In this document: piece after piece, positions 1 to 64,000 of the stretch
Layout of the letters: each line of letters opens with the position of its first letter
Numbering within the stretch: the stretch's first letter is position 1
Source: Haemophilus haemolyticus
Lineage (GTDB): Bacteria; Pseudomonadota; Gammaproteobacteria; Enterobacterales; Pasteurellaceae
NCBI RefSeq assembly: GCF_003352385.1
Contig: NZ_CP031243.1
Coordinates: 1,342,501 to 1,406,500, forward strand
Length of the DNA stretch: 64,000 nucleotides
Reading direction: 5' to 3'
Notes under the pieces: generated by a model
Told to the model about the DNA's origin: nothing
Seen by the model: the letters and a program-made list of their open reading frames with translations, nothing else
The model's database searches: none
Made by a program: the position numbers and the translations under genes

Positions 1-1465
1 AAATCGCCACAAAAGCTAACGCATCGATAAATAGATTGCCTGTTGGCTGACGAATTTGTAATAACGCGCCTACAATAATAATGCCTGAAATTGCATTTGT
101 TACTGCCATTAATGGTGTGTGAAGTGCATGGCTAACATTCCAAACCACGTAATAACCCACCACACAAGCTAAAACAAATACGGTGAAATGTGATAAAAAT
201 ACAGCGGGCGCAACAGAAGCTAACCAAAGGAATAACACACCAACACCAGTCATCACACCGTATTTCACACGAGGATCTGTTGGTTTAGATTCTTTTTTCT
301 CTACTACTGGTGCAGCTTTGGTTTCTTGTTTTGGTTGTGCAGACACTTGAATTTGTGCTGGTGGAATTTCTTCCCCATCACGAACAACGGTTACACCACG
401 AAGCACCACATCTTCAAAATCAATATTGATATTGCCATCTTTCTCTTTGCACAAAAGTTTTAATAAATTGACTAAGTTTGTGCCATAAAGTTGAGAAGAT
501 TGCGTTGGTAAACGGCTTGGGAAATCCGTATAACCAATCACTTTCACTTGGTTTTCAGTTGTAACAACTTTCCCTGCTTGCGTATATTCACAGTTACCGC
601 CAGTTGCAGCGGCTAAATCCACAATCACCGAACCTGGTTTCATTGAATCCACCATTTCTTTGGTGATTAAACGAGGCGCTGGTTTACCCGGAATGGCTGC
701 CGTAGTAATAATAATATCGACTTCTTTAGCTTGTTCTGCATAAAGCTCCATTGCACGACGGTTAAATTCTTCCGACATCACTTTCGCATAACCATCACCA
801 CTGCCACCTTCTTCTTTAAAATCAATTTCTAAGAAGCTTGCACCCATACTTTGAACTTGCTCTTTCACTTCAGGACGAGAGTCAAAAGCACGAACAATCG
901 CCCCAAGGCTATTTGCCGCACCAATTGCCGCCAAACCAGCCACACCAGCACCAATCACCAACACTTTTGCTGGTGGAACTTTACCTGCTGCAGTAATTTG
1001 CCCAGTAAAGAAGCTACCGAATTCATGTGCAGCTTCAATGACAGCACGATAACCAGAAATATTCGCCATAGAAGAAAGTGCATCCAATGCTTGCGCACGA
1101 GAAATACGAGGCACCGCATCCATTGCTAACACATTAATTTTCTTCGCGGTGAGTTTTTTCATTAACTCAGGATTTTGCATACGCCAAATAAAGCTCACAA
1201 GCGTTGCGCCTTCCTTCATTTGAGCGATTTCTTCATCTGTCGGGGCATTTACTTTGAAGATAATATCCGATTGCCAAATTTCAGCCGACGTACCGATCTT
1301 CGCGCCTGCCTCTAAAAATGCTTGATCTTCAAAACTAGCTTTAAAACCTGCATCGTGTTCCACGATCACGTCAAAGCCCAATTTCAATATTTGCTGAACC
1401 GTTTTCGGCGTTGCCGCCACACGGCTCTCATTCTCAAGCAGTTCTCTAGGTACACCAATTAACAT
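1..1465 (-). CDS. pntA: NAD(P) transhydrogenase subunit alpha (partial, C-terminus beyond window)
   Basis: Membrane proton-translocating transhydrogenase alpha subunit, which with PntB moves hydride between NADH and NADP+. The reading frame is open from ATG at 1465 to the window edge, about 488 residues; the E. coli protein has about 510, so only the last few residues are missing. It starts [20 protein letters not shown], typical of the family. The NAD-binding loop [15 protein letters not shown] and the later [12 protein letters not shown] stretch are visible, followed by a Pro/Lys-rich linker and hydrophobic helices ([14 protein letters not shown] and onward). pntB is expected next, outside the window. 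A CRP-type site lies about 150 bases upstream. The frame shows no damage. Confidence 0.97.
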
Positions 1466-1616
1466 ACTGTTTCCCTCTGATTGATGATTGGGTTGATGAG
1501 ATTAATGAACAAACCTTCGCCTATTCATCGTTAAAATGACAAAAAGTCAAACGGATACAACTGTATCATTGATTGAATGAAAATAGGTAACGTTTTTAAG
1601 TGGTTTTACAAGATAT

Positions 1617-1632
1617 TGTGATAGGGATCACG
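1617..1632. promoter_or_regulatory. Candidate CRP (cAMP receptor protein) site upstream of pntA
   Basis: TGTGA, six bases, TCACG is a near-perfect CRP palindrome. It sits 152 bases before the pntA start and downstream of the orphan immunity gene, so pntA is the more likely target. This is a sequence match only. Confidence 0.6.
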
Positions 1633-1643
1633 AAAAATCTCAT

Positions 1644-1667
1644 ATAAAAACACCTCAAATTAGGTGT
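1644..1667 (-). terminator. Terminator of the orphan toxin/immunity transcript
   Basis: Read on the minus strand, ACACCT, a six-base loop and AGGTGT are followed by TTTTTATA, an intrinsic-terminator layout. It lies about 120 bases after the stop of the small membrane protein gene. Confidence 0.6.
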
Positions 1668-1785
1668 CCATATTTTGGGGTGCAGATCACTTTGTGCCTC
1701 AGTATTTTAAATCATAGCCTGTTTAAATATCAAACAAACTACAAACTTCTAAGAACTTAACACTAGAAATTAAACACTTTCTATT

Positions 1786-2013
1786 CTATATACCTCTCAG
1801 TTTTTTAGATATAAGCATTGCTAATACTATTAATGGTGACATCCTAGAAAACATATAGAAATTAAAAGATAGTATATCCTTTATCTCAAGAATAGAAATA
1901 TCACCTAGATTTATGATAAAGGTAAACACGATAAAACATAAAGATATTATTATAAATCCAGATAGAAAAACAACGAGGGAATAAATAAAAAACTGAATAA
2001 TATTATTAAACAC
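1786..2013 (-). CDS. Small two-helix membrane protein, candidate immunity protein of the orphan toxin
   Basis: 75 residues, starting at a GTG that directly abuts the TAA of the upstream toxin frame. A strong GGAGG lies inside the last toxin codons, so translation is probably coupled. Residues about 6-35 form a long hydrophobic helix (SLVVFLSGFIIISLCFIVF) and residues about 56-70 a second (SPLIVLAMLIS), with a short loop between. I do not recognise a family. Position directly after a CdiA-CT-like frame suggests an immunity protein (inference). Membrane immunity proteins are known for toxins that attack the inner membrane, which fits the Gly/Ala/Ser-rich toxin next to it. Confidence 0.6.
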   Translation of the reverse strand: MFNNIIQFFIYSLVVFLSGFIIISLCFIVFTFIINLGDISILEIKDILSFNFYMFSRMSPLIVLAMLISKKLRGI

Positions 2014-2829
2014 TTATTCACCTCCTAGAATTATAGATTTAATGTTTTTCTCATTATTTTCCAATTTTTTACTTGTAGCTTCACTCGCCATTGAATCGAC
2101 TACTGCCCCAAATCTAACTGGTAAATATTTATAATCTTCGTATCCTGTATAATAAAAATTTTTATTTCTATATTGAGGCTCATAATTGTTTTTATATTTA
2201 CTAATACTTCTAACAACCAAGGAATCAATTGATTTCTCAGCTACTTTACCTGCAAAACTGCCAGCTGCTGTTGCTAACCCAGAAGATACTGCTTTATAAC
2301 CAGCATGTTTAATTGAATCCTCATTAGACTCAAAATATCCTTGCAAGCCTGAACTCACGGTATTCACTATCAATGTCGTTTTAAAATTTGTTCCACCAGT
2401 AATAAATCCTGTTGTACCGCTCCAAGCTAAATCACTGGCTGATGTATCTTTACCTTGATAAGAGTTCCCCAAATGAGTGGCTGTCATACTTAAGCCTGAA
2501 TTCACCACCTTTTCAGTCAAAATAGGGTGTGCTTTAGCAAAATCCCCAACTTTCGCTGTTGCAGAAACCACTTTGTTTGGTAAGTTCAATGTATTAACAG
2601 TTGCTGGCAATTTGCTTAATGCATTTGAAAGTACACCACCGCTATAAATCATTGCTCCAAGTTCCAGTCCATCCTTAACAGAATAAGCTAATTTTCCATT
2701 AAACGACTCTTTATAATTTTCAATCGCTTCATATTTACCGTTGATTGCATAATACATTTCTTCATCACGAGAATGTTTTTCTGCCCCCCACGATGGCGCG
2801 CGTTTCCTAACGCGTGCCCCAAATATCAA
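2014..2829 (-). CDS. Orphan CdiA-type C-terminal toxin fragment
   Basis: 271 residues from a TTG; the frame stays open further upstream to a TGA at 2851-2853, with no convincing start or ribosome site. This looks like a displaced C-terminal module of a large exoprotein rather than a complete gene. The N-terminal part reads FGARVRKRAPSWGAEKHS across a GC-rich inverted repeat. The middle (about 45-185) is rich in Gly, Ala, Ser and Thr with hydrophobic stretches (GLSMTATHLGNSY, GFITGGTNFKTTLIVNTVSSG). The C-terminus is polar and aromatic (YRNKNFYYTGYEDYKYLP). It follows the main toxin/immunity pair and is followed by its own candidate immunity gene, the classic arrangement of orphan CDI modules. 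The toxic activity is unknown; a membrane-active role is a guess from composition. Confidence 0.6.
   Translation of the reverse strand: MIFGARVRKRAPSWGAEKHSRDEEMYYAINGKYEAIENYKESFNGKLAYSVKDGLELGAMIYSGGVLSNALSKLPATVNTLNLPNKVVSATAKVGDFAKAHPILTEKVVNSGLSMTATHLGNSYQGKDTSASDLAWSGTTGFITGGTNFKTTLIVNTVSSGLQGYFESNEDSIKHAGYKAVSSGLATAAGSFAGKVAEKSIDSLVVRSISKYKNNYEPQYRNKNFYYTGYEDYKYLPVRFGAVVDSMASEATSKKLENNEKNIKSIILGGE
2795..2818. repeat. GC-rich inverted repeat at the head of the orphan toxin module
   Basis: GGCGCGCGT, loop TTCCTA, ACGCGTGCC pair over 9 positions with one G-T type mismatch. The block, with the CCCCCCA run beside it, is far more GC-rich than its surroundings. It lies where the orphan toxin frame begins to read as normal protein, so it may mark a recombination junction. 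Confidence 0.6.
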
Positions 2830-2903
2830 AAACTTACCTAAATGAGATCTTCACTATTTTTATTGATAAATCTAGGTCATCATTCTCCTTCTAAAGGAGT
2901 AGA

Positions 2904-3230
2904 TTAAAAAAAGAAAAAAACCCCCGTTGAATATTTGATTGCAAACTTAATTAATTCATATAGTTCCCTGAAAAATATATCTTTATCTAAGTACTTCAGT
3001 ACAATTTCTAGTAATAATTCAAGCTCTTCCTTTTTATCTATAGATTCATCCTCATAATCATCTATATTTTTATTTATTACGGTATTTACCTCATTAAAGA
3101 AACCCAATTTCCAGATCTCATCATATAATTCATTGGTTAAATTAATTTCTATTAAATCACCATCAATTGACAAATCATAGTCAAGTCTTTTCATTGCCTC
3201 TACAGATACAGGGACACTGATAACTTTCAT
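2904..3230 (-). CDS. Putative CDI immunity protein, small and acidic
   Basis: 108 residues, starting at ATG 3230, two bases after the stop of the toxin domain; AAGGAG in the last toxin codons serves as ribosome site, so the two are translationally coupled. The protein is strongly acidic in its second half (DDYEDESIDKKEELELLLE) with no signal peptide or clear membrane segment, typical of cytoplasmic immunity proteins that neutralise a nuclease. No family is recognised. The end is unusual: it runs into FFFF encoded by an A/T homopolymer (about 2907-2920), a place where slippage could alter the C-terminus. The assignment rests on position. Confidence 0.65.
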   Translation of the reverse strand: MKVISVPVSVEAMKRLDYDLSIDGDLIEINLTNELYDEIWKLGFFNEVNTVINKNIDDYEDESIDKKEELELLLEIVLKYLDKDIFFRELYELIKFAIKYSTGVFFFF

Positions 3231-3232
3231 TA

Positions 3233-3745
3233 TTACTCCTTAATTTTAAAATGTGTTACTTGATTATACTCTGCTTTAGTACGACCTTGCTGTTTCCCAT
3301 TTTCCAAAGTTTTATTATTTGGCACATGTCCGTTCAAATCTAAATAATTTCTTTTACCTGAAATACTAGGATCAAATATACGAAAGTATTTTCCATTAAT
3401 ATCTTCTACAATTTGGACTTTTGTTATTGGATTTTCATATATTCTTTTCCCTTTATCCGTCGTTGTGATAATCGGATTTTTTCCTGCAAACTTTTCTATA
3501 GACTCACTTAAACTAGCCTCTGCCCAATTTTTAGAATAAAGGTTTGCTCTATACTCCCCACCAGAAATCCTAACACTCTGATTCTCATACCCCTTGGTAT
3601 CCCCAACAACCGGCAATGCCTCATTCGCATTTGAGCCTTTTGGCAACTTGAATCTAACATAATTTACTGCTGCATCTCCTATTGTACTGGCAGCTTTACC
3701 TGCTACTTTCCCCGCCCCTGCAAGCTCTAACAAGAGCTGTACCAC
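3233..3745 (-). CDS. Detached C-terminal toxin domain of the TpsA/CdiA protein
   Basis: 170-residue frame that overlaps the main frame by 50 bases and carries the true C-terminus. Residues up to about 25 (ELAGAGKVAGKAASTIGDA) belong to the pretoxin region; the rest is a compact polar domain ending GRTKAEYNQVTHFKIKE. The segment YFRIFDPSISGKRNYLDLNG followed by PNNKTLENGKQQGR resembles a toxin module seen at the ends of other polymorphic exoproteins, as I recall; I cannot name its activity with confidence, a nuclease being most likely. Its candidate immunity gene follows two bases later. The stated start is an in-frame codon, not a convincing translation start, so this domain is probably not made without frameshifting. 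Confidence 0.7.
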   Translation of the reverse strand: MVQLLLELAGAGKVAGKAASTIGDAAVNYVRFKLPKGSNANEALPVVGDTKGYENQSVRISGGEYRANLYSKNWAEASLSESIEKFAGKNPIITTTDKGKRIYENPITKVQIVEDINGKYFRIFDPSISGKRNYLDLNGHVPNNKTLENGKQQGRTKAEYNQVTHFKIKE

Positions 3746-6700
3746 CTCTCACAGCTGCCATCGCATCAATCTCATTGACCATATTTTTACCATAAAGGTA
3801 ATTTACATCATCAAGATGATAGCCTGCGCCAAAAATATCTTTACCCGATTGCCATACCGCTTTTCCTGAATCCGATAACATTTCCTTACCGGCTGAAATA
3901 CACATATCTTCTTTTAAACAGTTCGCAATACCAAAACTAATCGGCTTGAGTATATCCTCCGGATGATCAAATGCATGCAAGGTACCTTTTAAAGCCGCAT
4001 CTGCACCATCCGATAACGATTTAGTATAAAGGTCATATTTTACTTTCGGTTGCAATGTCTTCGTTACGACATGGCCATTTGCTTTATCAAATTGTGCCAA
4101 TGCATTCGAATATTTACCCGTTGAGTAATATTCATTTTTATCCACAACAGTAAACATCGATTGACGTTTACCATCCGAATTAATAAATGTACCTCGATTA
4201 TCATAAGGTGGTACATCACCTTGAGCCGTTGCACCTCTTAAGAAAGACTGTGCTTGGCCATCTGTTTCGCCAATTTTCTTAAACCAAGCATAGTCGACTT
4301 CTTGAGCCGCTTGGGTAATTAATCGCTCCATCGCTTCTTGTTCAGTGACTTGGTGCCCTAAACGCTCACTTTCCTCTTGAGCAAAACGTTTTGCGTTTTC
4401 TTTAATCCATTTAATCTCATCAACATGAAGCTGTCTGTTATACGTCTCCGCATTGTAAGATGTCAACGCCCCCTGTTTAATCGTTTCACTTGTCCCGCCA
4501 CTCACTGCACCCGCTGCCGCACCTATCGCCAACGCCGTCATTTGCTGTGCCGCTTGTTTAAGTTTCTCCTTTTGTTCCGCATCTAACTTGAGGTCTTTCG
4601 TGTGTTCATTTAAGTAATCTGTAACATACGTGTTCAACCACTCTGAACCTGCACCGGCTGCCGCACCTGTCGCAACATTCCCCCCTGACATCTTCGCTGC
4701 CAATGCGCCCGCAAGGGCATGCATCGCTATTTTCTCTTTGCTCCCGTCTTCAAAGCCCAATTTTTTTGCAAGGTCGCCCGTTACTTTTGCAAACAACTCA
4801 CCCGCCACTTGTGCCGCTTCTTGTTGCTCTTTGATTTCCTGTAAATCAAAGGCTTTCACCTTATGATTTGCGTTCTTCGTATCACGTGAAAGTGCGGTCA
4901 GATTTTCAGGGGTTTCTGTGTCAATTTGAATATTAGACCCTATCGCTGATTGCATTTGACTTGTAGCACTTTCATGTTTATTCCCTAAAGCACTCGCCGC
5001 GGCAGCCATCGCATTTTTAGCATTCTGTGCCATATCCGTTGAAAGCCCCGCACTCACGCTTTTCACTTCAACCTCACTGCGGTTTTCAATATCAGTGTGA
5101 GTAAGCGATTTTGTTTTGAAGTGGTTCTTATCTTGGGCTGCTTCACTGTCAATCACAGAGCCCGCAAGGTGCGTATTCCCCGCAACCTTAACATCCATTC
5201 CACCTTTGCCCACATGGAAGCCCGTTTGTTCTTCCACTTGGGCATAGTTCACTTTCGCTTTGTTTTGAGAATAGTTTGCTTGAGCACTTGAACCACTGCC
5301 ATAAATTGCCACACTAAAGCCTGCTCCGGCTTGAGTTTGTTTGCTGTCGTAGTGATTGCTGTCTTGACGGCTTTCTAAATTAAGATTGTCTTTGATGTCT
5401 GCATCCAATTTATCAGTGTTAACTACCGCGCCTTTAAAGTTGGCATTTTTACCAGTTTTAATCACTGTTTCTTCAGCATTCAGATAACTATTACGTTGTG
5501 TCACACTATCGCTATTTTCATACCCTTTACCAACTTGAGCAGAACCTTCTACACCAATGCCATAACTATTGCCATTAGCGCCTGCAAATACCCCAACACT
5601 CCAACCTGTGTTTTTATTCTCGCTTCGGTTATGATAAGTATCTTGTACTGACTCCACGTTTAAGTTCTTAGCCACATCAAGTTCTAAACGTTTTGCATTT
5701 AATGTTGAGCCCAACACATCAACATCGCCTTTTCGGCTGGTTAAATTCACCGTGCCAGCATTGAGATCACTGCCACGATGAGTGATTGTTTTACTTTCAC
5801 TCGTTTGAGTAGATTTGCTCGCACCTACGCTAATAGAGACTTTAATGCTCGGATTAGATACATTACCTGCCGTCATATTTCCTAAATTAGAGACCGTTTT
5901 CACAACATTTTCTGCATTTTTAGCTAATTCAATACTGTTATAAGCCGCTTTCATTTGATGAAGCTGTTTCAATTTTTCATTTTTAACTTCATGACTACGC
6001 TTAATACTGTGCCCCATCGATTGCGCTGTGCTTACAACGGGTGATGTAACGGCTATCGTAAGTCCTGATTGTTTATACTCATGCCCCTCTTTACGTTCAA
6101 TAATATCTTTTCCCGCTTCCACCTTCACGGCTGCCCCTTCAATATCAATCCGATTTGTGTTTGGCGTAATCATATCCGTACCAAGAACATTTGTATGATT
6201 ACCCGCACTCACCCTGATATTGCCATTCATTGAACCTAGTGTGCTACGTGCATCAGACTGTGTCCAACCTTCTGTCTCATAATCATGTTTTTCTGATTGG
6301 GAACCCACGGTAATACCAATACCGCCACCCGTGAACACACCGTTGGTTTTCTTGGTTTCCACGCGCTTATTTTTAAAATGATTGGTATCTGCTGCAATAT
6401 CAACATCATGTCCAGCCTGAATATGCAGATTATCATCCGCAATAGCCTGAATGCCTTTCGCCTTCACATCATGGCCTGCTGAAAGAAGCACCTCTTTACC
6501 ACTCACCTGTGTGCCGACTTGAGTAACGGAGTGTTGTTGGTCTAGGCTGGTTTTGGTCACCTTCGCCACACTTCCACTTTTCGTTTTGTGAAACTCTTCA
6601 AAATCACGGCTTTCTTTTGCACCATTCAACACAAGGTCATTTTCAGTAATGGCCATTAACTTCGCGTCACTCTCTAGCTGTGCCCCTTCGGCTCGGAGAT

Positions 6701-9518
6701 TTTTTGCCGTAAGCGTCACATCACCCTTGCCTTTTACTCGGCTGACTACTGCCTCTTCCACTTTCTCATGACGGTAATGATTGCCTGCGCCCATCTTTTC
6801 ATCAAAGCCCACTGAAAGTGCGGTCAGATTCATGTTATTTTTGCTTTGAATAAGCGTGCTGCCATTACCATCGTTAATAATATCTGCCCCTTTAGCGTTT
6901 AGATTATTTGATGAGAGTTGTAACTGACCGTCTTCTCCTTTCACATGGAAAAGTGCTTTACGAGCCAGTGTCGTTTCACTACGTTGGAAATGAGATAAGT
7001 CCACCTTTGTCGTCATCGTGGTACTTTCGTGATTTAAATCACCACCCACATCCACCAAGAGGGCGCGCTCGGCTTCCACTTTACCGCCGATATTATCGAA
7101 GTTATTCGTGGTGTTGATGCCTACTTTATCACCCGTAATGGTACCTGCGTTGAATAAGCTTTCGGTATTTAATAACGTAAGCTTACGGCCTGCAATGGTG
7201 CCGCTATTGGTTAAGCGATTACTCCGCAAATCAATCACATCCGCTGAAATCAACGTGCCTTCACCATTTAAGTCTCCTTTCTGCGCCATGGCATAGACAC
7301 GAGGCGCCATCACTTTAACTTGTTTTCCGCTTGGTAAGGTTACGTCTTTTTCTTCAAACCAGACAATATCTGACGTAAGTTGTGCAACCTGAGCAGGGCT
7401 TAAAGCCACACCTGGGGTTAAGTTGAAGCGTTTTGCAAAGGTAATACCATTATCCATCAACCCTTTATATTGCGCCTCTAAATCTTGATAACCCGTTAAG
7501 AACATTCGTCCCGTCAACTGATTCACTTGGTCACGCACTAAACGTTGCTCGTAATAGCCATCACCTAAGCGTCTCAAGATATTTTGTGGATCACGACGAA
7601 GTGCGTTGAACATATAGTCACTGCTCAACCACTTACGACGATCGGTAAACTGTGGATCAGTTTCAATTAATGGGCGATTAGTGGCCTCTGGATTGGTGTG
7701 ATAAAGGCTTGAGGTTGGCAAAGAAACATCCGCACCAATCGTACGAATTTCACGCTGCCCAGCTTTTGCATTCGATTGATTCACGCCATTGGCAACATGG
7801 ATATTATTGGCAAGTGCGAGAGTTTCCATCGAAAGATTGGCTTTTTCACCTTCAGGCGTCACTGTTGTATAGGCTTCCGTACGAACTTGTTTTAAATCCA
7901 ATGGTGTATCAGTGATTCTTTGGTAGTTATGTCGGCCATCCCACTCTCGCTGGTGATATCGTTTAACTCCGCCTCGCCAACGAGAGTAAGTCCACTCTTG
8001 ATTTCCATTATCAACAACTCGAGTAATCCCCATTTCGGGTACATTATTGACTTCTTCAGAAGGATTATTAGGGTTATAGATCTTACCTGCCGCAATTATT
8101 TGGCTGCGGTTATTTTCCACATTTCCATTAAATTCAACATCACCTTGACTCAAAATCTTACCAGGATGCGTTTCTTTTACCTTTGTTTCACTGGTAATAC
8201 GTTCTTTTACATAGATATCCCAGAATCGATAAAATTCTTTACCTGAGAGCTTTTTATTGTGAGCCAAAATTGCAGCATCTAATTGCTCGAATGCTTTTTC
8301 ATTTGCCTTCGCCCATTCAAAATAAGGTTTCATTTGAGCAGAAAACTCAACTAACTTAGCTTCATAATCAGCAACAGCTTTCTGGTACTCTACCATTTTT
8401 GATTCATATTCTTTCATGAGGCGATCATAATTACGACGATGACGCCATGTTCGTTTAGGCTGTTTAGGCTCTTCTGGTGCTTGCTTTAACGTTTCATCCA
8501 AGCCACTCAGATCGGGTAATGTTGGAGAAGTAGATGGAGGAGCAATATTAAATGCAGCCCATATAGGATCATTATTTAAATAAAGTGCTTGAGGCACAAC
8601 AACACAGCCTGAACGGGTTTGCTCATTGGCGCATACCTCCTCATTTGGCATTGGTAAAATATGACCTTCAATTTTGCCATCTGATGGTCGCGTTACCTTA
8701 TTTTGATTTTTATAAACCACTTTACCCGCTCGACTAAAGGATGCCCAACGAAGTTGATCGAAATTAATACGTTCAGAGCTCCCATCTTCAAGCAGATAAT
8801 GTTCATCCACTTTTTCACGTTTGACTTCTTCTAACCTTGTATCAATACGCGCATTTTTGTTTAAAGTTTGATGCATACCAAGGACAACACCACGTCCCTC
8901 AATCAAACTACCGCTATTCAATAATTTATCGCCTAAATCTTTCGATTGATTGTTTTCATCTAGGCTACGTCCAAATACAACCTTCCCTTCAGAGGATAAG
9001 GTACCGCCAATACCGTTAAATGCCCAATTTTGAGTAAAGACTGTTTTACTGTTCTCAACGAAAGGCGCTGCAACATCTAGACGTTCTTTTGCCGCTACAA
9101 CCGCTGATTTAATCGTTCCATCTGATTGTAATTCATCTGTATTCACTATTTTTTGACCAGCCTGCAAAGCAACATTACCACCGTAAATACGACCAGTACC
9201 GACATTAGTTAATGTATCACCAGTCTTGATAACATTTTCTACTGTCCCTTTAATCAACCCTCGGTTGGTTATATTCTGCTCACTTGTAAGTGCGGTTTGT
9301 TTTCCTTGAATTTCAGCATTCTCTGTATTTTCAATATTCTTCGCATTAACTTGGGTATGACCTTCAGAAAGCAATCCTGCTCGATTAATCAAATGTCCTT
9401 GAGTAGTTAAACTTAATGAAGAGCGACCAACTAAATCGCGTTGACTATCAAAATCTTGAATAAGTTGGATATTTGTATGGTTAGCCTCAATATCGCCATC
9501 ACCAGAAAGTGCATTCAC
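3696..9518 (-). CDS. TpsA/CdiA exoprotein, central filamentous haemagglutinin region (fragment)
   Basis: 1,940 residues; the open frame continues upstream past the stated Met into the frameshift near 9600, so this is a fragment with no real start. It contains many degenerate haemagglutinin repeats (for example SAGHDVKAKGIQAIADDNLH, HIQAGHDVDIAADTNHFKNK), a charged segment about residues 350-430 (repeated Tyr/Glu/Lys heptads, likely coiled coil) and, near 1,650-1,750, alanine/glycine-rich hydrophobic pretoxin stretches (AGALAAKMSGGNVATGAAAG, ALAIGAAAGAVSGG). No VENN motif was found. The frame ends in the wrong register as VRACRGGESSR, replacing the toxin domain. If expressed with its N-terminus restored it would be a surface filament without toxin. 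Confidence 0.85.
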   Translation of the reverse strand: MNALSGDGDIEANHTNIQLIQDFDSQRDLVGRSSLSLTTQGHLINRAGLLSEGHTQVNAKNIENTENAEIQGKQTALTSEQNITNRGLIKGTVENVIKTGDTLTNVGTGRIYGGNVALQAGQKIVNTDELQSDGTIKSAVVAAKERLDVAAPFVENSKTVFTQNWAFNGIGGTLSSEGKVVFGRSLDENNQSKDLGDKLLNSGSLIEGRGVVLGMHQTLNKNARIDTRLEEVKREKVDEHYLLEDGSSERINFDQLRWASFSRAGKVVYKNQNKVTRPSDGKIEGHILPMPNEEVCANEQTRSGCVVVPQALYLNNDPIWAAFNIAPPSTSPTLPDLSGLDETLKQAPEEPKQPKRTWRHRRNYDRLMKEYESKMVEYQKAVADYEAKLVEFSAQMKPYFEWAKANEKAFEQLDAAILAHNKKLSGKEFYRFWDIYVKERITSETKVKETHPGKILSQGDVEFNGNVENNRSQIIAAGKIYNPNNPSEEVNNVPEMGITRVVDNGNQEWTYSRWRGGVKRYHQREWDGRHNYQRITDTPLDLKQVRTEAYTTVTPEGEKANLSMETLALANNIHVANGVNQSNAKAGQREIRTIGADVSLPTSSLYHTNPEATNRPLIETDPQFTDRRKWLSSDYMFNALRRDPQNILRRLGDGYYEQRLVRDQVNQLTGRMFLTGYQDLEAQYKGLMDNGITFAKRFNLTPGVALSPAQVAQLTSDIVWFEEKDVTLPSGKQVKVMAPRVYAMAQKGDLNGEGTLISADVIDLRSNRLTNSGTIAGRKLTLLNTESLFNAGTITGDKVGINTTNNFDNIGGKVEAERALLVDVGGDLNHESTTMTTKVDLSHFQRSETTLARKALFHVKGEDGQLQLSSNNLNAKGADIINDGNGSTLIQSKNNMNLTALSVGFDEKMGAGNHYRHEKVEEAVVSRVKGKGDVTLTAKNLRAEGAQLESDAKLMAITENDLVLNGAKESRDFEEFHKTKSGSVAKVTKTSLDQQHSVTQVGTQVSGKEVLLSAGHDVKAKGIQAIADDNLHIQAGHDVDIAADTNHFKNKRVETKKTNGVFTGGGIGITVGSQSEKHDYETEGWTQSDARSTLGSMNGNIRVSAGNHTNVLGTDMITPNTNRIDIEGAAVKVEAGKDIIERKEGHEYKQSGLTIAVTSPVVSTAQSMGHSIKRSHEVKNEKLKQLHQMKAAYNSIELAKNAENVVKTVSNLGNMTAGNVSNPSIKVSISVGASKSTQTSESKTITHRGSDLNAGTVNLTSRKGDVDVLGSTLNAKRLELDVAKNLNVESVQDTYHNRSENKNTGWSVGVFAGANGNSYGIGVEGSAQVGKGYENSDSVTQRNSYLNAEETVIKTGKNANFKGAVVNTDKLDADIKDNLNLESRQDSNHYDSKQTQAGAGFSVAIYGSGSSAQANYSQNKAKVNYAQVEEQTGFHVGKGGMDVKVAGNTHLAGSVIDSEAAQDKNHFKTKSLTHTDIENRSEVEVKSVSAGLSTDMAQNAKNAMAAAASALGNKHESATSQMQSAIGSNIQIDTETPENLTALSRDTKNANHKVKAFDLQEIKEQQEAAQVAGELFAKVTGDLAKKLGFEDGSKEKIAMHALAGALAAKMSGGNVATGAAAGAGSEWLNTYVTDYLNEHTKDLKLDAEQKEKLKQAAQQMTALAIGAAAGAVSGGTSETIKQGALTSYNAETYNRQLHVDEIKWIKENAKRFAQEESERLGHQVTEQEAMERLITQAAQEVDYAWFKKIGETDGQAQSFLRGATAQGDVPPYDNRGTFINSDGKRQSMFTVVDKNEYYSTGKYSNALAQFDKANGHVVTKTLQPKVKYDLYTKSLSDGADAALKGTLHAFDHPEDILKPISFGIANCLKEDMCISAGKEMLSDSGKAVWQSGKDIFGAGYHLDDVNYLYGKNMVNEIDAMAAVRGGTALVRACRGGESSR

Positions 9519-9565
9519 CTGAATATTCAGTTTTTCTGCAGCCTGAATTGAACCTTGACTATTTT

Positions 9566-11695
9566 TTATGGAAGCCCCTTTACCCTGAATGCGAATATCC
9601 CTGTAGAGAATAATTCACCTTGCGTGTTGTCTAATTGACTAACAATATTCAATACCTGAGAAGAAACCGAATAAACCCCACCTTGTTTATTGTCCAATTG
9701 CTGAGCATTCACCTCAGCCTTACCCGCAAGAATACCCTGTGTTGGTACTGATTGCGCACTCCCTTTAGTATTTTGGTTATTTAGATTAGTGGTATTAACC
9801 GTTAAATCACCCTGTGCTTGAATGAGTGAACCTGTATTGCCGACTTTTTGGTTATTAATATCCCTTGCAATATTTAACGTTGAAGAACCGTCAGCAACAA
9901 TCATTCCAGCTTGGTTATCCACGGATAATGCTGTTAAAGTTAAATCTTTACCACTTAGCAACCGTCCTTCTCGATTATTTAAGAATTGATTTTGCTGGGT
10001 AAGACTCATATTGCCACCAGAAAGTATTAAGCCTTTTTCATTATTTAATCCTTGTTCTAGGTTTAATGAGAAATCACGCGCACCTTGGCTTGCCCATCGA
10101 CCATGTTGATTCTCCACCCTTTGTGCGGTTGCATTAATCCAATCCGCTTTTAAATTAGCATGCTGCGTCAAAAGTTGAGAAGGTGTACGCAATCCGATCT
10201 CGTTTTTTGCAACGAGCGTCGCTTGATTTGCATTAATATCCCCCTCATGAGCCACAATATGAACATCCTGGCCACTTGTCTGACTATCGCTAACATCGAC
10301 TGTTTGAGCTTGAACATCAACCTTACCAGAGGCAATATTTTTCCCTTTTGCAACAGTTGTTTTTACTGTTTTTATTTCAAGATTTTTAGTCTCACCAACC
10401 TCATCAACTTCGCGGACTTTACCATTTTCCTCAACACCCGCAGCTAATACAGAAGATTTGCCCGCTTCGACCGAATCCGCTTGATAACGAATATGTCCAC
10501 CAGAAATAGTCGAGCCCATCTGAGTAATTTTATTTTTAGCATCAACTAGAACATCACCTCGTGCTGTTTCAACTTTACCCTTTTGAACAAAATCAGACTT
10601 GGTTTTGATTTGGATATCTTGTTTACCGCTAATCACCCCTTCATTAACAATACGGCCTTGACTATCAATCTTCACCTCACCCGCCGATGCACCAATGTGC
10701 CCCGCATTGCGTACGCCAAGGCCTTGGCCGTTATCCACTAAATGGATTTTCTCTGCATACATCCCGCCCAATTGGCTTACATCCACACTATAGCTTTGGT
10801 TTTCACTTTGCGTATCAGAAGTGCGGTCGGTTTTATCGGTGTTTTTATCACCCACGTACACAACCGAATCATTGGTACGGTCAACGTTATTTTTACCTGT
10901 GGTAACTTTAATGTCTTTTTTCGACCAAACCCCACCATTGATTTCCGCTTTATCAGCGATAATATCGGTGTAATCAGATTGACTGTTATTCATCCCTTTT
11001 GGGCCAACAGTCACCTTACCGCCTTTTACACGATAGCCTTTCAACTCGCCATTTTCTACTTCTGCTTTACCGGTTGTTAGCGTTGTTCGCCCAGCATTAA
11101 TCACACCACAGCCATCACATTGGATACCACTTGGGTTGGCAATAACGACATCTGCTTTTTTGCCTGCAACTTCCACATAACCTTTTAAACGGCTTGGGTT
11201 AGCAGAGTTTACCTCGTTAAGAATGACTTTCGCTTCACCGCGAGCAAGATTCGGGTTACCTTGCACCCAGCCCGCCATTTGCGTTTGTGTTGCTTTACGG
11301 GCATTGTTTAACACGGCGCCTTTTTCTGCCACATCAAATTGTGAATATTGGTTACGTGATACCCCACCTGCACTTGGTGTTTGAATATTTACTTGCGGTA
11401 AACCATTCGCTGTTTGAAGTACTATGGGTTGTTGATTACCCGGTGCTGATTTATCTGCACGAATGGCCATATCTTCGGCATGAGCAGAAGGCGTTAAAAA
11501 GACGAAGCCTAATGCTAACATTAAGCTGAAATGAATAGGATTAAGTGAAAGTGCGGTTGAAAACAGCCCTATTTTTTCTTGTTCTGAGCTCACATTTTCA
11601 CTTTGTGCTTTACCTTGAGATTTTGCTAGCTCAGATACCACGACAAGCTGATTTAATACACGGCTAAAAATCACTTTATAATGACGTTTATTCAT
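9566..11695 (-). CDS. TpsA/CdiA exoprotein, N-terminal secretion domain (fragment)
   Basis: 709 residues from ATG 11695. It opens with an extended signal peptide (MNKRHYKVIFSRVLNQLVVV) followed by a second hydrophobic core and cleavage after SAHA at about residue 74. Residues about 80-270 are the TPS/haemagglutination-activity domain, with NPNLARGEAKVILNEVN and ADVVIANPSGIQCDGCGVIN, the hallmarks recognised by TpsB transporters. Beta-helical repeats follow. It ends GELFSTGIFAFRVKGLP after a one-base deletion. Because the secretion domain is intact, a truncated passenger could still be exported if TpsB worked. It lies 69 bases downstream of tpsB. Confidence 0.9.
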   Translation of the reverse strand: MNKRHYKVIFSRVLNQLVVVSELAKSQGKAQSENVSSEQEKIGLFSTALSLNPIHFSLMLALGFVFLTPSAHAEDMAIRADKSAPGNQQPIVLQTANGLPQVNIQTPSAGGVSRNQYSQFDVAEKGAVLNNARKATQTQMAGWVQGNPNLARGEAKVILNEVNSANPSRLKGYVEVAGKKADVVIANPSGIQCDGCGVINAGRTTLTTGKAEVENGELKGYRVKGGKVTVGPKGMNNSQSDYTDIIADKAEINGGVWSKKDIKVTTGKNNVDRTNDSVVYVGDKNTDKTDRTSDTQSENQSYSVDVSQLGGMYAEKIHLVDNGQGLGVRNAGHIGASAGEVKIDSQGRIVNEGVISGKQDIQIKTKSDFVQKGKVETARGDVLVDAKNKITQMGSTISGGHIRYQADSVEAGKSSVLAAGVEENGKVREVDEVGETKNLEIKTVKTTVAKGKNIASGKVDVQAQTVDVSDSQTSGQDVHIVAHEGDINANQATLVAKNEIGLRTPSQLLTQHANLKADWINATAQRVENQHGRWASQGARDFSLNLEQGLNNEKGLILSGGNMSLTQQNQFLNNREGRLLSGKDLTLTALSVDNQAGMIVADGSSTLNIARDINNQKVGNTGSLIQAQGDLTVNTTNLNNQNTKGSAQSVPTQGILAGKAEVNAQQLDNKQGGVYSVSSQVLNIVSQLDNTQGELFSTGIFAFRVKGLP

Positions 11696-11764
11696 TTTTT
11701 AATTTCCTTTAAGTTTTAAATTCTGTTTGGTTTTAATCAATTTATTCATCTAAAAGCGTGAGCA

Positions 11765-13288
11765 TTAAAAACGGTAGCTCACATTAAATCCAGTTGTCAC
11801 ATGACTGGTTCTAAATCCTTCCGGTTTTTTAATTGGAACACCTACGAAATAATCATAGTTAATGCCCCATAGTTTGCCACGAAGTCCAATTGCGCCCCCC
11901 ATTAGGCTGTCACCAATTTGAAGCTCTTCTTGGCTAGAGTGCACTTTACCTCGGTCAATCCCTAAATAAAGCTCATGTCCCTTATTGGCGATATTCCAAC
12001 CGAGCTCATTTCGCCATAACCAACCTTTTTCACCAGAAAGCGATAGCTCGCCATCAAACCCTCGCACGGTATAACGCCCACCAATACTAAATTTATCTTG
12101 TTGTGTTAAAGGTGTGCCGTTCCATTGTCCATTCCAGCTTGTGTTAAAGCGGAAAGGTTGATTGCCGATAGTGAAAGGATAGGTAAAATCAACGCCTGCA
12201 GTAAAAATCTGCATGCGGGAAGTGCCTTCACCAAACTCTTCTTCCGGTGCAGGTAAGGATTTATTCCCACCCGTACCACGTTTATAGTTCGCAAACAGTT
12301 GTAACACTGTTTCACCAATGTATTGGGTGTGATTAAGCCCCACTTCCCAACCTGCCGTTCGACGACGTTGCACTTCAATTTCGGTGTCATTGATATAGTT
12401 ATGCGATTTTTTTGTCCATAACGCGGCATTCACATAGGTTTTGTGAAGACTTCCACGAGATAATAAGCGACTTAAGTTCGCTTTCATTTGTTGGCTTTCA
12501 CCTGAATAGGTATAAGACTCAAACGCGCCCGCTACCGTTTGGTGATAAGAATATTTTGAACCGGAAAGGGTCAAGAGATAGTTCTTCCAAGGAATAGAAT
12601 AATAGAGACTGACATTTTTACTGCCATAATCGCCTTCCGCATCATCGCTATTACGCTTAAAGCTACGCGTACCACTGATATAGAACATATCATTGAGGGT
12701 TAGCACGTTATCCCAAGAAAACGTGGCTGAACCTTGTAAACGCCCCGTAGCTTTACTGCCTGAATCATCTAACCCCAAGGTTAAATGGAAAGGTAAGCGT
12801 TGCTTATAAGCAATCACCACGTCTGTTTCACCGACTGCATTCGTTGGCACAAGCTCCATATTCGCATCAGCACTCGGTACGCGTTTTAAGTTTTCTAAAC
12901 CCTGTTCAATATTGCGAATATTTAATATATCCCCCTGCGCCATTGGCATGGCAAACCATAAGGTACCTCGGGTGGCAAACGGAATCGTACTTTGGTCTTG
13001 TAATTGAATACGGCCTACTTTACCCGGAATCACGGTTAACACGAGCATGCCTGAACGCAAATCCTGTGGCTCGACCACCACGCGGGTAGTGACATAACCC
13101 AAATCAATTAAACGATTTTGAATACGACGAAGTAATACATTAATCCCCTCAGAGCCAATACAAGTAGGCAGCGCAAAATCACGCCCAGCATAAACTGACT
13201 TTAATGCCCAAGAGAATCGGCTTGGTTGGATTAATTTAAGGGAAGAGGCTGATGAACTTTCTTCAGCTTGATAATCGGTCAGCACCAA
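11765..13288 (-). CDS. TpsB transporter, POTRA and beta-barrel part (fragment)
   Basis: 507 residues. POTRA-type sequence spans residues about 30-130 (SEGINVLLRRIQNRLIDLGY, then GMLVLTVIPGKVGRIQL). The barrel follows with alternating aromatic strands; GGRYTVRGFDGELSLSGEKG near residue 400 is the conserved loop-6 region, and the last residues TGFNVSYRF fit outer-membrane insertion. Its start lacks a signal peptide, confirming it is the downstream half of a broken gene. Confidence 0.88.
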   Translation of the reverse strand: MVLTDYQAEESSSASSLKLIQPSRFSWALKSVYAGRDFALPTCIGSEGINVLLRRIQNRLIDLGYVTTRVVVEPQDLRSGMLVLTVIPGKVGRIQLQDQSTIPFATRGTLWFAMPMAQGDILNIRNIEQGLENLKRVPSADANMELVPTNAVGETDVVIAYKQRLPFHLTLGLDDSGSKATGRLQGSATFSWDNVLTLNDMFYISGTRSFKRNSDDAEGDYGSKNVSLYYSIPWKNYLLTLSGSKYSYHQTVAGAFESYTYSGESQQMKANLSRLLSRGSLHKTYVNAALWTKKSHNYINDTEIEVQRRRTAGWEVGLNHTQYIGETVLQLFANYKRGTGGNKSLPAPEEEFGEGTSRMQIFTAGVDFTYPFTIGNQPFRFNTSWNGQWNGTPLTQQDKFSIGGRYTVRGFDGELSLSGEKGWLWRNELGWNIANKGHELYLGIDRGKVHSSQEELQIGDSLMGGAIGLRGKLWGINYDYFVGVPIKKPEGFRTSHVTTGFNVSYRF

Positions 13289-13536
13289 TTGATTGATAGG
13301 AAAACATTGTGATTCATTCTGCGGAAAGCCACGAGAGGCTTCTTTTCCCCCTCTAAACGCACATTTGCGGATTGTGTTTGCTGGGCTAAGATAGCCGCAT
13401 CTTGTTCCGCTTGTTGCCTCTGTTGTTTGGCATCGATTTGTTTTTCTAAATTGGCATTTGGTGAGCTTGGCGCTGAAAAACCAAAAGGTGAAATAAATAA
13501 TAAACTAGAAAGAAAAAAGTGTGAGGATTTTTTCAT
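13279..13536 (-). CDS. TpsB transporter, signal peptide and plug-helix part (fragment)
   Basis: 85 residues from ATG 13536. Signal peptide of about 21 residues, then a Gln/Ala-rich helix like the FhaC plug helix, then VRLEGEKKPLVAF before the frame is lost and ends RRMNHNVFLSINWC. The sequence beyond matches the family only in the next frame. Confidence 0.82.
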   Translation of the reverse strand: MKKSSHFFLSSLLFISPFGFSAPSSPNANLEKQIDAKQQRQQAEQDAAILAQQTQSANVRLEGEKKPLVAFRRMNHNVFLSINWC

Positions 13537-13572
13537 TGTTACCCTAAAGATAAAGTTATTAATGAATTATGG

Positions 13573-13587
13573 TTGATAAGATATCAA
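13573..13587. promoter_or_regulatory. Perfect palindrome upstream of tpsB
   Basis: TTGATA, AGA, TATCAA lies 37-51 bases before the tpsB start. It looks like an FNR box but the spacing between the TTGAT and ATCAA halves is five, not four, so FNR binding is doubtful. A regulator operator or chance AT-rich palindrome are both possible. Confidence 0.3.
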
Positions 13588-13652
13588 AATCTATTTAAAA
13601 AAACTATAAAGTTTACATCAGTAATTTCTTTTATTTTTCATTAGTTTAAATA

Positions 13653-13690
13653 TAAAAAAAATCTGCATCAAACTTGGGCTTGATGCAGAT
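13653..13690 (-). terminator. Terminator of the glycogen operon, after glgP
   Basis: ATCTGCATCAA and TTGATGCAGAT form a perfect 11-base stem. On the minus strand it is followed by a run of eight T. It separates glgP from the tps locus. Confidence 0.85.
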
Positions 13691-13718
13691 AATTTGTTTA
13701 TTGGCCATTAATATAAAA

Positions 13719-16184
13719 TTAATCACCTAATTGAACAGGCTCAACTTTCCAAATTCTCTCTGCGTACTCTTTAATCGTGCGGTCAGATGAGAAGAAGCCC
13801 ATATTCACGATATTTTGAATGGTGCTTTCAATCCATTGGTCGCGTTGTTTGTATTTTTCATCTACGGCTTTTTGAGTTTCTACATAACTACGGAAATCAG
13901 CGAAAGCTTGATAATAATCGTGGTATTGCAAGCCTTGTAATAGTTGATGATAACGTTGAGGATCTTCTGGTGAGAATTTACCCTCAATAATTTGATCCAC
14001 GACTGTGCGTAATTGAGCATCATTTTGATAGTATTCAAACGAGCGATACCCTTCTCGACGAAGTTGCTCAACTTGTTCCACAGTGTTGCCGAAAATAAAG
14101 ATGTTATCTTTACCCACGTTTTCCAAGATCTCTACGTTTGCACCGTCAAGTGTACCGAGTGTCAATGCGCCATTTAAGGCAAATTTCATATTACTAGTAC
14201 CTGATGCTTCAGTACCTGCAAGGGAGATTTGCTCTGAAATATCCGCTGCTGGAATAATTAACTGGGCAAGGCTCACGCTGTAATTTGGAATAAATACAAC
14301 TTTTAAACGGCCTTTCAAACGCTCATCATTATTGATGACATTTGCAACATCATTAATTAAATGGATGGTTTGTTTCGCTGCATAATAAGCCGAAGCGGCT
14401 TTACCAGCTAAAATAAATACGCGCGGTTGCCAATCTTGTTCAGGATGAGCAAGCATTTCATTATAGCGAGCAATAATATGTAATACGTTCAACATTTGAC
14501 GTTTATATTCGTGAATACGTTTTACTTGCACGTCAAATAAAGCATGCGGGTCAAGCTCTACCCCTAACTCGCGTTTTACGTACTCCGCTAATTTTACTTT
14601 GTTGGCAAATTTAATATCAGCAACAGCCTCTTTAAATGCTTTTTCTTGTGCGAATGGTTTGAGTTTTGCGATTTGGCTTAAATCGCAACGCCATTCTGAG
14701 CCGATATATTTATCAAACAATGCGGCTAATTGTGGATTCGCAACGGCTAACCAACGACGCGGTGTGATACCATTTGTTACATTGGTAAAGCGTTCTGGGA
14801 AAATACGAGCAAAATCTGCAAAGGTTGAAGTCACCATTAAATCAGAATGAATTTCTGCGACCCCGTTAATTTTGTGTGAACCTACCACGGATAGCCATCC
14901 CATACGCACTTTACGTTGGTAGCCTTCTTCGATAAGAGAAACGCGACGGATAAAATCGTTGTCAGTCGTCACATAAGTGCGGACATATTCTAAGAAATGA
15001 TCGTTAATTTCAAAAATCATCTGTAAATGACGCGGTAAGATTTTCGCCATCATTTCCACTGGCCAAGTTTCTAATGCTTCCGACATCAAAGTATGGCAGG
15101 TGTAAGAGAAAATATTACGCGTCATCTCCCACGCTTTTTTCCACTCGAAACCTTCATCGTCCACTAAAATACGCATTAATTCAGGAATCGCTAACGCTGG
15201 GTGGGTATCGTTTAAGTGGATTGCCACTTTGTCAGCCAAGTTTTCAAGGCTATCGTGGGTGCGTTTGTGACGGCGTAAAATATCTTGAAGTGATGCAGAG
15301 ACTAAGAAATACTCTTGACGTAAACGCAATTCGCGACCATTCCACGTAGAATCATCAGGGTAAAGCACGCGAGATAAGTTTTTATTTGAGGAGTGTTCTT
15401 CCAATGCGGCTAAATGTTCGCCACGGTTGAAGTCGGCAAGGTTAAACACTTCGCCCGCGTGTGCCGACCATAAACGTAATGTCGCCGCAGAATTATTTTG
15501 ATAACCTGGAATCATTTGGTCGTAAGCAAGTGCGGTCACTTTTTCGGTATCTTGCCAAATACATTTTTTGCCTTCGAAATGAATGTTTCCGCCAAATTCT
15601 ACGGTAAAGCGTTTAGAGGGGCGAATAAATTCCCACGGGGCACCTTTTTCAAGCCATGCATCTGGGCGTTCTACTTGCTGACCGTTTTCAATTTTTTGGC
15701 GGAACATACCATATTCATAACGAATACCGTACCCCATACCTGGTAAACCAAGGGTCGCAATCGAATCCATAAAGCAAGCAGCTAAACGACCTAAACCGCC
15801 ATTACCTAAACCAGGATCAACTTCTTTTTCTAAAATCTCTTCTAAATCCACATTTAATTCAGAAAGTGCTTCTTGTGCTAATCCATAAATGCCTTCTGCA
15901 ATCATCGCATTAGATAGCGTACGTCCGATTAAAAATTCCATTGAAAGGTAGTAAACACGGCGAGAATCTTCTGCTCGAGTTTGGCGAGCAGTGGTAATCC
16001 AACCCTCTGTTACTAAATCACGCACAGCGTGGAGTGTTGCATTTAGCCAATCGCGTTGGCTAGCTTCACGTGGAGAGCGACCGATTAAGAAAATGAGTTT
16101 GTAAACGATTGATTTTTTAATCGCTTCAACGGTCATTTCAGGACGATTATATTGGAATGGAGAATCAAAGTTATCCATTATCAT
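13719..16184 (-). CDS. glgP: Glycogen/maltodextrin phosphorylase
   Basis: Releases glucose-1-phosphate from glycogen chains with pyridoxal phosphate as cofactor; cytoplasmic. 821 residues, normal for bacterial GlgP. The active-site lysine region [20 protein letters not shown] and the nearby [10 protein letters not shown] are intact, as are [16 protein letters not shown] and [14 protein letters not shown]. It is the last gene of the run malQ-glgB-glgX-glgC-glgA-glgP. 243 bases separate it from glgA, holding a degenerate repeat and a strong hairpin, so it may be partly uncoupled. A second Met (MDNF) two codons in is an alternative start. Confidence 0.97.
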
Positions 16185-16220
16185 AGGTAAAACCTCTATT
16201 AGAATGCTAAGAAATGATTA

Positions 16221-16320
16221 ACGTAGGGTGTAATGAATTTGCAAAATTCACGCACGTTTGCAAAAATCAATCAAAATTTGACCGCTCTTTGAGTGCGTGA
16301 ATGTTGTTCACTCAGCCTAC
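16221..16320. repeat. Degenerate intergenic repeat between glgA and glgP
   Basis: Begins ACGTAGGGTG and ends CAGCCTAC, with internal complementary parts (AATTCACGCAC and GTGCGTGAAT). This is the pattern of small palindromic intergenic elements scattered in many gamma-proteobacteria. Similar GTAGGG-bounded sequences occur at about 17951-18025 and 21401-21472 in the same operon. Confidence 0.5.
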
Positions 16321-16365
16321 AAAAGTAGTTCAAATTTTATGCTTATCTTTGTAAAAAACAAGCCC

Positions 16366-16408
16366 AATCACACCGCTTGCAAAAGATTCTTTCACAAGCG
16401 GTGTGATT
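16366..16408. repeat. Hairpin built on Apl-type uptake-signal cores
   Basis: AATCACACCGCTTG and CAAGCGGTGTGATT form a perfect 14-base stem with a 15-base loop. The arm contains ACAAGCGGT, the uptake-signal core of the Actinobacillus pleuropneumoniae group, whereas the rest of the window uses AAGTGCGGT. It follows glgA and lacks a close T-run, so a terminator role is uncertain. Confidence 0.65.
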
Positions 16409-16427
16409 GTTAAGTTTACGAATAAAA

Positions 16428-17858
16428 CTACAAGCGTTCATAAAGCGTTCTATATTGCTCTGCAGCTTTACGCCAGCTGAAGTCTTGTTCCATTGCATCG
16501 GTGCGAACCATCGACCACGCACGCGGTTTTTGCCATAAGGCAAAGGCACGTTGCAAGCAATGGCGGAGAGCTTCAGGAGTTGCACTTTCAAACACAAAAC
16601 CTGTTGCGGTGCGAGCTTTAATACTTTCTGAGGTGCTATCCACCACCGTATCCGCCAAACCACCCGTTTTACGAACGAGTGGCAGTGTGCCATATTGCAA
16701 ACCATAAAGTTGGGTTAAGCCACAAGGTTCGAAACGGCTTGGCACTAAAATCACATCGCCACCTGCCACCATTAAATGCGAAAGGGCTTCATCATAGCCG
16801 ATTTTTACCGCAATATTGTTAGGATATTGCACTGCAAGCTCACGAATACCTTGTTCCAAGTGCGGTGCACCTGAACCTAAAATCATCAACTGCCCGCCTT
16901 GTTTTACAATTTCATCCGCACTTTCAATCAATAAATCCACGCCTTTTTGTTCGGTTAAACGGGTGACCATCACAAATACCAAGGCAGATCCATCTTGTGG
17001 CAAATTGAAATACGCTTGCAATTCGGCTTTATTTTTCTTTTTGCCTGCCATATATTTCAGTTTGTAATGGTGCGGAATGTATTGATCCACGTTTGGATGC
17101 CAAATATTTTCGTCCACGCCGTTTAATATCCCCACCAAACGACCTTGAGTTTTTAAGCCAGAAAGTAAGCCTTGTAAACCGTAGGCAAATTCTGGTGTCG
17201 TGATTTCTTCTGCATAAGTTGGGCTTACCGCCGTGCTTGCATCAGAATAGAACAATCCTGATTTTAAATAAGAAATTTGTCCGAATAACTCCAGACCGTC
17301 CACATTAAACATGCCTGCTGGCAAACCAATTTCGTACAAATGATGATAAGAAAACTGCCCTTGATACGCCAAGTTATGAATAGTGAACACCGATTTTGCT
17401 GGACGACCTTTATTGAACAGATATGCTGCACATAAGCCAGCGTGCCAGTCATGAGCATGTACCACTTCTGCACGCCACCAGCTATCCAACCCAGTGGCAA
17501 GCTCTGCCCCCACCCAACCGAGCAAGGCAAAACGTTTGTAGTTGTCGCCGTAATCGTTGTAATAAGCATCGTGATACGGATTGCCCTCGCGACCGTATAA
17601 GTGCGGTGCGTCAATCAAATAGATCCCGACACCGTTATATTCTCCATAACGCAACACCACGTGCCCAGCGAAGTTATCAAATTCCGCCACAACTTGGGTA
17701 TTCGGAATCCCTGCTGTAATTGCAGGATAAGCAGGCAATAAAACGCGAGCATCCAGCCCGATTTGGTTCTGTGCTTGGGGTAATGCCCCTAAAACATCGG
17801 CAAGCCCGCCTGTTTTTAAGAGCGGATAGAGTTCCGAGCAAACGTGTAAGATTTTCAT
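16428..17858 (-). CDS. glgA: Glycogen synthase (ADP-glucose)
   Basis: GT5 enzyme that adds glucose from ADP-glucose to growing glycogen. 476 residues, as in E. coli. Starts MKILHVCSELYPLLKTGGLADVLGALP, with the KTGGL ADP-glucose loop, and carries the C-terminal EPCGLTQLYGLQYGTLPLVRKTGGLADTV signature split here by frame of reading: EPCGLTQLYG then VRKTGGLADTV. It receives substrate from GlgC, encoded upstream. A 224-base gap before it contains an uptake-signal hairpin and a GTAGGG repeat. Confidence 0.97.
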   Translation of the reverse strand: MKILHVCSELYPLLKTGGLADVLGALPQAQNQIGLDARVLLPAYPAITAGIPNTQVVAEFDNFAGHVVLRYGEYNGVGIYLIDAPHLYGREGNPYHDAYYNDYGDNYKRFALLGWVGAELATGLDSWWRAEVVHAHDWHAGLCAAYLFNKGRPAKSVFTIHNLAYQGQFSYHHLYEIGLPAGMFNVDGLELFGQISYLKSGLFYSDASTAVSPTYAEEITTPEFAYGLQGLLSGLKTQGRLVGILNGVDENIWHPNVDQYIPHHYKLKYMAGKKKNKAELQAYFNLPQDGSALVFVMVTRLTEQKGVDLLIESADEIVKQGGQLMILGSGAPHLEQGIRELAVQYPNNIAVKIGYDEALSHLMVAGGDVILVPSRFEPCGLTQLYGLQYGTLPLVRKTGGLADTVVDSTSESIKARTATGFVFESATPEALRHCLQRAFALWQKPRAWSMVRTDAMEQDFSWRKAAEQYRTLYERL

Positions 17859-17950
17859 TTAATCTTCCTATTTTTTAATAATAACGCGTAGGGTTGTTAT
17901 ATTACCCAATCTTTACTCTCACAAGGTAAGTAATAACTACCTTTACATCC

Positions 17951-18025
17951 GTAGGGTGGGCGTAAGCCCACGAAATAGTAAAATATCCGTGATAATGCGT
18001 GGGTTTACACCACTCCATACGCTAC
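17951..18025. repeat. Imperfect palindromic intergenic repeat between glgC and glgA
   Basis: GTAGGGTGGGCGTAAGCCCACG at the left and CGTGGGTTTACACCACTCC with a terminal GCTACC at the right form a long imperfect inverted repeat. It resembles the widespread GTAGGGTGGG elements of gamma-proteobacteria. Confidence 0.55.
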
Positions 18026-18049
18026 CTTTGGGGCTAAAAGAAAGATTAT

Positions 18050-18075
18050 AAGTGCGGTCAAAATTAACCGCACTT
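18050..18075 (-). terminator. Inverted uptake-signal pair after glgC
   Basis: AAGTGCGGT and ACCGCACTT face each other over eight bases, just past the glgC stop. Such paired uptake signals commonly serve as terminators in Haemophilus; here the T-run is weak, so read-through into glgA is likely. Confidence 0.55.
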
Positions 18076-18082
18076 TTCATCC

Positions 18083-19384
18083 TTAATCTAAATGCTCCTC
18101 AGATACAACGTCTTCCCCTTCTAATTTTTTCAGCATTTTCGGGGTAACTAGAATCACTTTACCTGTTGAACTGATACGGAATCGTTTTTTATCTTCTTCC
18201 ATATTCACGCCAATTTCCATGCCATCTGGAATAATACATTCACGGTCGAGAATACAGTTTTTCAATATACAATTCTTACCGATTTTAACTTGTGGCAATA
18301 CCACGCAATGATCCACTTTTGAGAAAGCATCAATTTTAACGCGATCGAATAGCACGGAATTACTGATAGAGGAATCAGTAATCACACAACCACCGCCAAT
18401 TAAAGAATTATCGACTGGATGAATATTTGAATTTTTGTAGAAGAATTTTGACGGATAAGCTTGAATAGGATTACCACGAATTGGCCAGCTTTGGTCATAA
18501 ATATCTAATTGTGGATTTTCAGAGACTAAATCGATATTGGATTGCCAGAAACTATCAAGTGTTCCTACATCACGCCAGTAAATTTCGCCCTCAGTGTTGC
18601 GTCCCATACAAGAACGGCTGAATGGGTGAGCATAAAGCGTGCCTTCTTCTAAACATTTTGGCAACACATCTTTACCGAAATCGTGGCTAGTTTGCGGGGT
18701 ATTAACTTCCTGCTCAAGCATTTTATAAAGATAATCCGCATCAAATACATAAATCCCCATTGAAGCAAGCGAAATATCAGGTTTACCCACCATTGCTGGC
18801 GGATCTTTCGGTTTTTCAACGAAAGCTTTTACTTTCAAGTTTTCGTTCACTGCCATTACGCCAAATTCATGCGCTTCAGAACGGGGCACTTCAATGCAAC
18901 CTACGGTACATTTTGCACCGCTATTGACGTGATCCATCAACATCACGCTGTAATCTTGTTTGTAAATATGGTCGCCTGCCAAGATCAAAACATATTTAGG
19001 GCGATAGTGATCACGAATAATCGCCATATTTTGATAAACAGCATCCGCCGTACCACGATACCAAGTTGAATCATCAATTTGTTGACGAGCAGGAAGCATA
19101 TCAACAAACTCCCCTTTTTCTTGTGGTAAGAAAGACCAACCTGTTTGCAAATGACGAAGTAAAGAGTGTGCAGCGTATTGAGTCACTACCCCAATTCGGT
19201 TCAAACCAGAGTTAATACAATTAGAAAGTGCAAAGTCAATAATACGGCGATTACCACCAAAATAAAGAGCGGGTTTTGCACGTTTATCCGTAAGTTCATG
19301 CAAGCGTGAACCACGTCCCCCCGCAAGAATAAGCACCAAAGTATTTTTAACTAAATCATATTTGTTAAGGTCGCCAGATTTCAT
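18083..19384 (-). CDS. glgC: Glucose-1-phosphate adenylyltransferase (ADP-glucose pyrophosphorylase)
   Basis: Makes ADP-glucose from ATP and glucose-1-phosphate, the committed step of glycogen synthesis. N-terminal nucleotidyltransferase motif LILAGGRGSRLHELTDKRAK; ILAGDHIYKQDY follows; the C-terminus is a left-handed helix with hexapeptide repeats (VKIGKNCILKNCILDREC). I place the start at MKSGDLNKYD because GGAG lies six bases before it, giving 433 residues. The frame is open to 19417, and an ATG at 19396 is an alternative. The longest form would overlap the end of glgX by 11 bases, so the genes are tightly coupled. Confidence 0.95.
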   Translation of the reverse strand: MKSGDLNKYDLVKNTLVLILAGGRGSRLHELTDKRAKPALYFGGNRRIIDFALSNCINSGLNRIGVVTQYAAHSLLRHLQTGWSFLPQEKGEFVDMLPARQQIDDSTWYRGTADAVYQNMAIIRDHYRPKYVLILAGDHIYKQDYSVMLMDHVNSGAKCTVGCIEVPRSEAHEFGVMAVNENLKVKAFVEKPKDPPAMVGKPDISLASMGIYVFDADYLYKMLEQEVNTPQTSHDFGKDVLPKCLEEGTLYAHPFSRSCMGRNTEGEIYWRDVGTLDSFWQSNIDLVSENPQLDIYDQSWPIRGNPIQAYPSKFFYKNSNIHPVDNSLIGGGCVITDSSISNSVLFDRVKIDAFSKVDHCVVLPQVKIGKNCILKNCILDRECIIPDGMEIGVNMEEDKKRFRISSTGKVILVTPKMLKKLEGEDVVSEEHLD

Positions 19385-19406
19385 AAGGATCTCCATAGTC
19401 TTATTG

Positions 19407-21386
19407 TTATTCGTCATTCAGCATACAAAAGCCCATTGAATAAATTTCGGCTTGTTGTGCTTCAAGGGTTACATTATGTGTGCCGATTTGGGGCTTCCAT
19501 TTCCCATTAGGCAAGTTAAACACCTGACCTTCGGCTTTGGCATTAATCAACAAAAGCCAGCGATTATCTAAAACTACCTGTAATGCTTTGGTTTGTTGAT
19601 TTTGCCAATCTTCAACTGTCATCGGTTCGCCTGCAATGTTCAGCCATTGCACATTCTCATCCGACCACCATTGATCTTGGTTTAAACTGCCCATTTTTTT
19701 GCGAAGTGCAATCGTTTGCTTGGTCAGTTCAAATAATTCTTCGTTAAAATTTACCCATTTAAGCCAAGTAATCTCGTTGTCTTGGCAATAGGCGTTGTTG
19801 TTGCCATATTGCGTGTTGCCGAACTCATCGCCAGCCAACAACATAGGCGTGCCATTGGCAAGTAATAAACTCATTAATAATCCACTTTGTGCAAAAGTGC
19901 GGTTATTTTCTACCGCACTTTTTTGCGGTTCAGTAAGATTTTCAGTCGAACCCTCTATACCGTGGTTGTAGCTGTAGTTTTCGTTTCTGCCGTCGCGATT
20001 TTCTTCGCCATTGGCTTCATTATGTTTTTGGTTGTAACTCACTAAATCTTTAAGCGTAAAACCATCGTGAGCAGTAATAAAATTAAGTGTAGTATGTGGT
20101 AAGCGGTTATTTTTCTTAAATAAATCGCTAGAACCTGCAAAGCGTTCAGCAAATGCACCAATTTCGCCACTTTTCCATAGCCAGAAACGGCAAAGATCAT
20201 CACGGAAGCGGTCGTTCCATTCGGCAAAATAACTTGGGAAATTGCCGACTTGATAGCCGTAATGTCCGATATCCCAAGGCTCGGCAATCAATTTAATATT
20301 CTGTAAACTTAGCTCATTTTTAATATCTGTAAAAAGCTGAGCTGACGAGTTAAAATCAGGTGTATCACGCCCCAAAACAGTGGCTAAATCAAAACGGAAA
20401 CCATCAATATGGCATTGCTCCACCCAATAACGCAAACAATCCACCACCCATTTTCGCCCTACATCAGAGGATAAATTGAGCATATTGCCGCAGCCTGTCC
20501 AGTTGATGTAATGCCCGTTGTCGTTACGCCAGTAGTAAGTTTGGTCATCAATACCACGCTGGCTGAACGTTGGGTAAGTTCGCTCTGATTCTGCGGAATG
20601 GTTAAATACCACGTCTAAAATAACTTCAATACCCGCTTTGTGAAACGCCTTTACCATCGCTTTAAATTCAGCCAATGGATTATTTGTTGCCGCATATTTA
20701 GGTTCCACCGCAAACATCGCTAAGGGATTGTATCCCCAGTAATTTTGTAAGCCTTGTGCTTGTAAGTGCGGTTCATTGATATGGAAATTAACAGGCAGCA
20801 ATTCCACCGCAGTCACACCTAATTTTTTTAAATAAGCTAAATTGATAGGATGACTTAAGCCCGCATAAGTACCACGCAACGCCGCAGGGATTTTCTCGTT
20901 TAACTTGCTAAACCCTTTAACGTGTAATTCATACACAATGGTTTCAGCCCAAGGCGTATTGGGGGAGGTATCATTTTCCCAATCAAAATCTTCCGAAATC
21001 ACAACCGCTCTTGGGGCAAGATGTGCGTTGTCGCGATTATCTAAAAGCAAGAACCAAGAACGACTTTCTTTACTACTTAAATCAGGTTTACCATTCACGG
21101 CTTTCGCATAAGGATCTAGCATTAATTTATTCGGGTTGGCAAATTCGCCGTGAATACGGAATCCATATTCCGTACCCGTTTTCACGCCAGTTACCGTCAA
21201 ATGCCACACATTTTCAGTACGCACCATCGGCAAACGGGTTTCTTGGTTTTGTTCATCAAAAAGACAAAGCTCTACGCCTGTTGCTGCCGCAGAAAACAGA
21301 GCGAAATTGGTAATTTGTACACCGTTTTTGACCGCTTGTGAGTATCCCATTGGAATAGGATTGCCGTTGTTGTAGATTTTGAACAT
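19407..21386 (-). CDS. glgX: Glycogen debranching enzyme
   Basis: GH13 isoamylase-type enzyme that hydrolyses the short alpha-1,6 branches left after phosphorylase action. 659 residues from ATG 21386 (MFKIYNNGNPIPMG), close to the E. coli length. Conserved regions visible: VILDVVFNHSAES, FRFDLATVLGRD (nucleophile Asp), LIAEPWDIG (acid Glu) and FITAHDGFTL. The frame is open to a TTG at 21413, but that lies inside a palindromic repeat, so ATG 21386 is preferred; its ribosome site is weak. Confidence 0.95.
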   Translation of the reverse strand: MFKIYNNGNPIPMGYSQAVKNGVQITNFALFSAAATGVELCLFDEQNQETRLPMVRTENVWHLTVTGVKTGTEYGFRIHGEFANPNKLMLDPYAKAVNGKPDLSSKESRSWFLLLDNRDNAHLAPRAVVISEDFDWENDTSPNTPWAETIVYELHVKGFSKLNEKIPAALRGTYAGLSHPINLAYLKKLGVTAVELLPVNFHINEPHLQAQGLQNYWGYNPLAMFAVEPKYAATNNPLAEFKAMVKAFHKAGIEVILDVVFNHSAESERTYPTFSQRGIDDQTYYWRNDNGHYINWTGCGNMLNLSSDVGRKWVVDCLRYWVEQCHIDGFRFDLATVLGRDTPDFNSSAQLFTDIKNELSLQNIKLIAEPWDIGHYGYQVGNFPSYFAEWNDRFRDDLCRFWLWKSGEIGAFAERFAGSSDLFKKNNRLPHTTLNFITAHDGFTLKDLVSYNQKHNEANGEENRDGRNENYSYNHGIEGSTENLTEPQKSAVENNRTFAQSGLLMSLLLANGTPMLLAGDEFGNTQYGNNNAYCQDNEITWLKWVNFNEELFELTKQTIALRKKMGSLNQDQWWSDENVQWLNIAGEPMTVEDWQNQQTKALQVVLDNRWLLLINAKAEGQVFNLPNGKWKPQIGTHNVTLEAQQAEIYSMGFCMLNDE

Positions 21387-21400
21387 ATTTTTTATCGCTT

Positions 21401-21472
21401 TTGTAGGGGGCAAATTACATTTGCCCTAAAACATCGGTGGTTTATCAGGGCGAATGTAATTCGTCCCTACAA
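21401..21472. repeat. Palindromic repeat element between glgB and glgX
   Basis: Arms of about 25 bases: TTGTAGGGGGCAAATTACAT and onward at 21401-21426, and its near complement ending CGTCCCTACAA at 21448-21472, with a 21-base loop. Perfect outer TTGTAGGG / CCCTACAA ends suggest a small non-autonomous mobile repeat. It sits 15 bases from the glgX start. Confidence 0.7.
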
Positions 21473-21486
21473 TTTATCTATTCGGA

Positions 21487-23679
21487 TTATTTCGTCTTCA
21501 ATCTCAAATAAACCGTTGCTAACGGCGGAATGGACACTGAAATCGAATTTTCTCGTCCGTGGCTTTCGATGTTTTCACTTGCGACACAACCAAAATTGCC
21601 CACATTTGAGCCTTGATAGTACATTGAATCGGTATTCAAAATTTCTTCATATTCGCCCGCAACGTTCACACCGATGCGGTAGTCGTGGCGAGGAACAGGA
21701 GTAAAGTTACTGACGACAATAATGCGTTCTCCGTTTGAACTGCGACGTTCAAAGGCGAACACAGAATTTGCCGCATCATCAACGACAAGCCAATCAAAGC
21801 CTTCAGGTGAATAATCCAGTTCAAAGAGCGGTGAGTTTTCTCGGTAAATATGATTCAAATCTTTTACTAATTTCAAAACGCCTTTATGCCAGCCACCACC
21901 GATATTTTCATCAAGCAAGAACCAGTCCAAACTTTCTTCGTAATTCCATTCTCTGCCTTGAGCAAATTCATTACCCATAAAGAGCAATTTTTTACCTGGG
22001 TGCCCCCACATATAGCCATAGTAAGCACGTAAGTTCGCAAATTTTTGCCATGCGTCTCCTGGCATTTTATCGAGAAGCGAATATTTACCATGTACCACTT
22101 CGTCATGTGAAAGCGGTAGCACAAAATTTTCACTGTATTGATACATCATCCCAAAGGTCATTTTATTGTGATGATATTGGCGGTAAATGGGGTCAAGCTG
22201 CATATAGGCGAGCGTATCGTTCATCCAGCCCATATTCCATTTAAAATTAAATCCCAACCCACCGTTTTCACTCGGGTGAGTCACACCAGCAAAAGAGGTA
22301 GATTCTTCCGCAATAGAAATCGCCCCCGCCATTTCACTGTGGATTTTCCAGTTGGTATGTTTTAAAAATTCAATGGCTTCTAAGTTTTCACGTCCACCAT
22401 ATTGATTTGGAATCCACTCCCCTTCCGCACGGCTGTAATCGCGGTAAATCATGGAAGCCACGGCATCCACGCGAATACCATCTACACCAAAGCGTTCAAG
22501 CCAATACAGGGCATTACTGGATAAGAAATTTTTGACCTCATTACGTCCGTAGTTGTAAATTAGCGTGTTCCAGTCTTGATGATAGCCTTCGCGTGGGTCG
22601 GCGTGTTCGTAAAGTGCTGTGCCATCGAAAGCACTCAAGCCGTGAGTATCGCTTGGGAAATGCCCTGGTACCCAATCTAAAATCACGTTGATGCCTGCTT
22701 CGTGAGCACGTTTGACTAAACGGCGAAATGCCTCAGGCGAGCCAAAACGACTGGTTGGCGAATAAAGTCCAAGTGGTTGATAACCCCAAGAACCATCAAA
22801 CGGAAATTCAGAAAGCGGCAAAAATTCTATATGGGTGAAGCCCATATCTTTTACATAAGGAATTAATTCATCAGCAATTTGATCGTAATCTAGCCAAAAA
22901 TTGTTTTCTAAATTACGACGCCAAGATCCTAAATGCACTTCATAAATAGAAATTGGTTGGTTGCCTTGGTTCGCTTTTTTGCGTGCTTCGGTCATTTCCA
23001 CCACATTCGGTAAGGCACTGACTTGAGATGCTGTATCAGGGCGAAGCTGCGAACTAAACGCATAAGGATCGGCTTTCAAACGAAGATTGCCATGGCAATC
23101 AATTAATTCAAACTTATAGAGCTGTCCTAAACTGGCTTTTGGTAAAAAGAGCTCCCAAACACCACTTTTTAGATGAAAACGCATAGGATGACGGCGACCA
23201 TCCCAATAGTTGAAATCACCTACAATAGAAACTCGTCTTGCATTAGGTGCCCATAAGCGGAAATTTACCCCGCTCACACCATCACATTCCATAAAATGCG
23301 CACCAAGCACTTCATAGGGGCGAAGCATAGAACCTTCAGCAAGTAGCCATTGCTCTAAATCGTCAATCATCGGATGGAAGCGGTAAGGATCTTCGATAAT
23401 TTGTGCTTCATTGCCCCAAAAAACCTGTAATTGATAAGCAAAAAAATGACGACAATTTGGAATAACACCAACAAAAAAGCCACGCTCATCGACACAATCA
23501 AGTTCCGTTATTTCTTTTCCACTTTCACGCTCAATCACCACAACGCGATTGGCATCTGGCAATAACGTACGGATTTCAATTCCTCGCTCAGTTTCGTGCA
23601 TACCAAGCGTAGCAAAAGGATCGCCATTGCTCGCATCAAAAAAACTATCAATAATTGCTTGTGTTACTGCGGTTGTCAT
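21487..23679 (-). CDS. glgB: 1,4-alpha-glucan branching enzyme
   Basis: GH13 transferase that introduces alpha-1,6 branches in glycogen. 730 residues. N-terminal carbohydrate-binding modules precede the TIM barrel; the conserved regions are [28 protein letters not shown] (nucleophile Asp), AEEST (acid Glu) and [12 protein letters not shown]. Start ATG 23679 lies nine bases after the malQ stop, with AAGGAG-like sequence upstream, so the two are co-transcribed. Confidence 0.97.
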
Positions 23680-23688
23680 ATTTACTCC

Positions 23689-25788
23689 TTATACATTTCG
23701 CCCTTGGTTAATTTGCACAAAGAACGTTTTTAAAGCTTCATTGCTAAAAATAAACGCTAACGGTTGAGCAAGTTTCTTGCACCAATTTGGGTATTCATTT
23801 GAGGTGCCCGGCAAATTAAAACTGATTTCTTGGCTAAGTAAATTTTCTAATTGCACACCAATCAATCGGCTGTTACTTTCCGCTAAATAATGATGGATCA
23901 TTCGGTTTAAATGATCGTGCATCGCCATAGAAAGCGCGTCGCCTTCATAATGCGGTGGTAAATAATTATCACGATGCAAACTATTTAATAAGGCTTGTTT
24001 ATCAACAACGCGTTGATCGTATTTTTGCTTGAGCACTTCCCCATTCAGAATATCAAGTTGATTAAATAATTCTAAATCACGGCAATGCCAAAAACTTTGT
24101 AACGAGGGAACATCATGCGTGCCAATAGTGGCATAAGCATTTCGAGGATAATCAGATATACGAGGAAATTCGCCATTTCGTTGGGCGAAATACAATACAA
24201 AATAAGAGAAAATTTGAAACTCGTTTAATTTCCACCGCACTTCATCAGGCACAGTGCCGAGATCTTCACCAATAATCAAACATTCATTGCGTACACTTTC
24301 AATAGCAAGAATCGCCATTAATTCATCAAAAGGATAATGTACATAAGCACCGTCAGACGCGGTTTTTCCTTCTGGAATCCACCACAAACGGAATAAGCCC
24401 ATAACATGATCGATGCGTAGCACACCGAAATATTGCATATTGGCACGTAGCATATCGATAAATGGCGCAAAGCCACGTGCTTTTAGCACCATCGGATTAT
24501 AAGGTGGCAAGTTCCAATTTTGCCCGACTGGGCCTAACGGATCGGGTGGTGCACCAATAGAGGCATTTACACAATATAAATCAGGATCACTCCAGACATC
24601 AGCACTACCACGAGAACTATTCACCGCTAAATCGCCATAAATACCCAACTTCATACCAGACTGTTTACAAAGATTTTGTAATGCGGAAAGTTGTTCTTCT
24701 GTAAGCCATTGCAACCAAGCAAAAAATTGGATTTGCTCACGGTGTGTTTTTAATAGGGCTTTTCTTTTTGCCGCACTTAAATGTTGCCATTCCTTACGCC
24801 AGCCAAGCCAACCAATGGTATTTTCTTCTGCTTGATGATCAGCGTGTTCTTGTAAATCCAAGACATTAAATAAGCACTGTAACAACAAAGGTTCCCCTTT
24901 GTTTTTTAAATAATCGGCAAAGATTTTTCGACGTGTCACAATTTCAGCGGATTGACTACGTTGAAAGAAATCAAATAGAAACTCAAGTGCGGTTAATTTT
25001 AAAGCCCAAATTGAAGAATAATCGACGCAATCACTTTCACGTAAATTACCAATTTTTTCTTGAATATCCTCACGCTTAAACCAATCTTGCACTGAACGGC
25101 AACGCTTAAATTCGGGTAAATCAGGAATTGCCAAATATAAAAAATTCAACCAACGACGAGAGGATGAACTATAAGGGCTTGCCCATTTTGGCACAGCAGG
25201 ATACGGCAAATGTAATGGATTAATTCCCACATAATCTGCGCCTAATTTTGCACTTTTTTCGATCAAATAAGCTAAATCACCAAAATCGCCAATGCCCCAA
25301 TTTTGTTCTGAGCGTAAACTATAAAGTTGCACATTCACGCCCCACACTTTTTTATTTTTTAATACGGGTGGTTGAAAAGCTGTTTTAGGAGAAATAAGTA
25401 AACGAACGCGGTACTGTTCAGTATCAGAAAAAATAGATAATTGATAATAGCCAAAAGGAAGTGGAGGCAGGGAAAGTGCGGATAAATTTGAAAGTGTTTT
25501 TTCTAACAGAATGACATTAGATTCATCAATCAACTGATAACGATATTCATCGGCAGGGAGCAAATCTAGACGATTGAGTCGATAATCAATCGGTTCATTT
25601 TCAAATGCAGCCAGTACATCGTCAAACTGTCCTTTCGCTTTTGGCGGAGGCTGCAGAAGCTCAACAAAAGTTGAAACTGTCTTTTCATCTGCGAAAATAA
25701 GATGTCCATCAATATCATAATGAGAAAGCGCGATACCGCATTTTTCTGCTTTTTGTTTGAGAGAATCCGAGATTTGCATAGACACCAC
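23689..25788 (-). CDS. malQ: 4-alpha-glucanotransferase (amylomaltase)
   Basis: GH77 enzyme that shuffles maltodextrins and so provides primers and salvage for glycogen metabolism. Up to 699 residues from GTG 25788; an ATG at 25779 (MQISDSLKQK) is the alternative and would give 696. Conserved stretches: NWGIGDFGDLAYLI, YGDLAVNSSRGSADVWSD, LRIDHVMGLFRLWWIPEG (nucleophile Asp), IIGEDLGTVPDEV and IGTHDVPSLQSFW. First gene of the glycogen operon; a CRP-like box lies 73-88 bases upstream. Confidence 0.95.
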   Translation of the reverse strand: MVSMQISDSLKQKAEKCGIALSHYDIDGHLIFADEKTVSTFVELLQPPPKAKGQFDDVLAAFENEPIDYRLNRLDLLPADEYRYQLIDESNVILLEKTLSNLSALSLPPLPFGYYQLSIFSDTEQYRVRLLISPKTAFQPPVLKNKKVWGVNVQLYSLRSEQNWGIGDFGDLAYLIEKSAKLGADYVGINPLHLPYPAVPKWASPYSSSSRRWLNFLYLAIPDLPEFKRCRSVQDWFKREDIQEKIGNLRESDCVDYSSIWALKLTALEFLFDFFQRSQSAEIVTRRKIFADYLKNKGEPLLLQCLFNVLDLQEHADHQAEENTIGWLGWRKEWQHLSAAKRKALLKTHREQIQFFAWLQWLTEEQLSALQNLCKQSGMKLGIYGDLAVNSSRGSADVWSDPDLYCVNASIGAPPDPLGPVGQNWNLPPYNPMVLKARGFAPFIDMLRANMQYFGVLRIDHVMGLFRLWWIPEGKTASDGAYVHYPFDELMAILAIESVRNECLIIGEDLGTVPDEVRWKLNEFQIFSYFVLYFAQRNGEFPRISDYPRNAYATIGTHDVPSLQSFWHCRDLELFNQLDILNGEVLKQKYDQRVVDKQALLNSLHRDNYLPPHYEGDALSMAMHDHLNRMIHHYLAESNSRLIGVQLENLLSQEISFNLPGTSNEYPNWCKKLAQPLAFIFSNEALKTFFVQINQGRNV

Positions 25789-25860
25789 ATGACAACTGTA
25801 TAACTCTTGTTAGGGATTATAACCAAGCTGAAAGTGATGACAACTGGCTTTATTTAAAAG

Positions 25861-25876
25861 TGTGATCTTCGTCAAA
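25861..25876. promoter_or_regulatory. Candidate CRP-like site upstream of the glycogen operon
   Basis: TGTGA, six bases, TCAAA: a perfect left half and a right half with two mismatches. It would link glycogen synthesis to carbon status. It overlaps the approach to the NGT terminator stem. Confidence 0.4.
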
Positions 25877-25920
25877 ATAAAGCCTCTAATCAGTTAAGTA
25901 AAATCTAACTTTTAGAGGCT
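25877..25920 (-). terminator. Terminator after the N-glycosyltransferase gene
   Basis: AGCCTCTAA and TTAGAGGCT form a 9-base stem over a 22-base AT-rich loop; on the minus strand it is followed by TTTATTTT. It lies 37 bases past the NGT stop. Confidence 0.7.
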
Positions 25921-25956
25921 AAATATAAAACTAAATTTTTCGTGAATAAAATCTTA

Positions 25957-27801
25957 TTAAAATTTTAACGCTTTTACTTTTTCTAATAACACTTTACCCA
26001 TAGGGCTAGGATCACCTTTAAAAAGTGTTTTTAAACCATTGCTTTTTATAATGTGACGACGAAGCTCTAGACGCTCTTTATGATTTTCTGCAAGTCTTAC
26101 TGCACAATCAATATATTCTTCCACACTTTGTGCGATAAGCCATTCTGGTAAGCCTAAACGTTTAAATAACCCTTCATCAATATGTTCATGCACTTCAGCA
26201 CCCGTTTTACAAACGCCGACTAGACCAAGCGTTACCATATCAATAATGCCATTTGTATTACCAAACGGAAATGGATTTAACATCATATCGCAGTGGCGTA
26301 AAATATCGAGATATTCGCTATAAGGTGCATGGGCATGGGCTGTTGCACTATCCCCTAAATACTGCTCAATAAACCATTTCACATAAGGGTGTGTAATACC
26401 GAAAGACTGCCCCAGTGCGAAATGGAAATGAACGTTCACTTTGGCCTTATCTCGAATTATTCTCAATGTTTCAAGGAATGTTGGATTCAATTTCATTGTT
26501 GTTGCAGCAATACCGATATTTACTACTTCGGGTTCATCTCTGAACAAATAATCGACTTTTTCAGGTGCCAATGCTGACGGCACATAAGGCAGCGCATCTT
26601 TTGGTAAACGTAGTAAGGTCTCACTAAAACAGTCTTCAGAACCTACATAATCATCTTCAACAATCACATATTCAATAAAATCAGAATGGGTTGTGGCTGG
26701 ATGACCAAGGGCTACAACCTGAATGGGTGCAAGACGCGTATTACTTGCAAAAATTGTCGTTATATCCATACCAATACTTGGCATATAAAAAACAGCGGCA
26801 CCATATTCTTCACATTTATTTCGAACAAACTCAAGTTGTTGAAAAATTGTGCCGTATTCAAGTTGGAAAAATTCATCAAATACGTCTCGTCCAGCTTGAT
26901 CTACATTTTCTTTTCCTATACCAACTAAATGAAATTTTTTACGCGCTTCAATCATTGAAGTGGAGTGAGTTCGATAAATGGAATGAAAAGAATGAAAATG
27001 CTCTAAAAGCACAATCATGACAGGTTTACCGTTGTATTCGCTTAATGAAGTAATTTCACGATCTTGCCAACCTTGCGCCAACAAATGTTTACGTATAACC
27101 TGATTTAGGGCACGTTTTACATCATGTTTATTTTGAGCAAAATCGTAACTGCAATGCATATACACATCATGAGAAATACTAGAAGGCAATTTATCTAAAT
27201 TTTCAAATTCAGCCAACTTTTTAGGAAACCATTGTAAAAGAATCGCTCTTTTATTAAACGAGGTACCTGTGCCAATAAAACGTGGTGATTGCAAAGCAAA
27301 GCAAAGAGATGCACAAAGCTCTTTATTTATTTCCCAAAGCGCATCCAAATTAATATTAATATTTGATTCAGATAAATATAAAATACAGAATTTCGCAAAT
27401 GAAGAAAACTCAGTATTTAAGTGTACATCACCATCAGGATCTGGGTTAATATTGTAGGTTCTTAGGATATGATCTGCATTCACATAAGGTGAACTTGCAA
27501 AAATAAACGTTAACCAACGCTGAAAACTAATAAAACTCAATGCTCCACTTTCTGAAATAATCAAATTAGGATCAGTAAATAACTCTGTTATAGCATTAGC
27601 CACGCGAGTACAAAAATATTGAGTACGCTTTTCTAATAAATCTGCAATTTGCTCAGGAAAATCAAATTCTATACCATCAATCCCACCAAAATTGTCATCA
27701 ATTTTCCGTAAAATATTCAAAAGTTCTTGGCAAGCACCTTCATAATTTTTATTCTAAATTTCTTTTTCTAAGCGGTTAACGCTGGGTTGTAGTATTGCCA
27801 T
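25957..27801 (-). pseudogene. HMW1C/NGT-family cytoplasmic N-glycosyltransferase, amber codon at position 16
   Basis: Soluble GT41-type enzyme that attaches glucose to Asn in N-X-S/T sequons of surface adhesins. From ATG 27801, with GAAGGA five bases upstream, the frame reads MAILQPSVNRLEKEI, then TAG at 27756-27754, then NKNYEGACQELLNILRKIDD. Restored length is 614, matching the Actinobacillus enzyme (about 620). Everything after the stop is open for 587 codons from a TTG at 27720. Family hallmarks: MVLLEHF-like VIVLLEHFHSFHSIYRTHSTSM, FYMPSIGMDITTIFASNTRL, ALGHPATTHSDFIEYVIVED and NPFPFGNTNGIIDMVTLG, the UDP-sugar site; each given here is contiguous in the protein except the first, which reads IVLLEHFHSFHSIYRTHSTS. 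Whether the stop is suppressed or bypassed is unknown. Confidence 0.88.
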
Positions 27802-27944
27802 AATTCCTTCTATAATCAATTAAATATACGACACTTTAGCAGATAAAACTCTATAGAATTTTATTCTCATAAGTCACTATTATCGGCGCGAAATTATAAA
27901 TAATTACACAAATAATGCTAGTAATGCTAGTTTTTTATAAAAAC

Positions 27945-28376
27945 TTAAATCACAAACTCAAACCAATCAATCACATCGCGTTCGTGGATACCATTTTTAA
28001 TCAAAATATCCGCATTTTTTACAGAATGGGGAGATCCAGAAATAAGCGGATGCCATTCGGGGAGCGTTTTTCCTTCATAAAGCAAACGATAGGCACAAGT
28101 ATCAGGCAACCAATGAAAATCAGGTAAATTCTTTTTAGTGAGTTTGGTGCAATCGGTTTCAAGTTTAAAACGCTCTGAATAATTACCGCACTTTCCTGTT
28201 TCCACATCTAAAAGGTTGCAAGCAATTCGGGTGTAATAAAGTTTTTGGCGTTTACCTCGCCCTTGAATATATTTGCGATAACAGCATTTGCCGCAGCCAT
28301 CACATAAGGCTTCCCATTCAGATTCGGTCATTTCAAGCAGGGATTTTGTTTGCCAAAAATTAGGTTCAAGTTGCAT
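27945..28376 (-). CDS. YcgN family cysteine cluster protein (UPF0260)
   Basis: 143 residues, matching the YcgN/UPF0260 family (E. coli YcgN about 150). A Cys-rich motif near residue 27, CDGCGKCCYRKY, and further cysteines in CGNYSERFKLETDC and LPDTCAYRLL indicate a bound metal or Fe-S centre, as in the wider YkgJ group. Biochemical role is not established. It lies between glnS and the NGT gene on the same strand, separated from glnS by an uptake-signal hairpin. Confidence 0.88.
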   Translation of the reverse strand: MQLEPNFWQTKSLLEMTESEWEALCDGCGKCCYRKYIQGRGKRQKLYYTRIACNLLDVETGKCGNYSERFKLETDCTKLTKKNLPDFHWLPDTCAYRLLYEGKTLPEWHPLISGSPHSVKNADILIKNGIHERDVIDWFEFVI

Positions 28377-28392
28377 AGTTGATACAAATAAA

Positions 28393-28429
28393 AAGTGCGG
28401 TCAAAATCACATTTATTTTGACCGCACTT
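28393..28429 (-). terminator. Inverted uptake-signal terminator after glnS
   Basis: AAGTGCGGTCAAAAT and ATTTTGACCGCACTT form a perfect 15-base stem with a seven-base loop; on the minus strand T5 follows. Located directly after the glnS stop. Confidence 0.85.
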
Positions 28430-28441
28430 GGTTGTTTAGAA

Positions 28442-30112
28442 TTAGAAGCCTTCTTTTAAGCTTACTGTTAAGTTAAATACCAAATGTTCAGGGCGGCTAT
28501 CTTTACTATCCGCACAGAAATAACCTTCACGTTCAAATTGATAACCTTTCTCTGCTTCCGCAGCCGCCAAGCTTTGTTCTACAAAACCATGTTTTACCAC
28601 GAGAGAATGTGGATTTAACACGCTTTCAATATCATCTTCAGCACCTGGATTTGGCACAGTAAATAAACGATCATACAAACGGAATTCAGCTGGATGATTA
28701 TTAACCGCAGAAACCCAATGAATAACGCCTTTCACTTTGCGTCCATCCGCTGGGTTTTTACCTAAGGTTTCAGGATCATAAGTACAGAAGATCGTGGTAA
28801 TTTCATCATTTGCATCTTTTTCTACACGTTCCGCTTTAATCACATAGGCGTTACGTAAGCGCACTTCTTTACCTAATACTAAACGTTTATATTGTTTGTT
28901 CGCTTCTTCACGGAAATCTGCACGATCAATATAAAGCTCTTTCGTAAACGGTAATTGACGCTCACCTAATTCGGGACGATTTGGGTGATTTGGCGCAGTT
29001 AAGGTCTCTTCGCCTTCAAAGTTTTCAATCACTACGCGAACAGGATCAATCACTGCCATTGCGCGTGGTGAGTTTTCGTTTAAATCTTCACGAATGCAGG
29101 CTTCAAGTGCAGAATACTCTACCACGTTGTCTTGTTTCGTTACCCCGATACGGCGGCAAAATTCACGTAATGAAGCTGGAGTATAACCGCGACGGCGTAA
29201 ACCAGAAATGGTTGGCATACGTGGATCGTTCCAACCATCTACAATGCCGTCGTTTACTAATTTCAATAACTTACGTTTGGAGGTTAAAGTGCCTTCTAAA
29301 TTTAAACGTGAAAATTCATATTGATGCGGTAATGGACGTTCAATACTAATATTTTCCAACACCCAGTCATATAAACGACGGTTGTCTTGGAACTCTAATG
29401 TACATAAAGAGTGTGTAATACGCTCAATCGCATCAGAGATACAGTGAGTAAAATCGTACATTGGGTAAATGCACCATTTGTCACCGGTTTGGTGATGGCT
29501 CGCAAATTTAATACGATAAATCACTGGATCACGCATGACCATAAATGGCGATGCCATATCAATTTTTGCGCGTAAACTTGCTTTACCCTCGGCAAATTCG
29601 CCATTTTTCATTTTTTCAAATAAAGCTAAGTTTTCTTCAATAGTGCGGTCACGATATGGGCTGTTTTTACCTGGCTCAGTTAATGTACCGCGATATTCAC
29701 GCATTTCTTCTGGAGAAAGCTCATCCACATACGCCAAGCCTTTTTTAATTAATTCAATCGCATAACCATAAAGCGCATCGAAGTAATCAGATGCATAACG
29801 CGGTTCACCTTCCCATTTGAAACCTAACCACTCCACATCAGCTTTGATGGAATCCACATATTCCACATCTTCTTTTACTGGGTTGGTATCGTCAAAACGT
29901 AGGTTACATAAACCGTTATATTCTTTTGCCAAGCCGAAGTTTAAGCAAATCGATTTTGCGTGACCAATATGCAAATAGCCATTCGGCTCTGGCGGAAAAC
30001 GGGTATGAACGCTTTTATGTTTACCCGAAGCTAAATCTTCATCAATAATTTGGGTAATAAAATTGTGAGTGCGAGTATTTTCTGCACTTTCTAGAATTTC
30101 TGCATTGCTCAT
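28442..30112 (-). CDS. glnS: Glutaminyl-tRNA synthetase
   Basis: Charges tRNA-Gln with glutamine. 556 residues, as in E. coli. Class I signatures: [16 protein letters not shown] with HIGH near residue 46, and [10 protein letters not shown], the KMSKS equivalent. The C-terminal beta-barrel anticodon-binding domain ends [20 protein letters not shown]. Single-gene transcript, divergent from the TolC-type gene. Confidence 0.98.
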
Positions 30113-30416
30113 AACTTTCTCATAAATAGAAAAAATAATTTTACCATTCTATACGAAAAGCAAGGCTTTGTGAATTTGATCGCCAAACTAACCGCACTTT
30201 CTACTTAATAGCTTATAACTTTTTCAGCATTTTTTGTTTAACCGCAAGATTTTTCGTGCAAAAAATAGAATAAATTATTACAATGCCGCCTTTCATGAAC
30301 AATCGTTCAGTGGTTTGTTTTATAATTGGGTTCGCAAGGGAATAATTTTGTAAAACACAAAAGTACGGTTAAAATCATCCGCACTTTCCACTCATTTTCG
30401 TAAGAAGGAAAACTCA
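30113..30416. other. Divergent intergenic region between glnS and the TolC-type gene
   Basis: About 300 bases without a gene. It contains a uptake signal (ACCGCACTT near 30190), a TGAAC-N4-GTTCA palindrome at 30296-30309 that could be a TetR-type operator, and a decayed uptake-signal pair near 30361-30387. Promoters for both genes must lie here but I cannot fix them. Confidence 0.6.
30296..30309. promoter_or_regulatory. Candidate repressor operator upstream of the efflux gene
   Basis: TGAAC, AATC, GTTCA: five-base arms, 108 bases before the start of the outer-membrane efflux gene. TetR/AcrR-type repressors bind such spaced palindromes, but no regulator gene is adjacent. Confidence 0.35.
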
Positions 30417-31784
30417 ATGTTTAAAATGAAAAATATGACGCTTGCTTTGTTGATGTCTGGTGCATTAGTGGGATGTACCAATATTGGCGATTCTTATCAA
30501 GCTAGCCTTGAAGATTACAAGCAATATGAAGAAATTACCAAGCAATATAATGTAAAAGAAAATTGGTGGTCATTGTATAACGATGCGCAATTAAATCGCG
30601 TCATAGAACAAGCGTTAATAAACAACAAAGATTTAGCTAAAGCAGCTGTGGCAGTAAACCGTGCGCTTTACAGTGCAAATTTAGTGGGTGCAAATTTAGT
30701 GCCTGCATTTAATGGTTCAACTTCATCTGCGGCACAACGCCGAGTTGACACAAGTGCAAACTCTGCCATTTCACACAAAGGTTCTTTAAATGTGAGCTAT
30801 ACATTGGATCTTTGGCAACGTTTAGCCAATGCCGCTGATGCTGCAGAATGGTCGCACAAAGCAACCGCTGAAGACATGGAATCTGCTCGTTTATCATTAA
30901 TCAATTCTGTGGTCACGACTTATTATCAAATTGCTTATTTAAATGATGCAATTAGCACAACCAACGAAACAATCAAATATTACACTGACATTGGTAATAT
31001 TATGCAAACGCGTTTAGCACAAGGTGTGGCTGATGGGGTCAGTGTTGATCAAGCGCAACAAGCAGTATTAACGGCGCGTAATAACAAATTAAATTTTGAA
31101 ACCCAACGCAAAACGGCAGAACAAACCTTGCGCAATCTGCTGAACTTAAAACCAAACGATGCGTTAAATATCACGTTCCCCCATATTATGAATGTGAAAA
31201 CAGCAGGGGTGAATTTGAATGTTCCTGTATCTGTGATTGCAAATCGTCCTGATGTAAAAGCAGCGCAATTCCGTTTAAGTAGTGCATTCAAAAATGCCAA
31301 AGCAACTCAAAAAAGCTGGTTCCCTGAAGTTAATTTAGGTGGAAGTCTATCTTCAACTGCAAGTACTGTTGGCACCGCGTTACACAATCCTGTGGCTGCT
31401 GGCACAGTAGGAATTAGCCTGCCATTCTTAAATTGGAATACCGTAAAATGGAACGTTAAAATTTCTGAAGCTGACTATGAAACCGCACGTTTAAATTACG
31501 AACAACGTATTACCACGGCTCTTAATAATGTGGATACTAACTACTTTACCTTTACCCAAGCGCAAAGCACATTAAGTAATTTACAACAAACCCATAGTTA
31601 CAATCAGCGTATCACGCAATATTATCGAAATCGCTATAATGCGGGCGTATCCGAATTGCGCGAATGGTTAGTTGCAGCCAATACTGAAAAATCATCACAA
31701 CTTGCGATTTTGAACGCAAAATATCAAGTGTTGCAAAGTGAAAATGCGGTATATAGCGCAATGGCGGGATATTACTCTCGTTAA
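30417..31784 (+). CDS. TolC/NodT-type outer-membrane efflux lipoprotein
   Basis: 455 residues. Lipoprotein signal MKNMTLALLMSGALVGC with Cys at about residue 20. Two tandem outer-membrane efflux (OEP) repeats follow: residues about 55-230 and 250-450, with the repeated alpha-helical barrel pattern (YYQIAYLNDAISTTNETIKY; RYNAGVSELREWLVAANTE). The partner would be an inner-membrane pump and a periplasmic adaptor; neither is encoded nearby, so it probably serves a pump elsewhere. Start chosen at ATG 30417 with AAGGA eight bases upstream. A terminator follows. Confidence 0.9.
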   Translation: MFKMKNMTLALLMSGALVGCTNIGDSYQASLEDYKQYEEITKQYNVKENWWSLYNDAQLNRVIEQALINNKDLAKAAVAVNRALYSANLVGANLVPAFNGSTSSAAQRRVDTSANSAISHKGSLNVSYTLDLWQRLANAADAAEWSHKATAEDMESARLSLINSVVTTYYQIAYLNDAISTTNETIKYYTDIGNIMQTRLAQGVADGVSVDQAQQAVLTARNNKLNFETQRKTAEQTLRNLLNLKPNDALNITFPHIMNVKTAGVNLNVPVSVIANRPDVKAAQFRLSSAFKNAKATQKSWFPEVNLGGSLSSTASTVGTALHNPVAAGTVGISLPFLNWNTVKWNVKISEADYETARLNYEQRITTALNNVDTNYFTFTQAQSTLSNLQQTHSYNQRITQYYRNRYNAGVSELREWLVAANTEKSSQLAILNAKYQVLQSENAVYSAMAGYYSR

Positions 31785-31797
31785 TAAAACCAAACAT

Positions 31798-31822
31798 AGG
31801 GCGTTTTTAAGCGCCCTTTTTA
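31798..31822 (+). terminator. Terminator after the TolC-type gene
   Basis: AGGGCG, TTTTTAAG, CGCCCT followed by TTTTTAAT; 14 bases after the stop codon. Confidence 0.75.
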
Positions 31823-31874
31823 ATATTACATTCCTCACTTAAGGTATAAACCTTACCAATAAATATTCCTAAAA

Positions 31875-32504
31875 ATGAAAAAACAACTGACTTTTTATTT
31901 TATTCGTCACGGCCGCACTGTTTGGAACAAACAAGGATTAATGCAAGGCAGTGGAAATTCTCCATTAACAGAAGAAGGCATTCAAAGTGCGGTCAAAACT
32001 GGGCAAGCTTTACAAAATATCGATTTTATTGCGGCATATTCGAGCTGTTTACAACGCACCATTGACACAGCCAATTATATTATTGGCGATCGTGACATAC
32101 CCTTATTCCAACATCGTGGATTAAATGAACATTATTTTGGTAGTTGGGAAGGAACAAATGTCGAACTGATCCGACCTTTGCCCGAATTTCAACAAATGAT
32201 TAATGATCCTGCGAACTATAAAGCTGAATCGAATGGTGGAGAAACCTATGAAGATCTAGCCAAACGAGCTATCGCAGCAGTACAAGACATCATTAAGGTT
32301 CATCAAGAAGGGAATATTTTAGTGGTATCGCATGGCCATACCTTGCGTCTATTGGTTGCTTTACTCAATGGCGCAACTTGGCAAAATCACCGAGATAAAG
32401 ACAAATCAGTGTCTTTATTAAATACAGCTATTAGCATCGTGCATTATGACAGTGAAAAAGGCTTTAGCCTTGAAAAATTAAATGACACAACGCATTTACA
32501 ATAG
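31875..32504 (+). CDS. Histidine phosphatase family protein (GpmB/phosphoglycerate mutase-like)
   Basis: 209 residues. The catalytic RHG motif is at residues 11-13 (FYFIRHGRTVWNKQG), the second His in VVSHGHTLRLLVALL near 155, and a conserved Glu in NEHYFGSWEG. These are the features of the branch-1 histidine phosphatases. Substrate cannot be told; names such as GpmB are used loosely for this family and true phosphoglycerate mutase activity is often absent. Cytoplasmic; single gene, convergent with pepT. Confidence 0.85.
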   Translation: MKKQLTFYFIRHGRTVWNKQGLMQGSGNSPLTEEGIQSAVKTGQALQNIDFIAAYSSCLQRTIDTANYIIGDRDIPLFQHRGLNEHYFGSWEGTNVELIRPLPEFQQMINDPANYKAESNGGETYEDLAKRAIAAVQDIIKVHQEGNILVVSHGHTLRLLVALLNGATWQNHRDKDKSVSLLNTAISIVHYDSEKGFSLEKLNDTTHLQ

Positions 32505-32506
32505 GT

Positions 32507-32535
32507 AAAAAAAAAGCCCCTAAATCATTAGGGGC
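32507..32535 (-). terminator. Terminator after pepT
   Basis: GCCCCTAA and TTAGGGGC make an 8-base stem; on the minus strand it is followed by nine T. It lies 140 bases beyond the pepT stop, directly against the end of the convergent phosphatase gene. Confidence 0.8.
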
Positions 32536-32642
32536 ATCAAAAAGGAATTTATGAATAAAATCTCTAAAGTTTAGCTTTATCAAAGGAATCTCGATAAAAC
32601 AAGGTCATTATATTGACTAATCTAAAGAATAGCAAGAGAAAT

Positions 32643-32690
32643 CTTTACATTTCTTTACAAATCTTTACGCTTCTTTACAGATCTTTACAT
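32643..32690 (-). repeat. Short tandem GTAAAGA repeat at the end of pepT
   Basis: Read on the minus strand, TGTAAAGA recurs five times at roughly 10-11-base spacing across the pepT stop codon. The units vary (GATC, GAAGC, GATT, GAAA). It probably arose by local duplication; it partly encodes the last PepT residues CKDL. Confidence 0.6.
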
Positions 32691-33913
32691 TTCAGCATTT
32701 CGATAATTACTCCAACCGTCTTTTCCATGCCCTGTAAAGAAACCAACTCGTGTTTACTATGGAAATTATAGCCACCTGTAAAAATATTTGGGCATGCTAA
32801 ACCTTTAGATGCTAAAAATGCCCCATCTGTACCGCCTCGAATCGGCTTATGACTTGGTTTAACCCCTACCGCTTTCATTGCGCGATCAGCAAATTCAATT
32901 GATTGAGGAACATTTTTTACCACATCATACATATTTTGGTAGCTATCTTGAATGTCTAACTCAATAGGCTTTTTCAAACCTTTCTTAGAATTAAATTTTT
33001 CCACCTGACTTTTAATAAAAGCTTTTCTTTGTGCGAAATTCTGCTCATCAAAATCACGAATCAAATAAGTGAGCTCCACTTGCTCAATATCGCCAGAAAA
33101 ATCTTCTAAATGATAAAAGCCCGCTTTCCCATCCGTTTTTTCTGGTACTTCATCAACAGGGAAAACTTGCTGAAATTCACAAGCTAAAGTCAGTGCATTC
33201 ACCATTTTTCCTTTTGCGTAACCAGGATGAATACTCCGGCCGAAAAACCGCACTTTTGCCGTTGCCGCATTAAAGTTTTCGTATTCTAATTCCCCTACTT
33301 CTCCCCCATCAATAGTATATGCCCAATCACAGGAAAACTTTTCCATTGGGAAATAATGGATTCCCAAACTAATTTCTTCATCAGGCGTAAAAGCAACGCG
33401 AATATTGCAATGAGGAATATTCTCTTTTTGAAGGATGGAAAGTGCGGTCATAATTTCTGCAATTCCCGCTTTATTATCCGCCCCAAGCAAAGTGGTTCCA
33501 TCGGCAACAATCAAAGTCTGTCCTACCAATTTTTGCATAAAAGAATAATAAACAGGACTAATAAACTCCTCGCCAATACCTAATGCAATATCTCCGCCAC
33601 GATATTGTTCTATCACTTCGGGGCGTACATTTTTGCCACTACATTGCGGAGACGTATCAAGATGTGCAATTAAACCAATGGTTTTCGTCAAGCTAGGATC
33701 ATTAGCGGGTAAAAATGCTGTTACCACCGCATATTTACTTACTTCAACCATCTCCAAACCAAGTTGGATTAATTCTTTTTGCAGCTGCATGGCTAATTTC
33801 ATTTGCCCGACAGAGCTAGGAGAATGCTTAGCATTAGGTTTTGATTGAGTATCAAAAGACACATAATGTAAAAATCGTTCTAAAAGTTCTGTTTTATCTA
33901 TTTGAGAAATCAT
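32675..33913 (-). CDS. pepT: Peptidase T (tripeptide aminopeptidase)
   Basis: Zinc M20 metallopeptidase cleaving the N-terminal residue of tripeptides; cytoplasmic. 412 residues, normal. Metal-binding motifs: LIAHLDTSPQ (His, Asp), GTTLLGADNKAGIAEIM (Asp bridging two metals), FTPDEEISLGIHYF (catalytic Glu pair), YTIDGGEVGELEYENF and GGTDGAFLASKGLACPNIFTGGYNFHSKHE split across its C-terminal third. Single gene facing away from potA. Confidence 0.96.
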   Translation of the reverse strand: MISQIDKTELLERFLHYVSFDTQSKPNAKHSPSSVGQMKLAMQLQKELIQLGLEMVEVSKYAVVTAFLPANDPSLTKTIGLIAHLDTSPQCSGKNVRPEVIEQYRGGDIALGIGEEFISPVYYSFMQKLVGQTLIVADGTTLLGADNKAGIAEIMTALSILQKENIPHCNIRVAFTPDEEISLGIHYFPMEKFSCDWAYTIDGGEVGELEYENFNAATAKVRFFGRSIHPGYAKGKMVNALTLACEFQQVFPVDEVPEKTDGKAGFYHLEDFSGDIEQVELTYLIRDFDEQNFAQRKAFIKSQVEKFNSKKGLKKPIELDIQDSYQNMYDVVKNVPQSIEFADRAMKAVGVKPSHKPIRGGTDGAFLASKGLACPNIFTGGYNFHSKHELVSLQGMEKTVGVIIEMLKCKDL

Positions 33914-34209
33914 ATTCTCGCTCCTTTTAAAAATATCTTTTTTAGTTTAACGAGAAAAATAGAAAACATCTTGATATATAACAATATTTATAAAATTAAC
34001 GAAGTAAAATTCATCGAAAGTGCGGTTAAATTTCTCGTTATTTTTATGAACGGCAGTTTTTTTACTTTCTAAGGCATTAAGCCCTTTTAATTATTAACAA
34101 TTCACTATATCATAGGCGTCTATTTTTATATGCCGCCCCTGCAGTCTTGCAGGTTTTATTTCTACTCAGTACCAAATCATTGGTGAAATTAGGGAGAAAA
34201 CCAAAGCTA

Positions 34210-35328
34210 GTGGAAAATCAGCTTCAAAACAAGCCTATCATTGAGCTTCGTTCAATCAAAAAATCCTATGGTTCTAACACCATTATTAACGATTTCAATC
34301 TTACAATTAATAACGGTGAATTTGTCACTATTCTCGGCCCTTCAGGCTGTGGTAAAACCACAGTTTTACGCTTACTTGCAGGCTTAGAAGAATTGGATTC
34401 AGGTAGCATTATTTTAGATGGTGAAGATATCACCAATGTGCCAGCGGAAAAACGTCATATTAATACGGTATTCCAAAGCTATGCTCTATTTCCACATATG
34501 ACAATTTTTGAGAACGTAGCTTTTGGTTTGCGTATGCAAAAAGTACCAAACGACGAAATTAAACCGCGTGTTTTAGAAGCCTTGCGTATGGTACAGCTAG
34601 AAGATATGGCAGAGCGTAAGCCAACTCAACTTTCTGGCGGACAACAACAACGTATTGCCATCGCTCGCGCCGTAGTAAATAAACCAAAAGTGTTGTTACT
34701 TGATGAGTCTTTATCTGCATTGGATTACAAATTGCGTAAACAAATGCAAAATGAACTCAAAATGTTACAACGTCAGCTTGGCATTACCTTTATTTTTGTC
34801 ACTCACGATCAAGAAGAAGCGATTACAATGTCTGATCGTATTGTGTTATTACGTAAAGGTAAAATCGCACAAGATGGTTCTCCACGTGAAATCTATGAAG
34901 ATCCAGCGAACTTATTCGTTGCTCGTTTCATTGGCGAAATTAACGTATTTGAAGCGACTGTGATTGAACGTAAGTCAGAACAAGTTGTACTCGCAAATGT
35001 GGAAGGTCGAGTTTGTGATATTTACACAGACATGCCTGTTGAGAAAGATCAAAAACTTCAAGTACTACTTCGTCCTGAAGATATTGTGATTGAAGAATTA
35101 GATGAAAATGAACATTCTAAAGCAATTATCGGCCACATTGTTGACCGCACTTACAAAGGAATGACATTAGAATCAACTGTAGAATTTGATCATAATGGCA
35201 TGCGTGTACTTGTAAGTGAATTCTTTAACGAAGACGATCCACATATGGATCATAGCGTAGGTCAACGCGTAGGCATCACATGGCATGAAGGCTGGGAGGT
35301 TGTTCTCAACGATGAAGATAATCAATAA
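34210..35328 (+). CDS. potA: Spermidine/putrescine ABC transporter ATPase
   Basis: Drives polyamine import. Walker [10 protein letters not shown], signature [14 protein letters not shown], Walker [13 protein letters not shown] and the H-loop [14 protein letters not shown] are present, followed by a C-terminal regulatory TOBE domain. I chose GTG at 34210 ([16 protein letters not shown]), giving 372 residues as in H. influenzae PotA, with GGGAGA 12 bases upstream. The frame is open to a TTG at 34147, which would add 21 unlikely residues. First gene of potABCD. Confidence 0.96.
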
Positions 35329-36172
35329 TAAATTCCAGAAAATTACTGTTGCGATTATCTTCAGTTGGCTCATCTTCTTTGTGTTGATTCCAAACTTATT
35401 GGTATTCGCCGTAAGTTTTCTGACTAGAGACGGTAGCGACTTTTACGCTTTCCCAATCACCATTGAAAACTACACAAACTTGTTTAATCCGCTTTATGCA
35501 CAAGTTGTGTGGAATTCATTATATATGTCGGGCATAGCTACCATTATTTGCTTATTAGTTGGCTATCCATTTGCTTTCATGATGAGCAAAATTAATCCTA
35601 AATATCGACCGCTCTTATTATTCCTTGTGGTTTTACCATTCTGGACAAACTCGTTGATCCGTATTTATGGAATGAAAGTGTTTCTCGGTGTGAAAGGTGT
35701 GCTTAATACCATGTTGATGGACATGGGAATTTTGAGTGAACCAATTCGCATTTTGAATACAGAAATTGCGGTAATCATTGGCTTAGTTTATTTGCTATTG
35801 CCATTTATGATTTTGCCACTCTACTCTGCGATTGAGAAATTAGACGGTCGCTTATTAGAGGCTGCAAGAGATTTAGGCGCAAATGCATTCCAACGTTTCT
35901 TCCGTGTCATTTTACCATTAACCATGCCAGGCATTATCGCAGGGTGTTTATTAGTATTATTACCGGCAATGGGTATGTTCTACGTTGCAGACTTACTTGG
36001 CGGAGCAAAAGTATTGCTTGTTGGTAACGTAATTAAGAGCGAATTCTTAATTTCTCGTAACTGGCCATTTGGTTCTGCAATCAGTATTGGTTTAACTGTT
36101 CTAATGGCATTGTTGATTTTCGTGTACTACCGCGCGAACAAACTATTGAATAAGAAAGTGGAGTTAGAATAA
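35312..36172 (+). CDS. potB: Spermidine/putrescine ABC transporter permease PotB
   Basis: Inner-membrane permease with six predicted helices. 286 residues from ATG 35312 ([10 protein letters not shown]), overlapping the end of potA by 17 bases with GGGAGG upstream. The EAA loop is [20 protein letters not shown], the site that contacts PotA. The frame extends nine codons further upstream (35285) but that start is less likely. It pairs with PotC. Confidence 0.95.
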
Positions 36173-36942
36173 TGAGTCGTTTACTACGTAATGCATTTAT
36201 GTTTGTGGTATACGCTTATTTGTATATCCCAATTATTATTTTAGTCACTAATTCCTTTAACGAAGATCGTTATGGTTTAAGCTGGAAAGGCTTTAGCTGG
36301 AACTGGTACGAGCGTTTATTTAATAACGACACCTTAATACAAGCAGCGATTCATTCGGTAACTATTGCATTTTTTGCGGCTACTCTAGCTACTATTGTGG
36401 GGGGATTAACTGCAATCGCACTTTACCGCTATAGATTCCGCGGTAAACAAGCGGTAAGCGGTATGTTATTTATCGTTATGATGTCACCTGATATTGTAAT
36501 GGCAGTATCTTTACTTGCATTATTTATGGTTGTCGGTATTTCATTAGGTTTCTGGTCTTTATTACTGGCTCATGTGACCTTCTGTTTACCGTATGTGACC
36601 GTAACTATCTTCTCTCGCTTAAATGGCTTTGATTCTAGAATGTTAGAAGCGGCGAAAGACTTAGGCGCAAGCGAAGTGACTATTTTACGTAAAATCATCG
36701 TGCCATTAGCGTTACCTGCGATTGTTTCAGGTTGGTTATTAAGCTTTACCATTTCTTTAGATGATGTTGTGGTTTCATCTTTTGTGAGTGGTGTAAGTTA
36801 TGAAATTTTACCATTGAGAATATTCTCTTTAGTGAAAACTGGTGTAACACCTGAAGTTAATGCTTTAGCAACAATTATGATCGTGCTTTCACTGGCTCTT
36901 GTCGTTTTAAGCCAGCTAATTACACGAAAAAATAACCATTAA
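36172..36942 (+). CDS. potC: Spermidine/putrescine ABC transporter permease PotC
   Basis: Second permease of the complex, 256 residues and six predicted helices. The EAA loop reads EAAKDLGASEVTILRKIIVP. Its ATG overlaps the last base of the potB stop (TAATG), showing translational coupling. A terminator-like hairpin follows before potD. Confidence 0.96.
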   Translation: MSRLLRNAFMFVVYAYLYIPIIILVTNSFNEDRYGLSWKGFSWNWYERLFNNDTLIQAAIHSVTIAFFAATLATIVGGLTAIALYRYRFRGKQAVSGMLFIVMMSPDIVMAVSLLALFMVVGISLGFWSLLLAHVTFCLPYVTVTIFSRLNGFDSRMLEAAKDLGASEVTILRKIIVPLALPAIVSGWLLSFTISLDDVVVSSFVSGVSYEILPLRIFSLVKTGVTPEVNALATIMIVLSLALVVLSQLITRKNNH

Positions 36943-36984
36943 GAAACAAAAGGTTTCACAAACCTTTGAATTTAAAATAGAATA

Positions 36985-37014
36985 CGCCTTGACGCACAAT
37001 CAAGGCGTTTTTTT
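36985..37014 (+). terminator. Terminator between potC and potD
   Basis: CGCCTTGA and TCAAGGCG form an 8-base stem followed by seven T. A weaker second hairpin (TGCC, eight bases, GGCA) ending in seven T follows within 25 bases. Together they should cut transcription between potABC and potD. Confidence 0.75.
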
Positions 37015-37070
37015 ATGCCTGTCATTCGGCAGGTGGTTTTTTTACGACTCTTTACGGAGAACAAACAAAA

Positions 37071-38153
37071 ATGAAAAAATTCGCAGGTTTAATTACTGCT
37101 GGCTTAGTAGCTGCAACTTTAACTGCTTGTAATGATAAAGATGCTAAGCAAGAAACTACAAAGGCTCCAGCTACTGCTAATGACACTGTGTATCTCTACA
37201 CTTGGACAGAATATGTGCCTGATGGTCTTTTAGATGAGTTTACTAAAGAAACAGGCATCAAAGTTATCGTTTCAAGCCTAGAATCAAACGAAACAATGTA
37301 TGCAAAAATCAAAACTCAAGGCGCAGCTGGCGGTTATGATGTGATTGCACCATCTAATTACTTTGTTTCTAAGATGGCTAGAGAAGGCATGTTAATGGAA
37401 CTCGATCACAGCAAATTGCCTGTTATTAAAGAATTAGACCCTGATTGGCTCAATAAACCTTATGATAAAGGTAATAAATACTCTCTTCCTCAACTACTAG
37501 GTGCACCAGGTATTGCATTCAACACCAACACTTATAAAGGCGCTCAATTCACTTCTTGGGCTGACTTGTGGAAACCAGAATTTGCAAACAAAGTTCAGTT
37601 ATTAGACGATGCGCGCGAAGTATTCAACATCGCTTTATTGAAAATTGGTCAAGATCCAAATACTCAAGATCCAGCCATTATCAAACAAGCCTATGAAGAA
37701 TTATTGAAACTACGCCCAAACGTACTTTCTTTCAATTCCGATAACCCTGCTAACTCTTTCATCTCAGGTGAAGTTGAAGTAGGTCAATTATGGAATGGTT
37801 CCGTACGTATTGCTAAAAAAGAAAAAGCTCCTTTAGACATGGTATTCCCGAAAGAAGGCCCTGTACTTTGGGTTGATACTCTAGCAATTCCTAAAACTGC
37901 TAAAAACCCAGATGGCGCACATAAACTTATTAACTATATGTTAGGCGCTAAAGCTGCGGAAAAATTAACCTTAGCAATTGGCTATCCAACAGCTAACTTA
38001 GAAGCGAAAAAAGCATTACCAAAAGAAATCACCGAAGATCCAGCGATTTATCCACCGGCTGATGTATTAAAAAATAGCCACTGGCAAGATGACGTTGGCG
38101 ATGCAATTCAATTCTATGAACAATATTATCAAGAATTAAAAGCAGCTAAATAA
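37071..38153 (+). CDS. potD: Spermidine/putrescine-binding lipoprotein PotD
   Basis: Substrate-binding protein, 360 residues. Signal peptide with lipobox LTAC (Cys at about residue 20), so a lipoprotein; the mature part is a two-lobe binding protein (VYLYTWTEYVPDGLLDEFTK, LPQLLGAPGIAFNTNTY, WNGSVRIAKKEKAP). It delivers polyamines to PotBC. 128 bases and a terminator separate it from potC, so it may have its own promoter or be attenuated. Confidence 0.95.
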   Translation: MKKFAGLITAGLVAATLTACNDKDAKQETTKAPATANDTVYLYTWTEYVPDGLLDEFTKETGIKVIVSSLESNETMYAKIKTQGAAGGYDVIAPSNYFVSKMAREGMLMELDHSKLPVIKELDPDWLNKPYDKGNKYSLPQLLGAPGIAFNTNTYKGAQFTSWADLWKPEFANKVQLLDDAREVFNIALLKIGQDPNTQDPAIIKQAYEELLKLRPNVLSFNSDNPANSFISGEVEVGQLWNGSVRIAKKEKAPLDMVFPKEGPVLWVDTLAIPKTAKNPDGAHKLINYMLGAKAAEKLTLAIGYPTANLEAKKALPKEITEDPAIYPPADVLKNSHWQDDVGDAIQFYEQYYQELKAAK

Positions 38154-38163
38154 TCTACAATCC

Positions 38164-38192
38164 AAAGTGCGGATAAATTTCACCGCACTTTT
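38164..38192 (+). terminator. Uptake-signal-type terminator after potD
   Basis: AAAGTGCGG and CCGCACTTT pair over nine bases with a ten-base AT loop, followed by TTC. Ten bases after the potD stop. Confidence 0.75.
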
Positions 38193-38210
38193 CTATTCGA
38201 GATAAATATA

Positions 38211-38246
38211 AAAATAGCCGCACTGATATTAAAGTGCGGCTATTTT
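38211..38246. terminator. Bidirectional terminator between potD and folE
   Basis: AAAATAGCCGCACT and AGTGCGGCTATTTT are a perfect 14-base inverted repeat with an eight-base loop, flanked by A on one side and T on the other. It would end folE on the minus strand. Confidence 0.8.
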
Positions 38247-38258
38247 ATTAACCATTTT

Positions 38259-38915
38259 TTACTTCTGAACTGTTGCTAAAAATTCTTTACGAGTATCTCT
38301 ATCTTCTAAAAATACACCGCCATAAGCAGATGTGACCGTATAACTATTTGTATCTCTAATACCACGCGCTTTCACACAGAAATGGGTCGCTTTCACATAT
38401 ACCGCGACATCGTCTGTCTCAAGAATTGTCTGAAATGCTGTCAAAAGTTGCTCAGTTAAGCGTTCTTGAACCTGTGGCCGTTGAGCAAAAAATGAAACGA
38501 TTCGATTAATTTTAGAAAGACCAATCACCCAATCTTTTGGATAGTATGCCACACAAACTTTACCATCAATCGTAACAAAATGATGTTCACAAGTGCTTGT
38601 TAGTGTGATGTCATTCACTTGCACCATTTCGCTGACTTTCATCTGATTTTTGATTTTCGTCATTTTAGGAAAATTCGCATAATCCATTCCGCTAAAAATC
38701 TCATCAATAAACATTTTAGCTAAACGATTTGGCGTTTCTTCTAAACTATCATCTCGCAAATCTAATCCAATCAGCTTCATCACTTCATGCATGTGTTTTG
38801 CAATGCTTTCTCGACGTTCATCTTTAGCCTGTGTTGGATCAATCATGGGTGTTTCAATCCCTTTTTCAATCAAGGCATTTCTTACATTCTGCGCATCCAG
38901 TGAAATTTTGCTCAT
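38259..38915 (-). CDS. folE: GTP cyclohydrolase I
   Basis: Converts GTP to dihydroneopterin triphosphate, first step of folate synthesis. 218 residues, as in E. coli (222). Zinc and catalytic residues are seen in [20 protein letters not shown] and [20 protein letters not shown]. Divergent from moeA, 137 bases away. Confidence 0.97.
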
Positions 38916-39052
38916 AATAGTCTTTCCTAAAAAAATAATCGGCTATTCTAGCAAAGGATAATAGGATGGTAAAATGAGAAAAATTGCAAATTTGAATGAA
39001 TTAGGCTTTAGATATAGAATAGCTGACAAATTTTATCAAATAAGGATTTTCT

Positions 39053-40267
39053 ATGCTTACATTGGATCAAGCTCGCTCGAAAATGCTCGAACAGATTCCC
39101 TTCCCGACTCAAACTGAATACCTAAATTTACAAGAAGCTGCCAATCGAATTTGTGCAGAAAATGTTATTTCACCTATTAATGTTCCCTCTTTCGATAATT
39201 CAGCAATGGATGGCTATGCTGTACGTTTATCTGATTTACAACAATCTTTAACACTTTCGGTAGCAGGGAAATCTTTTGCAGGTAATCCATTCCAAGGGGA
39301 ATGGCCATCAAAAAGTGCGGTCAGAATTATGACTGGCGCGATGATTCCTGAAGGCGCAGATGCAGTGATAATGCAAGAGCAAGTGACACTCAATGAAGAC
39401 GGAACCGTCACTTTTAGTGAATTGCCTAAACCAAATCAAAACATTCGTCGTATTGGTGAAGATGTAAAGAAAGGCGATGTAGTACTAGAACAAGGCGCAC
39501 CACTCACCCCAGTTTCCTTGCCATTATTAGCCTCTCTAGGCATTGCAGAAGTAAAATGCTATCGCCAATTAAAAGTCGGCGTACTCTCAACTGGCGATGA
39601 ACTTGTCGAAGTCGGCAAGCCATTACAAAGCGGACAAATCTATGACACTAATCGTTTCACCGTAAAATTACTGCTAGAAAAACTAAACTGTGAAGTCATT
39701 GATTTAGGACTATTGCCTGATAATGAAGCTGAATTTGAAAAGGCATTTATTGCCGCACAAAGCCAAGCCGATTTAGTGATTACCAGTGGCGGTGTTTCCG
39801 TTGGTGAAGCGGATTTTACTAAAGCAGTATTAGAAAAAGTAGGCCAAGTAAATTTCTGGAAAATTGCAATCAAACCGGGCAAACCATTCGCTTTTGGTAA
39901 ATTAGAAAATGCTTGGTTCTGTGGTTTACCCGGTAATCCCGTTTCAGCATTAGTGACATTTTATCAACTTGTTCAGCCACTTATTGCGAAACTACAAGGC
40001 CAAACACAATGGAAAAAACCACCGCACTTTTCAGCTATTGCCACAACGAATTTGAAAAAAGCACCTGGCCGTTTAGATTTCCAACGAGGCTTTTATCACA
40101 TCAATGAACAAGGTCAAATTGAAGTGCAATCAGTGGGGTTCCAAGGATCTCATCTCTTTAGCACTTTTGTAAAAAGCAATTGTTTTATCGTGTTAGAACA
40201 AGAACGTAGCAATGTCTCTGCCGGTGAAACGGTGACGATTGAGCCTTTCAATCATTTATTAGGATAA
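39053..40267 (+). CDS. moeA: Molybdopterin molybdenumtransferase
   Basis: Inserts molybdate into adenylylated molybdopterin. 404 residues. Signatures: PSFDNSAMDGYAVR, RIMTGAMIPEGADAVIMQE, GVLSTGDELVEVG, SGGVSVGEADFTKAVL and FGLPGNPVSA-like FCGLPGNPVSALVTFYQL. Ribosome site AAGGA precedes the ATG. moeB follows after three bases, so they are one operon. Confidence 0.97.
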   Translation: MLTLDQARSKMLEQIPFPTQTEYLNLQEAANRICAENVISPINVPSFDNSAMDGYAVRLSDLQQSLTLSVAGKSFAGNPFQGEWPSKSAVRIMTGAMIPEGADAVIMQEQVTLNEDGTVTFSELPKPNQNIRRIGEDVKKGDVVLEQGAPLTPVSLPLLASLGIAEVKCYRQLKVGVLSTGDELVEVGKPLQSGQIYDTNRFTVKLLLEKLNCEVIDLGLLPDNEAEFEKAFIAAQSQADLVITSGGVSVGEADFTKAVLEKVGQVNFWKIAIKPGKPFAFGKLENAWFCGLPGNPVSALVTFYQLVQPLIAKLQGQTQWKKPPHFSAIATTNLKKAPGRLDFQRGFYHINEQGQIEVQSVGFQGSHLFSTFVKSNCFIVLEQERSNVSAGETVTIEPFNHLLG

Positions 40268-40270
40268 AAA

Positions 40271-41002
40271 ATGATCGAACTTAGTCACGAAGAAGAATTG
40301 CGTTATAACCGTCAAATTATTCTTAAAAGCGTAGATTTTGATGGGCAAGAAAAACTTAAAGCAAGCAAAATGCTGATCGTTGGGCTTGGCGGCTTAGGCT
40401 GTGCAGCCAGCCAATATCTCGCAGCAGCAGGTGTTGGAAATTTAACGCTGTTGGATTTCGATACAGTTTCGCTTTCGAATCTTCAACGCCAAGTCTTGCA
40501 CTGTGATGCACGCTTGAATATGCCCAAAGTAGCGTCAGCTAAAATTGCACTCGAACAAATCAATCCACATATAAACATCGAGACGATTAATGCGAAGTTA
40601 GACGAAGAAAAACTCGTAGAAATCATTCCGCACTTTGATATTGTTTTAGATTGTACAGACAATGTAGAAATCCGTAATCAATTGGATCGCCAATGTAATC
40701 ATGCAAAAATTCCTCTGATTTCAGGTGCTGCAATTCGAATGGAAGGTCAGGTTTCCGTTTTCACTTATGAACCGAATACGCCTACTTATCGTGATCTCAG
40801 CAAATTATTCGGACAAAATGTATTAAGCTGTGTGGAAGCTGGCGTGCTTGCACCAATCGTCGGCATTGTGGGCTCGATTCAGGCCTTAGAAGCAATTAAA
40901 GTGCGGTTAAAAATCGGTAAGAATTTATGTGGCCGATTATTGATGATTGATGGTTTTTCGATGAATATCCGAGAAATTAAACTTCCAACCAATATGGAAT
41001 AA
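40271..41002 (+). CDS. moeB: Molybdopterin-synthase adenylyltransferase
   Basis: Activates the small molybdopterin synthase subunit MoaD by adenylylation. 243 residues. ATP-binding GLGGLGCAASQYLAAAGVG is near residue 36, and the family segment NVLSCVEAGVLAPIVGIVGS near 190. The zinc-binding CxxC pairs of E. coli MoeB are missing: TYRDLSKLFG stands where CYRC is expected, and the C-terminus ends IKLPTNME without CxVC. This seems to be the Haemophilus form. Confidence 0.95.
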   Translation: MIELSHEEELRYNRQIILKSVDFDGQEKLKASKMLIVGLGGLGCAASQYLAAAGVGNLTLLDFDTVSLSNLQRQVLHCDARLNMPKVASAKIALEQINPHINIETINAKLDEEKLVEIIPHFDIVLDCTDNVEIRNQLDRQCNHAKIPLISGAAIRMEGQVSVFTYEPNTPTYRDLSKLFGQNVLSCVEAGVLAPIVGIVGSIQALEAIKVRLKIGKNLCGRLLMIDGFSMNIREIKLPTNME

Positions 41003-41066
41003 AACGCTTAAAAAGAGAAAAATTTAACCGTACTTTTATTAACCATAACCTTTACAACAAAACACT

Positions 41067-41390
41067 ATGACAACAGAAATTAAAAAACTTGATCCCGATA
41101 CAGCCATTGATATTGCTTACGATATTTTCTTAGAAATGGCTGGAGAAAATTTAGATCCTGCTGATATTCTTTTATTCAATTTACAATTTGAAGAACGCGG
41201 TGGTGTGGAATTTGTTGAAACCGCCGATAATTGGGAAGAAGAAATTGGTGTACTAATTGACCCAGAAGAATACGCTGAAGTGTGGGTGGGCTTAGTCAAT
41301 GAGCAAGATGAAATGGATGATGTCTTTGCTAAATTCTTAATTTCTCACCGAGAAGAAGATCGCGAATTTCACGTTATTTGGAAAAAGTAA
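41067..41390 (+). CDS. yciU: YciU/HI1450 family acidic DNA-mimic protein
   Basis: 107 residues, strongly acidic throughout ([31 protein letters not shown]), nearly identical as far as I recall to H. influenzae HI1450. That protein was solved as a putative double-stranded-DNA mimic that may compete for DNA-binding proteins such as HU. Cytoplasmic. Stands alone downstream of moeB; terminator follows. Confidence 0.92.
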
Positions 41391-41405
41391 CGATAACCTA
41401 AAAAT

Positions 41406-41433
41406 AAGGGAAATCATCTGATTTCCCTTTTTC
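41406..41433 (+). terminator. Terminator between yciU and lysO
   Basis: AAGGGAAATC, ATCT, GATTTCCCTT is a perfect 10-base stem followed by TTTC. Convergent genes on both sides could share it. Confidence 0.8.
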
Positions 41434-41457
41434 TTTTCTCTTAAAATTAACGCGCTA

Positions 41458-42375
41458 TTAAATTGGAAAACTCGAGAAAAAGACTAATAACAGCGGTGGT
41501 AATAAATTTGTCACCATACCAAAAGAAATGGCGATAGGCGTTACTTCAATTCCACCTGATTTTTGAATAATAGGCAATGTACAATCTAATGCCGTTGCGC
41601 CTGTAATCCCAATAGCTGTAGAGCGATAATGTTGCATAAACAGTGGAATTAAAAATAAACTCAAAATTTCACGCGATAAATCATTGAAAAAGGCAATACT
41701 ACCCTGCATCGGCCCCCAAGCATTTGTCAGCACAACACTTGATAAAGAATACCAACCGAATCCCGATGAAAAGGCTAAACCTTGAGTAATCGGCATACTT
41801 AGAAAAAATGCTGAAATAACGCCACCAACTAAAGAACTTAAGGTAAAAATCGCCCCCATCATTAAACCTTGCTTATTTAGCAAGACTTCTTTCAAGGAAA
41901 TTCCATTATTGCGAAGCTGAATCCCAACCAAAAAGATCAAAGCAATAAGCACGTAAAGATTGGAACCATGTGGGAAATGCAACCAATCATTGCATAACCA
42001 ACCTAAAACAATGCCGATAATCACCGCACTTAATAATTTAATTGAGTCTATTAACGAACGCCAACGAGATGGCAATTCTCCCTGTAAATAATTAACAGGC
42101 TTAGGCAAAGTGCGGTCATAAATAGCCAAGCCTATGATATTACAAGTCATAATAATAGCGGACAGCCCTAAAGCTGTCATACCAATAATTGGCAATTTTT
42201 GTTCTAAATGCTCTAATTGCCCTAGCATAAACCCCATCATAAATAAAATGACGTAAAGCAATAACATCACAATTTTATTAATGAATGCCAAGGCATTTTG
42301 ATTCTGTATTTTGACTAAATAACCCAACATCATCGGCACAAGCACGATAAGCAATCCGTTAATAATTTCTTCCAT
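41458..42375 (-). CDS. lysO: LysO-type lysine exporter (DUF340 family)
   Basis: 305 residues with about eight to ten hydrophobic helices, inner membrane. Family segments seen: IFLVGIQLRNNGISLKEVLL, FSSGFGWYSLSSVVLTNAWG and STAIGITGATALDCTLPIIQ, which align with E. coli LysO (YbjE). It exports lysine and toxic analogues. Stands alone on the minus strand. Confidence 0.88.
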   Translation of the reverse strand: MEEIINGLLIVLVPMMLGYLVKIQNQNALAFINKIVMLLLYVILFMMGFMLGQLEHLEQKLPIIGMTALGLSAIIMTCNIIGLAIYDRTLPKPVNYLQGELPSRWRSLIDSIKLLSAVIIGIVLGWLCNDWLHFPHGSNLYVLIALIFLVGIQLRNNGISLKEVLLNKQGLMMGAIFTLSSLVGGVISAFFLSMPITQGLAFSSGFGWYSLSSVVLTNAWGPMQGSIAFFNDLSREILSLFLIPLFMQHYRSTAIGITGATALDCTLPIIQKSGGIEVTPIAISFGMVTNLLPPLLLVFFSSFPI

Positions 42376-42581
42376 TGTTTTCCTTTTTGTAGATCACTGC
42401 ACTTTATTTAATTTTTAAAGATAATTTGAATAAATATTACAGTAAAAATAAAAATTACTTATACAAGCAATAAAATCATACTGCTTATAATATATATTTT
42501 TTATCAATCTACCAAATGCTCAATGTACAAACGCCAATCTTAGATACTTTGTCTCTTTACTCTGTAAAAATGGAATATAAA

Positions 42582-42605
42582 AAGCGGCTTAAAAATAAGC
42601 CGCTT
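42582..42605 (-). terminator. Terminator of the msrAB-ccdA-tlpA operon
   Basis: AAGCGGCTTA and TAAGCCGCTT form a 10-base stem with a four-base loop; on the minus strand TTTTTATA follows. Seven bases beyond the tlpA-like stop. Confidence 0.8.
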
Positions 42606-42612
42606 GTCATCG

Positions 42613-43083
42613 TTATTTTTCAGCAAACGCTCGAATTTGTTCTGCACCCAAATGTCCCGGTACGGTTTTTTTCAGGTTTAAATCGCTATCTAAAAAGAGA
42701 TTAAACGGATAGCCACGCACTCTTGCTTTGTCTATAATTTCGCCTTTTTCATCTAAAAGCACCGTGATATTTTTATATTCCAATCCTTTGTACCATTCAA
42801 TAAAATCAGCGGTGTCTTTTTCGCCTTTGTGATCGGGCGAAACAATGGTAATCACTTCAAAGTTGCGATCTTTTTCCGCACTTAAATCATCAATTTCAGC
42901 TAATCCTGCCAAACAAATTGGACACCAAGATGCCCACATTTTTACATACACAGGTTTGCCTTTATATTGGCTTAAAGTAACTGGCTGATTGTTTAAATCT
43001 TTGAGTTGCACATCCGCCAAATTAGTTTGTGCAAAAGCGTTCAGGCTTAATGCCATTAGAAATATTGATAGTAGTTTTTTCAT
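42613..43083 (-). CDS. Periplasmic TlpA/thioredoxin-like protein
   Basis: 156 residues. Signal peptide cleaved after SLNAFA (about 18), then a thioredoxin fold with active site WASWCPIC and cis-Pro region RGYPFNLFLD. It most likely carries electrons from the CcdA-like membrane protein encoded just upstream to the exported MsrAB, the same job as the N-terminal thioredoxin domain of Neisseria PilB/MsrAB. Third gene of the operon, 41 bases after ccdA. Confidence 0.9.
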   Translation of the reverse strand: MKKLLSIFLMALSLNAFAQTNLADVQLKDLNNQPVTLSQYKGKPVYVKMWASWCPICLAGLAEIDDLSAEKDRNFEVITIVSPDHKGEKDTADFIEWYKGLEYKNITVLLDEKGEIIDKARVRGYPFNLFLDSDLNLKKTVPGHLGAEQIRAFAEK

Positions 43084-43124
43084 TGCTTTTTCCTTTTATA
43101 AATTTCTTTTGTTGAGATTATGTT

Positions 43125-43766
43125 TTACGAAAAATTATTCGTAATCAATAAAATGCCCATCACGATAATTAAAATTCCGCCACCGATTTTAAATTTGTCT
43201 AAGTGTTTATTTAACCCTTTGGCTCGTTTTAGCAAGCTATCAGAGAAAAACGAGAATAAAACAAAGGGAGTTGCCAAACCAAGGACATAAACAAACATCA
43301 TTGATGCACCGTAAAGTGCAGAGCCTTCATCGCCTGATAAAGCTAACACGGAAGCCAGAATCGGGCCAATACAAGGCGTCCAACCAAGACTAAACGTTAA
43401 ACCAAGCACAAATGCCTCAAGTGCGGTTGATTTTCCTGATGTTTTAATTTCCACCAATTTCGTGCGTTCCAATAAGCCAATTTTGAAAATGCCAAGTTGA
43501 TGAATACCCAAAATAATCACGATAACGCCAGCGATAATGCGGGTGGTGTTACTAAATAAAATATTCCCTAAAAAGCCAAAACTAAAGCCTAAACTGACAA
43601 ATGTAAGGGAAAGCCCTAAAATAAATAAAAAAGTATTCAGGACTTTTTTACCGCCTTTACTCAAAATACCAAAATAAATTGGGATAATCGGGAAAATACA
43701 AGGCGAAAGAAAAGAAGCAAGCCCCGCTAAAAATACAGTTCCAATAAGGAGTTGTTGATCTAACAT
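43125..43766 (-). CDS. CcdA-family thiol electron transporter
   Basis: 213 residues with six predicted membrane helices. The two conserved cysteines lie in FLSPCIFPIIPIYFG and LGWTPCIGPILA, the CcdA/DsbD-beta signatures. It moves electrons from cytoplasmic thioredoxin across the membrane, here to the TlpA-like protein. The gene starts 11 bases after msrAB ends. Called ccdA in some annotations, though cytochrome maturation is probably not its role here. Confidence 0.9.
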   Translation of the reverse strand: MLDQQLLIGTVFLAGLASFLSPCIFPIIPIYFGILSKGGKKVLNTFLFILGLSLTFVSLGFSFGFLGNILFSNTTRIIAGVIVIILGIHQLGIFKIGLLERTKLVEIKTSGKSTALEAFVLGLTFSLGWTPCIGPILASVLALSGDEGSALYGASMMFVYVLGLATPFVLFSFFSDSLLKRAKGLNKHLDKFKIGGGILIIVMGILLITNNFS

Positions 43767-43777
43767 CCTACACCTCC

Positions 43778-44839
43778 TTATTTTTTAATGGATTGAATCA
43801 AATATCCGTATCCTGCCTTTTCCATTTCAGCTAACGGAATAAATTTAATTGATGCACTGTTAATGCAATAACGCAAACCGCCTTTATCTTTCGGGCCGTC
43901 ATCAAATACGTGACCTAAATGAGCATTGCCCGCACGGCTTAACACTTCGGTACGTTTCATATTGAAGCTGTTGTCAGTTTCATAATGCACTACATCTTTA
44001 ATGATCGGTTTCGTAAAACTCGGCCAGCCACAACCTGATTCAAATTTATCATTTGAAGAGAAAACAGGCTCGCCTGTGGTGACATCAACATAAATACCGG
44101 GTTGGAAATTATCCCAATATTCGTTACTGAAAGAGCGTTCAGTATGTTTATTTTGAGTAACGGAATATTGCAACGGCGTTAATTTCGCTTTGAGTTCTGC
44201 ATCACTCGGTTTCGGATAATCTTTTTCGTCAATCACAGGTTCATCTGCTTTGGTAATATCAATATGGCAATAACCATTTGGATTTTTCTTCAAATAATCC
44301 TGATGATATTCTTCCGCTATGATGTAATTTTTAAGCGGCTGCACCTCAATTTGCACTGTTTTTTTATATTTGGTTTGAAGCTGGGCGAGTGCTTGTTCGA
44401 TCACCGCTTTATCTGCCCCATCTTGATAATAAATCCCTGTGCGATATTGTCTACCACGATCGTTACCTTGTTTGTTTACACTCGTTGGATCAATCACTTT
44501 AAAATAATATTGCAATAATTTATCGAGGGAAATTTGATTTGCATCGTAAGTGACTTTTACGGTTTCTGCGTGATCAGTTACGCCAATCATCTGATAACTA
44601 GTTTTCTCCGTATTACCATTAGCATAGCCAGAAATCGCATCTTTCACGCCGTGAATACGCTCCATATATGCTTCCATACCCCAGAAACAGCCACCAGCAA
44701 GATAAATTTCACGAATATTTTGCGTATTTTCCATTGCCATTTTTTGTTCTCCAGATGATGATGTTGAATTTTGTATTGCTAAAGTTGGTGTTGCACAGCA
44801 AAGTGCGGTAATAAATAGAAATGTTTTTGATAGTTTCAT
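43778..44839 (-). CDS. msrAB: Secreted bifunctional methionine sulfoxide reductase MsrA-MsrB
   Basis: Reduces both S and R forms of methionine sulfoxide in exported proteins. 353 residues: signal peptide ([17 protein letters not shown]), MsrA domain with catalytic Cys51 in [18 protein letters not shown], and MsrB domain from about 215 with [12 protein letters not shown] and catalytic Cys325 in [13 protein letters not shown]. Promoter at 44879-44907 matches that of the Met-rich peptide gene (see findings). First gene of a three-gene operon with its membrane and periplasmic electron donors. Confidence 0.95.
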
Positions 44840-44878
44840 TGTTTTTCCTTATGATGTGAAAATTAACGTTACATAAGG

Positions 44879-44907
44879 TTAGACGGCGGATAATTCGATT
44901 TCTTACA
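44879..44907 (-). promoter_or_regulatory. Predicted ECF-sigma promoter of msrAB
   Basis: On the minus strand: TGTAAGAAAT, 12 bases, CGTCTAA. CGTCTAA has the CGTC typical of ECF -10 elements. The same two blocks with the same 12-base spacing occur upstream of the Met-rich peptide gene. The -10 block ends 39 bases before the ATG. Confidence 0.7.
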
Positions 44908-45014
44908 GATTTTTGTAAAATTTTTAAAGAAATTGACTAAAATCCATTGTTATAACCAATAATAAAGAGCTAAAACACACTATTTCTCCCTCTTTTCTAA
45001 GGTAAAAAATCTAT

Positions 45015-45878
45015 ATGCAATCATATTCCACTCCTTCGCTTTATCACAAAGCGATTAGTTTTATGGTATCAGCGTACTTTTCCATTACCTTGATGAATGT
45101 ATTTGTCAAAACCGCTTCTCAAACAATCCCTGCCAGTGAAACCTTATTTTCTCGCTTTTTAATCGGCTTGTTTTTCTTACTACCTTTCGTGATTAAAGAT
45201 CGCGATTTTAAAGTAGATACCCGTCAATGGAAATTTTTAATCCTGCGGAATGCCGCGGGTGTATCGAGCATGTTGATTAACTTTTATGTTGTGAAGTTCT
45301 TACCGCTTTCCATCGCTGTCTTATTGATGAATACCTCTGCCCTATTTATCCCGATTTTATTGCTCTTTTTCCATCAAAAAACACCGCTTAATGTACTTTT
45401 GTGTAGCTTAATCGGTTTTCTTGGCGTTTCCATTATTTTACTCACCAATCACAATGGCAATGTTGATCCTATTTATGTGCTGATTGGGTTATCTGGTGCT
45501 GTATTGGCAGGAATGGCATTTATTGGCTTACAAGAATTAAACAAACACAACACACCAAAAAATATCGTATTTTATTTTCATCTGATTGGCACGCTCATGC
45601 TACCAATCTTCTTTATTAACCAATGGAAAATTCCTAATTTATATGAGCTTGGTTTATTGCTATTAGTGGGCGGATTTGGATTGATTTTCCAATTATTGCT
45701 CACTCGTGCTTTTAGATATGCACCAGCCAACGTTATTACTCCTTTTGCTTTCACTGGTGTCATTTTCTCTAGCGTTTTCGACTGGCTCTTTTGGCATCAT
45801 ACGCCTAACCTCTATTTTTGGTTCGGCGCAGTTGTAATTGTGGGAGCGGTAAGTTTATTGGCAAAAATGAAGAAATAA
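45015..45878 (+). CDS. DMT-superfamily (EamA) transporter
   Basis: 287 residues, ten predicted helices in two EamA halves: residues about 12-145 and 155-285 (RFLIGLFFLLPFVI, FSSVFDWLFWHHTPNLYFW). Inner-membrane drug/metabolite carrier; substrate not deducible. Divergent from msrAB; no link to the repair operon is visible beyond position. Confidence 0.85.
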   Translation: MQSYSTPSLYHKAISFMVSAYFSITLMNVFVKTASQTIPASETLFSRFLIGLFFLLPFVIKDRDFKVDTRQWKFLILRNAAGVSSMLINFYVVKFLPLSIAVLLMNTSALFIPILLLFFHQKTPLNVLLCSLIGFLGVSIILLTNHNGNVDPIYVLIGLSGAVLAGMAFIGLQELNKHNTPKNIVFYFHLIGTLMLPIFFINQWKIPNLYELGLLLLVGGFGLIFQLLLTRAFRYAPANVITPFAFTGVIFSSVFDWLFWHHTPNLYFWFGAVVIVGAVSLLAKMKK

Positions 45879-45979
45879 ACACTTTATTTATAAGAATATT
45901 AAATTCAGTACGATTAGGTTATAGCTGGCTCAATAAAGTGCGGTGAAAAGTAACGGTGTTTTTCACACTGTCAAAATTC

Positions 45980-46153
45980 CTAATGTGAATCTTTAAATTT
46001 CTTCATCATCATACTTAAGGTTTTGCAATTTCGTTGAAAACGACGGCAATGAGGGCAAGTTAACAAATGCATTTTTAAACCCATTTTTTCTTGCAGTTCT
46101 AATGGTCGCTCATGAGAATCAGAAATCATTCGAGTGGCTTGGCGACAACGCAT
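45980..46153 (-). CDS. Small zinc-type anti-sigma factor (HxxxCxxC)
   Basis: 57 residues, from ATG 46153 with AGGAGA seven bases upstream, nine bases after the sigma gene stop. It reads MRCRQATRMISDSHERPLEL and continues with HLLTCPHCRRFQ, containing His30-x3-Cys34-x2-Cys37 (numbering approximate), the ZAS motif of zinc anti-sigma factors such as ChrR. No membrane segment, so probably cytoplasmic and redox-sensing. Its place after an ECF sigma gene is the usual arrangement. Short for the class: only the sigma-binding zinc part is present. Confidence 0.8.
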   Translation of the reverse strand: MRCRQATRMISDSHERPLELQEKMGLKMHLLTCPHCRRFQRNCKTLSMMMKKFKDSH

Positions 46154-46162
46154 AATTTTCTC

Positions 46163-46708
46163 CTAAAGTTTTTTTGATAAACAATTTTGCAACTGCAAAC
46201 GAGCTCGATAAAGTGTGGTATGCAAGTTGGATGTAGTAAGCTGAGTTTCTTGACAAATTTCATCCGATGACAGTTCTAAAAACTCTCTCATCATAAAAAT
46301 TTTGGCATGTTTAGCGGGTAAACAAGTCAGGCAAGTTTCAAAAATCAACCAAAACTCATCAGAATACACTGTTTCCTCTTCGCCCTGTAATTCGCTCGGA
46401 TAATATTCTATATTCCAATGCCCTGTATCATCAAAAAATGTATTAGTTGACTGTTCATCTTCAATCTCACTTTCTAATACAAAGCGTCCTTTCTGGCGAA
46501 GATAATCAATAATTTTATTTTTTAGAATGGCAAAAACCCAAGTTTTAAAAGCAGCTTGATGTTTAAAATTCGCGAGATTGTTAAATGCACTTAAAAATGC
46601 TTCTTGTACTAAATCCTCAGCAAGATCGGCATGGTGCAACTGTAACATTGCAAATTTCAGCATCTGCGTACGAATTTGTTGGAGCTCCATATCAGAAATA
46701 GCATTCAT
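46163..46708 (-). CDS. ECF-type RNA polymerase sigma factor
   Basis: 181 residues. Region 2 spans about 20-85 (DLVQEAFLSAFNNLANF, FKTWVFAILKNKIIDYLRQ) and region 4 about 120-178 (FMMREFLELSSDEICQETQL, LYRARLQLQNCL). In between is an acidic insertion (residues 80-115). It is the second sigma factor called RpoE2 in some Haemophilus work. Co-transcribed with a zinc anti-sigma factor and divergent from the Met-rich peptide gene, which it probably transcribes together with msrAB. Confidence 0.92.
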   Translation of the reverse strand: MNAISDMELQQIRTQMLKFAMLQLHHADLAEDLVQEAFLSAFNNLANFKHQAAFKTWVFAILKNKIIDYLRQKGRFVLESEIEDEQSTNTFFDDTGHWNIEYYPSELQGEEETVYSDEFWLIFETCLTCLPAKHAKIFMMREFLELSSDEICQETQLTTSNLHTTLYRARLQLQNCLSKKL

Positions 46709-46729
46709 TTTAATTCCTTTAAAATTTTT

Positions 46730-46758
46730 TGTAAGAAATGAAAGAGTTTTTCGTCTAA
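46730..46758 (+). promoter_or_regulatory. Predicted ECF-sigma promoter of the Met-rich peptide gene
   Basis: TGTAAGAAAT, 12 bases, CGTCTAA, identical in blocks and spacing to the msrAB promoter while the spacers differ (GAAAGAGTTTTT here, CGAATTATCCGC there). The -10 block ends 61 bases before the ATG. Confidence 0.7.
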
Positions 46759-46819
46759 TAGCATGAAAGAAACTATTTCTTTCAATACTATTTTTACCAC
46801 TTAAACAAGGAAATTTAAA

Positions 46820-47119
46820 ATGAAAAATATTACATTCAAAAGTGCAATCTTAGGTATGGCTATGTTATTTGGTGTAACAACCGTTTATGCAGAAGAAATG
46901 AAATCTGATGCCATGCCAATGAAATCAGAACCGATGATGAATACCCCAATGAAAAAAATGATGGAATCAGATGATATGAAAATGCACTCTGACCACATGA
47001 TGAAATCCGACAATATGATGAAGTCTGATGAAATGGGCATGAAATCTGATATGAAAATGAAATCTGATAAAAAGATGAAATCAAATAAAAAAATGAAAAT
47101 GACAAAAGAAAAAATGTAA
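46820..47119 (+). CDS. Secreted methionine-rich peptide
   Basis: 99 residues. Signal peptide cleaved after TTVYA (about 24), leaving a mature chain of about 75 residues with about 22 Met, plus many Lys, Ser and Asp in degenerate M-K-S-D repeats. It has no cysteine or folded-domain look. Such peptides can act as sacrificial oxidant sinks, regenerated by periplasmic Msr, as reported for MrpX of Azospira. The ECF promoter shared with msrAB supports that role. Metal (copper) binding by Met residues is an alternative. Two long minus-strand frames over it are shadows of the repeat. Confidence 0.88.
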   Translation: MKNITFKSAILGMAMLFGVTTVYAEEMKSDAMPMKSEPMMNTPMKKMMESDDMKMHSDHMMKSDNMMKSDEMGMKSDMKMKSDKKMKSNKKMKMTKEKM

Positions 47120-47132
47120 AGAACAGTCTGTA

Positions 47133-47173
47133 AAAGTGCGGTAAAAAATCTCACAAATTTTTCACCGCACTTT
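47133..47173. terminator. Bidirectional uptake-signal terminator between Met-rich gene and rng
   Basis: AAAGTGCGGTAAAAAAT pairs with ATTTTTCACCGCACTTT apart from one mismatch. It can end both converging transcripts. Confidence 0.8.
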
Positions 47174-47186
47174 ATTGAAATAGAGT

Positions 47187-48662
47187 TTACATCACCACCA
47201 CATCAAACTGTTCTTGGTTATAAAACTGTTCTGTTTTTACTTTTACTCGTTTGCCAATAAACATTTCCACTTCTGGTAGCAAACCGTGAGATTCTTCGTT
47301 AATAAGATATTCGGAAACCGCTGGCGAGGCATAAACAACAAATTGTTCACTACTGAATAAATGATACACCCGAATAATTTCACGCATAATTTCGTAGCAA
47401 ACTGTCTCAACCGTTTTCACCCGACCACGTCCATGGCAAGTTGGGCATTCATCACATAGCACATGCTCAAGGCTTTCTCGGGTTCTTTTACGGGTCATTT
47501 CCACAAGACCTAATTGCGTAAAGCCATTCACATTGGTTTTCACACGATCTTTAGAAAGCGCATCACATAAAGATTCTAGCACTCGATTGCGATGTTCATC
47601 TGTTTGCATATCAATAAAATCAATAATGATTATGCCACCCAGATTACGTAGTTGTAATTGCTGCGCGATAGCTTTTGTCGCTTCAATATTAGTATTGAAG
47701 ATGGTTTCTTCTAGATTACGATGCCCCACAAATGCGCCGGTATTAATATCAATAGTAGTCATTGCTTCCGTTTGCTCAATAATTAAATAGCCGCCCGATT
47801 TAAGATTAACACGTTTATCTAGCGCTGTTTGGATCGCATTTTCAACCCCATACACATCAAAGATAGGTTGATTGCCAGAATAAAGAACAAGTTTATCGCT
47901 TAGTTCAGGCATAAATTCATCGGTAAACTCTTTCACTTCGCCAAAGCAAAGCTTAGAGTCGATACGAATTTTTTCTAAGTTCGTGCCGATAAAATCACGC
48001 AAAATACGTTGTGGAAGCGCTGGTTCACCGTAAATTTTTGATTTGGTTGGATATTTAGATTTACGCTCTAAGACTTTACGCCATAAGCGTTTTAAAAATT
48101 CAGCATCTTGACGTAATTCTTCTTCGCTTGCCCCTTCTGTTGCGGTGCGAATAATGAAACCGCCGAGTTCATCACAAAAAGGTTCAACTAATGCTTTTAA
48201 ACGGGCACGTTCCTCTTCGCTTTCAATGCGTTGTGAAACGCCTACGTGGCTATTTTCTGGCATAAAAACAAGATGACGCGATGGCAATGTGATGTCTGTT
48301 GTTAAACGTGCGCCTTTTGTACCTAGGGGATCTTTTACCACTTGTACAACAATATCCTGCCCTTCGCGTACTAATTCTGAAATGCTCTTAACTTTAAATT
48401 GCTTTTGTTCATTTTCATCTACACATTCCGTGTGGGATACAATATCAGCAGCGTGTAAAAAAGCCGCTTTTTCCAAACCAATATCAACAAAAGCAGACTG
48501 CATTCCCGGTAGCACTCGAGTTACACGACCTTTATAAATATTTCCGACAATTCCTCGTTTGGCTTGGCGTTCAATATGCACTTCGCGCAACATTCCTGTT
48601 TCTACTAGCGCAATGCGTGTTTCGTTAGGCGTTACGTTCATCAATAACTCTACAGCATCCAT
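47187..48662 (-). CDS. rng: Ribonuclease G
   Basis: Endonuclease maturing the 5' end of 16S rRNA and decaying some mRNAs. 491 residues, as in E. coli. S1 domain near 35-120 (RGIVGNIYKGRVTRVLPGMQ), catalytic DNase-I-like region with TTIDINTGAFVG and IIIDFIDMQ, and zinc-link CPTCHGRG near 415. Lacks the long RNase E tail. Single gene, divergent from putP. Confidence 0.97.
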   Translation of the reverse strand: MDAVELLMNVTPNETRIALVETGMLREVHIERQAKRGIVGNIYKGRVTRVLPGMQSAFVDIGLEKAAFLHAADIVSHTECVDENEQKQFKVKSISELVREGQDIVVQVVKDPLGTKGARLTTDITLPSRHLVFMPENSHVGVSQRIESEEERARLKALVEPFCDELGGFIIRTATEGASEEELRQDAEFLKRLWRKVLERKSKYPTKSKIYGEPALPQRILRDFIGTNLEKIRIDSKLCFGEVKEFTDEFMPELSDKLVLYSGNQPIFDVYGVENAIQTALDKRVNLKSGGYLIIEQTEAMTTIDINTGAFVGHRNLEETIFNTNIEATKAIAQQLQLRNLGGIIIIDFIDMQTDEHRNRVLESLCDALSKDRVKTNVNGFTQLGLVEMTRKRTRESLEHVLCDECPTCHGRGRVKTVETVCYEIMREIIRVYHLFSSEQFVVYASPAVSEYLINEESHGLLPEVEMFIGKRVKVKTEQFYNQEQFDVVVM

Positions 48663-48777
48663 TTTATATTCCTAATTTCTTAAATTTCATCAAATATTTA
48701 GTCTAAATAGAATAATAGCCCGAAATAAGGTAAAATGCACCCTTTCTGAAATTTTCAACCCATTTTGGACTTATAAA

Positions 48778-50292
48778 ATGTTTGGATTCGACCCAACTCT
48801 TGTTACTTTTACTATTTATATTTTCGGGATGTTGCTGATTGGCGTACTCGCCTATTATTACACGAATAATTTATCAGATTACATTCTTGGTGGACGTCGT
48901 TTAGGTAGTTTTGTGACCGCAATGTCAGCTGGTGCTTCAGATATGTCAGGTTGGCTTTTAATGGGCTTACCAGGTGCGGTCTATTTATCAGGCTTAGTTG
49001 AAGGCTGGATTGCTATTGGTTTAACTATCGGGGCTTATTTTAACTGGTTTTTAGTGGCTGGTCGTTTGCGTGTTTATACAGAATTAAATAATAATGCCCT
49101 CACGCTGCCAGAATATTTTCACAATCGTTTTGGTTCATCACACAAATTATTAAAACTTGTTTCTGCCACTATTATTTTAGTGTTTTTTACTATTTATTGT
49201 GCTTCGGGTGTAGTAGCAGGTGCAAAATTATTCCAAAATTTATTTTCAGTCGAATATTCCACCGCACTTTGGTATGGAGCATTAGCTACCATTCTTTATA
49301 CTTTTATTGGTGGTTTTTTAGCAGTAAGTTGGACAGATACCATTCAAGCAACCCTTATGATTTTTGCGCTGCTTTTAACACCTATTTTTGTGTTATTAAG
49401 CATTGGTGATACCGCTCAATTTTCCTCGGTATTAGCGCAAGCTGAAGCGGCTGCCAATAAAGATTTTACAGATTTATTTACTGCCACTACGCCACTTGGT
49501 CTATTAAGCCTTGCCGCTTGGGGATTGGGATATTTTGGTCAGCCACATATTTTAGCGCGTTTTATGGCGGCTTATTCTGTTAAATCACTTATCAAAGCTC
49601 GCCGCATTAGTATGACATGGATGGTGCTTTGCTTGGGTGGTGCAATTGGTATTGGTTTCTTCGCAATTCCTTATTTCTTTGCCAATCCAAACATTGCAGG
49701 CACAGTCAATAACGAACCAGAGCAAGTGTTTATTGAACTTGCTAAACTTTTGTTTAATCCTTGGATCGCAGGCATATTACTTTCAGCTATTTTAGCTGCA
49801 GTAATGAGTACATTAAGCGCGCAATTGTTAATTTCATCTAGCTCAATCACAGAAGATTTCTACAAAGGTTTTATTCGCCCTAACGCATCTGAAAAAGAGC
49901 TCGTATGGCTTGGAAGAATTATGGTGTTAGTTATTGCCGCACTTGCTATCTGGATCGCACAAGATGAAAACAGCAAAGTATTAAAACTAGTAGAATTCGC
50001 TTGGGCTGGTTTTGGTAGTGCATTTGGCCCAGTTGTACTTTTCTCTCTTTTCTGGAAACGAATGACATCATCAGGCGCAATGGCGGGTATGCTTGTAGGC
50101 GCAGTGACAGTATTTGCATGGAAAGAAGTTGTTCCAGCTGATACAGATTGGTTCAAAGTATATGAAATGATTCCTGGGTTTGCTTTCGGTAGCCTTGCAA
50201 TTATTGTTGTCTCATTGCTGTCTAGCAAACCGGAACAAAATGTTCTAGATACCTTTGACAAAGCAGAAAAGGCCTATAAGGAAGCAAAATGA
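48778..50292 (+). CDS. putP: Sodium/proline symporter
   Basis: Imports proline with Na+. 504 residues, twelve or thirteen helices of the SSS family. Signatures: [40 protein letters not shown], and the SSS motif region [19 protein letters not shown]. The stop overlaps the start of cmoB (ATGA), so both are translated together. Confidence 0.97.
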
Positions 50293-51254
50293 TCGACTTT
50301 CGCCCTTTTTATCAACAAATTGCGACCACAAATTTATCAGACTGGTTAGAGACCTTACCACTCCAATTAAAAGAATGGGAAACTCAAACTCATGGCGATT
50401 ATGCGAAATGGAGCAAAATTGTTGATTTCCTACCTGATTTACATGCTGACAAAATCGATCTAAAAAGTGCGGTAAAATCTGACCGCACTTTTCCCCTTTC
50501 AGAAGGTGAAAAACAACGAATTATCCATCATTTAAAACAATTAATGCCATGGCGAAAAGGGCCTTATCATCTTTTCAGCATTCATGTAGATTGTGAATGG
50601 CGTTCAGATTTTAAGTGGGAGCGTGTTCTTCCTCATTTAGCACCGCTGCAAGGTCGCACTATTTTAGATGTGGGTTGTGGCAGCGGTTACCATATGTGGA
50701 GAATGGTAGGCGAAGGCGCAAAAATGGTCGTTGGGATTGATCCTACCGAGCTTTTTCTTTGCCAATTTGAAGCAGTACGCAAGCTGCTTAATAATGATCG
50801 TCGAGCAAATCTTATCCCACTTGGCATTGAGCAAATGCAACCATTAGCGGCATTTGACACTGTATTTTCAATGGGCGTACTCTATCATCGTAAATCACCA
50901 TTAGATCATTTAAGCCAGTTGAAAAATCAATTGGTAAAAGGTGGTGAATTGGTATTAGAAACGCTAGTGGTGGATGGTGATGTAAATACTGTGCTCGTAC
51001 CAGCAGATCGCTATGCAAAAATGAAAAATGTTTATTTTATCCCATCTGTCGCCGCACTAATCAACTGGCTAGAAAAAGTTGGCTTTACCAACGTACGTTG
51101 TGTGGATGTTGCGACAACTACATTAGAAGAACAGCGTAAAACTGATTGGTTGGAAAATGAAAGCCTGATTGACTTCTTAGATCCAAATGATCACAGTAAA
51201 ACTATTGAAGGTTATCAAGCACCAAAAAGAGCGGTAATTTTAGCAAACAAATAA
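50289..51254 (+). CDS. cmoB: tRNA U34 carboxymethyltransferase
   Basis: Transfers a carboxymethyl group from carboxy-SAM to 5-hydroxyuridine 34 of tRNA, making cmo5U. 321 residues. SAM-fold motif [18 protein letters not shown] near 125 and the family segment [18 protein letters not shown]. Overlaps putP by four bases. cmoA, which makes carboxy-SAM, is not in the window. Confidence 0.96.
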
Positions 51255-51278
51255 AAAAGGGAAATTATTCCCTTTTTT
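51253..51278. terminator. Bidirectional terminator between cmoB and cdd
   Basis: AAAAAAGGG and CCCTTTTTT flank an eight-base loop; the plus-strand copy ends in T6. The genes converge here. Confidence 0.8.
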
Positions 51279-51303
51279 ATTTTCTATCAAGAATCTTTCA
51301 TAC

Positions 51304-52182
51304 TTACAATGAATGATACTCTAATTTCACCGATGTTAATGTTGAGAGCAACGTTTCAGCCATCGTTTTATGGCTTAGTTTTAAGGCTTTTTCAGCCATT
51401 ACAATTCGCTCAATATCACTCAATTTTTTATCATTTAAATAAGCAAAATTAAGTGCGGTTTGCAACGCTGGCAAACTTGGATTAAACGCAGCGTTTTCTG
51501 CATAACGTCCTGTCACCACATCACCACTTTTAAATAAAATCGCAATGCCGTGCGGACTATTTGAATAAGGACAATGAGATTGATTTGCCGCTAAAATAGC
51601 TTGATTAACCAAATCATCTTGATGATCAGCAACTAAATCATGATTTTCTTCTGCCAAAAGATGAGTAGCAATATCGAGATCTTTCGGTCCAAAAGCATCT
51701 GGTAAATAAGAATGTAACGGATTATTTTGGCTATGTGGTAAATGAATTGAAATTTTTTCAGCGCCATGCAATTCATTCATAAATTGACGACAATGCCCGC
51801 ACGGCGTGTAATTAACCACCATGTCTGAAATACGACGTTCATTACGCAACCATGCATGAGAAATTGCGCTTTGCTCTGCATGAATCGTTTGCTGAATGGC
51901 TGAATTAGAAAATTCTTGATTCGCACCAAAATAAAAATCACCTTTTTCACCAATAGCAATGGCTCCCACATTAAAATGAGAAATAGCAGTATGACTATAA
52001 CTCGCCGCAATCGGCAACAAATGCATAGCTAATTTCAGTGGAGTAAGTTCAAAATCACGACAAAGCTGCTCCACCTGGGAACGATTTAAAAAGCCAGCCC
52101 AATTTTGCAAACGAATTTCATCAACAATAGCTTGATTGAGTGCATCATCTTGTGGCAATGCGTGCTTAATAAGTTCTTGCAT
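51304..52182 (-). CDS. cdd: Cytidine deaminase
   Basis: Zinc enzyme turning cytidine into uridine; pyrimidine salvage. 292 residues, the long dimeric form. Zinc/catalytic motifs [11 protein letters not shown] and [13 protein letters not shown]; a second, inactive deaminase-like domain follows from about 185 ([14 protein letters not shown]). Divergent from dps; a CRP box lies about 100 bases upstream, fitting the known CRP control of cdd in enterics. Confidence 0.96.
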
Positions 52183-52275
52183 AAGACATCCTTAAAATAT
52201 TAAAAATTATAACTGCACCTATTAAAGCAAAATTTACTGTTAGCCGCGACCCTTTACTAAGGTATTCCTTATAAC

Positions 52276-52291
52276 TGTGATCTCGATCACT
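52276..52291. promoter_or_regulatory. CRP-type site between cdd and dps
   Basis: TGTGA, TCTCGA, TCACT: a good CRP palindrome, 94 bases before cdd and 161 before dps. cdd is the likelier target. Confidence 0.65.
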
Positions 52292-52329
52292 TATTTTGAT
52301 AGATTAAATTTATTACAATTCATTAACAT

Positions 52330-52344
52330 ATAGTCAAAGACTAT
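52330..52344. promoter_or_regulatory. Candidate OxyR box upstream of dps
   Basis: ATAG, seven bases, CTAT is the OxyR half-operator pattern. It lies just upstream of a dps -35 region. Dps is a known OxyR target in H. influenzae as I recall. Confidence 0.5.
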
Positions 52345-52365
52345 CAATTTTATTGAATAGAACAA

Positions 52366-52394
52366 TTTCACAGCAAATTCTAGAAACGTATAAT
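52366..52394 (+). promoter_or_regulatory. Predicted dps promoter
   Basis: A perfect -10 TATAAT (52389-52394) preceded at 17 bases by TTTCAC, a poor -35. A weak -35 next to an activator box suits an OxyR-activated promoter. Confidence 0.5.
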
Positions 52395-52451
52395 ACCCAT
52401 ATCAAAGGCAGGGCATTAGCTCAATTATTTAACTAGAAAAAGGAAATTATT

Positions 52452-52934
52452 ATGTCAAAAACATCTATCGGATTAGACAAAGTTCAATCAGCAGAATTAG
52501 CCAATAAACTTAACGAATTACTTGCAACCTACCAAGTATTCTATACTAATGTACGTGGTTACCACTGGAACATTAAAGGTGTGAATTTCTTTGCATTACA
52601 CGCAAAATTTGAAGAAATCTACACAGATTTAATCACCAAAGTTGATGAAGTTGCAGAACGTATTTTAACTTTAGGTTACACACCAGATAACGCATATAGC
52701 CAATACTTAAAAGTATCTCGTATTAAAGAAGATATCGCAGTAAGCGGCGCACAAGAATGTTTATCAGGCACATTACAAGGTTTAAAAACATTACTCGACC
52801 AACAACGTGAAATTCTAGCTCTTGCAGGCGATGCTGATGACGAAGGTACCGCATCACAAATGAGTGACTACATTAAAGAACAAGAAAAATTAGTATGGAT
52901 GTTCCAAGCAGCTTGCCAAACTTGCCATGCTTAA
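52452..52934 (+). CDS. dps: Dps-family ferritin-like DNA protection protein
   Basis: 160-residue four-helix ferritin-like protein. The ferroxidase ligands of the family are seen in YHWNIKGVNFFALHAKFEEIY split as RGYHWNIKG and LHAKFEEIYTDL, the Dps pattern of His and Asp/Glu between subunits. It stores iron and removes peroxide, protecting DNA. Single gene with its own promoter, OxyR-like box and terminator. Confidence 0.93.
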   Translation: MSKTSIGLDKVQSAELANKLNELLATYQVFYTNVRGYHWNIKGVNFFALHAKFEEIYTDLITKVDEVAERILTLGYTPDNAYSQYLKVSRIKEDIAVSGAQECLSGTLQGLKTLLDQQREILALAGDADDEGTASQMSDYIKEQEKLVWMFQAACQTCHA

Positions 52935-53005
52935 TGGGTAAATTTCAGCTCTAACGAAAACTAACCTGTAATCTATCTAACTTAACAAAGTTAGATGTAT
53001 TTAAG

Positions 53006-53040
53006 AACCAAGTTCTACTTTTCTAAGAACTTGGTTTTTT
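53006..53040 (+). terminator. Terminator after dps
   Basis: AACCAAGTTCT and AGAACTTGGTT form an 11-base stem with a nine-base loop and T6 beyond. Confidence 0.85.
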
Positions 53041-53192
53041 CATTTTAAATTTTAAATTGAATTTACAAAAACAAAGTGAAAAAAATCTCATAAGTGCTAT
53101 TATCCGCGGACTTTATATTTATGTTTATCGTTGCATACATTTAAAATTAAAAAATTCAGTGTATTTTGTGTTAGTCAAAGGTTATTGTAAAA

Positions 53193-54110
53193 ATGAAAGG
53201 GATCCATACTGATGAACCAACCAACCAACCAACCAACCAACCAACCAACCAACCAACCAACCAACCAACCAACCAACCAACCAACCAACCAAATGGTAAA
53301 ACAGTTGCGGTAGTGACTTCAACAATTGGTCGCCCAGAATTAGCGTTGGCTATTGAAAGCGTGCAAAATCAAACTTATCCATGTAAGCATTATGTATTTG
53401 TCGATGGCAATATTTTCTGGGATAAAGCCAAATCTATATTGGAACAATTCCCTGATGTCATTCCTATTTACTTACCAATGAATACAGGAAAAAACGGAAT
53501 TCTTAACGGAGCCATTAACGCAACAGCGGCTTTTCTTGTTGAAGAAGATATTATTTGTTACTTGGATGATGACAATCAGTTACGAGAAGATCATGTAGAA
53601 AGTTTAGTGAATGTGATTGATCAAGGAGCTGATTTTGCCTATTCACTGCGCGTTTTTTACGATTCCAATCATCAATTTATATGTCGCGATGATTGCGAAT
53701 CTCTCGGTAACTGGAAACCTAAAGAGAATGTGCCGGTTCGCTTTATTATGGAAAATGCTCAACAGATAGGTTGCTTTATTAATACTACAACTAAGAAGCA
53801 TATTGATACTAATTGTTATGCGATTCCTCGTGAAATTGCTCAGAAAACAGCACATGCTTGGTACACGCCTTTTATTGGAGATCAAAAATTTTTCTCAGCT
53901 TTAAATCAATTAGAATTAAAGGGACAAACTTCTGGAAAATATACTGTAAAATATACAGTTGATTTTGATAAAATGATTGGAGTTCATCACTGGTTCCCTC
54001 AACTAACTTTATCTGATGAAATGATCAACCTCATTTCATCAGATATATTGAAAGAGCTAAATCAACAAAATATCGAATACTACGGAGGTCGTCCCTGGGC
54101 AAAGGAATAA
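53193..54110 (+). CDS. Phase-variable glycosyltransferase (GT2-like)
   Basis: 305 residues in the present ON frame from ATG 53193. After seven residues a PTNQ repeat, encoded by 19 CCAA units, leads into the enzyme: [20 protein letters not shown] is a GT-A-type start, and [14 protein letters not shown] near 135 holds the metal-binding DxD. The C-terminus ends [10 protein letters not shown]. It probably adds a sugar to lipooligosaccharide; the acceptor is unknown. Gain or loss of a repeat unit shifts the frame. A second ATG at 53212, in another frame, could support translation at a different repeat number. It lies between dps and trpE, the place of HI1386 in strain Rd as I recall. Confidence 0.88.
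53217..53292 (+). repeat. (CCAA)19 tetranucleotide repeat
   Basis: Nineteen perfect CCAA units inside the 5' end of the glycosyltransferase gene, encoding Pro-Thr-Asn-Gln repeats. Tetranucleotide tracts in this position drive slipped-strand phase variation in Haemophilus. Confidence 0.98.
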
Positions 54111-54157
54111 AAGTAAACATTTTTAATCAAAAAAACATAAAAAATATTAATTCAGGC

Positions 54158-54186
54158 TTGACTTATTTCTAATGCACTAGTTTAAT
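54158..54186 (+). promoter_or_regulatory. trp operon promoter
   Basis: -35 TTGACT, 17-base spacer, -10 TTTAAT; predicted start of transcription only about 23 bases before trpE. Confidence 0.75.
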
Positions 54187-54191
54187 AGTAC
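54174..54191. promoter_or_regulatory. TrpR operator
   Basis: GCACTAGTTTAATAGTAC matches the E. coli consensus GTACTAGTTAACTAGTAC at 15 of 18 positions and covers the -10 element, so repressor binding would block RNA polymerase. Confidence 0.8.
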
Positions 54192-54215
54192 AAAAGTTTC
54201 CAAAAGGATATCAAT

Positions 54216-55766
54216 ATGCAAACTCAAGCCTTTATTGCGGTGACAACTCAACCCATTCCCTATTATGCTGATACCACCGCTATTTTTAATACACTTTGCC
54301 AACCCAATTCAAATTCTCTCCTACTCGACTCTGCCGAAATCGGGAGTAAAAACAGTTTACAAAGCCTTATCTTAGTCAATGCGGCGGTTAAAATAACGTG
54401 CTTAGGTCATAATGTGACATTTAAAGCATTAAACGAGAATGGAAAACAAGTTTTAAAAGAAATTCATCCAAAATTGACCGCACTTGGAAAAGTAAGTGCG
54501 GTTAATTTTGATGATGAATTTTCTGTACAATTTTCGCCACTTGATAATCAACTCGATGAAGATAGTAAATTACAATCTTCCACTATTTTTGACGGACTGC
54601 GTGTTATTTCTACTCTTTATCAACATAGCCAAACGCCTATTTTCTTAGGCGGATTGTTTGCTTACGATCTCGTTGCAAATTTCATTCCAATGGATGGCAT
54701 TACATTACAACATGATGGTATCACCTGCCCTGATTACAGTTTCTATCTTGCCGAACATCTCATTACCATCGACCATAAAAATCAACAAGCAACACTCAAA
54801 AGTTTCTGTTTTGCACAAGAAGAACAAGTCAATATTGCGAAAACCTCGCTTTCTATTGCGCAAAAACTAAAAAATATTGATAACGTTCTTTCTATTAAAG
54901 CAGCAAGTGATGAAGTTAAAACAAACTTTGACGATCCTGAATTTACGGGCATTGTGAAAGCCTTAAAGCACCATATTAACATTGGTGATGTTTTCCAAAT
55001 TGTACCTTCTCGCCGTTTTTCCCTTGCTTGCCCGAATACATTAGCCAGTTACGCCCAACTCAAACAAAATAATCCAAGCCCTTATATGTTCTATATGAAT
55101 GATGAAGACTTTATTTTGTTTGGTGCATCGCCAGAAAGTGCGCTGAAATATGAACCTGAAAATCGTCAGTTAGAAATTTACCCCATCGCAGGTTCACGCC
55201 CTCGTGGTTTTGATGCTCATGGCAATATCGATCCTGAATTAGATGCACGTTTAGAACTAGAACTTCGTCTTGATCACAAAGAACAAGCAGAACATTTAAT
55301 GTTGGTTGATTTAGCGCGTAACGACATCGCTCGAGTTTGCCAAAGCGGTACCCGTAAAGTCGCTGAATTAATGCAGGTAGATCGCTATTCTCACATCATG
55401 CATTTGGTCTCTCGCGTAGTGGGTAAATTACGCCCTGAGTTAGATGCACTTCACGCCTATCAAGCCTGTATGAATATGGGAACATTAACTGGTGCGCCAA
55501 AAATCAAAGCAATGCAGCTTATTTATCAATTTGAACAACAAAAACGCCATAGTTACGGTGGTGCAGTGGGTTATCTCACTTCCGATGGACATTTTGATAC
55601 CTGTATCGTGATCCGTTCTGCTTTTGTACAAAATGGCATAGCCCATGTACAGGCAGGTTGCGGAGAAGTATTGGATTCTGATCCACAAATGGAAGCCGAT
55701 GAAACACGCCACAAAGCCGCGGCTGTCTTAAAAGCAATTCGTCAAGTTAATACACAAGCAAAATAA
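54216..55766 (+). CDS. trpE: Anthranilate synthase component I
   Basis: Makes anthranilate from chorismate with ammonia from TrpG. 516 residues. N-terminal feedback region holds LLLDSAEIGSKNSLQS, where tryptophan binds. Catalytic domain signatures: NPSPYMFYMNDEDFILFGAS, LVDLARNDIARVCQSGTRKV, GTLTGAPKIKAMQLI and AGCGEVLDSDPQMEADET. First gene of the trp operon, under TrpR; no leader peptide precedes it. Confidence 0.98.
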   Translation: MQTQAFIAVTTQPIPYYADTTAIFNTLCQPNSNSLLLDSAEIGSKNSLQSLILVNAAVKITCLGHNVTFKALNENGKQVLKEIHPKLTALGKVSAVNFDDEFSVQFSPLDNQLDEDSKLQSSTIFDGLRVISTLYQHSQTPIFLGGLFAYDLVANFIPMDGITLQHDGITCPDYSFYLAEHLITIDHKNQQATLKSFCFAQEEQVNIAKTSLSIAQKLKNIDNVLSIKAASDEVKTNFDDPEFTGIVKALKHHINIGDVFQIVPSRRFSLACPNTLASYAQLKQNNPSPYMFYMNDEDFILFGASPESALKYEPENRQLEIYPIAGSRPRGFDAHGNIDPELDARLELELRLDHKEQAEHLMLVDLARNDIARVCQSGTRKVAELMQVDRYSHIMHLVSRVVGKLRPELDALHAYQACMNMGTLTGAPKIKAMQLIYQFEQQKRHSYGGAVGYLTSDGHFDTCIVIRSAFVQNGIAHVQAGCGEVLDSDPQMEADETRHKAAAVLKAIRQVNTQAK

Positions 55767-55778
55767 GGAAGAATTATT

Positions 55779-56360
55779 ATGGCTAATATTTTATTTTTAG
55801 ATAACTTCGATTCCTTTACTTACAATCTTGTGGATCAATTCCGTGTATTGGGTCACAACGTCACAATTTACCGCAATGATTGTGATTTAGAAAAACTGGT
55901 AGAAACCGCACTCAATACACCTGATACTATTCTTGCACTTTCTCCAGGGCCAGGAACACCATCAGAAGCTGGGATTTTACTGCCATTGATTGAACGCTTA
56001 AAAAATCAAGTACCGATTATTGGAATTTGTTTAGGTCATCAAGCATTGATTCAAGCCTTTGGCGGGAAGGTTGTTCACGCTGGCGAAGTATTGCATGGTA
56101 AAGTTTCTCGTATCACCCATGATAACGAAGCAATGTTTAAAGATCTTACTAATCCAATGCCAGTGGCGCGTTATCATTCTTTAATGGGACAAGATTTACC
56201 AAAAGAATTTATCGTCAATGCGGAATATAATGGCATTATCATGGCAATTCGTCATCGCGATTTACCCATTTGCGCATTCCAATTTCACCCTGAAAGTATT
56301 TTAACTGTGCAAGGTTCGCAATTATTACAACAATCAATTGAATGGTTGTTAAATAGATAA
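55779..56360 (+). CDS. trpG: Anthranilate synthase component II (glutamine amidotransferase)
   Basis: 193 residues, class I amidotransferase supplying ammonia to TrpE. Catalytic triad: Cys in IGICLGHQALIQAFGG, His and Glu in CAFQFHPESIL. Unlike in E. coli it is not fused to TrpD. Starts 12 bases after trpE with AAGGAAG upstream. Confidence 0.97.
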   Translation: MANILFLDNFDSFTYNLVDQFRVLGHNVTIYRNDCDLEKLVETALNTPDTILALSPGPGTPSEAGILLPLIERLKNQVPIIGICLGHQALIQAFGGKVVHAGEVLHGKVSRITHDNEAMFKDLTNPMPVARYHSLMGQDLPKEFIVNAEYNGIIMAIRHRDLPICAFQFHPESILTVQGSQLLQQSIEWLLNR

Positions 56361-56368
56361 GACATCAA

Positions 56369-56795
<427 letters not shown>

Positions 56796-56847
56796 TAAAA
56801 TACATAAAATTAACAAATCCACATACAAAGAAAAACAGGAATAGACT

Positions 56848-57849
56848 ATGCAACACAATCAATTATTAGAACAACTTTATAGCGGACATTCACTTTCAAC
56901 CTCAGAAAGCACCGCACTTTTTAATGCCGTCATCCAAGGTGAACTTTCCAATGAACAAATTGCTGCAATGCTTATCGCTTTAAAAGTGCGGGGAGCAAAT
57001 ACAGAGGAAATTACTGGTGCGGTTGCCGCCTCATTACAAAATGCCAAAGCATTTCCACGTCCAGATTATCCTTTTGCGGATATTGTGGGAACAGGTGGTG
57101 ATGGGCAAAACACCATTAATATTTCCACTGCTAGTGCGATTGTAGCAGCATCAATGGGAGCAAAAGTGGCAAAACATGGCAATCGTAGCGTGTCGAGTAA
57201 ATCAGGTGCTAGCGATGTGTTAACGGCACTTGGCGTGAATGTGAATGTCACACCAGAGCAAGCTCGACAAGCATTAGATGAAATTGGCGTCTGCTTTTTA
57301 TTTGCTCAACAATATCATTCTGGCTTCCGCCATGTTGCGCCAGTCCGTGCAGCTTTAAAAACGCGCACTATCTTTAATATTTTAGGTCCGCTTATCAATC
57401 CAGCTCGCCCGACTTATCATTTACTTGGCGTATATGCACCTGAATTAGTAAAAACCTATGCTGAAACTGCGGTTGCCTTAGAACATCAACATTCCTTTGT
57501 TGTGCATGGTTCTGGCTTAGATGAAGTCGCATTACACGGTGAAACACAAGTGGCAGAAATTAAAAGTGGCAAAATTGAATATTTTACTTTAACACCTGAA
57601 GATTTTGGCTTAAAAGCGCAATCCCTCGAAAGTCTTCGCGGTGGTGAACCACAAGAAAACGCCCAATATCTGACCGCACTTTTACAAGGTAAAGGCAAAT
57701 CAGAACATGCTAATGTGGTAGCCGCAAATGTAGCATTATTGTTGAAATTATTTGGTCATGATGACTTAAAACAAAATGTTCAAAATGTGTTGGCTCACCT
57801 TGCATCAGGCAAAGCGTTTGAGACACTGCAACATTTAACAAAATATTAA
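56848..57849 (+). CDS. trpD: Anthranilate phosphoribosyltransferase
   Basis: 333 residues; joins anthranilate and PRPP. Family motifs [35 protein letters not shown] and [20 protein letters not shown], and [13 protein letters not shown]. Stand-alone TrpD. 52 bases after the tautomerase gene. Confidence 0.97.
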
Positions 57850-57905
57850 GATAAAGGCTGATTTGGTACGCCGTAATAAAGCCTCAATAAATAAGAAGAA
57901 AAATT

Positions 57906-59339
57906 ATGATCACGCAAAATTTCACCAAACCCATTGACTCTGCTACAGTGCTGCAAAAAATCGTCTTAGACAAAGCACAATGGGTTAAAGCAAAGGAAGC
58001 CGAATTTCCGCTTTCACAATTTAAAGAAAACATTCAAAAATCTGACCGCTCTTTTTATGATGCGTTGGCTAAAGGCACACATCAAAAGCCTGCTTATATT
58101 TTAGAATGTAAGAAAGCGTCCCCTTCTAAAGGATTAATTCGTGATGAATTTAATTTAGACGAAATCGCCAATGTGTATAAACATTATGCGTCAGCGGTTT
58201 CTGTGCTAACGGATGAGAAATACTTCCAAGGTAAATTTGAATATTTGCCGCAAGTACGTGACGTTGTCTCACAACCTATATTGTGCAAAGATTTTATGAT
58301 CAGCGAATATCAGGTTTATCTTGCACGCTACTATCAAGCTGATGCGATTTTATTAATGCTTTCCGTGGTAAATGATGAAACCTATCGTGTGCTGGCAGAT
58401 CTTGCGCATTCTCTTGGCATGGGTATATTGACTGAAACCAGCAATGAAGAAGAATTTGAACGCGCCCTCGCGCTTGGTGCAAAAATTATTGGTGTTAATA
58501 ATCGTAACTTGCACGATTTAACTGTGGATTTAAATCGTGTTGTTGAACTCACTGAAAAATACGCCGATCGAATCCCTGCTGATGTACGTATTATTAGCGA
58601 ATCAGGCATTTACAATCATAAGCAAATTCGTCAATTACAAAAAGTGGCGCATGGTTTCTTAATTGGGAGCAGCTTAATGGGCAACCAAGATTTGAATAAT
58701 GCGGTTCGCTCGGTGATTTTTGGAGAAAATAAAGTATGCGGTTTAACACACGCGCAAGATGTCAAAATCGTTTACGAAAACGGCGCACTTTACGGCGGAT
58801 TAATCTTCGCAGAACATTCAAAACGTTGTGTGAGTTTACGCCAAGCGCAAGAATTAGTAACCACTGCGCCACTTCGATTTGTTGGTGTTTTTCAGAATCA
58901 AGAAATTGACTTTATCGTAAAAATAGCCAGCCAGTTACAGCTTTATGCGGTGCAATTACATGGTGCAGAAACTGAAGCATTTATTACTGCACTTCGCCAG
59001 CAGCTACCAGAAAACACGAAAATCTGGAAAGCGATTTCTGTCAATACTGAAGCCCAAAGTGCGGTCAATTTTACCGATGATTTGAATGTGGATCGTTATA
59101 TTTTTGATAGCCAAACAGCTAACCAACAAGGTGGCACGGGTAAAACCTTTGATTGGTCATTAATTCCTGAACATCTTAAGTACAAGATTATTTTAGCTGG
59201 AGGGATCTCGCCAAATAATGTAGAACAAGCCATTGCGCAAGACTGCTTAGGCTTGGATCTTAATTCTGGAGTGGAAAGCTCTGCGGGTGTAAAAGATCAA
59301 GAAAAAGTGCGGTTAGTTTTTGAAAAAATTTGTTCTTAA
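57906..59339 (+). CDS. trpCF: Bifunctional indole-3-glycerol-phosphate synthase / phosphoribosylanthranilate isomerase
   Basis: 477 residues. TrpC domain residues 1-255: [44 protein letters not shown]-type region [22 protein letters not shown]. TrpF domain from about 258: [20 protein letters not shown], and the phosphate-binding [13 protein letters not shown] near 425. The fusion is as in E. coli. Last trp gene here (trpBA are not adjacent), followed by a terminator. Confidence 0.97.
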
Positions 59340-59347
59340 TCCAATCT

Positions 59348-59375
59348 AAGGCTGTGTTCTACAGCCTTTATTTTT
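59348..59375 (+). terminator. Terminator after trpCF
   Basis: AAGGCTGT, GTTCT, ACAGCCTT followed by TATTTTT. Confidence 0.85.
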
Positions 59376-59465
59376 GTTCTTTTTCAATTAAATAAGAACA
59401 ACTCTCAAATACAATAACATTCCGTTCACAATTTGGACATACTTCTGTTATAAATTCTTCATTTT

Positions 59466-59479
59466 TTGATTCTAGTCAA
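59466..59479. promoter_or_regulatory. FNR box upstream of hybO
   Basis: TTGAT, TCTA, GTCAA matches the FNR consensus TTGAT-N4-ATCAA at nine of ten positions, 70 bases before the hybO start. It fits anaerobic induction of the hydrogenase. Confidence 0.7.
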
Positions 59480-59548
59480 ATTATTTTTGATAAAAACATT
59501 TATCATTGCGCAATTTCCACAATAAATGTGTGTCTTTGGAGTGATACT

Positions 59549-60694
59549 ATGAATAATCCGGATGGCGTTTTTTCTGCGTTGGCAGATGTTTCTCGCCGAG
59601 ATTTTATGAAATTATGTACCGCACTTGCGGCTACAATGGGGCTAAATTCTAAAGCTGGCGCTGAAATGACGGCAGCAATGACCAGTCCAGCACGCCCACC
59701 AGTGCTTTGGATTGGTGCGCAAGAATGTACTGGCTGTACTGAGTCTTTACTGCGTGCAACCCACCCAACTGTTGAAAATCTCGTGCTAGATTTAATTTCC
59801 CTCGAATATCATGAGGTACTTTCTACTGCATTTGGTGAACAAGCGGAAGAAAATAAACATAATGCTATCCATAACTATTACGGCAAATATGTGCTTGTGG
59901 TGGATGGTTCCATTCCAATAAAAGACGGCGGTGTGTACTGCATGGTGGCAGGCAAACCAATTGTGGAACATATTCGTGAAGCCGCAAAAGGTGCCGCAGC
60001 CATTATTGCAATTGGATCCTGCTCATCTTGGGGCGGTGTTCCATCTTGCGGTGGCAACCCAACAGGTGCGGTCAGTCTTTCTGAAGTTTTACCAAAAGGC
60101 ACACCAATTATTAACATTCCTGGTTGCCCTCCTAACCCACATAATTTCTTAGCAACCGTTGCCTATATCATCACTTATAAAAAATTACCAGTAATGGATA
60201 AGTTAAATCGCCCATTGTTTGCTTATGACCGTCTAATCCATGAAAACTGTTATCGCCGACCGCACTTTGATGCAGGCCGTTTCGCAAAAGAATTTGGCGA
60301 TTATGGTCATCGCCATGGCTGGTGTTTATATCATTTAGGTTGTAAAGGGCCCGAAACTTACGGCAACTGCTCGACACTAGAATTCTGTGATGTTGGTGGT
60401 AATAACTGGCCAGTAGGTATCGGACATCCTTGCTATGGCTGTAACGATCAAGGTATCGGCTTTACCAAAGGCATTTTCCAATTAGCGAACGTCGAAAATC
60501 CAACGCCACGCGTGGAAAAACCCGATGTGAACAATGTTGAAGGCGAAGGTGCCTCAATGACGGCGATTGGCTTATTAGGCGGTGCTGCAGCCATTTTAGC
60601 AGGTGTCAGCGTGATGACCTTGAAAGAATTGAGCAAACAACATAAAGCGAACAAAGCAGCAGACAAACAAGCCAATCAAGATCAAGGACATTAA
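59549..60694 (+). CDS. hybO: [NiFe] hydrogenase-2 small subunit
   Basis: Electron-transferring subunit with three Fe-S clusters. 381 residues from ATG 59549, with GGAG eight bases upstream; a GTG at 59528 is less likely. Twin-arginine signal [18 protein letters not shown], cysteines of the proximal cluster in [14 protein letters not shown], further ligands in [15 protein letters not shown] and IPGCPPNP, and [20 protein letters not shown] with [12 protein letters not shown]-terminal hydrophobic helix (about 335-360) anchors it on the periplasmic face. First gene of the hyb operon. Confidence 0.96.
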
Positions 60695-60696
60695 AG

Positions 60697-61737
60697 ATGG
60701 ATAGACGAAATTTCCTTAAAGCAGGTCTGCTGGGAACTGTCACATCAGGTCTGCCCGTTGCAAAAGCCGAAGCGGTGGAAAACCTTCCGCCTATTCCTGG
60801 TGCACTTGGGATGCTTTATGACTCCACACTTTGCGTTGGCTGTCAGGCTTGTGTCGCAGAATGTCAGCAAGTGAACAAAACACCTGTCAATCCCAAAGGT
60901 GAACAAACTTGGGCAAACAATGACAAACTCACGCCGTTCACACGCAATGTGATTCAAGTATGGAGTGATGGCGACGGAAAAAATAAAGATAAAACAGAAA
61001 ACGGTTATGCTTATGTTAAAAAACAATGCATGCACTGTGTTGATCCAAACTGCGTTTCTGTTTGTCCAGTACAGGCTTTAACCAAAGATCCTAAAACAGG
61101 TATTGTTAAATACGATCCTGATATTTGTACTGGTTGCCGTTATTGCATGGTGGGCTGCCCGTTTGACGTGCCAAAATATGATTACGACAATCCATTTGGT
61201 CAAATCAGCAAATGTGAACTTTGCAACCAAAAAGGTGTGGAACGCTTAGATAAAGGTGAATTACCAGGTTGTTGTCATGTTTGTCCAACTGGGGCAATTA
61301 TTTTTGGTACCCGTGAAGAACTTTTAGCGGAAGCAAAACGTCGTTTAAGTTTATTACGTGGCACTGAATATGACTATCCTCGCCAACATGTAAACAGTAA
61401 AGACACTTATCGCGCAACTGTGCCAGCCTATCAATATCGTATTTACGGTGAAAAAGAAGGTGGCGGTACACAAGTATTGGTATTAAGTGCAGTTCCGCAA
61501 GAAAATTTAGGTTTCCCTGAGTTAGATGATATTGCTACAGGCGCACGCGCAGCGCATTTACAACACTTCTTGTATCGCGGTTTGGCATTGCCACTGGTGG
61601 CGTTAGCTGGTTTAACAATGATGACTTATAAGAATATGCACGGCGATAAAATTCGCGAACGAATTGAAGCGCAAAAAGAAGCAATGCGCCAAGCGCGTAA
61701 AGAAATGGAAGAAGCGGAGGATGAACATCATGGGTAA
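60697..61737 (+). CDS. hybA: Hydrogenase-2 ferredoxin-type subunit HybA
   Basis: 346 residues. Tat signal [13 protein letters not shown]. Four [4Fe-4S] binding groups: [40 protein letters not shown] and CELCNQ...CCHVCP. A C-terminal helix ([15 protein letters not shown]) anchors it. Passes electrons from HybOC to HybB and quinone. Starts two bases after hybO; the end overlaps hybB. Confidence 0.95.
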
Positions 61738-62956
61738 TCCACGTCCGGTGGGCGGCCGATTAGTTTCCGCCAGTATTCTCTTTTTTGCACCTTTGGCTGT
61801 AATTTGTATCTTATTAATTATCAAACGTTTGTTCTTAGGTATCGGTTCCGTCACCGCCCTTAACGGCGGTTATCCTTGGGGCTTATGGATTTCCTTTGAC
61901 TTACTTGTAGGTACAGGTTTTGCCTGTGGTGGTTGGGCATTAGCTTGGACAGTATATATTTTCAACAAAGGGAAATATCACCCTCTTGTGCGTCCCGCAT
62001 TACTTGCCAGCTTATTCGGCTATTCATTAGGTGGTCTTTCCATCACCATTGATATGGGTCGTTACTGGCACTTGCCTTACTTCTACATCCCAGGTCAATT
62101 CAATACAAACTCGGTGTTATTTGAAACCGCATTTTGTATGACGATTTACATCATTGTTGTCACCCTTGAATTTGCGCCAGTTTGGCTCGGCTTCTTAGGA
62201 TTGAAAAAATGGTTTAATAAGCTCAACAAAATTATGTTCTTTGTCATCGCACTTGGCGCACTATTGCCAATGATGCACCAATCATCTATGGGATCATTAA
62301 TGATCGCCGCAGGTCATAAAGTTCATCAAGTATGGCAAAGCTATGAAGCATTACCAATCTTATCCTTGCTGACCGCATTTATTATGGGCTTTTCTATCGT
62401 CATTTTTGAAGGTTCTTTAGTGCGTGCAGGTTTGGCAGGAAAAACGCCAGATGAACGTTCACTCTTTACCCAGCTTGCAAAAGTGACCGCTGGATTAATC
62501 GCACTTTTCCTTGCAGTACGCTTTGGCGAATTGATTTACCATGACAAACTCCATTATGTATTCGGATTCGATAAACTTGGTAAATTTGAAGCCTGGATGT
62601 TTTGGATGGAAGTATGGCTAATGACATTACCATTACTCACTTTATTTCTTGGTGAGAAAAAATCTGATTCACGTTGGCTATTTATCTCAGCCTTGAGCAT
62701 GTTACTCGGCGCAGCCCTATGGCGTTTAAATTATTCAATGATTATGTACGATCCTGGTAATGGCTATCGTTACTTCCCATCAGCAGAAGAATTACTAATT
62801 TCTATTGGTTTCGTTTCCATCGAAATTTGCGCCTATATTTTAATAATTCGTCTATTCCCTGTCTTACCAGTGTTGAAAGAAAAACATCATGAAGACTCGG
62901 AACAAATTATTGCCGAAAAAGCACAATTCAGTAAAAAAATGAGCGGAGCAGAATAA
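61730..62956 (+). CDS. hybB: Hydrogenase-2 integral membrane subunit HybB
   Basis: 408 residues from ATG 61730 ([17 protein letters not shown]), with GGAGG 9-10 bases upstream and overlapping hybA by eight bases; an upstream in-frame start at 61664 lies inside hybA. About ten helices of the NrfD/PsrC family. Close to E. coli HybB, e.g. [37 protein letters not shown] and [14 protein letters not shown]. It links the enzyme to the quinone pool. Confidence 0.95.
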
Positions 62957-64000
62957 TGACTGAAAAAAAACGTATCTCAATCGACCCTATCACACGCATT
63001 GAAGGCCATTTGCGTATCGATTGCGAAATTGAAAATGGCGTAGTAACAAACGCTTGGTCATCAGGCACAATGTGGCGTGGTATGGAAAATATCGTGAAAG
63101 GTTCAGATCCGCGTGATGCTTGGATGATTATGCAACGTATTTGTGGCGTTTGTACAACCGTTCACGCCATTATAAGTGTGCGTGCAGTGGAAGATGCTCT
63201 CGGTGCCAAAGTGCCAGTGAATGCACAATATATCCGTAATATGATTCTTTCTGCTCATAGCATGCACGACCATATCGTTCATTTTTACCAACTTTCTGCG
63301 ATGGACTGGGTGGATATCACTGCGGCACTGAACGCTGATCCAGATAAAGCCGCTGAAATGCTTAAAGGTATTTCAACATGGGGACTAAACAGTGCAAATG
63401 AATTCCGCAATGTACAAAATAAAATTAAATCTTTAGTTGAAAGCGGTCAGCTTGGTATTTTTGCCAATGGTTATTTCGGTCACCCTGCCATGAAATTACC
63501 GCCAGAAGTAAACTTAATTGCGGTGGCTCACTATTTACAAGCACTTGAATGTCAGCGTGATTGTAACCGTATTGTGGCATTACTCGGCGGAAAAACACCG
63601 CACATTCAAAACTTAGCAATTGGTGGTGTAGCAAACCCAATCAACTTAGACTCTCAATCAGTATTAAACTTAGAACGTTTAATGTTTGTAAAATCCTGTA
63701 TTGATCGTTTAAATGACTTCGTGACTCAAGTTTATCGTGTTGATGCGGCTATCATTGCAGCTTATTACCCAGAATGGCTTAATCTTGGTAAAACATCAGG
63801 TAACTATCTTTCTGTACCTGAATATCCAATTGACGGTGATAATTCTAAATTTGCTCTAACAGGTGGCTATATTGAAAACTTCGATATTTCGACCTTCCGT
63901 CCAATTACCCAACAGAAAGATGAATTTGTTGTAAAAGGCATTAAAGAAAGTGGTAAACACGCTTGGTATGAAGACGATGAACCACTTGAACCTTGGGCTG
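62956..64000 (+). CDS. hybC: [NiFe] hydrogenase-2 large subunit HybC (partial)
   Basis: Catalytic subunit carrying the Ni-Fe(CN)2CO centre. Starts at ATG 62956, overlapping the hybB stop (TAATG), and runs off the window end after 348 codons of an expected 567 or so. The N-terminal nickel motif RICGVCTTVHA is present; the C-terminal DPCxxCxxH motif lies beyond the window. Begins KRISIDPITRIEGHLRI as expected. Maturation genes (hybD onward) should follow. Confidence 0.96.
   Translation, partial: MTEKKRISIDPITRIEGHLRIDCEIENGVVTNAWSSGTMWRGMENIVKGSDPRDAWMIMQRICGVCTTVHAIISVRAVEDALGAKVPVNAQYIRNMILSAHSMHDHIVHFYQLSAMDWVDITAALNADPDKAAEMLKGISTWGLNSANEFRNVQNKIKSLVESGQLGIFANGYFGHPAMKLPPEVNLIAVAHYLQALECQRDCNRIVALLGGKTPHIQNLAIGGVANPINLDSQSVLNLERLMFVKSCIDRLNDFVTQVYRVDAAIIAAYYPEWLNLGKTSGNYLSVPEYPIDGDNSKFALTGGYIENFDISTFRPITQQKDEFVVKGIKESGKHAWYEDDEPLEPWA

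Follow-up and report, generated by a model that had tools for sequence, protein, structure and literature searches.

Several described systems resemble the locus studied here. The SigF–MrpX–YedY system of Azospira is reportedly an ECF16 system with a methionine-rich (Met-rich) peptide. In the BcrS–BcrXQP system of Brucella, the Met-rich BcrX is found beside BcrS with a methionine sulfoxide (MetSO) reductase, according to the part of the report considered (PMC8315932). The Neisseria sigma-E promoter, in the part of its description covered here, consists of a -35 element GTMAGBWTT and a -10 element CGTCTAAH separated by a spacer of 12–13, and the start of gonococcal msrA/msrB was mapped six nucleotides downstream in a sigma-E promoter (PMC2893595).

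In Haemophilus influenzae 2019, RpoE2 drives msrAB, with activity rising from 95 to 3,640 Miller units in E. coli, and HrsE, which binds and inhibits RpoE2 and was proposed to release it upon oxidant exposure, abolished this activation of the msrAB promoter (sections covered of PMC7907618). According to the same sections, an rpoE2 mutant showed little or no induction of msrAB, mtsZ and the doxX cluster by HOCl, and dmt (shown by reporter) and, weakly, rpoE2 were also RpoE2-responsive. In a mouse lung model, RpoE2, which responds to hypochlorite, was reported to be important for H. influenzae; the oxidant resistance of an rpoE2 mutant in vitro equaled that of the wild type in the parts of the published work considered. 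The regulon was probed gene by gene (PMC7907618, as covered), the region 5′ of rpoE2 was called intergenic (PMC7907618; Nasreen et al. 2021; parts covered), and no consensus for the promoter appears in the covered parts of PMC7907618, whose text does not use the word methionine-rich. The RpoE2–msrAB link and the promoter consensus are already known; as far as the literature was searched, a Met-rich peptide as a second target, its conservation in the family together with promoter and reductase, and the exchange of the reductase are new.

Two motif copies at an rpoE2 locus of H. haemolyticus

The window analyzed is a stretch of 64,000 nucleotides from Haemophilus haemolyticus (NZ_CP031243.1, positions 1,342,501 to 1,406,500). 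A sequence-only reading of it had reported one bipartite motif on both strands with identical spacing, and a pattern search of the window found TGTAAGAAAT-N12-CGTCTAA exactly so, at 44879–44907 on the minus strand and at 46730–46758 on the plus strand. Both sites share 17 fixed bases and a spacer of 12, and their spacer sequences differ. We assigned them as RpoE2-type ECF promoters (-35 element TGTAAGAAAT, -10 element CGTCTAA) of msrAB and of a Met-rich peptide gene, respectively; the former ends 39 nt 5′ of the msrAB start codon (44839) and the latter 61 nt 5′ of a 99-codon Met-rich ORF.

As that reading had also proposed, an ECF sigma gene lies between the sites (46163–46708, minus strand). 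Its 181-aa product is of the RpoE2 type, contains Sigma70_r2 and r4_2 domains and scored above the cut-offs of NF009182 and TIGR02943. The protein is 97% identical to the sigma factor of H. quentini. The sigma gene is followed by one for an HrsE-type zinc anti-sigma factor (45980–46153, minus strand; zf-HC2; NF052368 antisigmaE, 69.9 bits, cut-off 50), which carries an HxxxCxxC motif (HLLTCPHC, read by eye) and comprises 57 aa counted from this ATG versus the 67 aa annotated for H. influenzae in the literature. A DMT (EamA) transporter gene (45015–45878, plus strand; profile match) also lies between the two sites. msrAB (43778–44839, minus strand) encodes a bifunctional methionine sulfoxide reductase with PMSR and SelR domains (NF010625, 532.1 bits, cut-off 522), and MsrAB of H. 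influenzae is periplasmic according to the literature. Downstream of msrAB on the same strand are genes for a CcdA/DsbD-type membrane protein (43125–43766; DsbD_TM) and a TlpA-type thioredoxin-like carrier (42613–43083; AhpC-TSA/Redoxin), the two components that had been recognized from the letters alone; the TlpA-like protein aligns to positions 37–170 of the 521-position MsrAB model NF010625. The Met-rich peptide gene (46820–47119, plus strand) encodes 99 aa with 25% Met and MKSD repeats, finds no family model in Pfam or NCBIfam, and begins with MKNITFKSAILGMAMLFGVTTVYA, which resembles a signal peptide when read by eye rather than by a predictor. Elsewhere in the window, a DUF440 protein shares all but 1 of 107 residues with H. 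influenzae HI1450 (PDB 1nnv).

When up to three mismatches were allowed, the window contained three matches versus a shuffle mean of 0.31. The bipartite motif occurs exactly only twice in the whole genome (1,973,061 bp), where one further match with two mismatches, located within a metG-like ORF, and 14 with three gave a total of 17; the reversed-pattern control gave 19 at the same tolerance, so only the exact class stands out and the loose matches are noise. About 0.001 exact matches would be expected per 1.97 Mb (hand arithmetic with an assumed base composition). A 17-position score built from the independently published Neisseria sigma-E consensus matched both sites at 15 positions and ranked them as the two best of the window (next best, 14). 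The shared ECF promoter that had been postulated thus corresponds to the published sigma-E consensus and is adjacent to an RpoE2-type sigma gene.

In the window, dmt has only a poor promoter candidate (13/17, spacer 10, at 44915), and no good site by the Neisseria consensus faces rpoE2 within 865 bp (best, 13/17); indirect effects or a weaker site could possibly explain how these two genes respond. As for mtsZ, none of the 17 genomic motif matches falls at the seven TIGR00509 places, all of which score below the family cut-off.

The motif and the peptide gene across Pasteurellaceae

Of 140 Pasteurellaceae genomes, 104 gave an RpoE2 match in a profile search, with 112 copies in total, and the surroundings of all 112 were examined. 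The refined pattern TGTMAGNAW-N13-CGWCTAA matched exactly 128 times, in 79 of these 140 genomes, versus 18 times for the reversed control (row totals by hand); in the genome of the window, it recovered only the two sites described above. After deduplication by sequence (loci L129–L356), 125 contexts remained, 100 of which precede msrAB (43), an rpoE2-linked Met-rich peptide gene (30), a doxX/MNIO (oxazolin/bufferin) cluster (25, one of them cut off by a contig end) or msrP (2). Since the published RpoE2 dependence of the doxX cluster was not used in building the motif, its agreement with these 25 contexts is an independent one. Ten contexts precede other genes, encoding DUF417 proteins (4; two scanned, one with a weak RclC match), PEBP-like (2; one scanned), HlyC-like (2; one scanned), thioredoxin-like (1) and DUF440 (1) proteins. 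One context counted in the DUF417 group (L320) precedes a small Met-containing, secreted-looking protein that is not adjacent to rpoE2. The other 15 contexts lie within coding sequence, including rpoE2 itself (L178, L180, L253 and L258), gmk-like ORFs (L307 and its kin) and others, and we rejected these sites as targets. In some relatives, the motif leads a peptide–rpoE2 unit (8 copies) or rpoE2 itself (G113, a 15/17 site). The membership of msrAB and the peptide gene in what had been called a methionine-repair regulon is thus well supported; that description proved too narrow in many relatives, where the motif stands before the doxX-oxazolin cluster as well.

We scored a peptide gene as present when an ORF with an ATG start, no longer than 260 aa and containing seven or more Met that made up 10% or more of its residues, lay divergently within 260 bp of rpoE2 or codirectionally 400–520 bp upstream; less Met, a broken frame or a non-ATG start counted as absence. 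So defined, it was found beside 46 of the 112 rpoE2 copies, divergent in 38 and codirectional upstream of rpoE2 in 8 (the named examples being Aggregatibacter), indicating that the linkage survives rearrangement. The peptide gene stands alone in 33 copies and is followed by msrAB in 8 and by msrP in 5. Peptide-free copies have msrP (27), msrAB (6) or MNIO (1) as the direct neighbor, a doxX/MNIO cluster linked further off (15), or none of these (17, two of which are second rpoE2 copies of genomes counted as peptide alone). A reductase gene is thus the divergent neighbor in 46 copies, 33 of them scored peptide-free, and msrP is either the divergent neighbor or 3′ of the peptide gene in 32 of 112; the identity of MsrP was checked for one protein (NF003767, 476 bits, cut-off 207).

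The promoter follows the same genes. On the divergent strand, or in the 250 bp before the peptide gene for the 8 codirectional copies, a site of at least 14/17 by the Neisseria consensus was present in 38 of the 46 peptide copies (39 when corrected for G006, whose peptide copy has the exact motif) versus 25 of 942 control windows. As scored, such sites accompany 27/33 copies with the peptide alone, 8/8 with peptide and msrAB, and 3/5 with peptide and msrP; among peptide-free copies, they precede msrAB in 4/6, msrP in 16/27 and MNIO in 1/1. None was found in the divergent direction in the remaining 32 copies, which have neither a peptide nor a reductase or MNIO neighbor; the 15/17 site of G113, one of these copies, faces rpoE2. 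All 8 codirectional peptide genes have a site of 13–15/17 in front. The promoter match and how it is conserved, as well as the pairing of peptide gene with reductase gene, are direct observations.

The system can do without the peptide, as the 33 peptide-free copies with a reductase neighbor show. Among six genomes that form a supported clade (G001, G004, G005, G007, G008 and G009; two named H. haemolyticus and one H. influenzae), five lack the peptide and one has a 72-aa version, and in the same clade the -10 block is damaged or the site was not found. In a second group, whose spacer is one base shorter, G137 and G138 have peptides of 63 aa and G139 and G142 have none. Promoter and peptide have decayed together twice. 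A sigma-protein tree requires at least 18 gains or losses of the peptide, and a single msrP/msrAB exchange would suffice; this was a quick tree in which 38 of 105 inner branches are unsupported and both G006 rows represent one sequence. Close protein hits with names came from H. haemolyticus, H. parahaemolyticus and H. parainfluenzae, and Rodentibacter was also among the named hits. All of these are species other than H. influenzae, and the one locus under that name in the set of 80 with names (L052, HI-5290) lacks the peptide and has a damaged site.

A proposed scavenging cycle and its alternatives

We propose that both sites serve as promoters for the RpoE2-type ECF sigma factor whose gene lies between them. 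RpoE2 would be held by HrsE, the small zinc anti-sigma, and oxidants would release it; free RpoE2 would then switch on msrAB–ccdA–tlpA and, as we infer, the Met-rich peptide gene through the second promoter. The peptide would be secreted, and periplasmic hypochlorite or chloramines would attack its Met residues. MsrAB would re-reduce the oxidized peptide with electrons supplied by CcdA and TlpA, such that peptide and MsrAB would form a catalytic scavenging cycle. As the whole explanation, RpoE2-run promoters together with a sacrificial Met-rich peptide recycled by MsrAB–CcdA–TlpA has, in our estimate, a probability of about 0.7.

MsrAB works by thiol chemistry and MsrP is a molybdenum enzyme, and both reduce the same kind of substrate. 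That the peptides are paired with two unrelated families sharing a substrate class argues for a methionine sink. Many related species keep the pairing of peptide and repair enzyme behind copies of one promoter, which points to a sacrificial role of the peptide in shielding against bleach-like oxidants. The sequence-only reading had called the peptide sacrificial; its association with promoter and reductase recurs in the family, and the sacrificial role itself is still a deduction. Against it speak the frequent absence of the peptide, its fast turnover and the wild-type oxidant resistance in vitro of the H. influenzae rpoE2 mutant.

An alternative view casts the peptide as a sponge for Cu(I)/Ag(I), with RpoE2 governing a copper/thiol stress regulon and MsrAB repairing copper-oxidized Met. 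Met-rich sequences are capable of binding Cu(I). In relatives, the motif lies in front of doxX/MNIO clusters as well, and the co-regulated oxazolin is a copper-binding RiPP in the sources as covered; in addition, the G161 peptide has NMKMHD repeats with 11% His and looks metal-binding, and the G110 and G112 peptides contain 7–8% His. The shared promoter in relatives and the His/Met repeats of G161 keep this alternative alive. However, the genome of the window keeps the peptide although no PF05114 match, and hence no MNIO enzyme or doxX/MNIO operon, was found in it. MetSO reductases of two unrelated kinds lie directly 3′ of peptide genes, and a metal-binding peptide is not expected to follow reductases. 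In the 43 distinct peptides, whose median contents of Met and Lys are 21% and 19.5%, the medians of 1.8% for His and 0% for Cys likewise speak against a copper ligand, and the published inducers of rpoE2 are oxidants, copper not being among the inducers reported as tested in the parts considered. Together, these results make a copper sponge unlikely.

It is very improbable that the second promoter instead drives a regulatory RNA with an incidental Met-rich ORF, although a sigma-E-dependent small RNA exists in Neisseria. Codon differences are mostly at the third position in all four groups of relatives (pairwise sums; the Haemophilus group, for instance, has 98 of 180 there and the Rodentibacter group 154 of 257), so the peptide frame looks translated; moreover, the open frame, the secretion-like start and the Met content are kept while the repeat number varies. 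Amino-acid-changing codon differences exceed silent ones in three of the four groups. With such fast turnover of the peptide, orthology rests on position and composition.

The view that the repeat is an operator of another regulator, such as OxyR, is highly improbable. Its two blocks with a fixed spacing of 12–13 match a sigma-E consensus with a start mapped in the gonococcus, and it lies on the coding strand 35–95 nt before msrAB (43 contexts) and 57–113 nt before 27 of 31 Met-rich ORFs, the other four having an extra in-frame ATG upstream. Furthermore, the 36 genomes without an RpoE2 match hold 8 of the 128 motif matches, all eight within coding sequence. Finally, a chance likeness of two AT-rich upstream regions, already thought unlikely when the motif was first noticed and favored only by loose genomic matches no more frequent than in the control, has a negligible probability, since the genome contains two exact copies and the motif recurs in the family scan.

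We would advance a broader scenario only tentatively: that Pasteurellaceae placed a sacrificial Met-rich peptide under an ECF factor with a zinc anti-sigma, in a recruitment separate from that of the ECF16/MrpX lineage, and that they kept peptide and promoter but exchanged the reductase (MsrP or MsrAB–CcdA–TlpA), the fast-evolving peptide perhaps serving as both hypochlorite sink and Cu(I) buffer that complements the oxazolin arm or replaces it where the enzyme is absent, as apparently here.

Comparison with known systems

The locus shares with the H. influenzae RpoE2/HrsE regulon the type of sigma and anti-sigma factor, the msrAB operon and the dmt neighbor; that regulon responds to hypochlorite, and its doxX cluster is also RpoE2-dependent (PMC7907618, as covered). 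The oxazolin/bufferin MNIO clusters (the hvf operon of H. influenzae), copper-binding RiPP systems according to the parts considered of PMC13419390 and PMC12452194, have the same motif in front in relatives, unlike the window's genome, which lacks a detectable MNIO enzyme. No description of a Met-rich peptide in Pasteurellaceae was found in the parts of the open-licence literature covered, which is not proof of absence; the peptide highlighted by our analysis goes unmentioned in those parts. Because the promoter is readable from sequence, it yields a short list of targets that can be checked: msrAB and the gene of the Met-rich peptide, plus the oxazolin operon in genomes that have one.

The Neisseria sigma-E/MseR system resembles the window in its promoter consensus, its ZAS anti-sigma and its msrA/msrB target (PMC2893595 and PMC3240639, in part), and the window has the same order of an ECF sigma gene and a small ZAS anti-sigma gene, with a consensus promoter 5′ of msrAB. 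The Neisseria regulon is described as very small (Hopman et al. 2010, PMC2893595; PMC3240639; parts covered) and, according to the sections considered of PMC7907618, includes a doxX-type cluster; a Met-rich peptide is not mentioned in the covered parts of PMC2893595 and PMC3240639. In those parts, the Neisseria sigma gene lies within its own target operon, whereas in the window no good site faces rpoE2 that would indicate autoregulation of the sigma operon.

ECF16 SigF/NrsF systems, in the portions of the literature covered, likewise place an ECF sigma gene beside a Met-rich (MXKDX) peptide gene and a MetSO reductase, and they share hypochlorite induction and a -35 element TGTAA (PMC8315932). 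The position and composition of the window peptide fit an MXKDX-type peptide beside a sigma gene; it did not match the MXKDX model TIGR02953, and the best of three relatives reached 32.2 bits (cut-off 41). Some relatives are annotated as Pentapeptide MXKDX repeat protein. ECF16 systems, as described in the same portions, have a six-helix DUF1109 membrane anti-sigma, a CGAA-type -10 element and an MsrP/MsrQ-type partner, in contrast to the zf-HC2 zinc protein of 57–67 aa (57 aa in the window), the CGTCTAA element and the MsrAB–CcdA–TlpA set of the window (msrP in relatives). Since two defining features, the DUF1109/NrsF anti-sigma and the MsrP (YedY) partner, fail here, we did not file the window system as an ECF16 member. 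Met-rich peptides and two unrelated MetSO reductases under one promoter provide natural material for testing the idea of sacrificial methionine, and their pairing shows this design outside the ECF16 systems in which it was described.

A twofold sigma operon in two Haemophilus genomes

The sigma operon, rpoE2-hrsE, which encodes the ECF sigma factor and its small zinc anti-sigma factor, was present twice in two Haemophilus genomes, G006 (locus L187, 5012-9566) and G002 (locus L188, 5023-9575), with the copies about 4 kb apart. The sigma factors encoded by these double copies were 97-98% identical to that of the window. Three genes separated the two copies in both genomes, and those of L187 matched Nmad2, Nmad3 and the PADLOC entry PDC-S26. 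The region looks like a defence cassette with a duplication of the sigma operon on its flanks.

The oxazolin enzyme and its cluster

PF05114, the MNIO enzyme family, had no match in the window genome (G000) or in G002, as against one match in each of the other eight of the 10 Haemophilus-genus genomes compared; these two genomes thus seem to lack the enzyme for oxazolin. Two copies of the RpoE2-type promoter motif, 72 bp apart, lay upstream of the doxX/MNIO cluster in L248 (G158) and L250 (G155).

The Met-rich peptide and its promoter in relatives

In four genomes (G137, G138, G139 and G142), the spacer of the peptide promoter was 11 bases long, and the peptide was shortened to 63 aa or absent among them; promoter and peptide gene have apparently decayed together here. 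The longest peptide found (191 aa; L217 of G034, also L030) carried about a dozen near-identical KMKSDSMMKDD-like repeats. The G161 peptide (L220) was lipoprotein-like, with NMKMHD repeats, 30% Met and 11% His, and possibly binds metal.

The motif before other genes

The motif was also located about 41 nt upstream of an RTX acyltransferase-like gene in two relatives, G036 and G127 (L159, 1501-2080, and L323); a scan of L159 assigned this gene to the HlyC family. In some relatives, the motif preceded genes for DUF417-type membrane proteins (L297, L298, L320 and L342), the DUF417-type gene lying behind one for a small secreted-looking protein in L297, L298 and L320. When the DUF417-type proteins of L320 and L342 were scanned, that of L342 gave a weak match to RclC.
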